Shown here: positions 1 through 45,976 of the stretch, one piece after another | How the letters are laid out: each line of letters opens with the position of its first letter | How positions within the stretch are numbered: position 1 is the first letter of the stretch | Source of the DNA: Bacteroides sp. | GTDB lineage: Bacteria; Bacteroidota; Bacteroidia; Bacteroidales; Bacteroidaceae | Length of the DNA stretch: 45,976 nt | Reading direction: 5' to 3' | Assembly (NCBI GenBank): GCA_015060705.1 | Contig: SUXY01000020.1 | Location: forward strand, 1-45,976 | Made by a program: the position numbers and the translations under genes | Notes under the pieces: generated by a model | What the model saw: the letters and a program-made list of their open reading frames with translations, nothing else | What the model was told of the DNA's origin: nothing | Database searches by the model: none

Positions 1-2421
1 CTTTACGGTTCACGTGCAGGTAATGGTGTAATCTTGATTACTACTAAGAAGGGTCGTGAAAATCCAGGTTTGGGTATTACTGTTTCAGCATCAGTTTCTG
101 TAGAAGACATCTTCATGATGCCTGAACGCCAGAACATCTTCGGCCAGGGTTCTAATGGTCTTTACGAAGCTAAGTCAGGCTCTAGCTGGGGTCCTAAGAT
201 TGAAGGCCAGACCGTACAGAATTGGAATAACGAACAGGAAAAGTTGAGTTATTATGATAACGTAGACAACTTCTTCAGCACTGGTGTGAACATGACTGAA
301 AACGTTTCATTCGCTCAGCAATTCGGTAAGACAGCTGTCTATACTTCTTTCACCCGTTTGGACGACTATTCTAAGATTCCTGGTGCAGAATACAGCCGTA
401 CTAACATGATGCTCCGTGCTTCTTCTACATTCGGTAAGGATGACCGTTGGAGCTTGGACGCTAAGGTTCAATACATCTTGTCAGACGCAACCAACCGTCC
501 TATCTCTGGTAACAATACCAACAACTCATTCTACACCATGTTTACAATGCCTGCTACCGTAGACATTACACAGTTCAAGAACTCTGTAGACCCTACTACT
601 GGTAAAATGAGATGGTGGCAAGATGGTTCAGCTTTGAATCCATATTGGGCAGCAGACTACAATACCAACCAAGATAAGCGTAACCGTTTCTTGTTGAACG
701 GATCGTTGAAGTACAAGTTTACAGACTGGTTGAACGCTGAAATCAAGGCCGGTAGCGATATGTATTTTACTGAAACTCAAAGTAAATTGTATGCAGGAAG
801 CCCGAGATCAACCAATGGTAGCTATAGCTTTGGCGAACAGAAGTTCTATGAAAACAACTTCAGTTTCTTGGTAACAGCTCAGAAGGACCGCTTCTTGGGA
901 GATTTCGGTGGTACGGTAACTGTCGGTGGTAACATGATGGAACGCAAGTCTACAGGTCTCTCTGTAAATACAGGTAACAAACTGATTGTTCCGGATTGGT
1001 TCTGGTTAAGTAATGCAAACAAGGCAGACTTAAGTGTCGGACAAACATACAATCACAAGAAAATCAACTCTCTTTACGGTACATTCGGTGTAAACTATGA
1101 TGGTTGGGCGTTCTTGGATATCACAGCTCGTAATGACTGGTCTTCAGCTTTGAGCAAGGACAACCGTTCATTCTTCTACCCATCAGTAAGTGCATCATGG
1201 GTAATCAGCGATATGATCAACAACCGTGGTAAGGGCATGCCGGAATGGTTCACATACGCTAAGGCTCGTGTATCTTATGCACAAGTAGGTAACGACATGG
1301 ATCCATACCAATTGTACAACCAATACTCTATCGGTTCTGAAGGTAATACAGGTGGTATTACATCTTCTATGGGCGGTACCAAATATAACCCGGATGTAAA
1401 GAGTGAATTGATCAAATCATGGGAAGCCGGTGCTGAAGTTCGTTTCTTTAACAACCGCTTGGGCTTGGATTTCACTTGGTACAAGTCTAATGCAACTCGT
1501 CAGTTGATGAATATTCCATTGAATGCTTTGTCAGGTTACAGCAACATGAAGATCAATGCTGGTAACATCCAGAACCAAGGTATCGAAATCATGTTGAATG
1601 CTACTCCAATCCAGACTAAGGATTTCTCTTGGGATATGATGTTGAACTTCTCTAAGAACGAAAACAAGATTATCGATTTGTACGAAGGTGTTGAAACTTA
1701 TGGTTTGGGTGGTTATGCTGAAGTACAGGTTTATGCAGTAGCAGGTGGTAACTACGGTGAAATTTGGGGTACTAAGTTCCAGCGTGTAGAAGAAGGACCT
1801 CATGCAGGTAAGTTGTTATTGAATGCTGCCGGTTTGCCACAAGGAACTTCGGACTATCACAAGATTGGTGATCAGCAGGCAGATTATTTGTTAGGTTGGA
1901 CCAATACTTTCAACTATAAGAACTTCTCTTTGAGCTTCTTGATTGACGGTCGCTTCGGTGGAGATATCTATTCAGGTACTAACCACATGTTGCAAAGAAG
2001 TGGTGTGGCTGCTTGTACAGTCGTGGACGGCAAACGTGATAAGTTCGTGGTTGACGGTGTTATCGCTGACGGCAATGGCGGCTATGCTCCAAGCACAATC
2101 GAAGTAACTCCGGAACAATATTGGTCAGCTGTAACAGCAGGTAACATGGGTATCGCTGAAGCCAATGTTTATGATGCTACTAACATCCGTTTGCGTAACT
2201 TATCATTGAACTATGCATTCCCAAAGAAGATGTTGGAAAAAACTCCGTTCCAACAAGTGAAGTTGGGTCTTTCTTGCAACAACGTATGGATGATCCACAG
2301 CAACATGAACGGTGTAGACCCTGAATCAGTATTTGCAACCAGCACCAATGCAACTGGCTTCGAATATGCAGCGGCACCTACATCTCGTACATTCTTGTTT
2401 AATGTAACACTTGGTTTCTAA
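1..2421 (+). CDS. SusC-like TonB-dependent outer membrane receptor, 3' part
   Basis: This is the C-terminal part of a SusC/RagA-type TonB-dependent transporter, an outer membrane barrel that imports glycans together with a SusD lid. The frame is open from base 1 and the first residues, LYGSRAGNGVILITTKKG, are the conserved end of the plug domain, so the gene starts upstream of the window. About 806 residues are visible. They are rich in alternating aromatic beta strands and end in FLFNVTLGF, a typical barrel terminus with a final Phe. A SusD gene follows after 21 bp, which confirms the pair. The substrate cannot be told from this fragment. The family call is very secure; the missing N-terminus (signal peptide, carboxypeptidase-like domain, TonB box) cannot be assessed. 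Confidence 0.95.
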   Translation, partial: LYGSRAGNGVILITTKKGRENPGLGITVSASVSVEDIFMMPERQNIFGQGSNGLYEAKSGSSWGPKIEGQTVQNWNNEQEKLSYYDNVDNFFSTGVNMTENVSFAQQFGKTAVYTSFTRLDDYSKIPGAEYSRTNMMLRASSTFGKDDRWSLDAKVQYILSDATNRPISGNNTNNSFYTMFTMPATVDITQFKNSVDPTTGKMRWWQDGSALNPYWAADYNTNQDKRNRFLLNGSLKYKFTDWLNAEIKAGSDMYFTETQSKLYAGSPRSTNGSYSFGEQKFYENNFSFLVTAQKDRFLGDFGGTVTVGGNMMERKSTGLSVNTGNKLIVPDWFWLSNANKADLSVGQTYNHKKINSLYGTFGVNYDGWAFLDITARNDWSSALSKDNRSFFYPSVSASWVISDMINNRGKGMPEWFTYAKARVSYAQVGNDMDPYQLYNQYSIGSEGNTGGITSSMGGTKYNPDVKSELIKSWEAGAEVRFFNNRLGLDFTWYKSNATRQLMNIPLNALSGYSNMKINAGNIQNQGIEIMLNATPIQTKDFSWDMMLNFSKNENKIIDLYEGVETYGLGGYAEVQVYAVAGGNYGEIWGTKFQRVEEGPHAGKLLLNAAGLPQGTSDYHKIGDQQADYLLGWTNTFNYKNFSLSFLIDGRFGGDIYSGTNHMLQRSGVAACTVVDGKRDKFVVDGVIADGNGGYAPSTIEVTPEQYWSAVTAGNMGIAEANVYDATNIRLRNLSLNYAFPKKMLEKTPFQQVKLGLSCNNVWMIHSNMNGVDPESVFATSTNATGFEYAAAPTSRTFLFNVTLGF

Positions 2422-2442
2422 TCTTTTTAATAATTGAATACA

Positions 2443-4413
2443 ATGAAAAAGTTTAATAAAATATTCTTCACGTTAGCAATGGGTGCAGCCTTGATGGCTG
2501 GTACTACGTCTTGCGACGATTTTGAAGAAATCAACATCAATCCTGGCGTTGCTGGTGCAGAAGTGGTAAAGCCTTACTACGCATTGAATAACTCCATCAT
2601 CGGTGCGCAGCAAGACCCGCACATCGCAGAACGTATTGCTGTTTATAACTGGGCTTCAGCTGCCCGTATCTCTGGTTCCAACAGTACTTATTTGAGTGCT
2701 GGTCGTTATGACGATGGTTACAATAACGATTATCATGGAAACAGTTTTTTAAGTGGTTGGATCAAGAATGCAACTATGGCTATCACATTGGCGGATGAAG
2801 TAGCAGAACAGATGACAACTACCCATGACCAAAACTTCAATAAGAATACAAAGTCTTTCGCGCGTATTTGGAGAGCCGTTTTGATTTCTGAATATGCCGA
2901 CAACTTCGGTCCTTATCCTATTGAAGCATTCCAGGGGACTAATCCGGAATTCAACAGTGTAAAAGATGTATATTATTTCTTGTTGGACGAGCTGAAGGCC
3001 GCTGTAGCTGACATCGTTTTGACAGAAGAAGCAACATCTGAAGAAGCCAAGAGTGACCCATTGTTCGGTTTCAACGCTCAAAAATGGGCTAAGTATGGTA
3101 ACAGTCTCCGTTTGCGTTTAGCGATGCGTTTGTCACGTGTAGACAACGCAAAGGCTAAGAGCGAATTTGAAGCTGTAGACAAGAGCATGTTGATTACTAC
3201 TATGGCAGATATTGCCAAGGTGAAGGAATATGACCAATGGAATGCATGGGCTGGTATTTATTCACGTTCTTGGAATTACATTGATATCACTTCTACGATG
3301 TCTAATATCTTGACTGGTTTGGGTGGTGTATCGGTAGCGGAACAACGCCCGGACTTGGTTGGAGTAGCCAATTTCAAGCCGATGAATTACTTGGGCTTGC
3401 AGTTTGCTGACCACTATGCAGATAAGACTGACAATCCGACTAAGGGTTATTGGATGGATGGTATCCCAGAAAATCTTGACCCTCGTGCATTGAGACTTTA
3501 CTGCTTGCCTAACGATGAAGCTGCAGACAACTTCATGGATTATGGTTCTACCACTAATCACGATAAGTATTATATGAAAGACGAAGCTGGTGAGCCTTTG
3601 AAAATTAATGGTGACACTATCAAGATTTTAGCAAGCCATACTTGGAATTATTATCCAGCAGCTTCTCGTACTGCTTGGTCTCCTAAATTTGCAAAAAATG
3701 GTGTATCAGGCTCTTATCCGTATACATTGCCAGTATTGTGTAAGACATACGGTGGTAACTCTCAAAGCTCACGTGTGTGGTTCGGTCCATGGGAAACTCA
3801 CTTTTTGTTGGCAGAAGCTGCATTGTACGGTTGGAATGCCGGTACAACTGCTGAAGCTGCTTACGAACAGGGTATCCGTACTAGCTTCGAGAACTTTGGA
3901 GTAAGTCAATTTGTCGATGCATACTTGCAGTCTGAAGATTACAATCGTATTGGTGTATCAGTTAAGTTCTCTCACACAGCAGAGCCAACTGACTTCACAG
4001 CTAACTATGTAAATGGTTATGACAATCAGCCGGGTACAACAACTTACGAATATCCAGATGCAAGCAAATCTTTGTACAAGGATGGTTTGAATACCCAATT
4101 GGCTAAGATTATAACTCAAAAGTACATTGCACAGACTCCGTATGGTTCATTGGAAATTTGGAATGACCGTCGTCGTCTTGGTTTGCCTTGGTTTGATATT
4201 CCTAACAATGAAACCGTAATGGTTGGTTATGACATGGCTAATACATGGACTCCGACTACTTACGAAACAGGTCAAACTATCGGTGTATTCCCACAACGTT
4301 TGCGTTATCCGACAAGTTTGCGTAACGCTGATGAAGCAGGTTATAATAAGGCTCTCGAATTGTTGGGTGGTGAAAATACTACTATCACTCCGCTTTGGTG
4401 GGCTATTCATTAA
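2443..4413 (+). CDS. SusD-like surface glycan-binding lipoprotein
   Basis: A 656-residue SusD/RagB-family lipoprotein, partner of the preceding SusC. The start chosen is ATG 2443, which gives a compact signal peptide and a lipobox ending at Cys24 (GTTSC) followed by acidic DDFEE, a pattern typical of surface-exported Bacteroidetes lipoproteins. A TTG nine bases upstream is in frame but adds nothing. The motif EININPG after the lipidated Cys and the overall length point to the SusD-like_2 branch rather than classical starch SusD. SusD proteins bind glycan at the cell surface and close over the SusC barrel. A strong hairpin terminator follows at 4441. No glycosidase, SusE or regulator is visible beside this pair, so the substrate is unknown. 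Confidence 0.93.
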   Translation: MKKFNKIFFTLAMGAALMAGTTSCDDFEEININPGVAGAEVVKPYYALNNSIIGAQQDPHIAERIAVYNWASAARISGSNSTYLSAGRYDDGYNNDYHGNSFLSGWIKNATMAITLADEVAEQMTTTHDQNFNKNTKSFARIWRAVLISEYADNFGPYPIEAFQGTNPEFNSVKDVYYFLLDELKAAVADIVLTEEATSEEAKSDPLFGFNAQKWAKYGNSLRLRLAMRLSRVDNAKAKSEFEAVDKSMLITTMADIAKVKEYDQWNAWAGIYSRSWNYIDITSTMSNILTGLGGVSVAEQRPDLVGVANFKPMNYLGLQFADHYADKTDNPTKGYWMDGIPENLDPRALRLYCLPNDEAADNFMDYGSTTNHDKYYMKDEAGEPLKINGDTIKILASHTWNYYPAASRTAWSPKFAKNGVSGSYPYTLPVLCKTYGGNSQSSRVWFGPWETHFLLAEAALYGWNAGTTAEAAYEQGIRTSFENFGVSQFVDAYLQSEDYNRIGVSVKFSHTAEPTDFTANYVNGYDNQPGTTTYEYPDASKSLYKDGLNTQLAKIITQKYIAQTPYGSLEIWNDRRRLGLPWFDIPNNETVMVGYDMANTWTPTTYETGQTIGVFPQRLRYPTSLRNADEAGYNKALELLGGENTTITPLWWAIH

Positions 4414-4440
4414 TTGAATTCCTAAACTTATAAAAAAGGT

Positions 4441-4475
4441 CGAGGATGCTCTTACGAGCGTCCTCGCTTCTTTTA
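4441..4475 (+). terminator. Rho-independent terminator after the first susCD pair
   Basis: A 10-bp stem, CGAGGATGCT and AGCGTCCTCG with one G-T pair, closes the loop CTTACG and is followed by CTTCTTTTATGTTT. It lies 27 bp after the SusD stop codon. Confidence 0.85.
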
Positions 4476-4655
4476 TGTTTAAGGATTTCTTGTTTTCTTC
4501 GTTTTTTGTTGTATTTTTGTGGAATCATCAACATGTGAACCAGTGAAAATAGCTGTTGAGTTTTTGTTGAAACTGCATTGTGAAGGTTCATTAAGGTTCA
4601 GTAAATGGGTGCTTGATCTATAAAAGGATATTTTAAGTATTATCATAAATAAGCT

Positions 4656-4810
4656 ATCACAAAGAAAACATTTTTACATACAGCTTTCTTGGTTTTAGGT
4701 TTGTTGGTTTCTGCTCTGGAGTCCAACGGTTATTATTTTAAAGATTTTACTCCAGGCCAAGTCATCTTAAAGAATAAGCAGTTTGCCCGTGGCAAATTTA
4801 ATTATGGTTT
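4656..4810 (+). pseudogene. Decayed 5' fragment of a secreted-protein gene
   Basis: The frame from 4656 reads ITKKTFLHTAFLVLGLLV and then about 35 residues containing YYFKDFTPGQVILKNKQFARG. This looks like a signal peptide plus the beginning of a mature secreted protein. There is no start codon: a stop (TAA) sits directly upstream and the first plausible codon is ATC where ATG would be expected. After about 50 residues the frame continues only through promoter-like sequence to a stop at 4863-4865. I read it as a truncated relic. The parent family has no name I can give with confidence. The bases 4476-4655 in front of it hold no recognisable gene. Confidence 0.5.
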
Positions 4811-4833
4811 TGCCTTAATAACGACAAGCGCTC

Positions 4834-4866
4834 ATTATTCAATTTGCATTATTCAAATTGAATAAT
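4834..4866. repeat. 13-bp perfect inverted repeat in a promoter
   Basis: ATTATTCAATTTG (4834-4846) and CAAATTGAATAAT (4854-4866) are exact reverse complements with a 7-base spacer. The repeat covers the -33 box and spacer of the promoter at 4843-4874, so it could be an operator. Confidence 0.7.
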
Positions 4867-4874
4867 TATATTTG
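4843..4874 (+). promoter_or_regulatory. Bacteroidetes-type promoter of the ATPase remnant
   Basis: TTTG (4843-4846), a 20-base spacer and TATATTTG (4867-4874) match the Bacteroidetes sigma-ABfr consensus TTTG-N19-20-TAnnTTTG. The start codon of the ATPase relic is 20 bases downstream. Confidence 0.65.
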
Positions 4875-4893
4875 TCCCATTAAACCAATTAAT

Positions 4894-5207
4894 ATGAAGA
4901 ATCCTTTTATCATAACAGGAAAAATACCGGAAGCCTATTTTTGTGATAGCGGATGCTTGCACAAATCCCTACTCGGCAGAAGGAACTGCTTTATGCTATT
5001 GCTTCAGAAGGTAAGGCAGACAAGGTACTTGGATCGGCATTCATAAAAAGGCATTCGCTCCAGTCCGCCAGCTCTGTCCAAGCTGCTCTTAAAAAATTAT
5101 TGGCACTTGACTTCATAACAATGGAAGAAAGTTATTATACACTTCCTGACCGTTTCATGTCCTTATACATCAAACTAAGGCAGAACCCGTCTATGCGACT
5201 CCTCTAA
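4894..5207 (+). pseudogene. AAA-family ATPase (ATPase_2 type), internally deleted and frameshifted
   Basis: ATG 4894 starts MKNPFIITGKIPEAYFCD, which resembles the N-terminus of the large Bacteroidales ATP-binding proteins of the archaeal-ATPase type, normally about 370 residues. Immediately after, from 4953 in a different frame, comes MLAQIPTRQKELLYAIASEG and about 64 more residues (SSVQAALKKLLALDFI and onward). These resemble the winged-helix C-terminus of the same family. The Walker A and B region between them is missing and the two ends are out of frame, so this is a deletion relic. The promoter-like sequence upstream is intact. Family assignment is from remembered family sequences and was not checked by a search. 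Confidence 0.7.
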
Positions 5208-5222
5208 TGAAGACTCCCCAAA

Positions 5223-5260
5223 GAGGTGGATGTGTCAAAATACGCATCCACTTCTTTTTA
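5223..5260 (+). terminator. Hairpin terminator between convergent units
   Basis: A 12-bp stem with two wobble pairs (5223-5234 with 5243-5254) around GTGGATG / CATCCAC is followed by TTTTTA. It lies between the ATPase relic and the convergent minus-strand operon ending at 5270. Confidence 0.75.
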
Positions 5261-5269
5261 GGCCCCTTT

Positions 5270-5743
5270 TCATTCCATATCCTCTTCCATCTTGAAGCTT
5301 TTCAGCATTCGGTCCACGACCCTATCATCTGTCCGGTTATAAATAATGGAGATGTAATAAACACTTCCAGCATCTTTGGTCATCAAACAAGCATATCGAC
5401 AAGGGTCGCCATCTGTTATTCCTTTCAAAACAACGCCATGGAATTGCGGCAGATCCAAAGGACTAACTCCCGACGGATTTTCGACTCCATCATCCTCTGC
5501 CAAACCTTTCACCAATTCGTTCATGTCCTCCTTGGTCATGTCTTCAGAGTCGAGGGCATGTATGGAAATATAGAAACGGCTATTGTTCAACAAGAACGTA
5601 TCTTCCGTATCTTCTTCCACCAAGATACCCCTCGGGGCATTGAAAGTCAACCCGAATGCAGTCCATGTAATGGGAGCCATTGCCTGGGCACTAACCGACA
5701 AATACATGCAAATAGCAGCAATGAACAAAAAGAATCTCTTCAT
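5270..5743 (-). CDS. Small secreted protein of unknown function
   Basis: A 157-residue protein with a clear Sec signal peptide (MKRFFLFIAAICMYLSVSAQA, cleavage after SAQA). The mature part (ITWTAFGLTFNAPRG and onward) is predicted soluble with alternating strands and two helices. It has no lipobox, membrane segment or catalytic motif that I recognise. It is the last gene of an operon, 11 bp after the acyl-CoA synthetase stop, and is followed by a terminator. It is probably periplasmic or secreted. The operon suggests co-expression with fatty-acid activation, but I do not infer a function. Confidence 0.8.
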   Translation of the reverse strand: MKRFFLFIAAICMYLSVSAQAMAPITWTAFGLTFNAPRGILVEEDTEDTFLLNNSRFYISIHALDSEDMTKEDMNELVKGLAEDDGVENPSGVSPLDLPQFHGVVLKGITDGDPCRYACLMTKDAGSVYYISIIYNRTDDRVVDRMLKSFKMEEDME

Positions 5744-5754
5744 ACACTTCTCTT

Positions 5755-7407
5755 TTATTTATCTTTTGCACGGATTTCCACACGACGGATCTTACCGCTA
5801 ATGGTCTTCGGCAATTCTTCTACAAACTCGATGACACGCGGATATTTATAAGGAGCAGTCACCTTCTTCACATGGTTCTGCAACTCCTTGATGAGTTCCG
5901 GTCCTTCCTTACCCTTGTAGTCCTTTGAGAGGATGATGGTAGCCTTTACCACCTGTCCACGGATTTCATCAGGTACACCGGTAATGGCACATTCCACGAC
6001 AGCCGGATGAGTCATCAACGCACTTTCCACTTCGAAAGGTCCGATACGATAACCGGAACTCTTGATCACATCGTCGGCACGGCCTACAAACCAATAGTAA
6101 CCGTCTTCATCGCGCCAAGCCACGTCGCCGGTGAAATAAGTATCATCATGCCATGCATCTTCGGTACGTTCCGCATCGCGATAGTATTCCTTGAACAAGC
6201 CCAATGGCTTACCGTTATGGGTACGCACCACAATCTGACCTTGTTCCCCGTCTTCTGCCGAACGGCCATCGTTTGTAAGCAAGTCGATTTCGTATTGTGG
6301 GTTAGGGACACCCATGCTACCCGGTTTCGGCTCCATCCATGGGAAAGTACCCAAGGTCATGGTGGTTTCAGTCTGACCAAAACCTTCCATAAGACGAATA
6401 CCTGTTACTTTCAAGAAGGTTTCGTATACCGAGTAGTTCAAAGCTTCACCTGCAGTGGTACAATATTCCAACGACGAAAGATCGTACTTGCTTATGTCTT
6501 CCTTAATCAAGAAACGGTAGATAGTCGGAGGTGCACAAAGCGAGGTAATCTTGCAATCCTGAATCTTCTGCAAGATATCAGCCGGAGTGAACTTTTCGTG
6601 GTCGTACACAAAGATATTGGCACCAGCAATCATCTGTCCATATAGCTTGCCCCATACAGCCTTTCCCCAACCGGTATCGGCAATGGTCAAGTGCAAGCTG
6701 TTTTCGTGCAAGTTATGCCAGAACGAACCGGTAGTGATATGTCCCAACGGATACGTAAAGTCATGCGCTACCATCTTCGGCTCACCGGTAGTACCACTGG
6801 TGAAATACATCAACGAGGTATCGTCATTGGTATTCGGATGTTCCGGCTTCACGAAAGGAGCCGCCTGTGCGATGCCTTCCTGGAAATCCTTGAACCCTTC
6901 CGGCATCCCCGGGCCGATGCTTACTACATGCTGCAACGTAGGACAGCCCGGCATGGCTTCGATGATGTGGTCGGTAATCACATCCTCACCGGCACAAACA
7001 ATCATCTTGATATCGGCTGCATTGCAACGGTAGATGATGTCCTTCTTGGTAAGCAAGTGAGTAGCGGGAATCACTACGGCACCCAACTTATGCAAAGCGA
7101 TGATAGAGAACCAGAATTCAATACGACGTTTCAAAATGAGCATCACCATATCACCATGTCCGATACCAAGGCTTTGGAAATACGAAGCGGTAGCATCGGT
7201 CTTTTCCTTCAGTTCTGCATAGGTATATTGATGTTCAGCACCTTGGTCGTTGGTCCAAAGAATGGCTTTCTTTTCCGGTTGTTCAGCCGCCCAGGCATCT
7301 ACGATATCGTAACCGAAATTGAAGTTTTCAGGCACTTCAATCTTAAAGTTCTTTATAAAATCCTCTTGAGAGGTATACTTTGTCTGTTTTACAAATCTTT
7401 CTAACAT
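5755..7407 (-). CDS. AMP-forming acyl-CoA synthetase (medium-chain type)
   Basis: A 550-residue member of the ANL adenylating superfamily. It activates a carboxylic acid as acyl-AMP and then forms acyl-CoA. Visible motifs are the P-loop YFTSGTTGEPKM near residue 205, the aromatic motif GFGQTETT near 345, YFTGDVAWRDEDGYYWFVGR near 430, and the C-terminal PKTISGKIRR with the catalytic lysine. The arrangement resembles medium-chain acyl-CoA synthetases more than acetyl-CoA synthetase, which is longer. It is the second gene of a minus-strand operon, 23 bp after an XRE-cupin regulator. That pairing recurs in gut Bacteroidetes as I recall it. The acid substrate is not determinable from the sequence. 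Confidence 0.92.
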   Translation of the reverse strand: MLERFVKQTKYTSQEDFIKNFKIEVPENFNFGYDIVDAWAAEQPEKKAILWTNDQGAEHQYTYAELKEKTDATASYFQSLGIGHGDMVMLILKRRIEFWFSIIALHKLGAVVIPATHLLTKKDIIYRCNAADIKMIVCAGEDVITDHIIEAMPGCPTLQHVVSIGPGMPEGFKDFQEGIAQAAPFVKPEHPNTNDDTSLMYFTSGTTGEPKMVAHDFTYPLGHITTGSFWHNLHENSLHLTIADTGWGKAVWGKLYGQMIAGANIFVYDHEKFTPADILQKIQDCKITSLCAPPTIYRFLIKEDISKYDLSSLEYCTTAGEALNYSVYETFLKVTGIRLMEGFGQTETTMTLGTFPWMEPKPGSMGVPNPQYEIDLLTNDGRSAEDGEQGQIVVRTHNGKPLGLFKEYYRDAERTEDAWHDDTYFTGDVAWRDEDGYYWFVGRADDVIKSSGYRIGPFEVESALMTHPAVVECAITGVPDEIRGQVVKATIILSKDYKGKEGPELIKELQNHVKKVTAPYKYPRVIEFVEELPKTISGKIRRVEIRAKDK

Positions 7408-7430
7408 AATACCTTTTCTCCCTTTATCTC

Positions 7431-7985
7431 TTACATGATAATCGCCAAGAACTTCACGGTCTTGCCATCCAAAGCCTGCATACCGTGTGGCTTGGTAGAA
7501 TCAAAATACAAACTGTCTCCTTCGTTCAAGATGATGTCCTTACCATCGATATTCAACAACAAGCGACCTTCCATGACCATATTAAACTCCTGACCTTCGT
7601 GTGAATTTAGGTGCAAAGGAGTACCTTCCGGTTTCGGTTCAACAGTCACGATGAATGGATCGGCAATACGACGACGGAAGCCAGATGCCAAGGCTTCGTA
7701 TTTATATGCCTTGGTACGTTCTACCGATACGCCTGCTCCCTTACGAGTCAAGAAGTAAGCATTCATCTTCGGTTCTTCTCCGAACATCAATACGTCCAAA
7801 GAAACTTCGTATTTACGGGCAATCTGCTGCAAAGCGCTTACAGAAATATCCTTATTACCGCTTTCCATTTCCAAATATGCATCGAGTGACATTTGGCAGG
7901 CATCAGCCACTTCCTCCGGAGTCAAGTCCAAGACATCACGCAAGCCACGCAAGCGTTCTGCTATTTGTTTTATTTGTTCGTTCAT
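7431..7985 (-). CDS. XRE-family regulator with C-terminal cupin domain
   Basis: A 184-residue cytoplasmic transcription factor. An N-terminal helix-turn-helix (about residues 8-64, LTPEEVADACQMSLDAYLEM) is followed by a cupin_2 beta barrel (about 110-180, HEGQEFNMVMEGRLLLNIDG, then GDSLYFDSTKPHGMQALDG). Cupin sensors of this type bind small ligands and control an adjacent metabolic gene. As the first gene of the operon it probably regulates itself, the acyl-CoA synthetase and the small secreted protein, possibly in response to a fatty acid. That ligand is an inference from context only. Confidence 0.92.
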   Translation of the reverse strand: MNEQIKQIAERLRGLRDVLDLTPEEVADACQMSLDAYLEMESGNKDISVSALQQIARKYEVSLDVLMFGEEPKMNAYFLTRKGAGVSVERTKAYKYEALASGFRRRIADPFIVTVEPKPEGTPLHLNSHEGQEFNMVMEGRLLLNIDGKDIILNEGDSLYFDSTKPHGMQALDGKTVKFLAIIM

Positions 7986-8010
7986 AGTCCAATTATGTTA
8001 CAATTTGCCG

Positions 8011-8018
8011 CAAATATA
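8011..8018 (-). promoter_or_regulatory. -7 box of the XRE-cupin operon
   Basis: The minus strand reads TATATTTG 26 bases before the start codon, matching TAnnTTTG. No good TTTG -33 element is visible, so only the -7 element is called. Confidence 0.5.
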
Positions 8019-8028
8019 CACATTTGGG

Positions 8029-8808
8029 TTATTTTACGCAACTAATCTTCATTGCTTTGATAATGGCCGATGAAAATCCTTCATGGTCCAACTCGTTAAT
8101 TCCACGGATAGTAATGCCACCCGGTGTCGTTATCTTATCGATTTCGACCGATGGGTGGGTATCGTTATTTAAAATCAACGAAGCAGCTCCTTTAACCGAT
8201 TGAGCGACCATGCGTTGGGCATCTTTCGGATAAACTCCCAATTCGATACCTGCCTGCATGGCTGCTTGTATATATTTCAATACATACGCAATGCCGCACG
8301 AGGTCAAGGCGGTGGTTGCTGCCATCTGGTTTTCAGGAATCAACATCGCCAATCCCATTTCGTTGAAGATGTCGAGCAAAAGCTGTTCTTGTTCCTTCGA
8401 CGCGTGATGACTGGCAATCAAAGTCATGCTTTCCAGTTGGGAAATTGCGGTGTTAGGAATCACCCGGAATACAGTCATCTTCTCCCCTACCCAACTTTCG
8501 AATTGCTCGAACGAGATACCTGCCGCTACGGATACCAGCATCTGCTTTTCGGCATCGAGCAGAAGTTCCTTCACCACTTGTTCAATGAACCAAGGCTTTA
8601 CAGCCAACAAGACTATATCAGCACCTTGAGCAGCTTCCACATTGCAATTCGTTACTTGCATGTCCGGAAACTCTGCTTTCAAGGCATCCAGTTTCCCGTT
8701 GCTGGGATTGGAAACACAGATATCTGCCGTTTCTATAATGGTTCCTTTGGCCAAGCCACGGGCAATGGCACCACCCATGTTGCCGGCTCCTATGATTGCT
8801 ATTTTCAT
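8029..8808 (-). CDS. proC: Pyrroline-5-carboxylate reductase
   Basis: A 259-residue ProC, which reduces 1-pyrroline-5-carboxylate to proline with NAD(P)H. The start is ATG 8808, because MKIAIIGAGNMGGAIARG begins directly with the Rossmann motif GxGxMG; the five in-frame codons upstream are not needed. Other family features are LLAVKPWF, VRVIPNT-like FRVIPNTAIS, ALTSCGIAYV, and the C-terminal signature near TTPGGITIRGINELDHEGF. It lies last in the arginine operon, separated from argD by a 91-bp palindromic repeat. Grouping proC with arginine genes joins two glutamate-derived pathways. Confidence 0.96.
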   Translation of the reverse strand: MKIAIIGAGNMGGAIARGLAKGTIIETADICVSNPSNGKLDALKAEFPDMQVTNCNVEAAQGADIVLLAVKPWFIEQVVKELLLDAEKQMLVSVAAGISFEQFESWVGEKMTVFRVIPNTAISQLESMTLIASHHASKEQEQLLLDIFNEMGLAMLIPENQMAATTALTSCGIAYVLKYIQAAMQAGIELGVYPKDAQRMVAQSVKGAASLILNNDTHPSVEIDKITTPGGITIRGINELDHEGFSSAIIKAMKISCVK

Positions 8809-8824
8809 ATGGCTAAAAGACAAA

Positions 8825-8915
8825 TGTCATTCAGACGACCGAAGGGAGGAAGAATCTCAGGAACATAAAGTAAGTGTTACCGAGATTCTTCGTCACTCCG
8901 TTCCTCTGAATGACA
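8825..8915. repeat. REP-like palindromic repeat, copy A
   Basis: It begins TGTCATTCAG and ends CTGAATGACA, with internal GAAGAATCTC and GAGATTCTTCG arms. It is one of four copies in the window and lies between proC and argD. Confidence 0.85.
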
Positions 8916-8928
8916 ATATTATTGATAA

Positions 8929-10050
8929 TTAAAGTACTTCCTTAAACCGCTTCAAGAATTCCTTTGCTTCTTCCATGCTCAAGCAAAGCGGTGGCAAAAG
9001 ACGGATAACATTGGTACCACTCACACCGGTAAACACTTTCTGTTCGAAAAGCAACTTACGGCGTACTTCCTTGATAGGTTCTGCAAATTCCATACCAATC
9101 ATCAAGCCTTGACCACGTACTTCCTTGATTTGCGGGAACTTCTTCAGTTCGTCCATCAAGTAAGCACCTACTTGGGCAGCATTTTCTACCAAGTTATCCT
9201 GTTTCATCACATCGAGCACCGTAATAGCAGCCGCACATGCCAAGTGATTACCACCGAAAGTTGTACCCAACTGGCTGTATTCCGGAGTGAACTTCGGACT
9301 GATGATGACACCACCCATCGGGAAACCATTACCAATACCCTTCGCTACAGTAATGATGTCCGGACGAATGCCGGTATGCTGATGAGCAAAGAACTTGCCC
9401 GAACGACCGTAACCGCACTGGATTTCATCACAGATGAGGACGGTATTGTACTGGTCGCACAACGCACGCAAACCTTGCATGAACTCCGGAGTGACAAGAC
9501 GGATACCGCCTACCCCCTGGATGCATTCAATCATCACGGCACACACATCACCCTTTGCCAACTCGGCTTCCCATGCCGGAAGATCATTCATCGGCAAGTA
9601 GGTCACATGACCATTGGCATTGATTGGAGCGATAATCTTCGGATTGTGAGTTGCTTCTACGGCCAAAGACGTACGTCCGTGGAACGCCTTTTCCTGCACC
9701 AACACACGGGTACGTCCGTTGTAGAACGAAGCTAGCTTCAAAGCATTCTCGTTGGCCTCAGCACCACTATTAATCAAAAAGAACTGATAGTCATCATAAC
9801 CTGAAAGTGCGCCCAAACGGTCTGCCACCTCCTGTTGCAACTTATTGATAACAGAATTGGAATAGAAGCCCAGTTGCGCCACCTGATTGCTAATCATTTC
9901 CACATAATGCGGATGGGCATGGCCAATCGAAATCACGGCATGACCACCATACAGGTCAAGATATTCCTGACCTTTGTCATCCCAAACGTGGCATCCTTTT
10001 CCTTTGACGACATTGATATCGAACAAAGGATATACATCGTATAATTTCAT
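8929..10050 (-). CDS. argD: Acetylornithine/succinylornithine aminotransferase
   Basis: A 373-residue class III PLP-dependent aminotransferase. It converts N-acyl-glutamate semialdehyde to N-acyl-ornithine in arginine synthesis. Visible family features are NSGAEANENALKLA near residue 95, FHGRTSLAVEAT, the metal/PLP motif ICDEIQCGYGRSG, and the Schiff-base lysine in TVAKGIGNG (Lys237 by codon position). The length is slightly under the roughly 400 residues usual for ArgD. In Bacteroidetes the pathway is known to run through N-succinylated intermediates, so the natural substrate is probably N-succinylornithine rather than N-acetylornithine; the sequence alone does not show this. Confidence 0.94.
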   Translation of the reverse strand: MKLYDVYPLFDINVVKGKGCHVWDDKGQEYLDLYGGHAVISIGHAHPHYVEMISNQVAQLGFYSNSVINKLQQEVADRLGALSGYDDYQFFLINSGAEANENALKLASFYNGRTRVLVQEKAFHGRTSLAVEATHNPKIIAPINANGHVTYLPMNDLPAWEAELAKGDVCAVMIECIQGVGGIRLVTPEFMQGLRALCDQYNTVLICDEIQCGYGRSGKFFAHQHTGIRPDIITVAKGIGNGFPMGGVIISPKFTPEYSQLGTTFGGNHLACAAAITVLDVMKQDNLVENAAQVGAYLMDELKKFPQIKEVRGQGLMIGMEFAEPIKEVRRKLLFEQKVFTGVSGTNVIRLLPPLCLSMEEAKEFLKRFKEVL

Positions 10051-10065
10051 ATATTTTTGTATTAT

Positions 10066-10141
10066 TCACCACAGAGTACACTGAGTTCCATAGAGTATTT
10101 TTTTATAAAAACTCTGTGAGACTCTGTGTACTCTGTGGTGA
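10066..10141. repeat. Long imperfect palindrome between argC and argD
   Basis: TCACCACAGAGTACACTGAG at 10066 is answered by CTCTGTGTACTCTGTGGTGA ending at 10141, giving a hairpin of roughly 30 bp per arm with a T/A-rich loop. It is unrelated in sequence to the TGTCATTCAG repeats. Confidence 0.85.
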
Positions 10142-10145
10142 GTCA

Positions 10146-11114
10146 TTAAAATGCAGACGGTTTCAAGCGCAAACCAACTGTTTCTTCCAAATTGAACATG
10201 AGATTCATGTTATGAACAGCCTGACCGCTAGCCCCCTTCAACAAATTGTCTACACAAGAGATAATCAATAACTTATCGCCATGCTTTTCCAAGTGAATCA
10301 AGCACTTGTTGGTATTTACCACTTGCTTCAAGTCAATGTTCTTGTCTACAATGTGAACAAACGAATCCTTGGCATAGTATTCTTCGTACATGCGTACCAA
10401 TTCGCTCAATTCGACCTTGCACTTTACCACAAGGGTAGCAAAGATTCCACGAGGGAAATCGCCACGATACGGGATAAAGTCAATCTCTGAATTGAAACTG
10501 TTCTGCAACTGCTTCAACGATTGCTTGATTTCCGGCACATGCTGATGGTTGAACGGCTTATAGACACTCATGTTGTTGTTACGCCAACTGAAGTGACTGG
10601 TAGCACCCGGCTTCACACCGGCGCCCGTACTGCCTGTAATAGCATTCACCATGACATCGTCGTTCAGCAACAAGTTCTTAGCCAATGGCAACAAGCCCAA
10701 TTGGATGCAAGTAGCAAAGCAACCTGGATTGGCCACATGCTTGCTGTGACAAATGGTACGACGGTTCAATTCCGGCAAACCATAAATAAAGTCATGGTCA
10801 TCGCTCTTGATGCGATAGTCCATGCTGAGGTCGATAATCTTCAAGTCTTCCGGCACATTGTGGCTGTCCATGAATTTCTTGGTATCGCCATGAGCCGTAC
10901 AGAAGAACAGGACATCGATTTCATCCAACGGAAGTTCGTCGGTAAAGACCAAGTCGGTTTCTCCGTACAAGCCTTCGTGAACATCCGTAATCTTGTTGCC
11001 TGCGTTACTGCTACTGTTGATGAACTTTATTTCTACTTCAGGGTGATTAATCAGCAGACGAATCAATTCGCCTGCTGTATAACCTGCCCCACCAATAATC
11101 CCAACTTTAATCAT
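10146..11114 (-). CDS. argC: N-acyl-gamma-glutamyl-phosphate reductase
   Basis: A 322-residue ArgC, the NADPH-dependent reductase that makes N-acyl-glutamate semialdehyde. The N-terminus MIKVGIIGGAGYTAGELIRL is the nucleotide-binding fold. The catalytic cysteine is Cys132 in HVANPGCFAT, and GSTGAGVKPGATSHFSWRNN and the conserved HQHVPEI segment follow. The gene begins 2 bp after the argG stop codon, so translation is probably coupled. As for argD, Bacteroidetes biochemistry suggests a succinylated substrate. Confidence 0.95.
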   Translation of the reverse strand: MIKVGIIGGAGYTAGELIRLLINHPEVEIKFINSSSNAGNKITDVHEGLYGETDLVFTDELPLDEIDVLFFCTAHGDTKKFMDSHNVPEDLKIIDLSMDYRIKSDDHDFIYGLPELNRRTICHSKHVANPGCFATCIQLGLLPLAKNLLLNDDVMVNAITGSTGAGVKPGATSHFSWRNNNMSVYKPFNHQHVPEIKQSLKQLQNSFNSEIDFIPYRGDFPRGIFATLVVKCKVELSELVRMYEEYYAKDSFVHIVDKNIDLKQVVNTNKCLIHLEKHGDKLLIISCVDNLLKGASGQAVHNMNLMFNLEETVGLRLKPSAF

Positions 11115-11116
11115 AA

Positions 11117-12334
11117 TCAGATGTTTTCCTTTTCGTCCTTATGGTTTGCATAATAAGCACGAAGAGCAGTAGAAGTTACCTTGATAAAGCCCTTTGCATC
11201 ATCTGCAGTCCAACCCTTCTGAGTTTCACCATATTCTCCGAACTTGTTCTTCACAAGGTCATCCTTCGATTCTACACCTACGGTAGAGAACGACAACGGA
11301 CGGAGTTCAAGGATAGCGGTACCATTCACATTACGCTGGCTCTCTGTCAACATAGCTTCGATATCACGCATTACCGGTTCCAAGTATTGGCTTTCGTGGA
11401 GGAACATGCCATACCAGTTGGCTACCTGATCCTTCCAGTACTGCTGCCACTTACTCAACGTGTATTTTTCCAAGAAACGGTGAGCACCGATAATCAACAT
11501 CGGAGCAGCCGCTTCGAAACCTACACGCCCCTTGATACCAATGATGGTATCACCTACGTGCATATCACGGCCAATACCGTATGCCGCACCAATTTCTTCC
11601 ACCTTCTGGATAGCCTTGATTGGGTCATCATATACCACATCGTTCACTGCCTTCAATTCACCCTTTTCGAAAGTCAAGCGAAGCTGTTCGCCACCTTCCT
11701 TGGTACAATGCTTCAAATAAGCAGTTTCCGGCAACCCTTGAGCTGAATCGAGGATTTCACCACCACAGATAGATGTACCCCAGATACCTACGTTATAAGA
11801 ATACTTCAACTTGGCGAAGTCAGCAGAGAAGCCATTGGCATTCAAGTAATCGATTTCTTCCTGGCGGCTCAAATTGTTATCACGGGTCAAAGTGATGATT
11901 TCCACACCCGGAGCCAACACCAAGAAAGTCATGTCAAAACGGATCTGGTCATTACCTGCACCGGTAGAACCGTGAGCGATGGCATCCGCACCGATTTCGT
12001 TGGCATAACGGGCGATAGCCAATGCCTGGAAGATACGTTCAGAACTTACAGAGATAGGATAAGTACCGTTACGGAGTACATTACCATACACCATGTACTT
12101 CAAACTCTTTTCGTAGTATTCTTGAGTCACGTCGAGTGTCACATATTTCACTGCACCCAACTTATATGCATTTTCTTCGTTTGTCTTTAATTGTTCTGCG
12201 CTGAAACCACCTGTGTTGGCACAAGCCGCATACACATCGTAACCTTTTTCCTTTGCCAGATACATCACGGTGTAGGAAGTATCCAAACCACCACTGAAGG
12301 CAACTACTACCTTTTTCTTCTTATTTTCTTCCAT
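11117..12334 (-). CDS. argG: Argininosuccinate synthase
   Basis: A 405-residue ArgG, which ligates citrulline and aspartate at the expense of ATP. The start is ATG 12334 (MEENKKKKVVVAFSGGLDTS), which places the PP-loop motif SGGLDTS near residue 15 as in the family; an ATG nine codons earlier is less likely. Further family features include ACANTGGF, IAHGSTGAGNDQIRFD, and the citrulline/aspartate-binding central region with GIWGTSICGGE. argC follows almost without a gap. The first arginine-specific step here after N-acylornithine carbamoylation is thus encoded in the operon, while the carbamoyltransferase and argininosuccinate lyase are not in the window. Confidence 0.96.
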   Translation of the reverse strand: MEENKKKKVVVAFSGGLDTSYTVMYLAKEKGYDVYAACANTGGFSAEQLKTNEENAYKLGAVKYVTLDVTQEYYEKSLKYMVYGNVLRNGTYPISVSSERIFQALAIARYANEIGADAIAHGSTGAGNDQIRFDMTFLVLAPGVEIITLTRDNNLSRQEEIDYLNANGFSADFAKLKYSYNVGIWGTSICGGEILDSAQGLPETAYLKHCTKEGGEQLRLTFEKGELKAVNDVVYDDPIKAIQKVEEIGAAYGIGRDMHVGDTIIGIKGRVGFEAAAPMLIIGAHRFLEKYTLSKWQQYWKDQVANWYGMFLHESQYLEPVMRDIEAMLTESQRNVNGTAILELRPLSFSTVGVESKDDLVKNKFGEYGETQKGWTADDAKGFIKVTSTALRAYYANHKDEKENI

Positions 12335-12357
12335 AATGGTATATTTTTTTATAATTA

Positions 12358-12915
12358 TCAAATAGCATCATCTTCGTGTTTCGCCGGATCGTAAAGCATC
12401 GCTGTACAAATACAGAACTTACGGTCCTTTGCCACGAGAATGTCATGGTTAGTGCATGCTTCGCAACCCTTCCAGAAAGCCTCATCATCTGTCAATTCGT
12501 TAAAGGTAACAGGCACATAACCCAATTCTGTATTCATCTTCATCACCGCACCACCGCTGGTCAAACTAAACAACTTTGCCTTCGGCCAACGCAAACGTGC
12601 CAAACGGAACGAAGCCGCCTTGATTCGCTTGGACAAGCCCAAGCCACGGTACTTCGGATGAACAATCAAACCTGAAGTTGCCACATAAGTCTTGTTCCCC
12701 CAAGATTCAATGTAAGTAAACCCAGCAAACTCATCACCATCCAAAGCAATGATTGCCTTACCTTCCTTAATCTTAGTTGCCAAATATTCATGAGTACGCT
12801 CTGCAATACCTGTGCCACGTACCTTGGCAGCTTCCTTAATAGTATTCAGAATCTTATCTACGTAAATTTCATGTGAGGCATCAGCCACCATCACATCAAT
12901 TTGTTTAGCATCCAT
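12358..12915 (-). CDS. GNAT N-acyltransferase, probable N-acylglutamate synthase
   Basis: A 185-residue GNAT-fold protein starting at ATG 12915 (MDAKQIDVMVADASHEIYVD). The acyl-CoA-binding region is visible around TSGLIVHPKYRGLGLSKRI (motif A, with R-G-L-G-L-S). It sits between argR and argG, overlapping neither. Classical ArgA/ArgJ is absent nearby, so the position strongly suggests that it makes the first acyl-glutamate of the pathway. I recall that the homolog in the same gene order of B. thetaiotaomicron was proposed as N-succinylglutamate synthase from fitness data; this was not checked here. The fold is secure and the specific reaction is an inference. Confidence 0.85.
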   Translation of the reverse strand: MDAKQIDVMVADASHEIYVDKILNTIKEAAKVRGTGIAERTHEYLATKIKEGKAIIALDGDEFAGFTYIESWGNKTYVATSGLIVHPKYRGLGLSKRIKAASFRLARLRWPKAKLFSLTSGGAVMKMNTELGYVPVTFNELTDDEAFWKGCEACTNHDILVAKDRKFCICTAMLYDPAKHEDDAI

Positions 12916-12932
12916 TTTATATCTAAATTTTA

Positions 12933-13409
12933 TTATTGTACATTCGGTATAATTAAAGACAAAGCATTCAAGACGCTTGTCCGTGTGCATCCCTCGCGAA
13001 GAACCAACAAAATGGTATCATCACCTGCAATCGTTCCTAATATTTCATCAAAACTATGAATATCGATATCATAAGCCACACTGCTGGCATATCCCGGACG
13101 AGTACGGATTACAGCCAAATTGCCAGAAAACTCAATACCACGCACTCCATCACTCAACAACATCTCTGTAGCCGAATGGGGTTCTGTCACCCGACGATAC
13201 ATGGTGTTGTTTGGCAACACATACACATAATTTCCATTCATACTGGCAGCTTTCGCAACCTTCAACTGCTTCAAGTCACGAGACAGAGTTGCTTGTGTCA
13301 ATTGAAATCCTTCCTTGGACAACTCTTGCAACAATTCCTCTTGACTTCCTACTTCTTTACTTGAAATTATCATCTTGATGGCATCAAGTCTACTATTCTT
13401 AGTCTTCAT
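12933..13409 (-). CDS. argR: Arginine repressor
   Basis: A 158-residue ArgR. The N-terminal winged helix contains the diagnostic ATLSRDLKQL motif (S-R-D at about residues 42-44), and the C-terminal oligomerisation and arginine-binding domain carries GTIAGDDTILLVLR with the paired aspartates that contact arginine. It heads the operon argR-GNAT-argG-argC-argD-proC on the minus strand and probably represses the whole unit when arginine is abundant, including its own gene. AT-rich sequence directly before the start (about 13411-13428) could hold ARG boxes, but no convincing consensus pair is visible. Confidence 0.95.
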   Translation of the reverse strand: MKTKNSRLDAIKMIISSKEVGSQEELLQELSKEGFQLTQATLSRDLKQLKVAKAASMNGNYVYVLPNNTMYRRVTEPHSATEMLLSDGVRGIEFSGNLAVIRTRPGYASSVAYDIDIHSFDEILGTIAGDDTILLVLREGCTRTSVLNALSLIIPNVQ

Positions 13410-13435
13410 CTATGTATATTTATTCTAACAGGGCG

Positions 13436-13443
13436 CAAATTTA
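13436..13443 (-). promoter_or_regulatory. -7 box of the arginine operon
   Basis: The minus strand reads TAAATTTG 27 bases upstream of the argR start, matching TAnnTTTG. No clear -33 TTTG is present at the right distance, which is not unusual for a regulated promoter. Confidence 0.5.
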
Positions 13444-13560
13444 GCGATTATATTGGAATAATCATACGTTTATGGCAATATTTTTATACATCACCCTCAA
13501 TATTTCAACAAATTCCTATCTAAACGTTCATATATCCATGATATTCCTCCATATTTTTGT

Positions 13561-13568
13561 TATCTTTG
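13561..13568 (+). promoter_or_regulatory. -7 box of the lytic transglycosylase gene
   Basis: TATCTTTG matches TAnnTTTG and lies 33 bases before ATG 13601. It supports that start over in-frame ATGs further upstream, which lie inside or before the promoter. Confidence 0.55.
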
Positions 13569-13600
13569 CGGCCGTATTTACACATAAAAATAGCACTAGA

Positions 13601-14572
13601 ATGAATTTATATCCAAAATCACTGATAATTTTTGCATCGTTAGCATTCAGTCTCAACACTGGTTATGCCTTTTCTCCTACAAAAGTAAATAGCGAACAAA
13701 TAAGTACAGGTACTACCGCACTACCCTATAGTAGCCCTAAAGTTCCAGAATCGGTCATGTTTTGTGGAAAGAAAATCGATTTGACCCGTTTTGACCGATA
13801 TGAACGAATGGATAGGGAACTATTGGCCTTTGCTTACATGCACAGCACTTCCATCCAAACTATCAAGAGAGCCAATCGCTACTTTCCTATCGTAGAACCC
13901 ATTTTGAAAAAACATGGCATTCCTGACGACTTTAAGTACCTAATGGCCATTGAGAGCAATTGTAGCCCCTTGGCACGTTCCCATGCCGGTGCTTCCGGCT
14001 TATGGCAGTTCATGCAAACAACTGGTAGAGAATATGGGCTTGAAGTGAACAAGAATATTGACGAACGTTATCACGTAGAAAAATCGACGGTTGCAGCTTG
14101 CAAGTATATCAAAGCTGCTTATGCTAAATATAACGACTGGATAGCTGTAGCAGCCGCCTACAATGGCGGTCAAGCTCGTATTGCCGGTCAGATGAACAAA
14201 CAACATGTTCAAGAGACATTGGATTTGTATTTGGTAGAAGAAACAGCCCGTTACGTTTATCGCATCATCGCCGCTAAGATTATGTTTTCCAATCCTGCAG
14301 CATTTGGCTTCCGTTTGAAAGCATCTGATTTGTATATGCAAGTGCCTTACAAGGAAGTGACTGTCACTACCGGAATCAGTGATTTGGCTGCTTGGGCACA
14401 AAAGCAGGGAACAACCTATGCATTATTGAAGAACCTGAATCCATGGTTACGGGACAATTTTCTGCAGAATGTCAGTGGAAGAACGTATGTTCTGAAAGTT
14501 CCTATACAAGAAGGAATGTATTATAAAACTAATTCTATCGTCCCTCACGACAAGCGTTGGATAGTGGAATAA
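13601..14572 (+). CDS. Lytic transglycosylase (SLT domain, MltD-like)
   Basis: A 323-residue exported murein lytic transglycosylase. It cleaves the MurNAc-GlcNAc bond of peptidoglycan with formation of anhydro-MurNAc. The start at ATG 13601 gives a signal peptide (MNLYPKSLIIFASLAFSLNT), and the promoter -7 box lies just upstream. The SLT domain covers about residues 95-240: LMAIESNCSPLARS contains the catalytic glutamate (Glu118), followed by GASGLWQFMQTTGREYGL and VAAAYNGG. The tail after 250 resembles MltD proteins, but no clear LysM repeat is visible. The gene stands alone between two divergent or convergent minus-strand units and ends at a bidirectional terminator. Confidence 0.92.
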   Translation: MNLYPKSLIIFASLAFSLNTGYAFSPTKVNSEQISTGTTALPYSSPKVPESVMFCGKKIDLTRFDRYERMDRELLAFAYMHSTSIQTIKRANRYFPIVEPILKKHGIPDDFKYLMAIESNCSPLARSHAGASGLWQFMQTTGREYGLEVNKNIDERYHVEKSTVAACKYIKAAYAKYNDWIAVAAAYNGGQARIAGQMNKQHVQETLDLYLVEETARYVYRIIAAKIMFSNPAAFGFRLKASDLYMQVPYKEVTVTTGISDLAAWAQKQGTTYALLKNLNPWLRDNFLQNVSGRTYVLKVPIQEGMYYKTNSIVPHDKRWIVE

Positions 14573-14576
14573 AATA

Positions 14577-14610
14577 AAAAGCGGCGTGAATCATCACACC
14601 GCTTTTTATT
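14577..14610. terminator. Bidirectional terminator between SLT and GH97 genes
   Basis: GCGGCGTGA (14581-14589) pairs with TCACACCGC (14594-14602) with one C-A mismatch. A-run before and T-run after (GCTTTTTATTTTTA) let it serve both convergent genes. Confidence 0.8.
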
Positions 14611-14611
14611 T

Positions 14612-16630
14612 TTATTGGATAGGTAAGAACGAAACTGCCTGACCACCACCCTCGGCCATCACTACCGTCAACGTATCGGTATTCGTTACGCTCTTTTCTT
14701 CAATACGATAGGAAGTCGGATTGGTTTCCCAATGAGCATCCTCACCATCAGCATAAATACGTGCCTGATATTTCTTACCTTCTTCCAGGAAGGTCAATGG
14801 AATTTCCAAAGTACGGGCTTCCTTGTTAGTCGTTGCACCGAGGTAATAGTTGTCCTTAGCCTTACGAACTACAGCGATAAATTCACCCGGTTCGCCTTGC
14901 AAAGCTTCCGACCAATCGCAATCGGCATCAAAATCGCGGAAGAACTGGAAGGCAGGATGTCCTTCGTAATGTTCTATCAAATCCGAAGCCATCTGTACTG
15001 GTGAATAAATTACTACCCAGTTGGCCATCTGCTTGGCTAAAGTCGTATTCACACGACTGTTGCCCTTGTCGTTGCCGTTCCACGGAATGCGGTTCGGATG
15101 GTTCTTCGAGTTTTCCAACAAGATATCGAAGGTACCCGGGGTATAATCCATCGGACCACTTAACAAACGAGTAAACGGAAGCAATTCATAATGTTCTGGT
15201 GGGTTACCTTCGCTCCACGCATTCCATTCCATGCCACGGGCACCTTCACGAGACATCATGTTCGGATAAGTACGACGGATACCAGTATCCTTGATAGGTT
15301 CGTGTGCATTGATGGTAATCTTGTGCTCGGCTGCAGTCTGGACTACCTTACGATAGTGGCGTACCGCATATTGGGAATGACGATAATGTCCACCCGGGAT
15401 ACCACCTGCATAACCAGTCTTCACATGGTTGATACCCTTTTCTTTGGTCCACTGATAAGCACGGTCCAACTGAGCTTCGTAATTCGGGATGTCGGCTCCT
15501 GTTTCATGGTGTCCCAACAATTCCACGCCCTTTTCCTTAGCATAGCGAGCCAATTCATCGATATCGAAATCGGCAAACGGTTTGGTAAAGTCGAACGGAA
15601 CATATTCACCCGGACGTCCCCAAGTTTCCCAGCCTTGGTTCCAACCTTCCACCAATACACCTTCGATGTTATTAGCTGCAGCGAAATCTATGTACTTCTT
15701 GGTGTTTTCGGTAGTCGCCCCGTGACGGTCGTTAATAACCCAGCTTTCGATACCGAGGTGCATGCCCCACCATACACCTACATACTTCATCGGACGGATC
15801 CAGTTCAAGTCTCCTTCCAATACGCAAGGTTCATTCAAATTCAGGATCAAACCAGAGTTAATCAAACCCACAGCTTTGTCTGCGATCTGAACAGAACGCC
15901 AAGCAGTCTGGAACTTGCCACCATCGAAACGAGCTTTCACCTTGTCCGGCCAAGCAGCCAGCCATGACTTCAACGAAGTACCACCTACATTCTTCAAACA
16001 CATTTCCGGGAAGTCAGTCAAAGCTGCTTCGTGAATACTAGCATAAATACCGCTCTGAGTCTTAAAAGTCATCGGAGTGTTGGCATCCGGCATTTCGCTC
16101 AAAGGCATAGTGCGGTAAAGCAATTCGTAAGTATTGAATTCTGCAGGGATAGACCAGGATGTACCGTCTTCTGCTATATTAAAGGAGGTGTATTCATCCA
16201 TCAGCAACAAGCTGTCTGCTGGAGTATCATATTCATAGCGGAAACCCAAACCATCATCGAATACGCGGACACGGACGGTAAGCTTCACACCCTCCCCATT
16301 CTTCAAATTCACCGCCATTTCGTTGTAATGGCTACGGATGGACTTGTTTTCACCCCAAGGCTGAGTCCAAGTTTCGTCCTGGCTATCGAAGGTTGTATTC
16401 ACCACCTGGAAACCATCCTTCAGATTCAAACCCGATTTTTCCTCGAATCCCAATGCCGATGGAAGAATGAACGGTTGGTTGTTTACTGTCACTTGATAAG
16501 TCATTGCCCCTTTATCATCAAGAATCAGAGACCATTTGATGTTGCTGTTTGGAGAAGCCACCTCAGTCTTTGAAGTACAGCTACTCAGCACACAAAGCAA
16601 CATAATTACAAAATAGAATACGTTTTTCAT
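14612..16630 (-). CDS. GH97 alpha-glycosidase, SusB-like lipoprotein
   Basis: A 672-residue family GH97 enzyme. The start is ATG 16630, which gives a lipoprotein signal ending LCVLSSC; 25 in-frame codons upstream lack a sensible signal. The N-terminal beta-sandwich (to about residue 280) is followed by the TIM barrel, with GVWWGMHLGIESW, GVLVEGWNQGWETWG, LLGHHETGADIPNYE, HVKTGYAGG and NAHEPIKDTG. This pattern resembles the inverting SusB alpha-glucosidase group, which uses glutamates as acid and calcium/base ligands, rather than the retaining alpha-galactosidase group. It is divergent from a GH20 gene with a shared 100-bp promoter region. Substrate is uncertain; alpha-glucosides are the default inference. 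Confidence 0.92.
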   Translation of the reverse strand: MKNVFYFVIMLLCVLSSCTSKTEVASPNSNIKWSLILDDKGAMTYQVTVNNQPFILPSALGFEEKSGLNLKDGFQVVNTTFDSQDETWTQPWGENKSIRSHYNEMAVNLKNGEGVKLTVRVRVFDDGLGFRYEYDTPADSLLLMDEYTSFNIAEDGTSWSIPAEFNTYELLYRTMPLSEMPDANTPMTFKTQSGIYASIHEAALTDFPEMCLKNVGGTSLKSWLAAWPDKVKARFDGGKFQTAWRSVQIADKAVGLINSGLILNLNEPCVLEGDLNWIRPMKYVGVWWGMHLGIESWVINDRHGATTENTKKYIDFAAANNIEGVLVEGWNQGWETWGRPGEYVPFDFTKPFADFDIDELARYAKEKGVELLGHHETGADIPNYEAQLDRAYQWTKEKGINHVKTGYAGGIPGGHYRHSQYAVRHYRKVVQTAAEHKITINAHEPIKDTGIRRTYPNMMSREGARGMEWNAWSEGNPPEHYELLPFTRLLSGPMDYTPGTFDILLENSKNHPNRIPWNGNDKGNSRVNTTLAKQMANWVVIYSPVQMASDLIEHYEGHPAFQFFRDFDADCDWSEALQGEPGEFIAVVRKAKDNYYLGATTNKEARTLEIPLTFLEEGKKYQARIYADGEDAHWETNPTSYRIEEKSVTNTDTLTVVMAEGGGQAVSFLPIQ

Positions 16631-16653
16631 TGGATAATAGACTTTATTTGCTG

Positions 16654-16702
16654 CAAAGATAGTGCATTTATCTAGAATCAGCCTAATAAAATCGTATATT
16701 TG
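16654..16702. promoter_or_regulatory. Divergent promoter region of GH97 and GH20
   Basis: The minus strand carries TATCTTTG (16654-16661) facing GH97, and the plus strand carries TATATTTG (16695-16702) facing GH20. Both match TAnnTTTG. Neither has an obvious TTTG -33 box. Confidence 0.5.
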
Positions 16703-16730
16703 CAAGCAGAAACAATCTAATTAATCTTCT

Positions 16731-18683
16731 ATGAAAAAGACATTCTTTTTAGCAACTGTCCTCGCCTGCTTGCTATCAGCTTGCGAGAGCAAATTGGTGG
16801 AACAAGTCACCTTGATCCCACAAGCCGAAAATGTAGAAATTCTGAACGGCTCGCTTGCTGTGAGCAACTTGAAAACCATCCAGGCTCCGGAAGCATGGAA
16901 GGCAACAGCCGAAAACTTCATCGGTGATATCAAGAAGACCACCGACCTTTCATTGGCTTTGGCCTCAGAAGGCGCTTCCATCGTGTTGACTGAAAATGCC
17001 AACCTTCCGAAAGAAGCCTATAATTTGAGCATCACCAAAAGCGGTGTCCAGATTGAAGCTTGCGATGTGCCGGGTATCAGTCATGGTCTCACCAGCCTTC
17101 ACCAGTTGATTCTCACTGCCAAAGATGGCCAGCTTCCAGTTCTCAACATCCAGGACAAACCGCTCTATGGCTATCGTGGCTTGATGCTCGACTGTAGCCG
17201 TCACTTCTGGACAGTAGATGAGCTGAAAGAAAGCATCGACCAAATGGCATTCTTCAAGTTCAACACCCTCCATATGCACCTCACCGACAACCAAGCATGG
17301 CGCATGGCAGTGGATAAATACCCTAGCCTCATCAAGGAAGGTACCTATTATTATGACTTCCCTGAAATGTCGGGCAAATATTACAGCAAGGAAGACTTGA
17401 AGGAAATCGTTCGTTATGCAGCTACCCGTGGCATCGAAATCATCCCCGAAATCGACCTTCCGGGACATAGCACCGCTCTCTTGGCTGCCCTTCCTGAACT
17501 CTCCTGCAAAGGTGGCAAGTTCGAGACTTACCCTGAAGAACGTCCGTGGAGCGAACGCAAGCGTGCCAACGAAAACATGATTTGTGTAGGCAATCCGAAG
17601 TCCTACGAATTTGCCGAAGACATCATCGATGCCTTGATTGAAATCTTCCCGTCGAAGTACATCCACTTCGGTGGTGACGAAGTGCCGACCAACATTTGGG
17701 AAGAATGTCCGAAGTGTATGGCGCTCTACAAGAAGGAAGGAATGAAGCATCCGGGCGAAATCCAGGATTATTTCACCCGCAAGATGAGTGAACTCATCCG
17801 TTCGAAAGGCAAGATTATGGTGGGTTGGGACGAAATCAACGACCGCGGTGCCGCCGAATCCCACGATGTATTAACCGTTTGGCGTGAAGACGGTGTGAAA
17901 GCTCAGAAAGAAGCATTGGACAGAAACATTCCGGTCATCATGTGTCCTCAACATGGTTGCTATTACGACTGGGGCTATGCCGGCAACTCTACCCGCAAGG
18001 TTTACGAATGGAACCCGATTGTGAACGAAGGTCTCACTGCTGAACAACAAGCATTGATTATGGGTGGTCAAGGTGCTTTGTGGTGCGAACGTATCGCTAC
18101 GCAAGACCGTGTGGAATGGATGCTCTATCCACGTATGTGCGCCTTGGCCGAAGTGCTTTGGACACCGGTAGCCGACCGCAACTGGGACAACTTCTATGCC
18201 CGCATCACCGACTACTATCCTATCTTGAAGAAGCTCGGCATCAACTACTACGAAGACGATGCCATGAACGAAAAGGAATTCGTGCCTTCACAGGAAAAAC
18301 CGGCCTTGGTGCGTAATGCCCACATCGACACCAACATTCCTTGGAATCCTCCTTATCATGCCGAATATGCCTTCGACGGCAAGAGCAACAGCTTCTTCTG
18401 GGGTGGCAGCACCATCGGCAAGGAACATTATTTCACGGTGAACTTGGGCGAGCCATTGCCTGTCAATGAAATCAAAATCATCACCGGTGACTCCAAGGAC
18501 TACATCACCATGGGTGACGTACTCATCAGCGAAGACGGCAAGAACTTCGAAAAGGTAGCTTCCTTCAACGAACTTGGTGAGGCACAAGCCAAGATAGACA
18601 ACAAGCCTCTCCGTGCCGTGAAGATTCAAGTGACCGGTGCACATTCTTGTTGGCCGATTATCAAGGAAATAGCATTGAAATAA
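16731..18683 (+). CDS. GH20 beta-N-acetylhexosaminidase with C-terminal F5/8-type module
   Basis: A 650-residue lipoprotein (signal MKKTFFLATVLACLLSAC, lipidated Cys18) that removes terminal beta-linked GlcNAc or GalNAc. The N-terminal GH20b domain (about 25-140) is followed by the TIM barrel beginning YGYRGLMLDCSRHFW. The catalytic pair Asp316-Glu317 is in IHFGGDEVP, where the Asp assists the substrate acetamido group and the Glu is the acid/base. HMHLTDNQAWR and PEIDLPGHS are other family motifs. From about 530 a discoidin/F5-8C-like sugar-binding module follows (AEYAFDGKSNSFFWGG). Hosts of such enzymes use them on N-glycans and mucin O-glycans, which fits the mannosidase and sialic acid genes nearby. 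Confidence 0.95.
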   Translation: MKKTFFLATVLACLLSACESKLVEQVTLIPQAENVEILNGSLAVSNLKTIQAPEAWKATAENFIGDIKKTTDLSLALASEGASIVLTENANLPKEAYNLSITKSGVQIEACDVPGISHGLTSLHQLILTAKDGQLPVLNIQDKPLYGYRGLMLDCSRHFWTVDELKESIDQMAFFKFNTLHMHLTDNQAWRMAVDKYPSLIKEGTYYYDFPEMSGKYYSKEDLKEIVRYAATRGIEIIPEIDLPGHSTALLAALPELSCKGGKFETYPEERPWSERKRANENMICVGNPKSYEFAEDIIDALIEIFPSKYIHFGGDEVPTNIWEECPKCMALYKKEGMKHPGEIQDYFTRKMSELIRSKGKIMVGWDEINDRGAAESHDVLTVWREDGVKAQKEALDRNIPVIMCPQHGCYYDWGYAGNSTRKVYEWNPIVNEGLTAEQQALIMGGQGALWCERIATQDRVEWMLYPRMCALAEVLWTPVADRNWDNFYARITDYYPILKKLGINYYEDDAMNEKEFVPSQEKPALVRNAHIDTNIPWNPPYHAEYAFDGKSNSFFWGGSTIGKEHYFTVNLGEPLPVNEIKIITGDSKDYITMGDVLISEDGKNFEKVASFNELGEAQAKIDNKPLRAVKIQVTGAHSCWPIIKEIALK

Positions 18684-18725
18684 TAAAACAAAAGAGGCGG
18701 TAGATTTACCGCCTCTTTTGTTTTA
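18684..18725. terminator. Bidirectional terminator between GH20 and the GH92 operon
   Basis: A perfect 19-bp stem (18684-18702 with 18707-18725, core AGAGGCGGTA / TACCGCCTCT) with a 4-base loop and A/T flanks. It serves the convergent GH20 gene and the CBM9-like gene, overlapping the end of the latter. Confidence 0.92.
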
Positions 18726-19373
18726 TTCAAATGTCAACTCTCCAAAGAATTCCGGACAATGGAACTTAGGCTTTGGAAGGTCAATCGGTGCCCATGAAAG
18801 GAAGTGCGGAGTCTGAAGCTTGTCACCACACTTGTAGAAGTTGGCACGCATCGTCTTGCCGTTCAAGTCAGCTATTTCATGACGGAAGATAGCCGATGCA
18901 GGGATGACCAATGCCACTTCCCATGTGCACTCTCCTACTCTTTCTTCGAACGGTTCTGTACCCAATGAAGACCAACGCTTCACGCTCTTCAATACTTCTT
19001 CCGATGCCGTAGGTCGTTCGCCTCCGGCAGGACCTCCATGAAGCAAGAGCTTGGCAGCACAATTGCACTCGAAGTTATAGTAGAAGTCGTTGCCTTCCGG
19101 AGAAAGGAAAAATTCTACACAAGCATCTTCCCACACCTTACCATCGTCAGCCAAAGCCACGGCACGCACGCTAGCTTCGGTCACTTGATAATGAAGCAGG
19201 ATAGCATCACCCGTATGGGCCGCACGGAACTTAACCTCCGGCTGATAAGGATAGTCTGCCCAATTTACGCATGCAATCGGATTGAACTCCACACCTGCTG
19301 CATCCATCAAAGCAGGTACAGCGGATGCATCCACTGCGGTTGTATTCAGTTTTTTAATTGATAATTTATTCAT
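18723..19373 (-). CDS. CBM9-like carbohydrate-binding protein
   Basis: A 216-residue protein starting at ATG 19373 (MNKLSIKKLNTTAVDASAVP). It matches the CBM9/DOMON-like beta-sandwich seen as a stand-alone product in Bacteroidetes glycan loci: NWADYPYQPEVKFRAAHTGD, DGKVWEDACVEFFLSPEGND, YYNFECNCAAKLL, and a final WAPI...PKPKFHCPEFFGELTF. There is no signal peptide, so it is predicted cytoplasmic, which is odd for a glycan-binding role. It is the last gene of the minus-strand GH92 operon and is separated from the preceding gene by a palindromic repeat. The fold call is good; its ligand and purpose are unknown. Confidence 0.8.
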   Translation of the reverse strand: MNKLSIKKLNTTAVDASAVPALMDAAGVEFNPIACVNWADYPYQPEVKFRAAHTGDAILLHYQVTEASVRAVALADDGKVWEDACVEFFLSPEGNDFYYNFECNCAAKLLLHGGPAGGERPTASEEVLKSVKRWSSLGTEPFEERVGECTWEVALVIPASAIFRHEIADLNGKTMRANFYKCGDKLQTPHFLSWAPIDLPKPKFHCPEFFGELTFE

Positions 19374-19391
19374 AATCTTACTCTTGTCAAT

Positions 19392-19482
19392 TGTCATTCA
19401 AAGGAACGAAGTGACGAAGAATCTCGGTAACACCTACTAAATGTCTCCGAGATTCTTCCCCCCTTTGGTCGTCTAAACGACA
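19392..19482. repeat. REP-like palindromic repeat, copy B
   Basis: It begins TGTCATTCAAAGG and ends TCTAAACGACA, with GAAGAATCTCGG and CCGAGATTCTTC internal arms. The right end has diverged from the TGAATGACA seen in the other copies. It lies between two genes of the GH92 operon. Confidence 0.8.
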
Positions 19483-19496
19483 ACCATTATACTATA

Positions 19497-20867
19497 TTAC
19501 TTCTCCAAATAAACGTTCCAACCTGAAAGGATGTCACCATAGAAATAGAAGTAAACATCGAATGACTTCTTGCTGTTGGCATCAGTTACTTCATAACGTA
19601 CAGTCACGTCTTCAGCTTCCTTCTTGGCGTATTCACCCAAAGCCAAAGGAGCCAATTCTTCTGTACCCTTCGCTTCAGCGATGAGCTTCTGCATACGAGC
19701 TTCGATAAGCTTCATCACACCTTCCTTCTTGAATGGGTCCTTGTCGGCAACTGTCGGATAAGTAGCCTTGATGACACCACCGTTTGCCTTACGAACAGCT
19801 CTCAAGCTATCAGCATATTCCTTGAACTGCTTGCGGATAGCCGGGTCTGTGATGTATTCAGCTGTATAGAACGATACACCCTGAGCACCATTGTTGAACG
19901 CAGCATCCATGCTTTCGAAAAGTTCATGATTATTGCTTCCCCACAAACCAGCATAAAGAGTAGTACTTTCCTTCTTATCACGAGCATTTTCGATAGTACA
20001 ATCAGCTACGAAACTTGCGTCTTCTGTATAGAAGTTGTGATAAACCATTGGGAATACGATATCAAGATTCCAGTCACCCCAATATTGGCGTACCATGCGA
20101 GCCGACATCTTTGGAGTCGGGAATGGAGAAGCTGCCATCAACTTACCGTTCTTATGTACAGTTTCTGCAACGAGGTTAGCCACTTCAGACACCTTGTCGC
20201 AACGGAACTGCAACCACTTCTGATCCTTTGATGGGTCTTCCTGTTCGCGTGGGTCATAACCATGCATTTCCTTGAAAGCCTTGATCATTTCTGGGTGATA
20301 ACCATAGTCCCATTGTGGATATTCACGGTCTTGAACAATGCCGTAATTCGGCCATATAGTAGTAGGAAGAACAACGTCTACAAAACGGTGATAGTCGATA
20401 GAGATGGCTTCGACACCTTCTACCTTACAGATTTCGTCCACTTGCTTGCAGATTTCTTCACGAACACCCGGGATAATCGGGCTAAGGAACTTGTAATATT
20501 CCACGTATGCCATACTGTCGGCAATGCTGTAACCATCACGGTTGTAGCTCAACCATTCCGGATGTGCAGCAGCAATTTCAGGATTGTTAATAGTCCATAC
20601 CCATGCATATACAGTCAATCCATGCTTATGAGCTACCGGAATCAACTTGCGGTAGTTTTCAGCAGTACCTGCCTTGAGCACGATACCATCGATACCCAAT
20701 TCACTAAATGATTGACAAATAGAGTCAAAGTTTTCTTGAGGATTGTAGGTATACCATGTACAGAACATCGGTTTTTCCTTCACTTCACTTTCTTTAGCCG
20801 GCTGTTGGCAAGAATAAATACCCATTGCCATAAAAATACCAGCCAATGCAATAACTAATTTTTTCAT
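19497..20867 (-). CDS. TIM-barrel putative glycoside hydrolase lipoprotein (GHL10-like)
   Basis: A 456-residue lipoprotein (lipobox GIYSC, Cys20). The central part reads as a TIM barrel: ELGIDGIVLKAGTAENYRKL, HKHGLTVYAWVWTINNPE, VEGVEAISIDYHRFVD, LMAASPFPTPKMSARM, and DIVFPMVYHNF. This pattern is seen in glycosyl-hydrolase-like family 10 (GHL10/DUF187-type) and related uncharacterised barrels. The acidic residues at the ends of strands (for example Asp in SIDYHR) are candidate catalytic residues. It belongs to the GH92 operon, 14 bp after the phosphatase-fold gene. I cannot give a reaction; an exo- or endo-acting role on mannose-containing glycans is only suggested by its neighbours. Confidence 0.75.
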   Translation of the reverse strand: MKKLVIALAGIFMAMGIYSCQQPAKESEVKEKPMFCTWYTYNPQENFDSICQSFSELGIDGIVLKAGTAENYRKLIPVAHKHGLTVYAWVWTINNPEIAAAHPEWLSYNRDGYSIADSMAYVEYYKFLSPIIPGVREEICKQVDEICKVEGVEAISIDYHRFVDVVLPTTIWPNYGIVQDREYPQWDYGYHPEMIKAFKEMHGYDPREQEDPSKDQKWLQFRCDKVSEVANLVAETVHKNGKLMAASPFPTPKMSARMVRQYWGDWNLDIVFPMVYHNFYTEDASFVADCTIENARDKKESTTLYAGLWGSNNHELFESMDAAFNNGAQGVSFYTAEYITDPAIRKQFKEYADSLRAVRKANGGVIKATYPTVADKDPFKKEGVMKLIEARMQKLIAEAKGTEELAPLALGEYAKKEAEDVTVRYEVTDANSKKSFDVYFYFYGDILSGWNVYLEK

Positions 20868-20881
20868 CTTTAACTATGTTT

Positions 20882-21727
20882 TTAAAATTCTAAATCTGTC
20901 CATTGTGGATTGTGGTCGGAAAGCAATGCTTCCTTCACTTCCGGAGTCACCTCTGATTGCAATACCTTGATGCTTGGAGTTACAAACACAAAGTCGATTT
21001 TACTACGCTTTGCCGGATCAACCTTATCGAAGCCATGGAATGTATAGCTGGCACCTGTAGCCTTTTCAGCTACCTTGTGGGCATCGAGCAATACAAATTC
21101 ATTCGATACGATGGTATTGTAAGCTTCGCTCTGATCGGTTACATTGAAGTCACCAGTCAATACAGCCGGTTGGTCGCCTACGATTTCCTTGATCTTGCGG
21201 ATAATCAGCAACGAACTTTCCTTCTGAGCAACTTGACCCACGTGGTCATAGTGTGTATTCACGGCCATGACAATCTTGCCTGTAGCCTTGTGTTGCAACT
21301 TTGCCCAAGTAGCGATACGGACACAAACAGCATCCCAACCCATCTTACCTACAGCTGTCGGATCTTCCGACAACCAGAAAGTACCTGAATCCAACGCATC
21401 GAATACGTTCTTGTTATAGAATACAGCCGAGTATTCACCTTGAGTGGCACCGTCGTCACGACCCACACCTACCCCTTCGAATTCCGGCAACAAAGCCTTC
21501 AGGTCTTCGAACTGATTGTGAAGCACTTCTTGAGTACCGAATACATCGAACTTCATTTCCTTAATGTACTGAGCCACACGTTCCTTGCGGGCGCCCCAAT
21601 GGTTAGGAGCATCGCCTTGGTTATCATAACGCATGTTGAATGTCGCCCAACGTACATTCACTTTCTCTTCTTGAGAACAGCTTGCCATAGTAACTATGGC
21701 AAGCAATAAAAGCATCAGTTTTCTCAT
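20882..21727 (-). CDS. Endonuclease/exonuclease/phosphatase-fold lipoprotein
   Basis: A 281-residue lipoprotein (MASC, Cys17) with all motifs of the EEP superfamily: TFNMRYDN, TQEVLHNQFEDL with the metal-binding Glu, NTHYDHVGQVAQKES, TGDFNVTDQS, SKIDFVFVT, and the final LLSDHNPQW. Members include DNase I, inositol-phosphatases and sphingomyelinases. Being surface or periplasmic and sandwiched between mannosidases, it is more likely to cut a phosphodiester in a glycan or lipid than DNA. It lies 8 bp after the upstream GH92 stop. The fold is certain; the substrate is not. Confidence 0.9.
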   Translation of the reverse strand: MRKLMLLLLAIVTMASCSQEEKVNVRWATFNMRYDNQGDAPNHWGARKERVAQYIKEMKFDVFGTQEVLHNQFEDLKALLPEFEGVGVGRDDGATQGEYSAVFYNKNVFDALDSGTFWLSEDPTAVGKMGWDAVCVRIATWAKLQHKATGKIVMAVNTHYDHVGQVAQKESSLLIIRKIKEIVGDQPAVLTGDFNVTDQSEAYNTIVSNEFVLLDAHKVAEKATGASYTFHGFDKVDPAKRSKIDFVFVTPSIKVLQSEVTPEVKEALLSDHNPQWTDLEF

Positions 21728-21735
21728 GATTCCTA

Positions 21736-24090
21736 TTATTTAGTTTCCTTAGCAGCCAACTCCTTGGTGAAAGAGTAAGGAAGATCTTCCTCCTTAGTAC
21801 CACGTTGAGTGTTCGGAGTAGCACTCATCTTGACGTCAATCTTGGCACCGTTCATCAAATCACCGTGAGTATAATAGTTCTTGGTATAATCCTTACCATT
21901 CAACTTCAAAGCATCGATGTAAATGTTCTTATCACTATTTTCAGGAGCAGTAATAACTACATCGTTACCATTTTCCAAGTGGATAGTGGCCTTTTTGAAC
22001 AACGGAGCGCCCAAGATGTATTGGTCTGTACCCGGACAAACAGGATAGAAGCCAAGAGCCGAGAATACATACCATGCAGAAGTCTGGCCATTGTCTTCGT
22101 CACCGCAATAAGCATCCGGTGTCGGAGTATACATACGGTTCATCACTTCGCGCAACCAATATTGAGCCTTCCATGGAGCACCACCATAATTGTACATGTA
22201 AATCATGTGCTGGATAGGCTGGTTACCATGTGCATAGTTACCCATGTTCATTACAGTCATTTCTGTAATTTCGTGGATTGGAAAACCATAGTAGCTATCA
22301 TCGTAGATAGGTGGAACTGCAAATACAGAGTCGAGCATCTGAACATATTCTTCCTTACCGCCCATCAAGTCAATCAAACCTTGAGGATCGTGGAATACTG
22401 ACCAACTGTAGTGCCAGCTGTTACCTTCTGTAAAGTCACCACCCCACTTCAATGGAGAGAATACTTCTGGGAATGTACCATCTTTCTTCTTACCGCACAT
22501 CAACTTATATTCCGGACGGTAAAGGTTCTTGTAGTTCTGAGCACGCTTTTCTAACAAAGCAATTTCTTCTGCCGGACGGTTCAATTCCTTAGCCAACTGA
22601 AGGATACACCAGTCATTGTATGTGTATTCCAAAGAACGGGCAACATTTTCGTGGATATCTACATCGTTAGGCACATAACCTAATTCATTGTAATATTCAT
22701 GACCGAGACGACCTGTAGAAGAAACTGTCGGATGAACGTTCTTGGTTCCGTGAATCAAACCTTCGTAAAGAGTTTCCAAATCCTGTACACGAACACCCTT
22801 CATATAAGCATCTACCAAAACTGCAGCAGAGTTGTTACCCACCATACAACCACGGTGACCCGGGCTAGCCCATTCTGGGAAGAAACCACTTTCCTTATAA
22901 GTATTGATCAAACCTTCCTGCATCTTCAAGTTTTCAGACGGATACATCAAGTTCAACAATGGGAACAAGCAACGGAATGTATCCCAGAAACCTGTATCGG
23001 TATACATATAACCCGGCAATACTTCGCCATTGTACGGGCTGTAGTGAACCGGCTGACCTTCGGCATTCACTTCCCAGAACATGCGTGGGAACAACAACGA
23101 ACGGTACAAACAAGAATAGAACATGCGGTATTGATCGAGTGTGCCACCTTGTACATCTGCCTTACCCAAGACTTCGTTCCACTTGGCCTTACCTTTTTCT
23201 ACTACAGTATCGAATGTATCGTTACCCAATTCCTTCAAATTCAATTCAGCTTGTTCAGGGCTGATGAATGAAGAAGCTACACGAGCATGAACCTTTTCAC
23301 CCTTTTGAGTCTTGAAACCAATAACGGCACCTGTATGGAAGTTGGCCTGTTCCAACTGACCTTCCTTCAAGGTAACAGGAACGGTTGCATCCGGCTTGGC
23401 CGGCTTCACATCGTTCGAGAATGTAGCCTTGTAAGTGAATGGCTTATCAAATACCACTACGAAATAGTTCTTGAAGTTTTCAGGAACACCACCGCTGTTA
23501 CGGGTAGTATAACCGATAATCTTGTTTTCTTCCGGAATTACCTTGATGGAAGAACCACGGTCGTAAGCATCAACTACTACATACGAGTCTGCATCTGGGA
23601 AAGTGAAACGGAACATCGATGCACGCTCTGTCGGAGCCATTTCAGTTACAACATCGTATTCTGCCAAATATACCTTATAATAATGCGGCAATGCCACTTC
23701 ACCCTTGTGAGAGAACCAACTAGCACGCTTTCTTTCGTCCATTTCCACCTCGCCTGTTACCGGCATCAACGAGAACTGACCGTAGTCATTGATCCATGGG
23801 CTCGGTTGGTGAGTCTGCTCGAAACCATAAATTTTGTTAGCGGTATAAGTATACTGCCAACCATCACCAATCTTGTTGGTACGAGGAGTCCAGAAATTCA
23901 TCCCCCAAGGCATCGCAATCGCCGGATATGTATTACCGGTCGAAAGCTCAAAGCTGGATTGTGTACCCATCAACGGATTTACATACTGAGTGTAGTCACC
24001 ATGCACTTCACTCTGCACTGCATCCGTCTGAGTGCCGCAACTGGTAAGCATACCTACCATTGCTACTACTGCTAAAAATACTTTCTTCAT
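21736..24090 (-). CDS. GH92 alpha-mannosidase lipoprotein
   Basis: A 784-residue GH92 calcium-dependent exo-alpha-mannosidase with a lipoprotein signal (MKKVFLAVVAMVGMLTSC). The N-terminal beta domain has NPLMGTQSSFELSTGNTYPA and YGFEQTHQPSPWINDYGQF; the C-terminal (alpha/alpha)6 domain has GFWDTFRCLFPLLNLMYP, EGNSWHYSWSVFHDPQGL and CGDEDNGQTSAWYVFSALGF. The glutamate in EGNSWHY and the aspartates near GDEDNGQ align with residues used for catalysis in the family. The HQPSPWINDYG signature differs from the HTHLSGTG form of the next paralog, so the two probably have different linkage preferences. It lies 28 bp after the upstream GH92 gene. Confidence 0.94.
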   Translation of the reverse strand: MKKVFLAVVAMVGMLTSCGTQTDAVQSEVHGDYTQYVNPLMGTQSSFELSTGNTYPAIAMPWGMNFWTPRTNKIGDGWQYTYTANKIYGFEQTHQPSPWINDYGQFSLMPVTGEVEMDERKRASWFSHKGEVALPHYYKVYLAEYDVVTEMAPTERASMFRFTFPDADSYVVVDAYDRGSSIKVIPEENKIIGYTTRNSGGVPENFKNYFVVVFDKPFTYKATFSNDVKPAKPDATVPVTLKEGQLEQANFHTGAVIGFKTQKGEKVHARVASSFISPEQAELNLKELGNDTFDTVVEKGKAKWNEVLGKADVQGGTLDQYRMFYSCLYRSLLFPRMFWEVNAEGQPVHYSPYNGEVLPGYMYTDTGFWDTFRCLFPLLNLMYPSENLKMQEGLINTYKESGFFPEWASPGHRGCMVGNNSAAVLVDAYMKGVRVQDLETLYEGLIHGTKNVHPTVSSTGRLGHEYYNELGYVPNDVDIHENVARSLEYTYNDWCILQLAKELNRPAEEIALLEKRAQNYKNLYRPEYKLMCGKKKDGTFPEVFSPLKWGGDFTEGNSWHYSWSVFHDPQGLIDLMGGKEEYVQMLDSVFAVPPIYDDSYYGFPIHEITEMTVMNMGNYAHGNQPIQHMIYMYNYGGAPWKAQYWLREVMNRMYTPTPDAYCGDEDNGQTSAWYVFSALGFYPVCPGTDQYILGAPLFKKATIHLENGNDVVITAPENSDKNIYIDALKLNGKDYTKNYYTHGDLMNGAKIDVKMSATPNTQRGTKEEDLPYSFTKELAAKETK

Positions 24091-24118
24091 GTGTGATTAT
24101 AATTAATTATTGTTTTCT

Positions 24119-26338
24119 TTAATACCAAATTTCTCCCGGTTGGTTGCCCATCACGAATTCCACCGTTGCACCCTCCATTATCTGTTGATGGGTGATGTAA
24201 CTCTTGTCGTATGGCTGGCCATTGACCTTTACACTCTGGATATAAATGTTTTCACGACTGACATTCGGAGCCAGAACCGTAAAGGTCTTTCCATTATTCA
24301 AGTTCAAGCGCATTTCCGGGAAGAGCGGAGTACCGATTTCATACTCACCGCTAACCGGATTTACCGGATAGAAGCCCATAGCACTAAACACATACCATGC
24401 CGACATCTGACCGCAGTCTTCGTTACCGCAAAGACCAGCCGGAGCATTGAAGTAAAGTTCATGCATCACCTGAGCCGCATACTTCTGTGCCTTCCATGGC
24501 TGACGTACCTTATTATACAAATAAATTACATGGTGACTTGGCTCGTTACCATGAGCATACTGACCAATCATACCGGTACTGAAGATAGGCAATTCTTCGT
24601 TGCCTGCCGGAATATAAGTAAACATACTGTCGAGCTTTGCAACAAACTTGTCTTGACCTCCAGTCAATGATATCAAGCCCTTGACATCGTGCTGTACAGA
24701 CCAGAAATAATGCCATGCATTACTTTCACAGATATGAGCAGTGTATTCATCCGGATTGAAGTTCGGTTGGAACACACCCTTGTCATCAATCGGTTGCATG
24801 AAACCGGTAGCCGGGTTGAAGACATTGCGATAGTTTTGTGAACGCTTATAGAATTCGTTGGCCAATTCAGTCTTACCCATCTTCTGAGCCATTTCGGCAA
24901 TACAGAAGTCATCGAACGCATATTCCAATGTACGGCTCAACGACCAGTTTTCAGCATTATATTCATCCTTTACATTGTAAGGTATGTAACCATTCTTCTT
25001 ATACGAACCGATACCACGATATTCGTCGATGTTGGCAGTAGCCACACATGCTTCCAATGCCTTTTCCGGATCAAAGTTACCAATACCCTTCAAATAAGCA
25101 TCCACAATCACCGGCACGGCATGATAACCAATCATCATGTCGGTTTCGCTGCCCCAGAAGTTCCAAACCGGCAAACGTCCGTTCTGTTCATAGAACGCAA
25201 TGAACGACTGAACCATATCGCCTACACGCTCCGGCTCGGTATAAGTGAACAACGGATGAGCTGCACGGAAAGTATCCCACAATGAGAAGGTACTGTAGTT
25301 CACCCAACCGTCTGCTTGGTGCACTTGCTTGTCCGGGCCATAATACTTACCGTCTACATCGCTATAGATAGTCGGAGCAATCATGCTATGATACAAAGCG
25401 GTATAGAAGTTCACTTGGTCATCAGCTTCACCGCCTACTACCTGGATACGTTGCAATTGCTTGTTCCAATCGGCCTTAGCTGCTGCCAAATACTTGTCAA
25501 AATCATTATGAGGAGCCTCAGCGTCCAAGTTCTTCACTGCACCTTCCACACTGACACCCGATAGAGCGGTTACAACCGTAATCTGTTCACCTTCCTCTGT
25601 ATCGAACATGAAACGGGCGATATTCGATGTACCCACCTTTTCACCTTTCAGCTTGATTTCGGCATTATCCAACTCCATGCTCTTGAAAGGACGAGAGAAA
25701 CGAGTAGCGAAGTACACCTTTTGACCACGTGCCCAACCTTCAGAGAAACGATAACCACGGATATTGCAAGAATCCACCACTTCAATGTGCGAATCCATGG
25801 TAAAGTCCCAGTTCATCGCCTTCTTCAAATTCAGAATCACCATCGATTCAGCTTTCGGGAACGTATAACGCTGTACACCGCAACGAGGAGTCGCTGTCAA
25901 TTCCACGTTGATATTATAATCCTGCAACTTCACCCGGTAGTAACCTGCCGAAGCTTCTTCGTCATTGTGAGAGAACTTGGAATGGATACCCAATTCTCCT
26001 TTCGCCTCCTTATAAGGAAGAGTCACCGGCATGAAGAGGATATCATACAAGTCACCGGCACCTGTACCCGAGAGATGTGTATGACTGAAACCGGCAATGG
26101 TACTGTCCGGATAGAAATAACCGGAGATGCGGTCCCAACCAGCCAAGCCATTGTCCGGACTCAACTGCACCATACCGAACGGAGCCTGTGCACCCGGATA
26201 AGTATTACCTGTAAAGTCAGTACCAATAAATGGATTGACCAATTGTGTATAATCAATTGAAGTTTGCGAAGGCTGCTTCGAAGTACATGCCCCCAAGGCC
26301 AGTAAAGCTACCAGCGCAGAAACGATAAGCATTCTCAT
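24119..26338 (-). CDS. GH92 alpha-mannosidase lipoprotein, first gene of operon
   Basis: A 739-residue GH92 enzyme with signal MRMLIVSALVALLALGAC (Cys18). Motifs are NPFIGTDFTGNTYPGAQAPF, IAGFSHTHLSGTGAGDLYDI, FSLWDTFRAAHPLFTYTEPE, CESNAWHYFWSVQHDVKGLI and CGNEDCGQMSAWYVFSAMGF. The SHTHLSGTG form is the commoner one in characterised GH92 mannosidases. It is only distantly similar to the adjacent GH92, so they are not a recent duplicate. It is preceded by a well-formed promoter at 26375-26406 and a 10-bp inverted repeat in the leader. Probable function is trimming alpha-mannose from N-glycans or yeast mannan. Confidence 0.95.
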   Translation of the reverse strand: MRMLIVSALVALLALGACTSKQPSQTSIDYTQLVNPFIGTDFTGNTYPGAQAPFGMVQLSPDNGLAGWDRISGYFYPDSTIAGFSHTHLSGTGAGDLYDILFMPVTLPYKEAKGELGIHSKFSHNDEEASAGYYRVKLQDYNINVELTATPRCGVQRYTFPKAESMVILNLKKAMNWDFTMDSHIEVVDSCNIRGYRFSEGWARGQKVYFATRFSRPFKSMELDNAEIKLKGEKVGTSNIARFMFDTEEGEQITVVTALSGVSVEGAVKNLDAEAPHNDFDKYLAAAKADWNKQLQRIQVVGGEADDQVNFYTALYHSMIAPTIYSDVDGKYYGPDKQVHQADGWVNYSTFSLWDTFRAAHPLFTYTEPERVGDMVQSFIAFYEQNGRLPVWNFWGSETDMMIGYHAVPVIVDAYLKGIGNFDPEKALEACVATANIDEYRGIGSYKKNGYIPYNVKDEYNAENWSLSRTLEYAFDDFCIAEMAQKMGKTELANEFYKRSQNYRNVFNPATGFMQPIDDKGVFQPNFNPDEYTAHICESNAWHYFWSVQHDVKGLISLTGGQDKFVAKLDSMFTYIPAGNEELPIFSTGMIGQYAHGNEPSHHVIYLYNKVRQPWKAQKYAAQVMHELYFNAPAGLCGNEDCGQMSAWYVFSAMGFYPVNPVSGEYEIGTPLFPEMRLNLNNGKTFTVLAPNVSRENIYIQSVKVNGQPYDKSYITHQQIMEGATVEFVMGNQPGEIWY

Positions 26339-26339
26339 A

Positions 26340-26374
26340 TCAGATTAAGATTATTTAGTTATCACTTAATCTGA
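26340..26374. promoter_or_regulatory. 10-bp inverted repeat in the GH92 leader, operator candidate
   Basis: TCAGATTAAG (26340-26349) and CTTAATCTGA (26365-26374) are exact reverse complements 15 bases apart. They lie directly downstream of the -7 box and reach the start codon, so they could be a regulator site or an mRNA stem over the ribosome-binding region. Confidence 0.5.
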
Positions 26375-26406
26375 CAAAGTTAGAGAATTTATACGTAATA
26401 CACAAA
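26375..26406 (-). promoter_or_regulatory. Promoter of the GH92 operon
   Basis: On the minus strand, TTTG (26403-26406), 20 bases, and TAACTTTG (26375-26382) match the Bacteroidetes consensus. The start codon is 37 bases downstream. Confidence 0.7.
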
Positions 26407-26425
26407 AAAAACAGTAATTTAGCCG

Positions 26426-27211
26426 ATGAAAAGAAATAAACAATCTATGAAAGAAGGCATATTCAACCGTACAGCACTTTTATTGGGCGAAGAAACGACC
26501 CTGTCCATTGCCAAAAAGCGAGTTATCCTCTTCGGTGTGGGAGGGGTAGGAAGCTGGTGCGCAGAGAGTTTGATCCGTTCCGGCATCCATCACTTGACCA
26601 TTGTGGATTCCGACTGCGTATGTGCTACCAACATCAACCGTCAACTGATAGCAACCACCGAAACTATTGGTCAACCCAAAGTGGAGGTATTGAAACAACG
26701 CCTCCTCTCCATCAATCCAGCAGCTGAAATCAATGCCCTTCAACAAGTGTATTGTGCAGAGACAGCCGATTCCTTCCACATCGAGACGTATGATTATATC
26801 CTTGATGCAATAGACAGTCTGGAAAACAAAGCCTTGCTGATTCGCCGGGCATGCGAAACCTCCGGCACGTTTTTTGCGTCCATGGGTGCCGCCCTCAAAA
26901 TGGATCCGTTGAAGATAGACATTGCCGAATTTTGGAAGGTAAAGGGCTGCCCGTTAGCGAAAGCGCTTCGACAGAAGTTCAAGAAAAACAAGCTTTTCCC
27001 TAGTAAGAAATTCAAGTGCGTATATAGCGAAGAATTACTAGAAAACAAAGGCAAGGATACGTTCCAAGAAACCACCGATGCACTTCCAGAACACGATTGG
27101 CATACAGCGAAGGTACACACCAACGGCACTATAGCTCACACAACGGCCATCTTCGGATTCATGTTGGCCGGGCTCGTCATTCAGGACATCATTCAGAAAG
27201 AAGAGGCGTAA
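26426..27211 (+). CDS. tcdA: tRNA threonylcarbamoyladenosine dehydratase
   Basis: A 261-residue member of the ThiF/E1-like ATP-dependent family, TcdA (CsdL), which cyclises t6A37 of ANN-decoding tRNAs to ct6A. The N-terminus FNRTALLLGEETTLSIAKKR precedes the Rossmann motif VILFGVGGVGSWCAESLIRSG. The ATP-site VDSDCVCATNINRQ and DAIDSLENKALLI are typical. ATG 26426 is used, but the in-frame ATG 26447 (MKEGIFNRT) is equally plausible. It stands just before two tRNA genes. Confidence 0.92.
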   Translation: MKRNKQSMKEGIFNRTALLLGEETTLSIAKKRVILFGVGGVGSWCAESLIRSGIHHLTIVDSDCVCATNINRQLIATTETIGQPKVEVLKQRLLSINPAAEINALQQVYCAETADSFHIETYDYILDAIDSLENKALLIRRACETSGTFFASMGAALKMDPLKIDIAEFWKVKGCPLAKALRQKFKKNKLFPSKKFKCVYSEELLENKGKDTFQETTDALPEHDWHTAKVHTNGTIAHTTAIFGFMLAGLVIQDIIQKEEA

Positions 27212-27223
27212 AAAACGCCTCTT
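27201..27223 (+). terminator. Hairpin overlapping the tcdA stop
   Basis: AAGAGGCGT (27201-27209) pairs with ACGCCTCTT (27215-27223). The stop codon lies within it. No T-run follows, so it may be a weak terminator or just an mRNA 3' stem. Confidence 0.5.
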
Positions 27224-27245
27224 GAAACAAAAATTTACGAAAAAG

Positions 27246-27277
27246 TTTGGTGGTTTAGAAAATAGTCTCTACATTTG
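27246..27277 (+). promoter_or_regulatory. Promoter of the tRNA-Phe/tRNA-Pro unit
   Basis: TTTG (27246-27249), 20 bases, TACATTTG (27270-27277) is an excellent consensus match, 17 bases before tRNA-Phe. Confidence 0.8.
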
Positions 27278-27294
27278 CACCCGCAAACAAGCAA

Positions 27295-27367
27295 GGTGCC
27301 ATAGCTCAGTTGGTAGAGCAAAGGACTGAAAATCCTTGTGTCCCCGGTTCGATTCCTGGTGGCACCA
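27295..27367 (+). tRNA. tRNA-Phe (GAA)
   Basis: A 73-base cloverleaf. Acceptor GGTGCCA pairs with TGGCACC, discriminator A; T8, A9, D-stem GCTC; anticodon loop CTGAAAA with GAA; T-arm GGTTCGATTC. The CCA tail is not encoded. Confidence 0.97.
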
Positions 27368-27381
27368 CTTGCGAAAGCAAT

Positions 27382-27454
27382 CGGAAAGTAGCGCAGTTGG
27401 TAGCGCACTACGTTCGGGACGTAGGGGTCGGGCGTTCGAGTCGCCTCTTTCCGA
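27382..27454 (+). tRNA. tRNA-Pro (CGG)
   Basis: A 73-base cloverleaf. Acceptor CGGAAAG pairs with CTTTCCG, discriminator A; D-arm GCGCAGTTGGTAGCGC; anticodon stem CTACG/CGTAG with loop TTCGGGA and anticodon CGG; T-arm with GTTCGAGTC. CCA is not encoded. Its 3' end is the integration site of the element to the right, which leaves the tRNA intact. Confidence 0.96.
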
Positions 27455-28985
27455 CACAAGGCGACAATCGAATAATTTCGGTTGTCGCTTTTGTTTTTTC
27501 TTCTTCGTAACTTGCTGATAATCTACGGAATATCTTGAATACTTCATTCTCATTTTCTGTTCGATAATCGTCATTTTCCTTATCAAACAAAACACCCGCT
27601 GGAAACATCAATTTCTGTAAACTTTGACGGTTTTCAAAGTTACCGCTATTCCATAAAGTACCTAATTTACAAGACATTGCAACTGCTTCATCAATGTATT
27701 TACTCATGTTCGATAAGTTTTTGTTGGCTTCTTCCAACCCTCTACTAATTTCTGCCATTTCAGCAGTCAAATGCTTCAAAGTAGTCTGGTAAACCTCATC
27801 ACTGATTTCTCCTAACCCATAACGGACTTGTACCCTTTCCAACTTCTGTTTACACTCCGTTTGGCGTTTTAAGAGCATCCTGCGAGTTTCATCCTTCATA
27901 TCATTATTATCCTTGAAAACCTTTCTAAGTACGTCTATGAGCACAGGAATGAGTTCCTGAGGTATCTTATACCCATTCAACAACTCCGTATATTTTTGGT
28001 GCATCTTATCGGTACTATGATTGCTCTTGCATCCCTTTTTGTTACACTTGTAATAATTACGACCTCTTGCTTTCACGGTATATCCCGTAAGATAACCTCC
28101 ACAATCCGAACATATAACATGACGTTTCAAAGGAAATTCATCCGTAACTTCCCTATGCTCATAACCAGCATTTGAAAGACCATTTACTTTATTAAATATA
28201 TCCTCATCAATCAATGGCTCATGTTTACCTTTGATTATCTCATCACCTAAAAGACTATGTTTGATATAGCCACAATAGAAAATGTTCTGCAAAATTTTGT
28301 TTAGATGCTTACGGTCAACATCCAGCCCTAAAGCCTTCAACCTATCCACTATGGCAATATCCCCCAATCCTTCGTTTGCTTTCCATAAAAAAGCATTCCT
28401 TAACTTTTTGCCGTCTTCATTGACGGTAATGATATGTTCACGACCAACCTTCTTACGGTCATAACCTAATGGGACTTGCCCGAACCAATATCCCTTCTTC
28501 AAGCATTCCCTCATACCTGTAACACACTTATCCCTACGCAAATCATTCTCAAACTGATTGAACAAGAATAGAATGTTTTCCATAAATGTACCAGCTGCAC
28601 TATCTGGGTCAGTGGCTTGGGTTGCTGATATAACATAAATACCCTTGGTCTTCAAATATGCCTTTGTCATGATGGCTTCTGAACCAGCACGACTGAAACG
28701 GTCAAATGAGTACACCAAAATGATGTTGATTTCTTTATCTCTTGCAACCTCGGCAATCATTTCACGATACATCTTACCTTCCGTCTTTGCACTCTCATGA
28801 GTGCCACCAAATTCTTTTTTGATAGTGATACCATGACGTTCAGCGTATTCTCTACAAATACGCTGTTGGTTCTCTAAACTGCAATTATTTCTTTCTTGCT
28901 TTTCAGTGCTTACTCTTGTCCAAAGAGCAGCGACCTTATTTTCTAACTTTGAAAATTCTGTTACTTTTACCTTCTTTTTCTTCAT
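27408..28985 (-). CDS. Large serine recombinase (integrase)
   Basis: A 525-residue site-specific integrase. The catalytic domain begins VAALWTRVSTEKQERNNCSL with nucleophile Ser26, and contains YSFDRFSRAGSE. The Recombinase domain follows (about 175-270). The zinc ribbon has CSDCGGYL and CNKKGCKS, and a long coiled coil runs over about 365-440. The reading frame does not stop inside the element: its last 15 or so residues (KRRLERPTPTSRT) are the complement of tRNA-Pro and the stop lies at 27408 in the tRNA. The natural end before integration would therefore differ. It lies at the element end, as expected of an integrase. Confidence 0.93.
   Translation of the reverse strand: MKKKKVKVTEFSKLENKVAALWTRVSTEKQERNNCSLENQQRICREYAERHGITIKKEFGGTHESAKTEGKMYREMIAEVARDKEINIILVYSFDRFSRAGSEAIMTKAYLKTKGIYVISATQATDPDSAAGTFMENILFLFNQFENDLRRDKCVTGMRECLKKGYWFGQVPLGYDRKKVGREHIITVNEDGKKLRNAFLWKANEGLGDIAIVDRLKALGLDVDRKHLNKILQNIFYCGYIKHSLLGDEIIKGKHEPLIDEDIFNKVNGLSNAGYEHREVTDEFPLKRHVICSDCGGYLTGYTVKARGRNYYKCNKKGCKSNHSTDKMHQKYTELLNGYKIPQELIPVLIDVLRKVFKDNNDMKDETRRMLLKRQTECKQKLERVQVRYGLGEISDEVYQTTLKHLTAEMAEISRGLEEANKNLSNMSKYIDEAVAMSCKLGTLWNSGNFENRQSLQKLMFPAGVLFDKENDDYRTENENEVFKIFRRLSASYEEEKTKATTEIIRLSPCVGKRRLERPTPTSRT
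27452..27456. repeat. Putative left attachment site (attL) core
   Basis: The bases CGACA at the 3' end of tRNA-Pro recur at 32995-32999. This short identity fits the small crossover core of large serine recombinases but could be chance. Confidence 0.45.
27463..27497 (+). terminator. Element-supplied terminator after tRNA-Pro
   Basis: GCGACAATCGAA pairs with TTCGGTTGTCGC (one T-G pair) around TAAT and is followed by TTTTGTTTTTTC. It now terminates the tRNA transcript in place of the presumed original terminator, which lies at 33000. Confidence 0.8.
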
Positions 28986-29000
28986 GAGATTAAAATTTTA

Positions 29001-29135
29001 TTATTCCTTATTATTATAAATGATTGTACCTATTGAATACATGAACTCCAACACTTGTTTTTGTTCTTCTTGGCTTGTTATGCCTAATTGATTGAATACT
29101 TCTTCATACGACTTTAATTCCTCTTCACTAAACAT
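29001..29135 (-). CDS. Small acidic protein upstream of the integrase
   Basis: A 44-residue frame, MFSEEELKSYEEVFNQLGIT followed by about 24 more residues, ends 15 bp before the integrase start and is on the same strand. The composition is helical, charged and Bacteroidetes-like. Position directly before a large serine recombinase suggests co-expression and a helper role, such as a directionality factor. That is speculative. Confidence 0.5.
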   Translation of the reverse strand: MFSEEELKSYEEVFNQLGITSQEEQKQVLEFMYSIGTIIYNNKE

Positions 29136-29304
29136 TCAACATAAAATTTCCGTGTGCCACGCTTGGCACTTATTTTTGGTATTTGATAGCCAGCTCAGCA
29201 ATGGTAAACCGATTGTCGGCAAATACCCGACCATTGCCTTTCGTGTTTGCAATAAACCTACTTCTTCAAAGAGTGGCTAAAACTGAACTATATTTCAGTT
29301 TTTA
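29136..29304. other. Non-coding stretch with hairpins
   Basis: No convincing gene. It holds TGCCA-CGCT-TGGCA near 29155, an imperfect stem GCAATGGT/ACCATTGC around 29200-29237, and the stem AAAACTGAA/TTCAGTTTT (29279-29302) followed by T's, which is terminator-like. A minus-strand run reading FIANTKGNGRVFADNRFTIA (about 29170-29265) looks protein-like but has no clear start. Confidence 0.5.
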
Positions 29305-29475
29305 CTATATCATATTATATATAATATCATCGATTTTATATTTCGTTTTTTTGATAAATCCCGTATCAATTTGTGATATAACCCGATTGCTCGCAAATAT
29401 CATTTTTTCTCCGTCTGTCGCTGGGCTTCCCGTCACCTCTATTTTGCGACCTCCGTTGTTCAGTAAGTCAGACAC
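29305..29475 (-). CDS. Possible small protein, GTG start
   Basis: A 56-residue frame (MSDLLNNGGRKIEVTGSPAT, then GEKMIFASNRVISQIDTGFI) lies 47 bp downstream of the small resolvase, on the same strand. It begins at GTG directly after a stop codon and no ATG is available. The sequence looks protein-like with no membrane segment, but there is no recognisable family. It could also be the tail of a broken gene. Confidence 0.35.
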   Translation of the reverse strand: MSDLLNNGGRKIEVTGSPATDGEKMIFASNRVISQIDTGFIKKTKYKIDDIIYNMI

Positions 29476-29522
29476 CTAATGTGATATGTTCAAATATACC
29501 AAAAAGAATTTACAAAACAAAA

Positions 29523-30143
29523 TCAGATAAGAGCCTTGCATTTCCGAATCGTGTTGATAGATGTACCCGTAATCTTAGAAATGTTCCGTAATGAATACCC
29601 CTTTTTGAGCAACTTGATTTCTTCGGTGTACTGCTCTTTCATGTCCGATTCAGACTTCTGATAACCAGCTTTACGACCAACCTTGCCACCATTAGCCCGA
29701 AAATTCTTGTAACCGCTTTCCACTCTTTCCCGAATAGTCTTCCGTTCCATTCGTGCAACCTCTGCCAAAATGGTTATCAAGAATTGGCTCATTGCATTAA
29801 CCATACCTTCCTTAGTCAATGTCTCGATATTGTAGTTTTGGATAAACAATGAAATGCCCTTACCATTCAGCATCTCGATAACTTCAAGAACTTGCAAGGT
29901 ATCACGACCCAAACGGCTCAACTCCGTCACTAATACCTTATCTATATGGTTAGCCTCAACATAGTTTATCATATTCAGAAGTTCGGTACGTTCTGTATTT
30001 GCCTTTGCTCCCGAAATCTTTTCGGCAAACACAGCCTCGACACTCCAACCATTACCCTTGGCTAATGCTGTCAGTTCATTTACTTGTCTATCGTATTCCT
30101 GAACACTTGTTGAAACTCTTGCGAAAATTACCGTCTTTATCAT
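29523..30143 (-). CDS. Small serine recombinase (resolvase/invertase)
   Basis: A 206-residue resolvase/invertase. The start is ATG 30143 (MIKTVIFARVSTSVQEYDRQ), giving nucleophile Ser11 in ARVSTS. The catalytic core continues with KISGAKANTERTEL and VTELSRLGRDTLQVLE, and the long dimerisation helix carries EVARMERKTIRERVESGYKN. The C-terminal helix-turn-helix is GYSLRNISKITGTSINTIRK. Such enzymes resolve multimers or invert DNA segments. It belongs to the element and could keep it stable. Whether it also acts on an invertible promoter elsewhere is open. Confidence 0.93.
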   Translation of the reverse strand: MIKTVIFARVSTSVQEYDRQVNELTALAKGNGWSVEAVFAEKISGAKANTERTELLNMINYVEANHIDKVLVTELSRLGRDTLQVLEVIEMLNGKGISLFIQNYNIETLTKEGMVNAMSQFLITILAEVARMERKTIRERVESGYKNFRANGGKVGRKAGYQKSESDMKEQYTEEIKLLKKGYSLRNISKITGTSINTIRKCKALI

Positions 30144-30240
30144 AATTGATTTATATATCATTTAATCCACCACAAATATACATAAACAGGAATTATCCTG
30201 CAAATCTGGATTGATTAAAATATAAATGATTGATAAAATA

Positions 30241-30271
30241 TTTGATAATTAAAACAAAATCATTAGTTTTG
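30241..30271 (+). promoter_or_regulatory. Promoter of the XRE-membrane protein operon
   Basis: TTTG (30241-30244), 19 bases, TAGTTTTG (30264-30271) matches the Bacteroidetes consensus. The start codon at 30289 follows after only 17 bases, so the leader is very short. Confidence 0.75.
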
Positions 30272-30288
30272 TATCAAAGAATGGATTT

Positions 30289-30573
30289 ATGGAGAAAGTA
30301 TTAGCAGAAAACGTAAAGAGACTATGTAAGGAGCAAAAGAAGCAACTGAAAGACCTTGCTTCTGAAATGGGTGTTGACCCTGCAAGCCTGAACCGTGCAA
30401 TGTACGGAAACGCCCGACTTGATACCATTGAAAAGATGGCTACCGCTTTGGGTGTATCTATCAAAAGCCTGTTCGACCCAATAGACGATGAAACGGTAGA
30501 AGGCTACATCAAGATAAAAGGGAAAATCTATCAGTTTAATAGTAGAGAGGAACTAAATAAATTGTTATTATGA
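30289..30573 (+). CDS. XRE-family transcriptional regulator
   Basis: A 94-residue helix-turn-helix protein. The HTH_3 domain covers about residues 5-62 (KDLASEMGVDPASLNRAMYG, DTIEKMATALGVSIKSLF), followed by a short tail VEGYIKIKGKIYQFNSREEL that recurs in Bacteroidales XRE proteins as I recall it. Its stop codon overlaps the start of the next gene by 4 bp (ATGA), so the two are translationally coupled. It most likely controls its own promoter and the cargo genes, or the switch of the element between states. Confidence 0.9.
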   Translation: MEKVLAENVKRLCKEQKKQLKDLASEMGVDPASLNRAMYGNARLDTIEKMATALGVSIKSLFDPIDDETVEGYIKIKGKIYQFNSREELNKLLL

Positions 30574-31109
30574 GAAAAATAAAATGTCCATTTTGTGGAG
30601 AAGAGCAGCCTCTTGATGAATCTCATCATTATATAAAAAAAATTATATTAATTTTCATTTGTATATTATTGGCTGGAATACTTTATTATGCACTTATCTT
30701 TTCTATTTTATTTTTCGGATTGGCAATAATGATGATTGTTGATATTAGAAAAAAAGAGCAACATTGTATTAAATGTCAAAAATTAATAGAAAATCCAGAA
30801 AAATATATAACAAAAAATGACACCAAAACAATAGGGTATTTACATTGTGATATTGGGCAGACACTCAACCTCTTAGCAATGGGAGAATTATTAAAGGCTG
30901 TATCAGAAAATGACATAAAGGCTTTTTTAGTGGCTTTCAACAAAATAACATTTAATAATTTACCTAATCATAAAAAAGATTCTTTTATAACTTCTAAGTT
31001 AGAAAAACGGCCATCAATTATGAGATTCAAATCATTTAGTTCTTATACATTTGAAACTCACTATTATTCTATAATCATTGATGAAGGAAATAATATAACC
31101 TTCGATTAA
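30570..31109 (+). CDS. Membrane protein with split zinc ribbon, unknown function
   Basis: A 179-residue protein, not recognised. The N-terminus has CPFC (Cys6, Cys9) and a second pair CIKC at Cys66 and Cys69; between them lie two predicted membrane helices (about 24-42 and 44-57). A zinc site may thus be built from two cytoplasmic segments joined by a membrane hairpin. The rest (70-179) is predicted soluble and cytoplasmic. It overlaps the XRE gene by 4 bp and is strongly AT-rich compared with host genes. Possible roles include defence or superinfection exclusion, but none is shown. Confidence 0.75.
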   Translation: MRKIKCPFCGEEQPLDESHHYIKKIILIFICILLAGILYYALIFSILFFGLAIMMIVDIRKKEQHCIKCQKLIENPEKYITKNDTKTIGYLHCDIGQTLNLLAMGELLKAVSENDIKAFLVAFNKITFNNLPNHKKDSFITSKLEKRPSIMRFKSFSSYTFETHYYSIIIDEGNNITFD

Positions 31110-31136
31110 AAAATAAAAAAACATAACAGTAAAAAA

Positions 31137-31439
31137 ATGAGCTATTTAATGAATTGGCTATCAAATGTTATTGGATTACCTTTTTTTATTGTAATTCCTT
31201 TAGCTCTCTTCGCCTTCATTCTTTGTTATATAATATTAGAGGAAATATACAACAAGATTGACAAATGTATGGGAAATTGTAAATTGAGAGAACAATGGAA
31301 GTTTTTCAAAGGAATATCGTTATTTGTCCTTTGCATTTCGTTGCTAGTTGTATTGATAACTAGTAACATTAAATCCTGCATAGATAACGTCAACATTAAT
31401 AATAATGAAGAACCATACATTAGAGGACATGGACATTAA
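31137..31439 (+). CDS. Small two-helix membrane protein
   Basis: A 100-residue protein with membrane helices at about 12-34 (FFIVIPLALFAFILCYIILE) and 58-75 (ISLFVLCISLLVVLI). It has a cysteine-containing loop (KCMGNCK) between them and a hydrophilic tail ending RGHGH. No family recognised. It is the third gene of the operon that starts at 30289 and is followed by a terminator. Such proteins are common cargo in small elements. Confidence 0.7.
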   Translation: MSYLMNWLSNVIGLPFFIVIPLALFAFILCYIILEEIYNKIDKCMGNCKLREQWKFFKGISLFVLCISLLVVLITSNIKSCIDNVNINNNEEPYIRGHGH

Positions 31440-31467
31440 AATCTTTTAGATTAAACTGAAACAAAAT

Positions 31468-31520
31468 AATGTATCATTATAGTCTTTTTATTTGATTATA
31501 ATGATACATTTTAATTTTGA
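31468..31520. terminator. Terminator between convergent element genes
   Basis: A perfect 14-bp stem, AATGTATCATTATA (31468-31481) with TATAATGATACATT (31497-31510), followed by TTAATTTTGA. It is AT-rich and separates the plus-strand cargo operon from the minus-strand rep gene. Confidence 0.8.
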
Positions 31521-31581
31521 TACAAACATCATAGTTTCTAACGACTTATGAAGAAAACATCATATCTCATAGAGGTGGTTG

Positions 31582-32485
31582 TTATAACTCTACGAAACCG
31601 AAAATGACTATCGGATTTGTGCAGCCGTTCCGGCCGCACAAATCCTCCCAAGTGATACGGTTATTACCTTTCTCAAAGCGGATAACACTATTCAAATGGT
31701 GATAGAACATATCTTCCAAAAGAGCCTCATCAATCATATAGTAGTTGAAGAACAGCCCTCGACTATCCAAATAATCCTTAACCTCTTGGTTGTTCAAATG
31801 AACTTCGGTACGATATAATTTCTTAGGATTGCCATAGTAGTTGAGAATGTAATCTTTACCCGAACTATTTTGCACCTCTGCCACCTTATCGTATGTGGTT
31901 ATGGTTACACCACGACTTTTGTCTTTGATAGCATTTTTCTGTTTGATATTGACGGTCATGTATTTGTCGGTTTTGTTGAGGCTACCGCTTGTCGTATATG
32001 TGATTTCAGGTCTATCCTCATCACGGTCTTTTATTCTCTTGCCATTCAAAATGGTTGTTACGGTTTTATCCTTTATCAGTTGACGAACCGATTTCCCGAC
32101 ATTGAAAGGAGTGTCCTTGCAAAGGTCTAAGGTTGTTATGTTGTGAGGTTCTAAACCCAACTTGGTAGCGATAAATCCTAAATGGTATTGGTCATTGGTG
32201 TACAATGTCTGATTGTTGAGGCTTATCCATACTTTCGGATTTCCGTTCTCGTGAAGGTTATCTGCTTCTGTCTTTTGACTGATATTGAACTTCAACTGAC
32301 CGAACTCTACTTCCGTATCATTATCCATATAGGTAATGGTATAAACATTGTCATAATACCTACCCTCAACACGGATTAGCTGAAACTCATCAAGGTCATA
32401 CATCTCACCGAAAATTCAGTGAAGAAAGACGGTCATAGTGATAACGGTTTTCCACCTCGAAGCAAACCGTCAAAGCATCAATCAT
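31582..32485 (-). pseudogene. Rolling-circle replication initiator (Rep_trans/phage-X-like), frameshifted
   Basis: The main frame from ATG 32403 is 273 residues: YDLDEFQLIRVEGRYYDNVY, ITTLDLCKDTPFNVGKSVRQ, TITTYDKVAEVQNSSG, and KKLYRTEVHLNNQEVKDYL. The pattern of ITxLDLxxD, TYDKxxE and YRTEVHL suggests a Rep_trans or phage-X type initiator. Upstream, frame MIDALTVCFEVENRYHYDRL (ATG 32485) supplies the missing N-terminus, ending at TGA 32405-32407. One T in the run of four T's at 32411-32414 (minus strand AATTTTCGG) breaks the frame; three T's would give LNFGEMYDLDEF uninterrupted over about 300 residues. It could be a pseudogene, a programmed frameshift, or re-initiation at ATG 32403 (the stop and ATG are 1 base apart). 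Confidence 0.65.
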
Positions 32486-32495
32486 TACTTTTCTT

Positions 32496-32690
32496 TTACA
32501 TACTCGTTTCATTGCTTGCATCATTTTTACTTTCGTAATTTTCATCGGTTGGCTTATAGGGTATAGTCTTCCAATAAGCTTTCATGCTATCACTGATAGC
32601 TTGTTTATGGCTGTCGGTCATTGAACGACCTTTGAGCCTTTGGCTGATGCGTTGCTTTGTTGCATCATTCATGTTTCTGTATAATCTCAT
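32496..32690 (-). CDS. Small NUMOD3-like protein upstream of rep
   Basis: A 64-residue protein with MRLYRNMNDATKQRISQRLK and GRSMTDSHKQAISDSMKAYW. The pattern K-x-R-I-S-x-x-L-K-G-R followed by H-K-x-A-I-S resembles NUMOD3 DNA-binding repeats. It ends 10 bp before the rep start and is on the same strand, so the two form a unit. A role in recognising the replication origin is a reasonable guess, not shown. Confidence 0.65.
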   Translation of the reverse strand: MRLYRNMNDATKQRISQRLKGRSMTDSHKQAISDSMKAYWKTIPYKPTDENYESKNDASNETSM

Positions 32691-32994
32691 AAATGTTATA
32701 TTATTTATATCTATAAATAGTTAGTTAAGTTAAAAAAGTAGGTATAGTAAAGAATAAAATTTTCAGTTCATATAGCTGGAGAAAAAGAAAAAACCGTTTT
32801 TATCCTACTATACGAACCGAAATAAAAATTACTCATACAAGATACCTACACAAACACCCCTCCAATGGGGTACAAGGCAGGTTCCCCAAATATGGCTTAT
32901 ACCACCCTTGTCAGATTGATATGAAAACACTCTATATAGTCGTGTATTTTCTGTAAATCCGCTATAAACTTGTTCGATAATTTGTAAGGGTATT
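32691..32994. other. AT-rich non-coding end of the element
   Basis: No gene. The region lies upstream of the rep unit and contains CCCC-TCCAAT-GGGG (about 32866-32879), GGTTCCCC, and an imperfect repeat TTGTTCGATA/TATTCGACAA (32970-33000) at the element edge. These suit an origin and attachment-site arms, but none can be proven. Confidence 0.4.
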
Positions 32995-32999
32995 CGACA
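32995..32999. repeat. Putative right attachment site (attR) core
   Basis: CGACA, the counterpart of 27452-27456, is followed by AAAAGGAAG, which opens a terminator hairpin. This places the presumed old flank of tRNA-Pro at 33000. Confidence 0.45.
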
Positions 33000-33032
33000 A
33001 AAAGGAAGTCTTTAAAAGGCTTCCTTTTTTTT
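33000..33032. terminator. Bidirectional terminator, probably the original tRNA-Pro terminator
   Basis: AAAAGGAAGTCTT pairs with AAGGCTTCCTTTT (one G-T pair) and is followed by T's on the plus strand and by TTTTT on the minus strand. It can end the sialic acid operon on the minus strand and, before insertion, the tRNA transcript. Confidence 0.8.
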
Positions 33033-33046
33033 GCTTTATCCCTTAA

Positions 33047-33136
33047 TGTCATTCAGAGCGAAGCGAAGAATCTCGAGTACATCCACGTTTGTGTACTCGA
33101 GATTCTTCACTACACTCCGTTCCGTTCTGAATGACA
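33047..33136. repeat. REP-like palindromic repeat, copy C
   Basis: It begins TGTCATTCAGAGCGAAGCGA and ends CTGAATGACA, with GAATCTCGAGTACA and TGTACTCGAGATTC forming a strong inner stem. It lies after the epimerase stop. Confidence 0.88.
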
Positions 33137-33142
33137 GTTCAG

Positions 33143-34321
33143 TTATCCAAGGATTTCCTTACACAATGTGTGGCAACGGATCATCATTCTAGGAATGTGG
33201 AACGGCCCCTTGAAGATATTACCCTTCGCTGGCTGTGCCACGGTTCCGTCACGATGCAAGTAACCGTACCATTCCGGATATTCCTTGTCCGGGAAGTGTG
33301 CATATGTCCAGTCACTGATCTTCTTGTGCATTTCCAAATACTTTTCATCACCCGTTGCTTGGTAAGCATAAAGAGCAGCAATAATGGTTTCACATTGCGG
33401 CCACCAGAACTTCATGTCCTGAGAATAGTCCTGCTGAGGGAAGCCCTTGCAATCGCGGAAGTTGATGATACCACCATACTGTTCGTCCCAACCCCAGTCC
33501 CAAGACCAGTCGAGAATAGTGGTAGCCATTTCCACCAAATCCTTGTCCCAATTACGGTATTTCGCTTCTTCCAAGATGAACCAAGCGGTTTCGATACAGT
33601 GTCCCGGATTGATCAAACGGCCATTGATATTGTCGATGAATTCACCGTTCGGACCTACCATTTCGAGCAACGCCTTGAATTCCGGATGCATGAAGTTTTC
33701 ACGCAACGCCTTGATGGAACGGTCAATCTGTTCAGTCAAGACAGGGTCGTCGATAGCGGCACGGATACGGGCAGCTGTATTCACCAGAATCATGGTAATG
33801 GAATGGCCTTGCGACTTCATGGTATCGAGATACTTCGGAGCCAAGAAACCCGGAGTATTCAACATGTACATGATGCGATTGAACAAGTCAAGAGCCTTCT
33901 GTGCATAGGTCTTGTCACCTGATGCAATCGAGTATTCCGACATCGCGATGGCAGCAAAGCCTTCCGAGAATACATAACGACGCTTACGGAGCGGTGTACC
34001 GTCTTCCATCACCTCGAAAAACATATGTCCGTCGGTATCAAAGCAATGTGCTTCGATAAAGTCAATACAGCTCTTTGATGCAGCCAACCATTCCGGATTC
34101 TTTTCAATGTTATTGTATGCGTAAGAAGCGATGAAACCGAAACGGCCCTGGAACCATACCGACTTGGTAGTGTCCATCAAAGTACCGTCACGATCCAAAC
34201 AAGTGTATACACCACCATGCTTGCGGTCAAGACCGTTCTTCATCCAGAAAGGCATGATGTTTTCCACAAAATCCTTACGGTAACATTCAGCCCATTCCGA
34301 CAAATATTGTTTTACGTCCAT
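33143..34321 (-). CDS. nanE: N-acylglucosamine 2-epimerase (sialic acid catabolism)
   Basis: A 392-residue (alpha/alpha)6-barrel AGE/RnBP-family epimerase. It turns ManNAc from the sialic acid lyase into GlcNAc. Family motifs are WFQGRFGFIASYAYN, RYVFSEGFAAIAMSEY, NPGHCIETAWF with a catalytic-type His, WDEQYGGI, KFWWPQCETI and GPFHIPRM with the second His. This is the AGE-type enzyme that Bacteroides uses instead of the phosphate-dependent NanE of Escherichia coli, so the product stays unphosphorylated until a kinase (RokA-type) acts. It is the last gene of the operon; a palindromic repeat separates it from the lyase. Confidence 0.93.
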   Translation of the reverse strand: MDVKQYLSEWAECYRKDFVENIMPFWMKNGLDRKHGGVYTCLDRDGTLMDTTKSVWFQGRFGFIASYAYNNIEKNPEWLAASKSCIDFIEAHCFDTDGHMFFEVMEDGTPLRKRRYVFSEGFAAIAMSEYSIASGDKTYAQKALDLFNRIMYMLNTPGFLAPKYLDTMKSQGHSITMILVNTAARIRAAIDDPVLTEQIDRSIKALRENFMHPEFKALLEMVGPNGEFIDNINGRLINPGHCIETAWFILEEAKYRNWDKDLVEMATTILDWSWDWGWDEQYGGIINFRDCKGFPQQDYSQDMKFWWPQCETIIAALYAYQATGDEKYLEMHKKISDWTYAHFPDKEYPEWYGYLHRDGTVAQPAKGNIFKGPFHIPRMMIRCHTLCKEILG

Positions 34322-34340
34322 AATTTTCTTTATTTATCAA

Positions 34341-34427
34341 TGTCATTCAGAGCGAAGCGAAGAATCTCGAATACATAAAATACGAATGTTTCCGAGATTC
34401 TTCCTCCCTTCGGTCGTCTGAATGACA
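34341..34427. repeat. REP-like palindromic repeat, copy D
   Basis: It begins TGTCATTCAGAGCGAAGCGA and ends CGTCTGAATGACA, so its left half matches copy C and its right half matches the left end of copy A. It lies between the epimerase and lyase genes. Confidence 0.88.
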
Positions 34428-34442
34428 ACGCCTGATTATAAT

Positions 34443-35360
34443 TTAAAATTTATTGCAACGTTCAAAGAAGTTGATAGCTTCCAATTCAGCCTTCATCGCA
34501 GCTTCTTCTTCATCAGTCATGTTCTGGAACGGAGTACGGTTCTTGCCCAAATCCAAACCGATGAGCTTCATGATGCGCTTACCACCCACGATGTTACCAC
34601 GATAATGGCAAATTACGTTAATGACTTCCTGAGAGAAGTTCTGACGTTCACGAGCCAATTCCAAGTCACCAGCCTTCCAAGCGTCGATGATACCTACCAA
34701 TTCCTTACCGTTGTAGTTAGTAGTACCACCGATACCACCTTGAGCACCACCCATTGCCAATGAAGGAAGGATTGTTTCGTCCTGACCATGGAGCATATCG
34801 AACTTACCATTCTTGTACAAACGGCATTGGTTGTATTCATAAATGCTTTCGAAAGTATACTTGATACCAGCGAAGTTAGGCACACGGCCGTCTACTGCTT
34901 CGAGCAACTTTACCATTGGCAAGAATGCACCGTTGAAAGCAGGGATATGATAGTAATAGAACGGAAGTTCAGGAGCACCGCAAGCAATTTCTTCGATGTA
35001 CTTCACCAATTCTTCGATACGGCCAATTTTCGGGAACGGAGGAGCCATGGCACCGATACCCCAAGCACCGATTTTCTGTGCATGTTCAGCCAACTTGCGG
35101 CTTGCCTTTACACAGCAGCTACCTACGTGTACAATTACCTTGAAACCTTCCGGAGCAGCAGCGACCCAAGTTTCAGCCAACTTCATACGTTCTTCATCGG
35201 TCAACATGTAACCTTCACCAGAAGAACCGTTGATAAATACACCTTGCAAACCATTCTTCTGCAACATCGCTGCGTATGCAGGAATTGGTTCATAGTTCAC
35301 TTCACCGTTTTCATAGAACGGAGTAAAAGGAGCATCAATAAGGCCAATAATCTTTTCCAT
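34443..35360 (-). CDS. nanA: N-acetylneuraminate lyase
   Basis: A 305-residue DHDPS/NAL-family class I aldolase. It splits N-acetylneuraminate into ManNAc and pyruvate. The Schiff-base lysine is Lys167 in FAGIKYTFES, the conserved Tyr137 is in FYYYHIPAF, and the GSSGEGYMLT pyruvate-binding loop lies near residue 46. The context (epimerase, anomerase-like, transporter) separates it from dihydrodipicolinate synthase. Bacteroides literature also calls it NanL. Confidence 0.94.
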   Translation of the reverse strand: MEKIIGLIDAPFTPFYENGEVNYEPIPAYAAMLQKNGLQGVFINGSSGEGYMLTDEERMKLAETWVAAAPEGFKVIVHVGSCCVKASRKLAEHAQKIGAWGIGAMAPPFPKIGRIEELVKYIEEIACGAPELPFYYYHIPAFNGAFLPMVKLLEAVDGRVPNFAGIKYTFESIYEYNQCRLYKNGKFDMLHGQDETILPSLAMGGAQGGIGGTTNYNGKELVGIIDAWKAGDLELARERQNFSQEVINVICHYRGNIVGGKRIMKLIGLDLGKNRTPFQNMTDEEEAAMKAELEAINFFERCNKF

Positions 35361-35373
35361 AATATCTATTTAT

Positions 35374-35820
35374 TTAAAGTTTAACTTTACCAATTAATTT
35401 TCTGATTTTACCTTCGCCGATTACCGGTGCATGCGGATCTTCCGGATAGACGATGCAGAACTCACCCGGCTGAAGAGTCACGAAAGTAGTCGGTTGGTCA
35501 TCTGACAACGCGCAATCGCCTTCCTTCTGATATTCCTGAGTAATGTTCTTCAAGTCTTCGATAGCCTTCCAGCCAATGGTTTCCTTACCGGTCAAAAGGA
35601 TGTGCACATCGATGTAATCGCGATGCATTTCCAGCACCTGCTTTTCTGCCGGGATACATTCAGGATTCACATTGTTGATGAACAAGTTATCGCCGTCCAA
35701 TTCGATACGGCCCAACGGCGCATTCAGCAAATCGTTTGCCTTTACATAGTCAAAGAGTTGCTTAAACAGCGGGTGGAGGCTCTCCACCCGTGCACTATTC
35801 TGTAAGTTTGATACAATCAT
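35374..35820 (-). CDS. YhcH/NanQ-like beta-galactosidase-subunit-fold protein, probable sialic acid anomerase
   Basis: A 148-residue protein of the YhcH/YjgK/YiaL (DUF386) family, a cupin-like beta barrel. The metal-site pattern is visible as EMHRDYIDVHILLTGKETIG and VYPEDPHAPVIG. E. coli NanQ of this family speeds mutarotation of N-acetylneuraminate released from glycans, so the same role is likely here. It lies 13 bp after the lyase and 13 bp before the transporter. Confidence 0.9.
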   Translation of the reverse strand: MIVSNLQNSARVESLHPLFKQLFDYVKANDLLNAPLGRIELDGDNLFINNVNPECIPAEKQVLEMHRDYIDVHILLTGKETIGWKAIEDLKNITQEYQKEGDCALSDDQPTTFVTLQPGEFCIVYPEDPHAPVIGEGKIRKLIGKVKL

Positions 35821-35833
35821 TTTCTTTTTCTAT

Positions 35834-37066
35834 TTATTCCATATTATCAGTCTTCGGCTTCAAGCAGAACAACTGCAAAGCCAAGGCAACAGCTACTACG
35901 ATACTCAACATCGCAAAGCCCATACCCAAGTTACCACCGTCTGTCCAAGCGCCCAATACCTGAGTCACAGCAGCACCGGCAAACACACCTACCATGTTCA
36001 TCACACCGTACGCAGTCGCACGATACTTGGCTGAAATGAACTGACAGAGAATCGGCATGTTGTTGGCATCGAAGATACCATAACCTACACCGAACAACAA
36101 ACCTGCGCCAACAACGGCAATGAAGCTTTCACCGAAGCCCAACAAAGCCAATGCCGGAATGGTCATACCCAAACCGATAGCACCGGTGTACACACGACCA
36201 CGGATATTCTTTTGTACCCACTTGTCGGACATGATACCACCCACGATTACACCGACAAACGATGAAAGGGCGATAGTGATGGTCGAGATAGGACCGGCTT
36301 CAGACATCGGGATGTTCAAGCTTTCTGCAAACAAGGTCGGCAACCAGTTCTTGGTAGCCCAACCCGGAAGACTCGGAGCTGCAAAGTAGAACAAGATGAC
36401 CCAGAATGCCCAGTTGGTCAATACGATACCCAAGCCTGCCAACGGATTAGCCTTCTTAGTCGGTTCGGAAGCCAACTTCTTGTCTACTACACGGTTCGGA
36501 TTTTCATGCAAGAAAAGCATCAGTACAACTGCATAAACGATACCCACAATACCGAACCAATGGAAAGCCTGTTGCCAAGAAAGGGCAGCCGCCAAGGTAG
36601 CACCGAAACCACCGATAGCCTGACCTGTATAAAGACCGGTCATGTGGATACCTATAGCGAGTGAACGGGATTTGCCTTCGTGCCAGTCTGCAATCAAGGA
36701 AAGTGCCGAAGGAATATAAAGTGCTTCACTGATACCCATGGTAGAACGGAGAATCAAAAGTTGGTTGAAGTCTGCTGCATAGCCCATCAAGTAGGTCACA
36801 GCTGACCATACGAACAAACTACCTACAATCAACCACTTACGGCTCAACTTGTCAGCAATGATACCAGCTACCGGGCTCATGAATCCGTAAATCCACAAGA
36901 ACACGGCCATCAACATACCGAAAGCTTCGGCCTTTTGTAACTCAACAATGTCCAATTTCATTGCTTCCTGCATGGTAGAAAGCATCTGGCGGTCCATATA
37001 GTTCAATAGAGCCACCACCCACAATAGTCCTACGACTACCCACGGATAGAATTTCTTGTCTTTCAT
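35834..37066 (-). CDS. nanT: MFS transporter, probable sialic acid permease
   Basis: A 410-residue major facilitator protein with about 12 membrane helices. ATG 37066 (MKDKKFYPWVVVGLLWVVAL) is preferred over an in-frame ATG 12 codons earlier, since it places the first helix directly after a short cytoplasmic start. Family signatures include NYMDRQML and GIIADKLSRKWL between helices 2 and 3. The name nanT is from position in the operon with lyase and epimerase; the sequence alone gives only MFS. It starts a second transcription unit with its own promoter. Confidence 0.88.
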   Translation of the reverse strand: MKDKKFYPWVVVGLLWVVALLNYMDRQMLSTMQEAMKLDIVELQKAEAFGMLMAVFLWIYGFMSPVAGIIADKLSRKWLIVGSLFVWSAVTYLMGYAADFNQLLILRSTMGISEALYIPSALSLIADWHEGKSRSLAIGIHMTGLYTGQAIGGFGATLAAALSWQQAFHWFGIVGIVYAVVLMLFLHENPNRVVDKKLASEPTKKANPLAGLGIVLTNWAFWVILFYFAAPSLPGWATKNWLPTLFAESLNIPMSEAGPISTITIALSSFVGVIVGGIMSDKWVQKNIRGRVYTGAIGLGMTIPALALLGFGESFIAVVGAGLLFGVGYGIFDANNMPILCQFISAKYRATAYGVMNMVGVFAGAAVTQVLGAWTDGGNLGMGFAMLSIVVAVALALQLFCLKPKTDNME

Positions 37067-37099
37067 GTGATTCTTTATCAAATTTAAAATTAACTTTCG

Positions 37100-37131
37100 C
37101 AAATATAGTCACTTCCTTCTAGAAACGCAAA
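37100..37131 (-). promoter_or_regulatory. Internal promoter before the transporter gene
   Basis: On the minus strand TTTG (37128-37131), 20 bases, and TATATTTG (37100-37107) match the consensus exactly. It lies downstream of a terminator, so the inner genes can be transcribed without the SusCD promoter. Confidence 0.8.
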
Positions 37132-37142
37132 TACATTGTTGA

Positions 37143-37180
37143 TAAAAAAGGGGAGCATCACTCACTGACACTCCCCTTCC
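37143..37180 (-). terminator. Terminator after the sialic acid susD
   Basis: On the minus strand, AAGGGGAG pairs with CTCCCCTT around a 15-base loop and is followed by TTTTTTATC. It separates susCD from the transporter unit. Confidence 0.8.
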
Positions 37181-37219
37181 CAACCTTTATAAAATTCCTA
37201 TGTTAAAACTATTAAAGGA

Positions 37220-38782
37220 TTAATAACCTGGAGTTTGTTCCAATAATGGGTTCACGTTCATAGCACTCTTGTCCAACGGCCAAAGTACCTTATAAGATTC
37301 AGTTGCCGGCAAAATGCCTGTTTCACCAGAATAGTTAGCCGAGCCTGAGAATACCAATGACTTACCGTCTGCATCGTGCATACGCAAGATGTCGAACCAA
37401 CGCTTGCCTTCACCTACAAATTCCTTGTCGCGTTCTTGCAAGATAGCCAATTCGTTTTCAGCGTACGTACCTTCCACGTATTCATTTCCAGCGAAGTTTT
37501 CACCATAAGCACGTGCACGTACTTCGTTGATATAAGAAGCACATGGATTACCCAAACCATTTTCACATTCAGCCATCATCAACAATACATCCGAGTAACG
37601 GTATACCATGATGTCAGAAATGTAGATGTGAGTACCTGTAGAGCTCAAAGTACCCTGCATCTTGGTCATCATACAACCGAATTCACCCAAAGTACCGTCT
37701 TCAGCCTTAGTCATGTAGTATTCCAAGAATGAACCGTCACGACGAGTATCTTCCGGCTTGTAAGTCTTGAAGAAATCTTCTGTATATTCGTAACGGAATA
37801 CACCACCTGTACCCTTCAAATTCAAAGTATCATTCTGGATAACCTGACCGTCACGTCCGTGAGCCTGACCCAAGAACAAGGCATCTTGATAAAGGAACAT
37901 ACCGCCCCAGTTGGTTGCTTCATTTTCAACAAACGGATAAGCGAAGATGATTTCGCTATTCTTTTTCTTCTTGGTAGAGAAAATGGAAGCATAGTCTTCC
38001 TGCAGCTCAAACTGACCAATGACCCCCTGCAAAGCAGCCTTGGCAGTCTGCAAGTCAGCAGTACCGGTAGCGTTGAAACCTGTAATAGAAACCTTAGCAG
38101 CCCACATATAAATTTCAGCCTTCAACATCAATGTAGCGTACTTCGACCACATATATGCATCGTGTGTATTGTTGCTACCAAAGTATTGTTCAGACTTGTT
38201 GATGTCTTCCTTGATGAAAGCCATAGTTGCTTCCGGAGTGGAACGTTCTGTATAGAACTTTTCTGCACTAGGTTTGCCATCAAGAAGCTCAACTGTTGTA
38301 ATCAATGGCACACCACCATAGGTTCTAAACAAAGAGAAATAATAGAATGCACGAATACCATAAGCTTGACCTAAGTAGTAGCTACGAGCCTGCTCGCTCA
38401 AGAATGTACAATTGTTTTCTACTTCTGTAATGAAGTGGTTTACTTGCATAATCTGAGAATAGAAACCGGCAAAGTTACTGTAACCCGGATTATCCTCTGA
38501 AATATTCTGAGCACATATGTCCGCCAAGTTCAAAGAAGTACCGATGGAAGAAGTACCAATACGCAAAGTTCCACCACGAGCTTCACCTAAATTATACATA
38601 CGTTGATAGTTGTTCGATCTCATATGAGAATGCAAACCCAACATAAAAGATTCTACCTGAGACGCGTTGTTCCAATAGTTCCCTGCACCATAGTAATCCT
38701 CTGGAGACAAATCCAGCGCATCACAAGATGGAGTTAGTGCCGACACCAAGCACAATGAAGCTATATAAAATATCTTTTTCAT
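37220..38782 (-). CDS. SusD-family lipoprotein, NanU-like
   Basis: A 520-residue SusD/RagB lipoprotein. The signal MKKIFYIASLCLVSALTPSC ends in Cys20 followed by DALDLSPEDYY, a common SusD start. TPR-like helical regions with GQAYGIRAFYYFSLFRTYGG and KYATLMLKAEIYMWAAKVS are typical of the family, as is RDKEFVGEGKRWFDILRM near the end. It is 23 bp downstream of susC. Its place beside the lyase and epimerase makes it the likely homolog of Tannerella NanU, which binds sialic acid at the surface. That specificity is inferred from neighbours only. Confidence 0.93.
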   Translation of the reverse strand: MKKIFYIASLCLVSALTPSCDALDLSPEDYYGAGNYWNNASQVESFMLGLHSHMRSNNYQRMYNLGEARGGTLRIGTSSIGTSLNLADICAQNISEDNPGYSNFAGFYSQIMQVNHFITEVENNCTFLSEQARSYYLGQAYGIRAFYYFSLFRTYGGVPLITTVELLDGKPSAEKFYTERSTPEATMAFIKEDINKSEQYFGSNNTHDAYMWSKYATLMLKAEIYMWAAKVSITGFNATGTADLQTAKAALQGVIGQFELQEDYASIFSTKKKKNSEIIFAYPFVENEATNWGGMFLYQDALFLGQAHGRDGQVIQNDTLNLKGTGGVFRYEYTEDFFKTYKPEDTRRDGSFLEYYMTKAEDGTLGEFGCMMTKMQGTLSSTGTHIYISDIMVYRYSDVLLMMAECENGLGNPCASYINEVRARAYGENFAGNEYVEGTYAENELAILQERDKEFVGEGKRWFDILRMHDADGKSLVFSGSANYSGETGILPATESYKVLWPLDKSAMNVNPLLEQTPGY

Positions 38783-38805
38783 AAATTCCTTTACTTTTTA
38801 ATGTG

Positions 38806-41800
38806 TTAGAAACTAACGTTTACACCCATAACGAATGTACGTGGCAATGGGTAACCACCATTATTGTTAGCTTGTTCCGGAGAGAACAAGTGATCAGCCT
38901 CTGTCAAGTAACCCAAGTTCTGGGCTGTCAATGTCAACTGTACTGAACCCAAACCAGCCTTGTTCACCCATTGCTTAGGCAAGTTATAACCCAAAGACAA
39001 TTCACGGAAGGCGATATAGTCACCCTTATACATGAACATGGAGTTTTCACGGCAGTAGTTACGCTTACCCAACTGGTCAGCCCAAACGTATGTCGGATAC
39101 TTACCATTCGGATTTTCCGCACTAAATGTATCCCAAGTTTCAGCGATGGTATTGTATGTACCCTGAGCACATGACATAATCCACATAGTCTTATAGTCGA
39201 TAGCAGTAAAGCCAAGCGCGTAGTCGAAACGAGCCGACAATGTCAAGTCCTTCCAAGATACTTGAGTATTGATACCACCAGTCCACTTCGGACGTTGATT
39301 ACCGATCTTCACTCTATCGTAGTTGTCGATAACACCATCCTTGTTTACGTCTTTCCACTTCACATCACCCACTTGGATAGGAAGCGCATTAGCCTTCTGG
39401 CTGTCAGACAACTTTGCATAACCTTCAGCACCAGCATAAAGCGGACGGTTAGAAGCACCATTATTACCAGATGAGATATCAATCAAGCCGTTAGGAATTT
39501 CACTTTCATTTCTATAAATACCTTCAGCTACGAATGCGTAAACATCACCTGGGCGTTGACCTTCTTGATAACCGCCTACCCACATCAAATCATTTCCTTT
39601 ACCAGAGTAAACCTGGAAAGCATTCTGGCGATTATTAGGCAAACCGTTGTCCGGCAATTGGACAATCTTGCTGATACTATATGCACCGTTCCAATTCAAG
39701 TTCCACTTCCAATCTTTCTGATCCAAAATCTTGAAGCCCAATTCGAATTCAAGACCCTGATTGCGGAACTTACCATTGTTGGAAGTAAAAGCAGTTGCAC
39801 CCGAAGTTGCAGGAATAGTGATACTTGCAAACTTATCGGTAGTCAAACGATTATAATAAGTAAAGTTAGCATTGATACGGTTAGCAAGGAAGCCCAAATC
39901 CACACCGGCTTCAAATGTATACGACTTTTCCCATGTCAAATATGGATTAGGAATACTGCTCAACAAGAATGCGTTAGAACCCGCATAGTTGGTAGTAGTA
40001 GCATATGCTCCCTGTACGGTGTAATTACCTACCCAATCCTTGTGTACGTTACCGTTTGCACCGTAACTAGCACGCAACTTACCGAATGACAATACGTCTG
40101 CATATTTTTCCGCGAATTCTTCTTTGGTGAAAATCCAACCTGCAGAAACACCAGGGAAGAAACCCCAACGTTCGTCCTTAGACAACTTGGAGTAACCGTC
40201 ACGACGGAATACGGCAGAAAGCAAGTACTTGCCTTGGTAGTCGTAGTTCACACGACCGAAGAACGACATGATGCGCTGACGAGAGTGTGAAGAGTCGATA
40301 GAACGCTTGCCTTCGTCGGTGATTGTGTATTCCAAGTCTTGGAAAGCATCAGTCGGAGCACCCGAACCGCTGGCAGAGAAGCCTCTAGCATATGAATCGT
40401 AATATTCAAAACCGACCATTGCATCCAAGAAGTGATCCTTGTTGATCTGCTTGTTGTAATTCAACACAGCATTGTAAGTTTGGTCGATAGTACGGCTGAA
40501 CTGTGCACTTGAGCTGTGAGACTTGTTTGTATTACCCGGTGAAGACAAATAGTCCTTGTTGAATGATTCATAGTAACCTTCGCTGTAGTACCAGATAGCA
40601 TTCAACTTCAACGACAATTCTTTCATGATATCGATAGTGAACGACTGGTTCATGGTGAACTTGTCAGTCTTGTTATCACGAATGAACTTATCGAAGTTCA
40701 ACTGTTGGTTACCGTCACCAGAGTTAGGACCCAACAACATTTCACCGTCCGCATTGTACCCACGGAAAGTTGGAGGCAATGACAATACGCGAGAGAAGTA
40801 ATTGGCTTCAGCAGTCTGTGTAGGAGGAAGGTCATTCCAAGAAGCATTGGCATAGCTGAAGTTGGATGTAGAAGTCAACCAAGGCTTGATCTTATAGTCA
40901 CCGTTAAAAGTGAAAGTGACACGGCGGTATTCATTACCATATGCGTTACCTTCCGAATCATTGTAACCGATACCGGCATAGTAATGACCCTTGTCGTTAC
41001 CACCGCTCAAGCTTACATTATAGTCTTGTGAGAATGACGGAGTGTTTACGTTAAAATCAGCGATGTCGAAGTTCTTGAAAATCAACTTGTCACCGTATAC
41101 TGGGTCAGTCATGGTTTCCCAACCTTCGTTGAGCAAGAATGCCAAATTGTCTGAATACTTCATGGTACTCCAAATAGCCTGGCTAGTTTTGTTACCATCA
41201 AGTACATTACCATTGTTGTCGAAGTAACGGTTACCGGTACCGTAAGGAGTAGAGCCACCCAAAGTACTGATATTAGACCATTGCTTAACCTGTGAGCCAT
41301 CAGGATGCTTCATTTCACCGGTATAAGCATTCATATAACCTGTACGCATCCAATAGATATAATCACGCGCATTCATGAAATCGTATGAATCCTGGAAATA
41401 GTTCAAACCGAGCTTTGCAGAAAAGTCTACACGAGCAGAACCTTCCTTACCACGCTTGGTAGTAACAAGAACCACACCGTTGTTAGCACGGGCACCATAG
41501 ATAGCGGTTGCACCGGCATCCTTCATCACTTCCATAGATTCAATGTCGGCCGGATTGATATCACTCAAAGAAGAGCGCACCTGGCCATCCACCAAAATCA
41601 ACGGAGAACCTGATCCACTGAAGTCAGTACCACCACGAAGAATCAAGGTAGGAGCTGCACCCGGGTTACCGGAAGTCTGACTTACCGAAAGACCAGCTAC
41701 CGCTCCAGAAAGAGCCTGAGCCGGATTGGAATGGAGACCGGTAGTCAACTGATCATTTTTTACCTTAGCAATGGAGTTGGTCATCTTAGAACGGAGAGTC

Positions 41801-42183
41801 TTACCACCATAAGCTGTTACCACCACTTCGTCCAACACTTCAGTGTCTTCCTTCAAAGTAATGTTCATCGCCTTACCGTCCCAAACGATTTCTTGAGTGG
41901 CATAACCCACGAACGAAACCTGGATGATATCACCCTTCTTTACATTAGTAAGAGTAAAATTACCATCGAAGTCGGTAATTGTACCATTAGTCGTACCTTT
42001 CACCACTACAGATGCACCGATAACGGTTTCACCTGATGCGTCTTTTACGACACCAGTACAAGTTTCACTCTGCTGTACTACCGGAGCCTGAATAGGGGCA
42101 GCACCAGTAGTAGCCATAGCAGGTCCTGCTGACATAGTCAACAAGGCTAGCATCATGCTAACTGATTTAAACTGTCTTGTCAT
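38806..42183 (-). CDS. SusC-family TonB-dependent receptor, NanO-like
   Basis: A complete 1125-residue SusC. Signal peptide MTRQFKSVSMMLALLTMSAG..., then a carboxypeptidase-like regulatory domain (GVVKDASGETVIGASVVVKG to about residue 115), the TonB-box-like region VLDEVVVTAYG, the plug (LSGAVAGLSVSQTSGNPGAA, ILVDGQVRSSLSDINPADIE, AIYGARANNGVVLVTTKRG), and the barrel ending FVMGVNVSF. It pairs with the SusD gene downstream. By locus it is the counterpart of NanO, a sialic acid porter. The promoter of this gene lies between 18-bp inverted repeats, so it may be switched on and off. Confidence 0.94.
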   Translation of the reverse strand: MTRQFKSVSMMLALLTMSAGPAMATTGAAPIQAPVVQQSETCTGVVKDASGETVIGASVVVKGTTNGTITDFDGNFTLTNVKKGDIIQVSFVGYATQEIVWDGKAMNITLKEDTEVLDEVVVTAYGGKTLRSKMTNSIAKVKNDQLTTGLHSNPAQALSGAVAGLSVSQTSGNPGAAPTLILRGGTDFSGSGSPLILVDGQVRSSLSDINPADIESMEVMKDAGATAIYGARANNGVVLVTTKRGKEGSARVDFSAKLGLNYFQDSYDFMNARDYIYWMRTGYMNAYTGEMKHPDGSQVKQWSNISTLGGSTPYGTGNRYFDNNGNVLDGNKTSQAIWSTMKYSDNLAFLLNEGWETMTDPVYGDKLIFKNFDIADFNVNTPSFSQDYNVSLSGGNDKGHYYAGIGYNDSEGNAYGNEYRRVTFTFNGDYKIKPWLTSTSNFSYANASWNDLPPTQTAEANYFSRVLSLPPTFRGYNADGEMLLGPNSGDGNQQLNFDKFIRDNKTDKFTMNQSFTIDIMKELSLKLNAIWYYSEGYYESFNKDYLSSPGNTNKSHSSSAQFSRTIDQTYNAVLNYNKQINKDHFLDAMVGFEYYDSYARGFSASGSGAPTDAFQDLEYTITDEGKRSIDSSHSRQRIMSFFGRVNYDYQGKYLLSAVFRRDGYSKLSKDERWGFFPGVSAGWIFTKEEFAEKYADVLSFGKLRASYGANGNVHKDWVGNYTVQGAYATTTNYAGSNAFLLSSIPNPYLTWEKSYTFEAGVDLGFLANRINANFTYYNRLTTDKFASITIPATSGATAFTSNNGKFRNQGLEFELGFKILDQKDWKWNLNWNGAYSISKIVQLPDNGLPNNRQNAFQVYSGKGNDLMWVGGYQEGQRPGDVYAFVAEGIYRNESEIPNGLIDISSGNNGASNRPLYAGAEGYAKLSDSQKANALPIQVGDVKWKDVNKDGVIDNYDRVKIGNQRPKWTGGINTQVSWKDLTLSARFDYALGFTAIDYKTMWIMSCAQGTYNTIAETWDTFSAENPNGKYPTYVWADQLGKRNYCRENSMFMYKGDYIAFRELSLGYNLPKQWVNKAGLGSVQLTLTAQNLGYLTEADHLFSPEQANNNGGYPLPRTFVMGVNVSF

Positions 42184-42219
42184 AGTTAATTAGATTTATA
42201 TTAATAAAAAGGATTTCTC

Positions 42220-42237
42220 CAAAGTTCTGCTTGTACT
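42220..42237 (-). repeat. Left arm of an 18-bp inverted repeat around the susC promoter
   Basis: CAAAGTTCTGCTTGTACT is the exact reverse complement of 42434-42451. It lies 37 bases upstream of the susC start, inside the untranslated leader. Confidence 0.9.
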
Positions 42238-42273
42238 ACATAAATATCCTTCTATTTATGCTTACACTAATTG

Positions 42274-42305
42274 CAAAGATAAAATATTCGTTAACAATCC
42301 GCAAA
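42274..42305 (-). promoter_or_regulatory. Promoter of the sialic acid susCD unit
   Basis: On the minus strand TTTG (42302-42305), 20 bases, and TATCTTTG (42274-42281) match the Bacteroidetes consensus exactly. The predicted leader is about 85 bases long. Confidence 0.8.
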
Positions 42306-42350
42306 CAAATTCGACATTTTTTCCACTTTTCCTATACGAGCTTCCACTGA

Positions 42351-42405
42351 AAGACGATACGTCTTATTGCAGTAAGCCGTATCGTCTTGTTGCGACAAGA
42401 CGTAT
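42351..42405. repeat. Overlapping alternative stem-loops
   Basis: AAGACGATACG (42351-42361) pairs exactly with CGTATCGTCTT (42378-42388). ATACGTCTT (42357-42365) can instead pair with AAGACGTAT (42397-42405). CTTGT-TGCG-ACAAG (42386-42399) is a third option. Confidence 0.7.
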
Positions 42406-42433
42406 GAAGTTATTGGATATACATATACGGCTA

Positions 42434-42451
42434 AGTACAAGCAGAACTTTG
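42434..42451 (+). repeat. Right arm of the 18-bp inverted repeat
   Basis: AGTACAAGCAGAACTTTG, exact reverse complement of the left arm. It lies just downstream of the thioesterase terminator. Confidence 0.9.
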
Positions 42452-42465
42452 CATATTGCAGCGAC

Positions 42466-42503
42466 CAATAAAAAAAGCGAAGAAGTACTCTTACTTCTTC
42501 GCT
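42466..42503 (-). terminator. Terminator overlapping the thioesterase stop codon
   Basis: AGCGAAGAAGTA (42476-42487) and TACTTCTTCGCT (42492-42503) form a perfect 12-bp stem, followed on the minus strand by TTTTTTATTGG. The stop codon lies in the loop and stem. Confidence 0.88.
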
Positions 42504-42934
42504 AATTCTTCCAAAGTCTTGCCTTCGAAACGGCAAATGGCATTCTTGTAGTGGTCCGGTATCGGCGTTGGTTCTTTGGTGAGCAAATCGTACATCACCA
42601 AGGTCGTACGGCATTCGCACTTCACTTCGCCCGAATTCTTCACCACCGCGCGCTGCAACAGCGTAAAGCTCTTGTTACCCAACTGCACGGTCGCTGTTTC
42701 AATCTCAATACCGTCCGAGAAAAAGACCGGCATCAAGAAATTGGCATTGATATTGGCTACCACTACCACCACATCTCCCCATTCCGACATGCCAAGGACA
42801 TCCTGGAAATAAGTAGTCTTCGCCAAATCGTACAAAGAGAAGTATACTGAGTTATTCACATGCCCGAATTGGTCTACGTCACTGAAACGTATCTGAGCAG
42901 GCATAAAATGATTGAATTTAATTCCTTCCTCCAT
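42491..42934 (-). CDS. Acyl-CoA thioesterase, 4HBT hot-dog fold (YbgC-like)
   Basis: A 147-residue hot-dog-fold thioesterase. The start ATG 42934 (MEEGIKFNHFMPAQIRFSDV) fits the family; the eight codons before it are likely leader. The active-site motif IRFSDVDQFGHVNNSVYFSL carries the catalytic Asp, and the central helix follows. YbgC-type enzymes hydrolyse short acyl-CoAs or acyl-ACP. It is a single-gene unit, divergent from metY. Confidence 0.92.
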   Translation of the reverse strand: MEEGIKFNHFMPAQIRFSDVDQFGHVNNSVYFSLYDLAKTTYFQDVLGMSEWGDVVVVVANINANFLMPVFFSDGIEIETATVQLGNKSFTLLQRAVVKNSGEVKCECRTTLVMYDLLTKEPTPIPDHYKNAICRFEGKTLEELAKK

Positions 42935-43006
42935 ATCGCTAAATCTAATTTGATGCAAAAATAATACTTATTCCTAATAATATGGTTCGATATAAGAGGA
43001 ATTTCT

Positions 43007-43014
43007 TACTTTTG
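43007..43014 (+). promoter_or_regulatory. -7 box of the metY unit
   Basis: TACTTTTG matches TAnnTTTG, 39 bases before ATG 43054. No clear TTTG lies 20 bases upstream. Confidence 0.5.
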
Positions 43015-43053
43015 CATCGTTTTATATTTGAAAGAAAAATTTAGAGAGAATAT

Positions 43054-44343
43054 ATGGAAAAGAAAAAATTCACTCCAGCTACCCTTTGTGTACAAGGAGG
43101 CTGGCAACCAACCAAGGGTGAACCTCGTGTACTCCCGATCTACCAAAGTACGACCTTCAAATACGATACCAGCGAACAAATGGCTCGCTTGTTCGACCTG
43201 GAAGATAGCGGCTATTTCTATACCCGCTTGCAAAACCCGACCAACGATGCTGTTGCAGCCAAAATCGCTGCACTGGAAGGCGGTGTAGGCGCCATGCTTA
43301 CTTCTTCCGGTCAGGCAGCCAACTTCTACGCGATTTTCAATATTTGCCAGGCGGGTGACCACTTCGTTTGTGCATCAACCATCTATGGCGGTACTTTCAA
43401 CCTCTTTGCCGTAACCATGAAGAAGCTCGGCATCGAATGTACCTTCGTGGACATCAACGCATCGGAAGAAGAGCTTCAGAAAGCTTTCCAACCAAACACC
43501 AAGGCACTCTTCGGCGAAACCATCTCGAACCCGAGCATCGACGTGCTGGACATCGAGAAGTTTGCCCGCATCGCTCACAAGAACGGCGTACCTTTGATTG
43601 TAGACAACACCTTTGCTACACCAATCAACTGTCGTCCGTTTGAATGGGGTGCCGACATCGTAACTCATTCAACCACTAAATACATGGATGGTCATGCCAC
43701 AGCTGTAGGCGGTGTGATCGTGGATAGCGGCAACTTCGACTGGGATGCCCATGCCGACAAGTTCCCGGGCTTGACTACACCGGACGAATCGTACCACGGT
43801 TTGACTTACACCAAAGCGTTTGGCAAGATGGCCTACATGACCAAGGCTACTGCCCAGTTGATGCGCGACCTCGGTTCCATCCAGTCTCCACAAAATGCTT
43901 TCTTGTTGAACCTCGGTTTGGAAACCTTGCATTTGCGTATGCCACGCCATTGCGAAAATGCTCAGAAGGTAGCCGAATGGTTGGAAGCGAATCCACAAGT
44001 GGCTTGGGTGAACTATTGCGGTTTGAAGAGCAGCAAGTATTATGAATTGACTCAGAAATACATGCCGAACGGTTCTTGTGGTGTCATTGCTTTTGGGTTG
44101 AAGGGTAGTCGCGAAGAAGCCATCAAGTTCATGGACAGTTTGAAGTTGGCTTGCATCGTAACTCACGTAGCCGATGCCCGTACCTGTGTGCTTCATCCGG
44201 CCAGTCATACCCACCGTCAGCTCACCGACGAACAATTGATTGAAGCCGGTGTAGCTCCAGACTTGATCCGTCTGTCGGTAGGTATCGAAGACGTGAACGA
44301 CATCATTGCCGACTTGCAACAGGCTATGGAATGTGTAAAGTAA
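43054..44343 (+). CDS. metY: O-acetylhomoserine sulfhydrylase family PLP enzyme
   Basis: A 429-residue Cys/Met-metabolism PLP enzyme. The length and the sequence SGYFYTRLQNPTNDAVAAKI, LTSSGQAANFYAI, and VDNTFATPINCRPFEWGADI suggest the O-acetylhomoserine aminocarboxypropyltransferase group, which makes homocysteine directly from sulfide, rather than the shorter cystathionine gamma-synthase. The Schiff-base lysine is Lys209 in HSTTKYMDGHA. The gene lies 3 bp before an SDR gene on the same strand. Confidence 0.9.
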   Translation: MEKKKFTPATLCVQGGWQPTKGEPRVLPIYQSTTFKYDTSEQMARLFDLEDSGYFYTRLQNPTNDAVAAKIAALEGGVGAMLTSSGQAANFYAIFNICQAGDHFVCASTIYGGTFNLFAVTMKKLGIECTFVDINASEEELQKAFQPNTKALFGETISNPSIDVLDIEKFARIAHKNGVPLIVDNTFATPINCRPFEWGADIVTHSTTKYMDGHATAVGGVIVDSGNFDWDAHADKFPGLTTPDESYHGLTYTKAFGKMAYMTKATAQLMRDLGSIQSPQNAFLLNLGLETLHLRMPRHCENAQKVAEWLEANPQVAWVNYCGLKSSKYYELTQKYMPNGSCGVIAFGLKGSREEAIKFMDSLKLACIVTHVADARTCVLHPASHTHRQLTDEQLIEAGVAPDLIRLSVGIEDVNDIIADLQQAMECVK

Positions 44344-44346
44344 TTT

Positions 44347-45075
44347 ATGGATAAAAAAGTAATCATCATCGGAGCGACCTCCGGTATTGGAAGAGAAGTA
44401 GCACTTATCTACATCGCCAAAGGATGGAAGGTGGGCGTAGCCGGACGAAGGGAAGCCGAACTGGAATCACTTCGTTCCATGGCACCCCAACAAGTGTCTG
44501 CACAAGTGCTGGACGTGACTCAACCCGACGCCCCTGAAAAGCTGCAAGCTTTGATTGAACAAGTAGGTGGTATGGACGTGTTCTTGTTAAGTTCCGGCAT
44601 TGGCAAGCAGAACTACGCTCTCCAGCCGGAGATTGAACTGGCTACAGCTGCCACCAATGTGGAAGGATTCATCCGTATGACCAATGCGGCTTATCATTAT
44701 TTCGAGCAGCAGGGACACGGACATCTGGCGGTAATCAGTTCCATTGCCGGTACCAAGGGCTTGGGAGCAGCCGCTGCTTATTCGGCTACCAAAGGTTTCC
44801 AGAACATCTACATGGATGCCCTCGACCAATTGGCCCGAATGCAGAAGCTCAATATCCGGTTTACGGACATCCGACCGGGATTTGTAGCGACTCCATTGCT
44901 GAAAGACGACAGCTATCCGATGTTGATGAAAGCCCCCATTGTGGCACTGGACATAGTGGATGCCATTGAACGGAAGAAACGAGTAGCCATTATCGATTGG
45001 AAATATCGGGTGTTGGTTTGGTTCTGGCGATTGATTCCCAAATGGATTTGGGTACGTTTACTGGTAAGAAATTAA
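44347..45075 (+). CDS. Short-chain dehydrogenase/reductase
   Basis: A 242-residue classical SDR. The nucleotide motif is IIIGATSGIGRE, the catalytic triad includes Ser in AVISSIAGTKG and Tyr145/Lys149 in YSATKG, and the IRPGFVATPLL segment is typical. The last 25 residues (YRVLVWFWRLIPKWIWVRLL) are hydrophobic and could anchor it to a membrane, as in several Bacteroides SDRs. The start is 3 bp after metY stop, so the pair are co-translated. Substrate unknown. Confidence 0.9.
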   Translation: MDKKVIIIGATSGIGREVALIYIAKGWKVGVAGRREAELESLRSMAPQQVSAQVLDVTQPDAPEKLQALIEQVGGMDVFLLSSGIGKQNYALQPEIELATAATNVEGFIRMTNAAYHYFEQQGHGHLAVISSIAGTKGLGAAAAYSATKGFQNIYMDALDQLARMQKLNIRFTDIRPGFVATPLLKDDSYPMLMKAPIVALDIVDAIERKKRVAIIDWKYRVLVWFWRLIPKWIWVRLLVRN

Positions 45076-45089
45076 TAATTGATAGATAT

Positions 45090-45881
45090 ATGAAAAAGAT
45101 TACAGGTTTATTCATCAGTGCATTGCTCCTGCTGAGCAGCTGCGGAAGTGTGCCAGTTACCGGCAGAAAGCAAATGTTGTTGGTATCCGACTCGGAAGTG
45201 TTGACTTCCAGTTTGACACAGTATTCGGAGTATATGAAATCAGCACCAGTTTCTACAGATGCCAAGGGGAAAGCTACCGTAACACGTGTAGGCAAGAAAA
45301 TTGCCGCTGCTACCGAAGCTTACTTGAAAGCCAATGGTCTGGCTAGCGAAGTAAAGAACTTTGCATGGGAATTCAATTTGGTTAAGGACAACCAAGTGAA
45401 TGCTTTCTGTATGCCAGGTGGAAAGATTGTGGTATACGAAGGCTTGCTGAAGCTTTGTTCTTCGGATGACGAATTGGCGGTAGTCGTTGGTCACGAAGTA
45501 GCTCATGCCGTCGCCAAGCATAGCAACGAACGCATCAGCCAACAATTGCTGACACAATATGGGGCACAGATTTTAGGACAAGCATTGAGCGAAAAATCAG
45601 CCCGCATTCAACAAATAGGCAATACGGTATATGGTTTGGGCGCTCAATATGGCGTAACCCTTCCCTTCTCCCGAAAGCATGAATCGGAAGCAGACTACAT
45701 GGGACTGATCTTCATGACCATGGCCGGATACAACCCAAGTACAGCCATTACCTTCTGGCAGAAGATGTCAGCCAATGGAGGCGCATCGGTTCCGGAGTTC
45801 ATGAGCACTCACCCGAGCGACGCAACCCGCATCAATGACATCAAGAAGTATTTGCCTGAATTGGAAAAGTACAAAAAATAA
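45090..45881 (+). CDS. M48-family metalloprotease lipoprotein
   Basis: A 263-residue lipoprotein protease. The start is ATG 45090, 14 bp after the SDR stop, which gives the signal MKKITGLFISALLLLSSC with lipobox LSSC; longer in-frame versions run back into the SDR gene. The zinc motif is HEVAH at His135-His139 in VVGHEVAHAVAKHS, with the third ligand in RKHESEADYMGL. It resembles LoiP/YcaL-type enzymes, which degrade misfolded outer membrane proteins. It is the third gene of the metY unit. Confidence 0.93.
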   Translation: MKKITGLFISALLLLSSCGSVPVTGRKQMLLVSDSEVLTSSLTQYSEYMKSAPVSTDAKGKATVTRVGKKIAAATEAYLKANGLASEVKNFAWEFNLVKDNQVNAFCMPGGKIVVYEGLLKLCSSDDELAVVVGHEVAHAVAKHSNERISQQLLTQYGAQILGQALSEKSARIQQIGNTVYGLGAQYGVTLPFSRKHESEADYMGLIFMTMAGYNPSTAITFWQKMSANGGASVPEFMSTHPSDATRINDIKKYLPELEKYKK

Positions 45882-45904
45882 AAAGAGGGGTGATAATCAC
45901 GAGT

Positions 45905-45976
45905 GTACTGAAAAAGTACCTCCCTAGGTAAAATAAAAGAGATGGTATGTATCCAAAAGTTTGGATATGTACCATC
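45905..45976. mobile_element. Possible insertion sequence edge at window end
   Basis: After the protease gene, TGTACTGAAAAAGTACCTCC and an imperfect 17-bp hairpin (about 45941-45976, GATGGTA / TACCATC ends) appear. Sequence of the form TTTTTCAGTAC is common at the edges of IS1182-type insertion sequences. No transposase lies inside the window, so this is only a hint. The hairpin could also be a terminator. Confidence 0.3.

Follow-up and report, generated by a model that had tools for sequence, protein, structure and literature searches.

A probable invertible promoter between inverted repeats upstream of a NanO/NanU-like susCD pair, and inversion of the homologous segment in related genomes

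The locus raised the question of whether a susCD pair beside genes of the sialic acid pathway is transcribed from a promoter that can be turned around. The initial annotation had read the region upstream of susC as a possible phase-variable promoter flanked by perfect 18-bp inverted repeats with a 196-nt spacer. The window, which is the whole stretch of DNA analysed (45,976 bases), belongs to a genome assembly (G000) of 2,947,854 bases in 118 contigs, 88% complete. The repeats were present as exact complements, and the promoter, TTTG-20-TATCTTTG, was located inside them on the minus strand and directed toward susC, as had been claimed. The interval and its immediate neighbours were composed of the following features.

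38806–42183, minus strand: SusC/RagA TonB-dependent porter gene, NanO-like, the predicted controlled gene
42220–42237, plus strand: inverted-repeat arm proximal to susC, CAAAGTTCTGCTTGTACT, with an exact match to the motif AGTYYYN4GDACT at 42223–42237 (AGTTCTGCTTGTACT)
42238–42433, no strand: predicted invertible segment of 196 bp, in the ON orientation in the assembly
42239–42260, minus strand: 8-bp hairpin within the putative leader of susC, CATAAATA / TATTTATG, seen by eye
42274–42305, minus strand: predicted Bacteroides-type promoter facing susC, a consensus match with TTTG (42302–42305), 20 nt and TATCTTTG (42274–42281)
42329–42405, no strand: dispersed REP-like hairpin repeat within the predicted invertible segment
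42434–42451, minus strand: distal inverted-repeat arm, 100% complementary, with the motif on the minus strand at 42434–42448
about 42469–42503 (also given as 42476–42503), minus strand: terminator-like hairpin with a T run, belonging to the thioesterase-like gene upstream
42491–42958, minus strand: thioesterase-like gene (4HBT_2), upstream of the interval

The arms were identical at 18/18 positions, and the match ended sharply on either side. They formed the sole perfect inverted repeat of at least 15 bp with a spacer of 50–1500 in the window. When the window was shuffled 200 times with dinucleotides preserved, 18 bp was reached in 0 shuffles, 17 bp (the longest) in 2 and 15 bp in 9, and 189 shuffles contained no repeat of at least 15 bp. 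The arm 18-mer was found at seven places in the own genome when up to three mismatches were allowed; only the arm pair was exact, and the remaining five places carried three mismatches each, one of them forming half of a different site pair on contig C31. The reversed-pattern control gave six places (4 and 2), so single approximate copies of the arm carry no meaning. The exact 18-mer was found in seven stretches of genome contigs, none of them a Bacteroidales record by title (records near the own genome may be left out of this set), and gave 0 matches in viral contigs. The arm sequence therefore looks private to the species.

The −7 box of the promoter started 44 nt ahead of the proximal arm, and the end of the promoter was 91 nt from the start of susC (42183). 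The REP-like repeat had outer inverted ends and inner units of roughly AAGAYGNTACNTCTT, with an RNA fold z of −4.2, and similar stretches were found on at least nine other contigs of the own genome and in G034. The thioesterase-like gene lay on the same strand as susC and was closed by its own terminator-like hairpin.

Near-identical inverted repeats around a promoter, 5′ of a surface-protein gene, are characteristic of Bacteroidales invertible promoters, and this arrangement was found here. The 232-bp interval is very likely a site-specific invertible promoter of the NanO/NanU-like susCD pair, flipped in trans by a tyrosine recombinase. In the proposed mechanism, the recombinase would recombine the two arms and thereby invert the intervening 196 bp. 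In the ON orientation, which is the assembled one, the promoter would transcribe the susC–susD unit. In the OFF orientation, the promoter would be reversed and would run antisense toward the terminator and 3′ end of the thioesterase-like gene upstream, which would leave susCD silent.

The arms could instead be regulator operators or the terminal repeats that bound a small insertion, since a dispersed repeat lies between them and paired operators can look alike. This explanation is extremely unlikely. The matches of the dispersed repeat excluded the arms, and no target-site duplication was found outside them (flanks ttctc and catat); transposon-like terminal repeats had been the first suspicion and were dropped for want of this duplication. 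Neither operators nor an element would explain the inverted homologous segment found in relatives.

Downstream of susC, the following features were arranged on the same strand.

37220–38782, minus strand: SusD lipoprotein gene, NanU-like (NCBIfam NanU, 288.7 bits), predicted to be co-controlled with susC
37100–37176, minus strand: terminator-like hairpin (37144–37176) and a separate promoter with the −7 box TATATTTG (37100–37107), between susD and the MFS gene, seen by eye
35834–37102, minus strand: MFS transporter gene, NanT-like, with the likely true start at ATG 37066
35374–35820, minus strand: YhcH/N-acetylneuraminate anomerase family gene
34443–35360, minus strand: N-acetylneuraminate lyase-like gene
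33143–34321, minus strand: N-acylglucosamine 2-epimerase gene

The transporter, lyase and epimerase genes had been assigned a promoter of their own in the initial annotation, which fits the hairpin and −7 box in the susD–MFS gap. Bounded upstream by the terminator-like hairpin of the thioesterase-like gene and downstream by the hairpin and new promoter that precede the MFS gene, susCD appears to be a self-contained unit, and the only promoter visible for it lies inside the repeats. The MFS, anomerase, lyase and epimerase genes would stay expressed from their own promoter, and only the outer-membrane capture of the sugar would be phase variable. The SusD score was below the cut-off of 425 of the NanU model NF033072, and the closest solved relative of SusD was 3nqp, followed by NanU 4l7t; we therefore only infer sialic acid as the substrate of SusCD, from the neighbouring genes. 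In G038 (L013, 1540–2200), a thioesterase-like gene was followed directly by an apparent MFS gene (by eye) with no susCD between them, so susCD together with the switch looks like a module that was gained or lost.

In order to compare the interval among relatives, susC homologues were picked by their SusD match. The genus search covered 61 genomes, the own included, and we take this genus to be Phocaeicola. Matches passed the thresholds in 24 of the 61 genus genomes and in 10 of 251 family genomes (overlapping sets), and 18 upstream regions in 17 genomes were read. Two regions at contig ends (G053:C138 and G040), the unscanned G027 and genus SusD matches below 362 bits were left out; the gene start for several regions was estimated from the tblastn alignment, and the G007 region was partly N beyond ~425 b upstream.

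Perfect repeats surrounded the promoter in seven regions (G000, G060, G028, G025, G019, G011, and G278) and imperfect ones in another (G037, 15/17 pairs). Nine regions had no repeats in the stretch read (G013, G007, G053b, G266, G214, G175, G189, G008, and G060b), and the upstream region of G031 was cut, with a single motif site. A TAnnTTTG box directed toward susC was located 32–44 nt before the proximal arm in 7/8 repeat-bearing regions; G025 had a second box facing away, and the only box of G060 faced away from susC. At least two nan-type genes were present in the fetched stretch of G019, G011, G266, G278, G214, G175, G013, and G053b. None were found in the fetched stretches of G060 and G028, which contain the closest homologues, or of G025, and the link of these three loci to sialic acid is correspondingly weaker. 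In G278 (L099, 1693–2243), a broken susC start lay beyond the distal arm, divergent from the nanO-like gene, and both genes began alike. A two-way switch serving this divergent susC was rejected, as frame translation gave a remnant with stops.

The comparison with related genomes had been suggested in the initial annotation. Repeats were present in 8/18 regions and the segment was inverted in G060 relative to G028, whereas the 9/18 regions without repeats come near to the single-armed homologues that had been named as contrary evidence.

The G060 and G028 SusC proteins were each 75% identical to that of the window. Their upstream flanks aligned plus/plus with identities of 163/166 and 56/57, each together with the adjoining arm, whereas the 311 bp from arm to arm, arms included, which lie at C1:1067848–1068158 in G060, aligned plus/minus with 306/311. 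The −7 box TATATTTG was directed at susC in G028 but in the opposite direction in G060. As judged by these alignments, the two genomes differ by a naturally occurring inversion whose break points fall at the repeats, and both orientations, as for Bacteroidales invertible promoters, were thus found at the homologous gene of relatives. The arms matched within each species yet differed between G060 and G028, and likewise between G019 and G011; such concerted change is expected if the arms recombine with each other. The phase-variable reading is supported via homology, with both orientations in two sibling genomes and the same type of site in the arms of the window. We infer that the interval also inverts in the own species, with loss of susCD transcription in the OFF orientation.

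The motif AGTYYYN4GDACT, which we take to be the consensus site of Tsr0667, a SusC/SusD invertase of B. fragilis, was present in both window arms and absent from the rest of the window (0.47 occurrences expected). On both strands of the own genome it was found at 49 places (24 + 25) against 74 (41 + 33) for the reversed control, and was not over-represented. Since the reversed control was commoner, the counts alone prove nothing and only the pairing of sites is informative. The consensus AGTTC-N5-GAACT occurred at 18 places in the own genome, compared with 12 for its reversed control, and the window arms were one letter off.

No recombinase gene was found beside the interval. The best candidate for the enzyme of the nan switch is a tyrosine recombinase of 386 aa at G000:C54:43847–45004, which has an open frame and adjoins a SusC gene. 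Relatives of this protein (E ≤ 1e-60) were found in 14 of the 17 tested genomes, the own included, and the full-length relatives outside the own genome were 46–66% identical; the relative in G060 is encoded at C1:2389560–2390714. All eight repeat-bearing genomes, the own included, had a relative. The association is weak, because relatives were also present in five of the eight genomes without repeats (G013, G007, G053, G266, and G008) and in G031. SusC-like sequence lay near the recombinase at 12/18 loci, and on both sides of it in at least three (L128, L129, and L130). The recombinase gene was enclosed by an inverted motif pair at 8/18 loci, identical in L121, L123, L126, L128, L129, L130, and L131 and with one difference in L125; no motif sites were found at 6/18 loci. 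From this arrangement, the tyrosine recombinase common to Phocaeicola and Bacteroides, near SusC and with inverted AGTYYYN4GDACT on either side, probably belongs to a SusC shufflon as its resident invertase. The tyrosine recombinase on C11 was rejected as a conserved invertase, as it was found in only 2/17 genomes, the own included.

Around the own C54 recombinase, only a single motif site was found in 4,158 bases, and no inverted repeats of at least 12 surrounded its start. That single site would suit a relic, in which the recombinase was lost in the own species and the promoter became fixed ON; so would the lack of a recombinase adjoining the interval and a window contig that runs unbroken through it, compared with another site that stands at two contig ends (C11 and C61). 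The arms, however, are still identical at all 18 positions, where drift would be expected if they were unselected, and the 386-aa frame is open and has relatives in all eight repeat-bearing genomes. A relic is therefore unlikely.

The window itself also encodes two recombinases of the serine type, 12–15 kb from the interval.

27408–28985: large serine recombinase
29523–30161: small Mpi/resolvase-like serine recombinase

Both lay in a remnant-like integrated element at tRNA-Pro (27382–32900), which was located directly downstream of the nan genes and also contained AT-rich small genes. A real switch could be driven by either enzyme, and the small one, 12 kb away, has some likeness to Mpi (68.7 bits with NF009949, whose cut-off is 272). 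It is very unlikely that either drives the switch, and they were rejected as its drivers as part of the tRNA-associated element. The Mpi-type site, presumably ARACGTWCGT, was not in the arms, which by eye lacked ACGT, and the arms fit the motif that was found around tyrosine recombinase genes.

A SusC promoter inverted by a tyrosine recombinase would closely resemble the Tsr0667 (BF0667) regulon of B. fragilis YCH46, whose SusC/SusD loci, with their invertible promoters and shufflons, were reportedly described by Nakayama-Imaohji in 2009. The two share SusC/SusD targets, short inverted repeats, arms that fit the consensus and a tyrosine recombinase encoded next to a SusC gene; here, however, the species and the susCD pair are different and the recombinase is a candidate. 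The Mpi capsule promoters of B. fragilis likewise have a promoter between inverted repeats and are switched in trans, as is proposed here, but by a serine recombinase, at a different site and at capsule loci. In the NanLET/NanOU sialic acid system of B. fragilis, the same kinds of genes are laid out, namely SusC, NanU-like SusD, MFS, lyase and epimerase. In three genomes of genus g3 (G266, G214, and G175), susC was immediately preceded by the co-directional epimerase gene and repeats were not found, whereas the susCD of the window has its own promoter between repeats.

The view that a phase-variable porter for a host sugar would be unusual did not hold. SusC/SusD loci that invert are on record for Bacteroides: Tsr0667 is stated to invert three clusters of SusC/SusD genes and nine further regions (PMC4747536), and the invertible regions most variable in orientation between IBD and controls are described as lying near SusC/SusD systems and upxY genes (PMC10939037). 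Invertible SusC/SusD promoters are thus an already known class, and only the sialic-acid target looks new. No published phase-variable sialic-acid SusCD was found in the open-licence literature; such loci may be listed without a name in the supplementary tables that accompany inversion surveys.

Sialic acid comes from the host, and gut commensals and pathogens contend for this sugar. P. vulgatus strains given N-acetylneuraminate with little glucose are reported to grow only after a long lag, after which PvCL10 grew on N-acetylneuraminate alone like ATCC 8482, the only strain with any immediate growth on this sugar alone; inversion is not mentioned in the growth section of that report (PMC13114119). 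Selection of ON cells could account for the lag, but induction could do so equally well. It is conceivable, though rather doubtful, that in Phocaeicola and some Bacteroides sialic acid capture is a recurrent target of the SusC-shuffling invertase, that populations always hold cells without uptake through this porter, and that the P. vulgatus lag is the outgrowth of ON cells. The OFF assembly of G060, if this is ATCC 8482, speaks against a simple selection of ON cells unless the cultures were mixed, as ATCC 8482 grew at once; our confidence in this broader reading, already low, was for this reason lowered slightly. If the sialic acid porter is switched by DNA inversion, the outcome of growth assays and competitions and the length of lag phases in Phocaeicola would depend on a hidden ON fraction. 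Single-cell bet-hedging would then be limited to the exposed surface protein, a possible phage or immune target, and would spare the pathway, because the genes for catabolism seem to retain a promoter of their own.

Inverted site pairs in the own genome were located in the window and at C31:2137/2294, C32:50819/50956, C32:51515/51656, and C72:18612/25220. The pair on C31 (L106, 2137–2308) enclosed another SusC promoter that is likely invertible, TATTTTTG, directed at a SusC gene, and the arms of this pair were alike in 14/15 motif letters. On C32 (L114, 3820–4671), the two inverted pairs, each ~140 bp from site to site, lay by small ORFs and a DegT-family aminotransferase gene. The contig ends at G000:C11:63 (start of L109) and G000:C61:44994 (end of L110) had a palindromic site in common, AGTTCTCTGGGAACT, in one case by a tyrosine recombinase, and this shared site may perhaps mark an unresolved inversion at which the assembly broke off.
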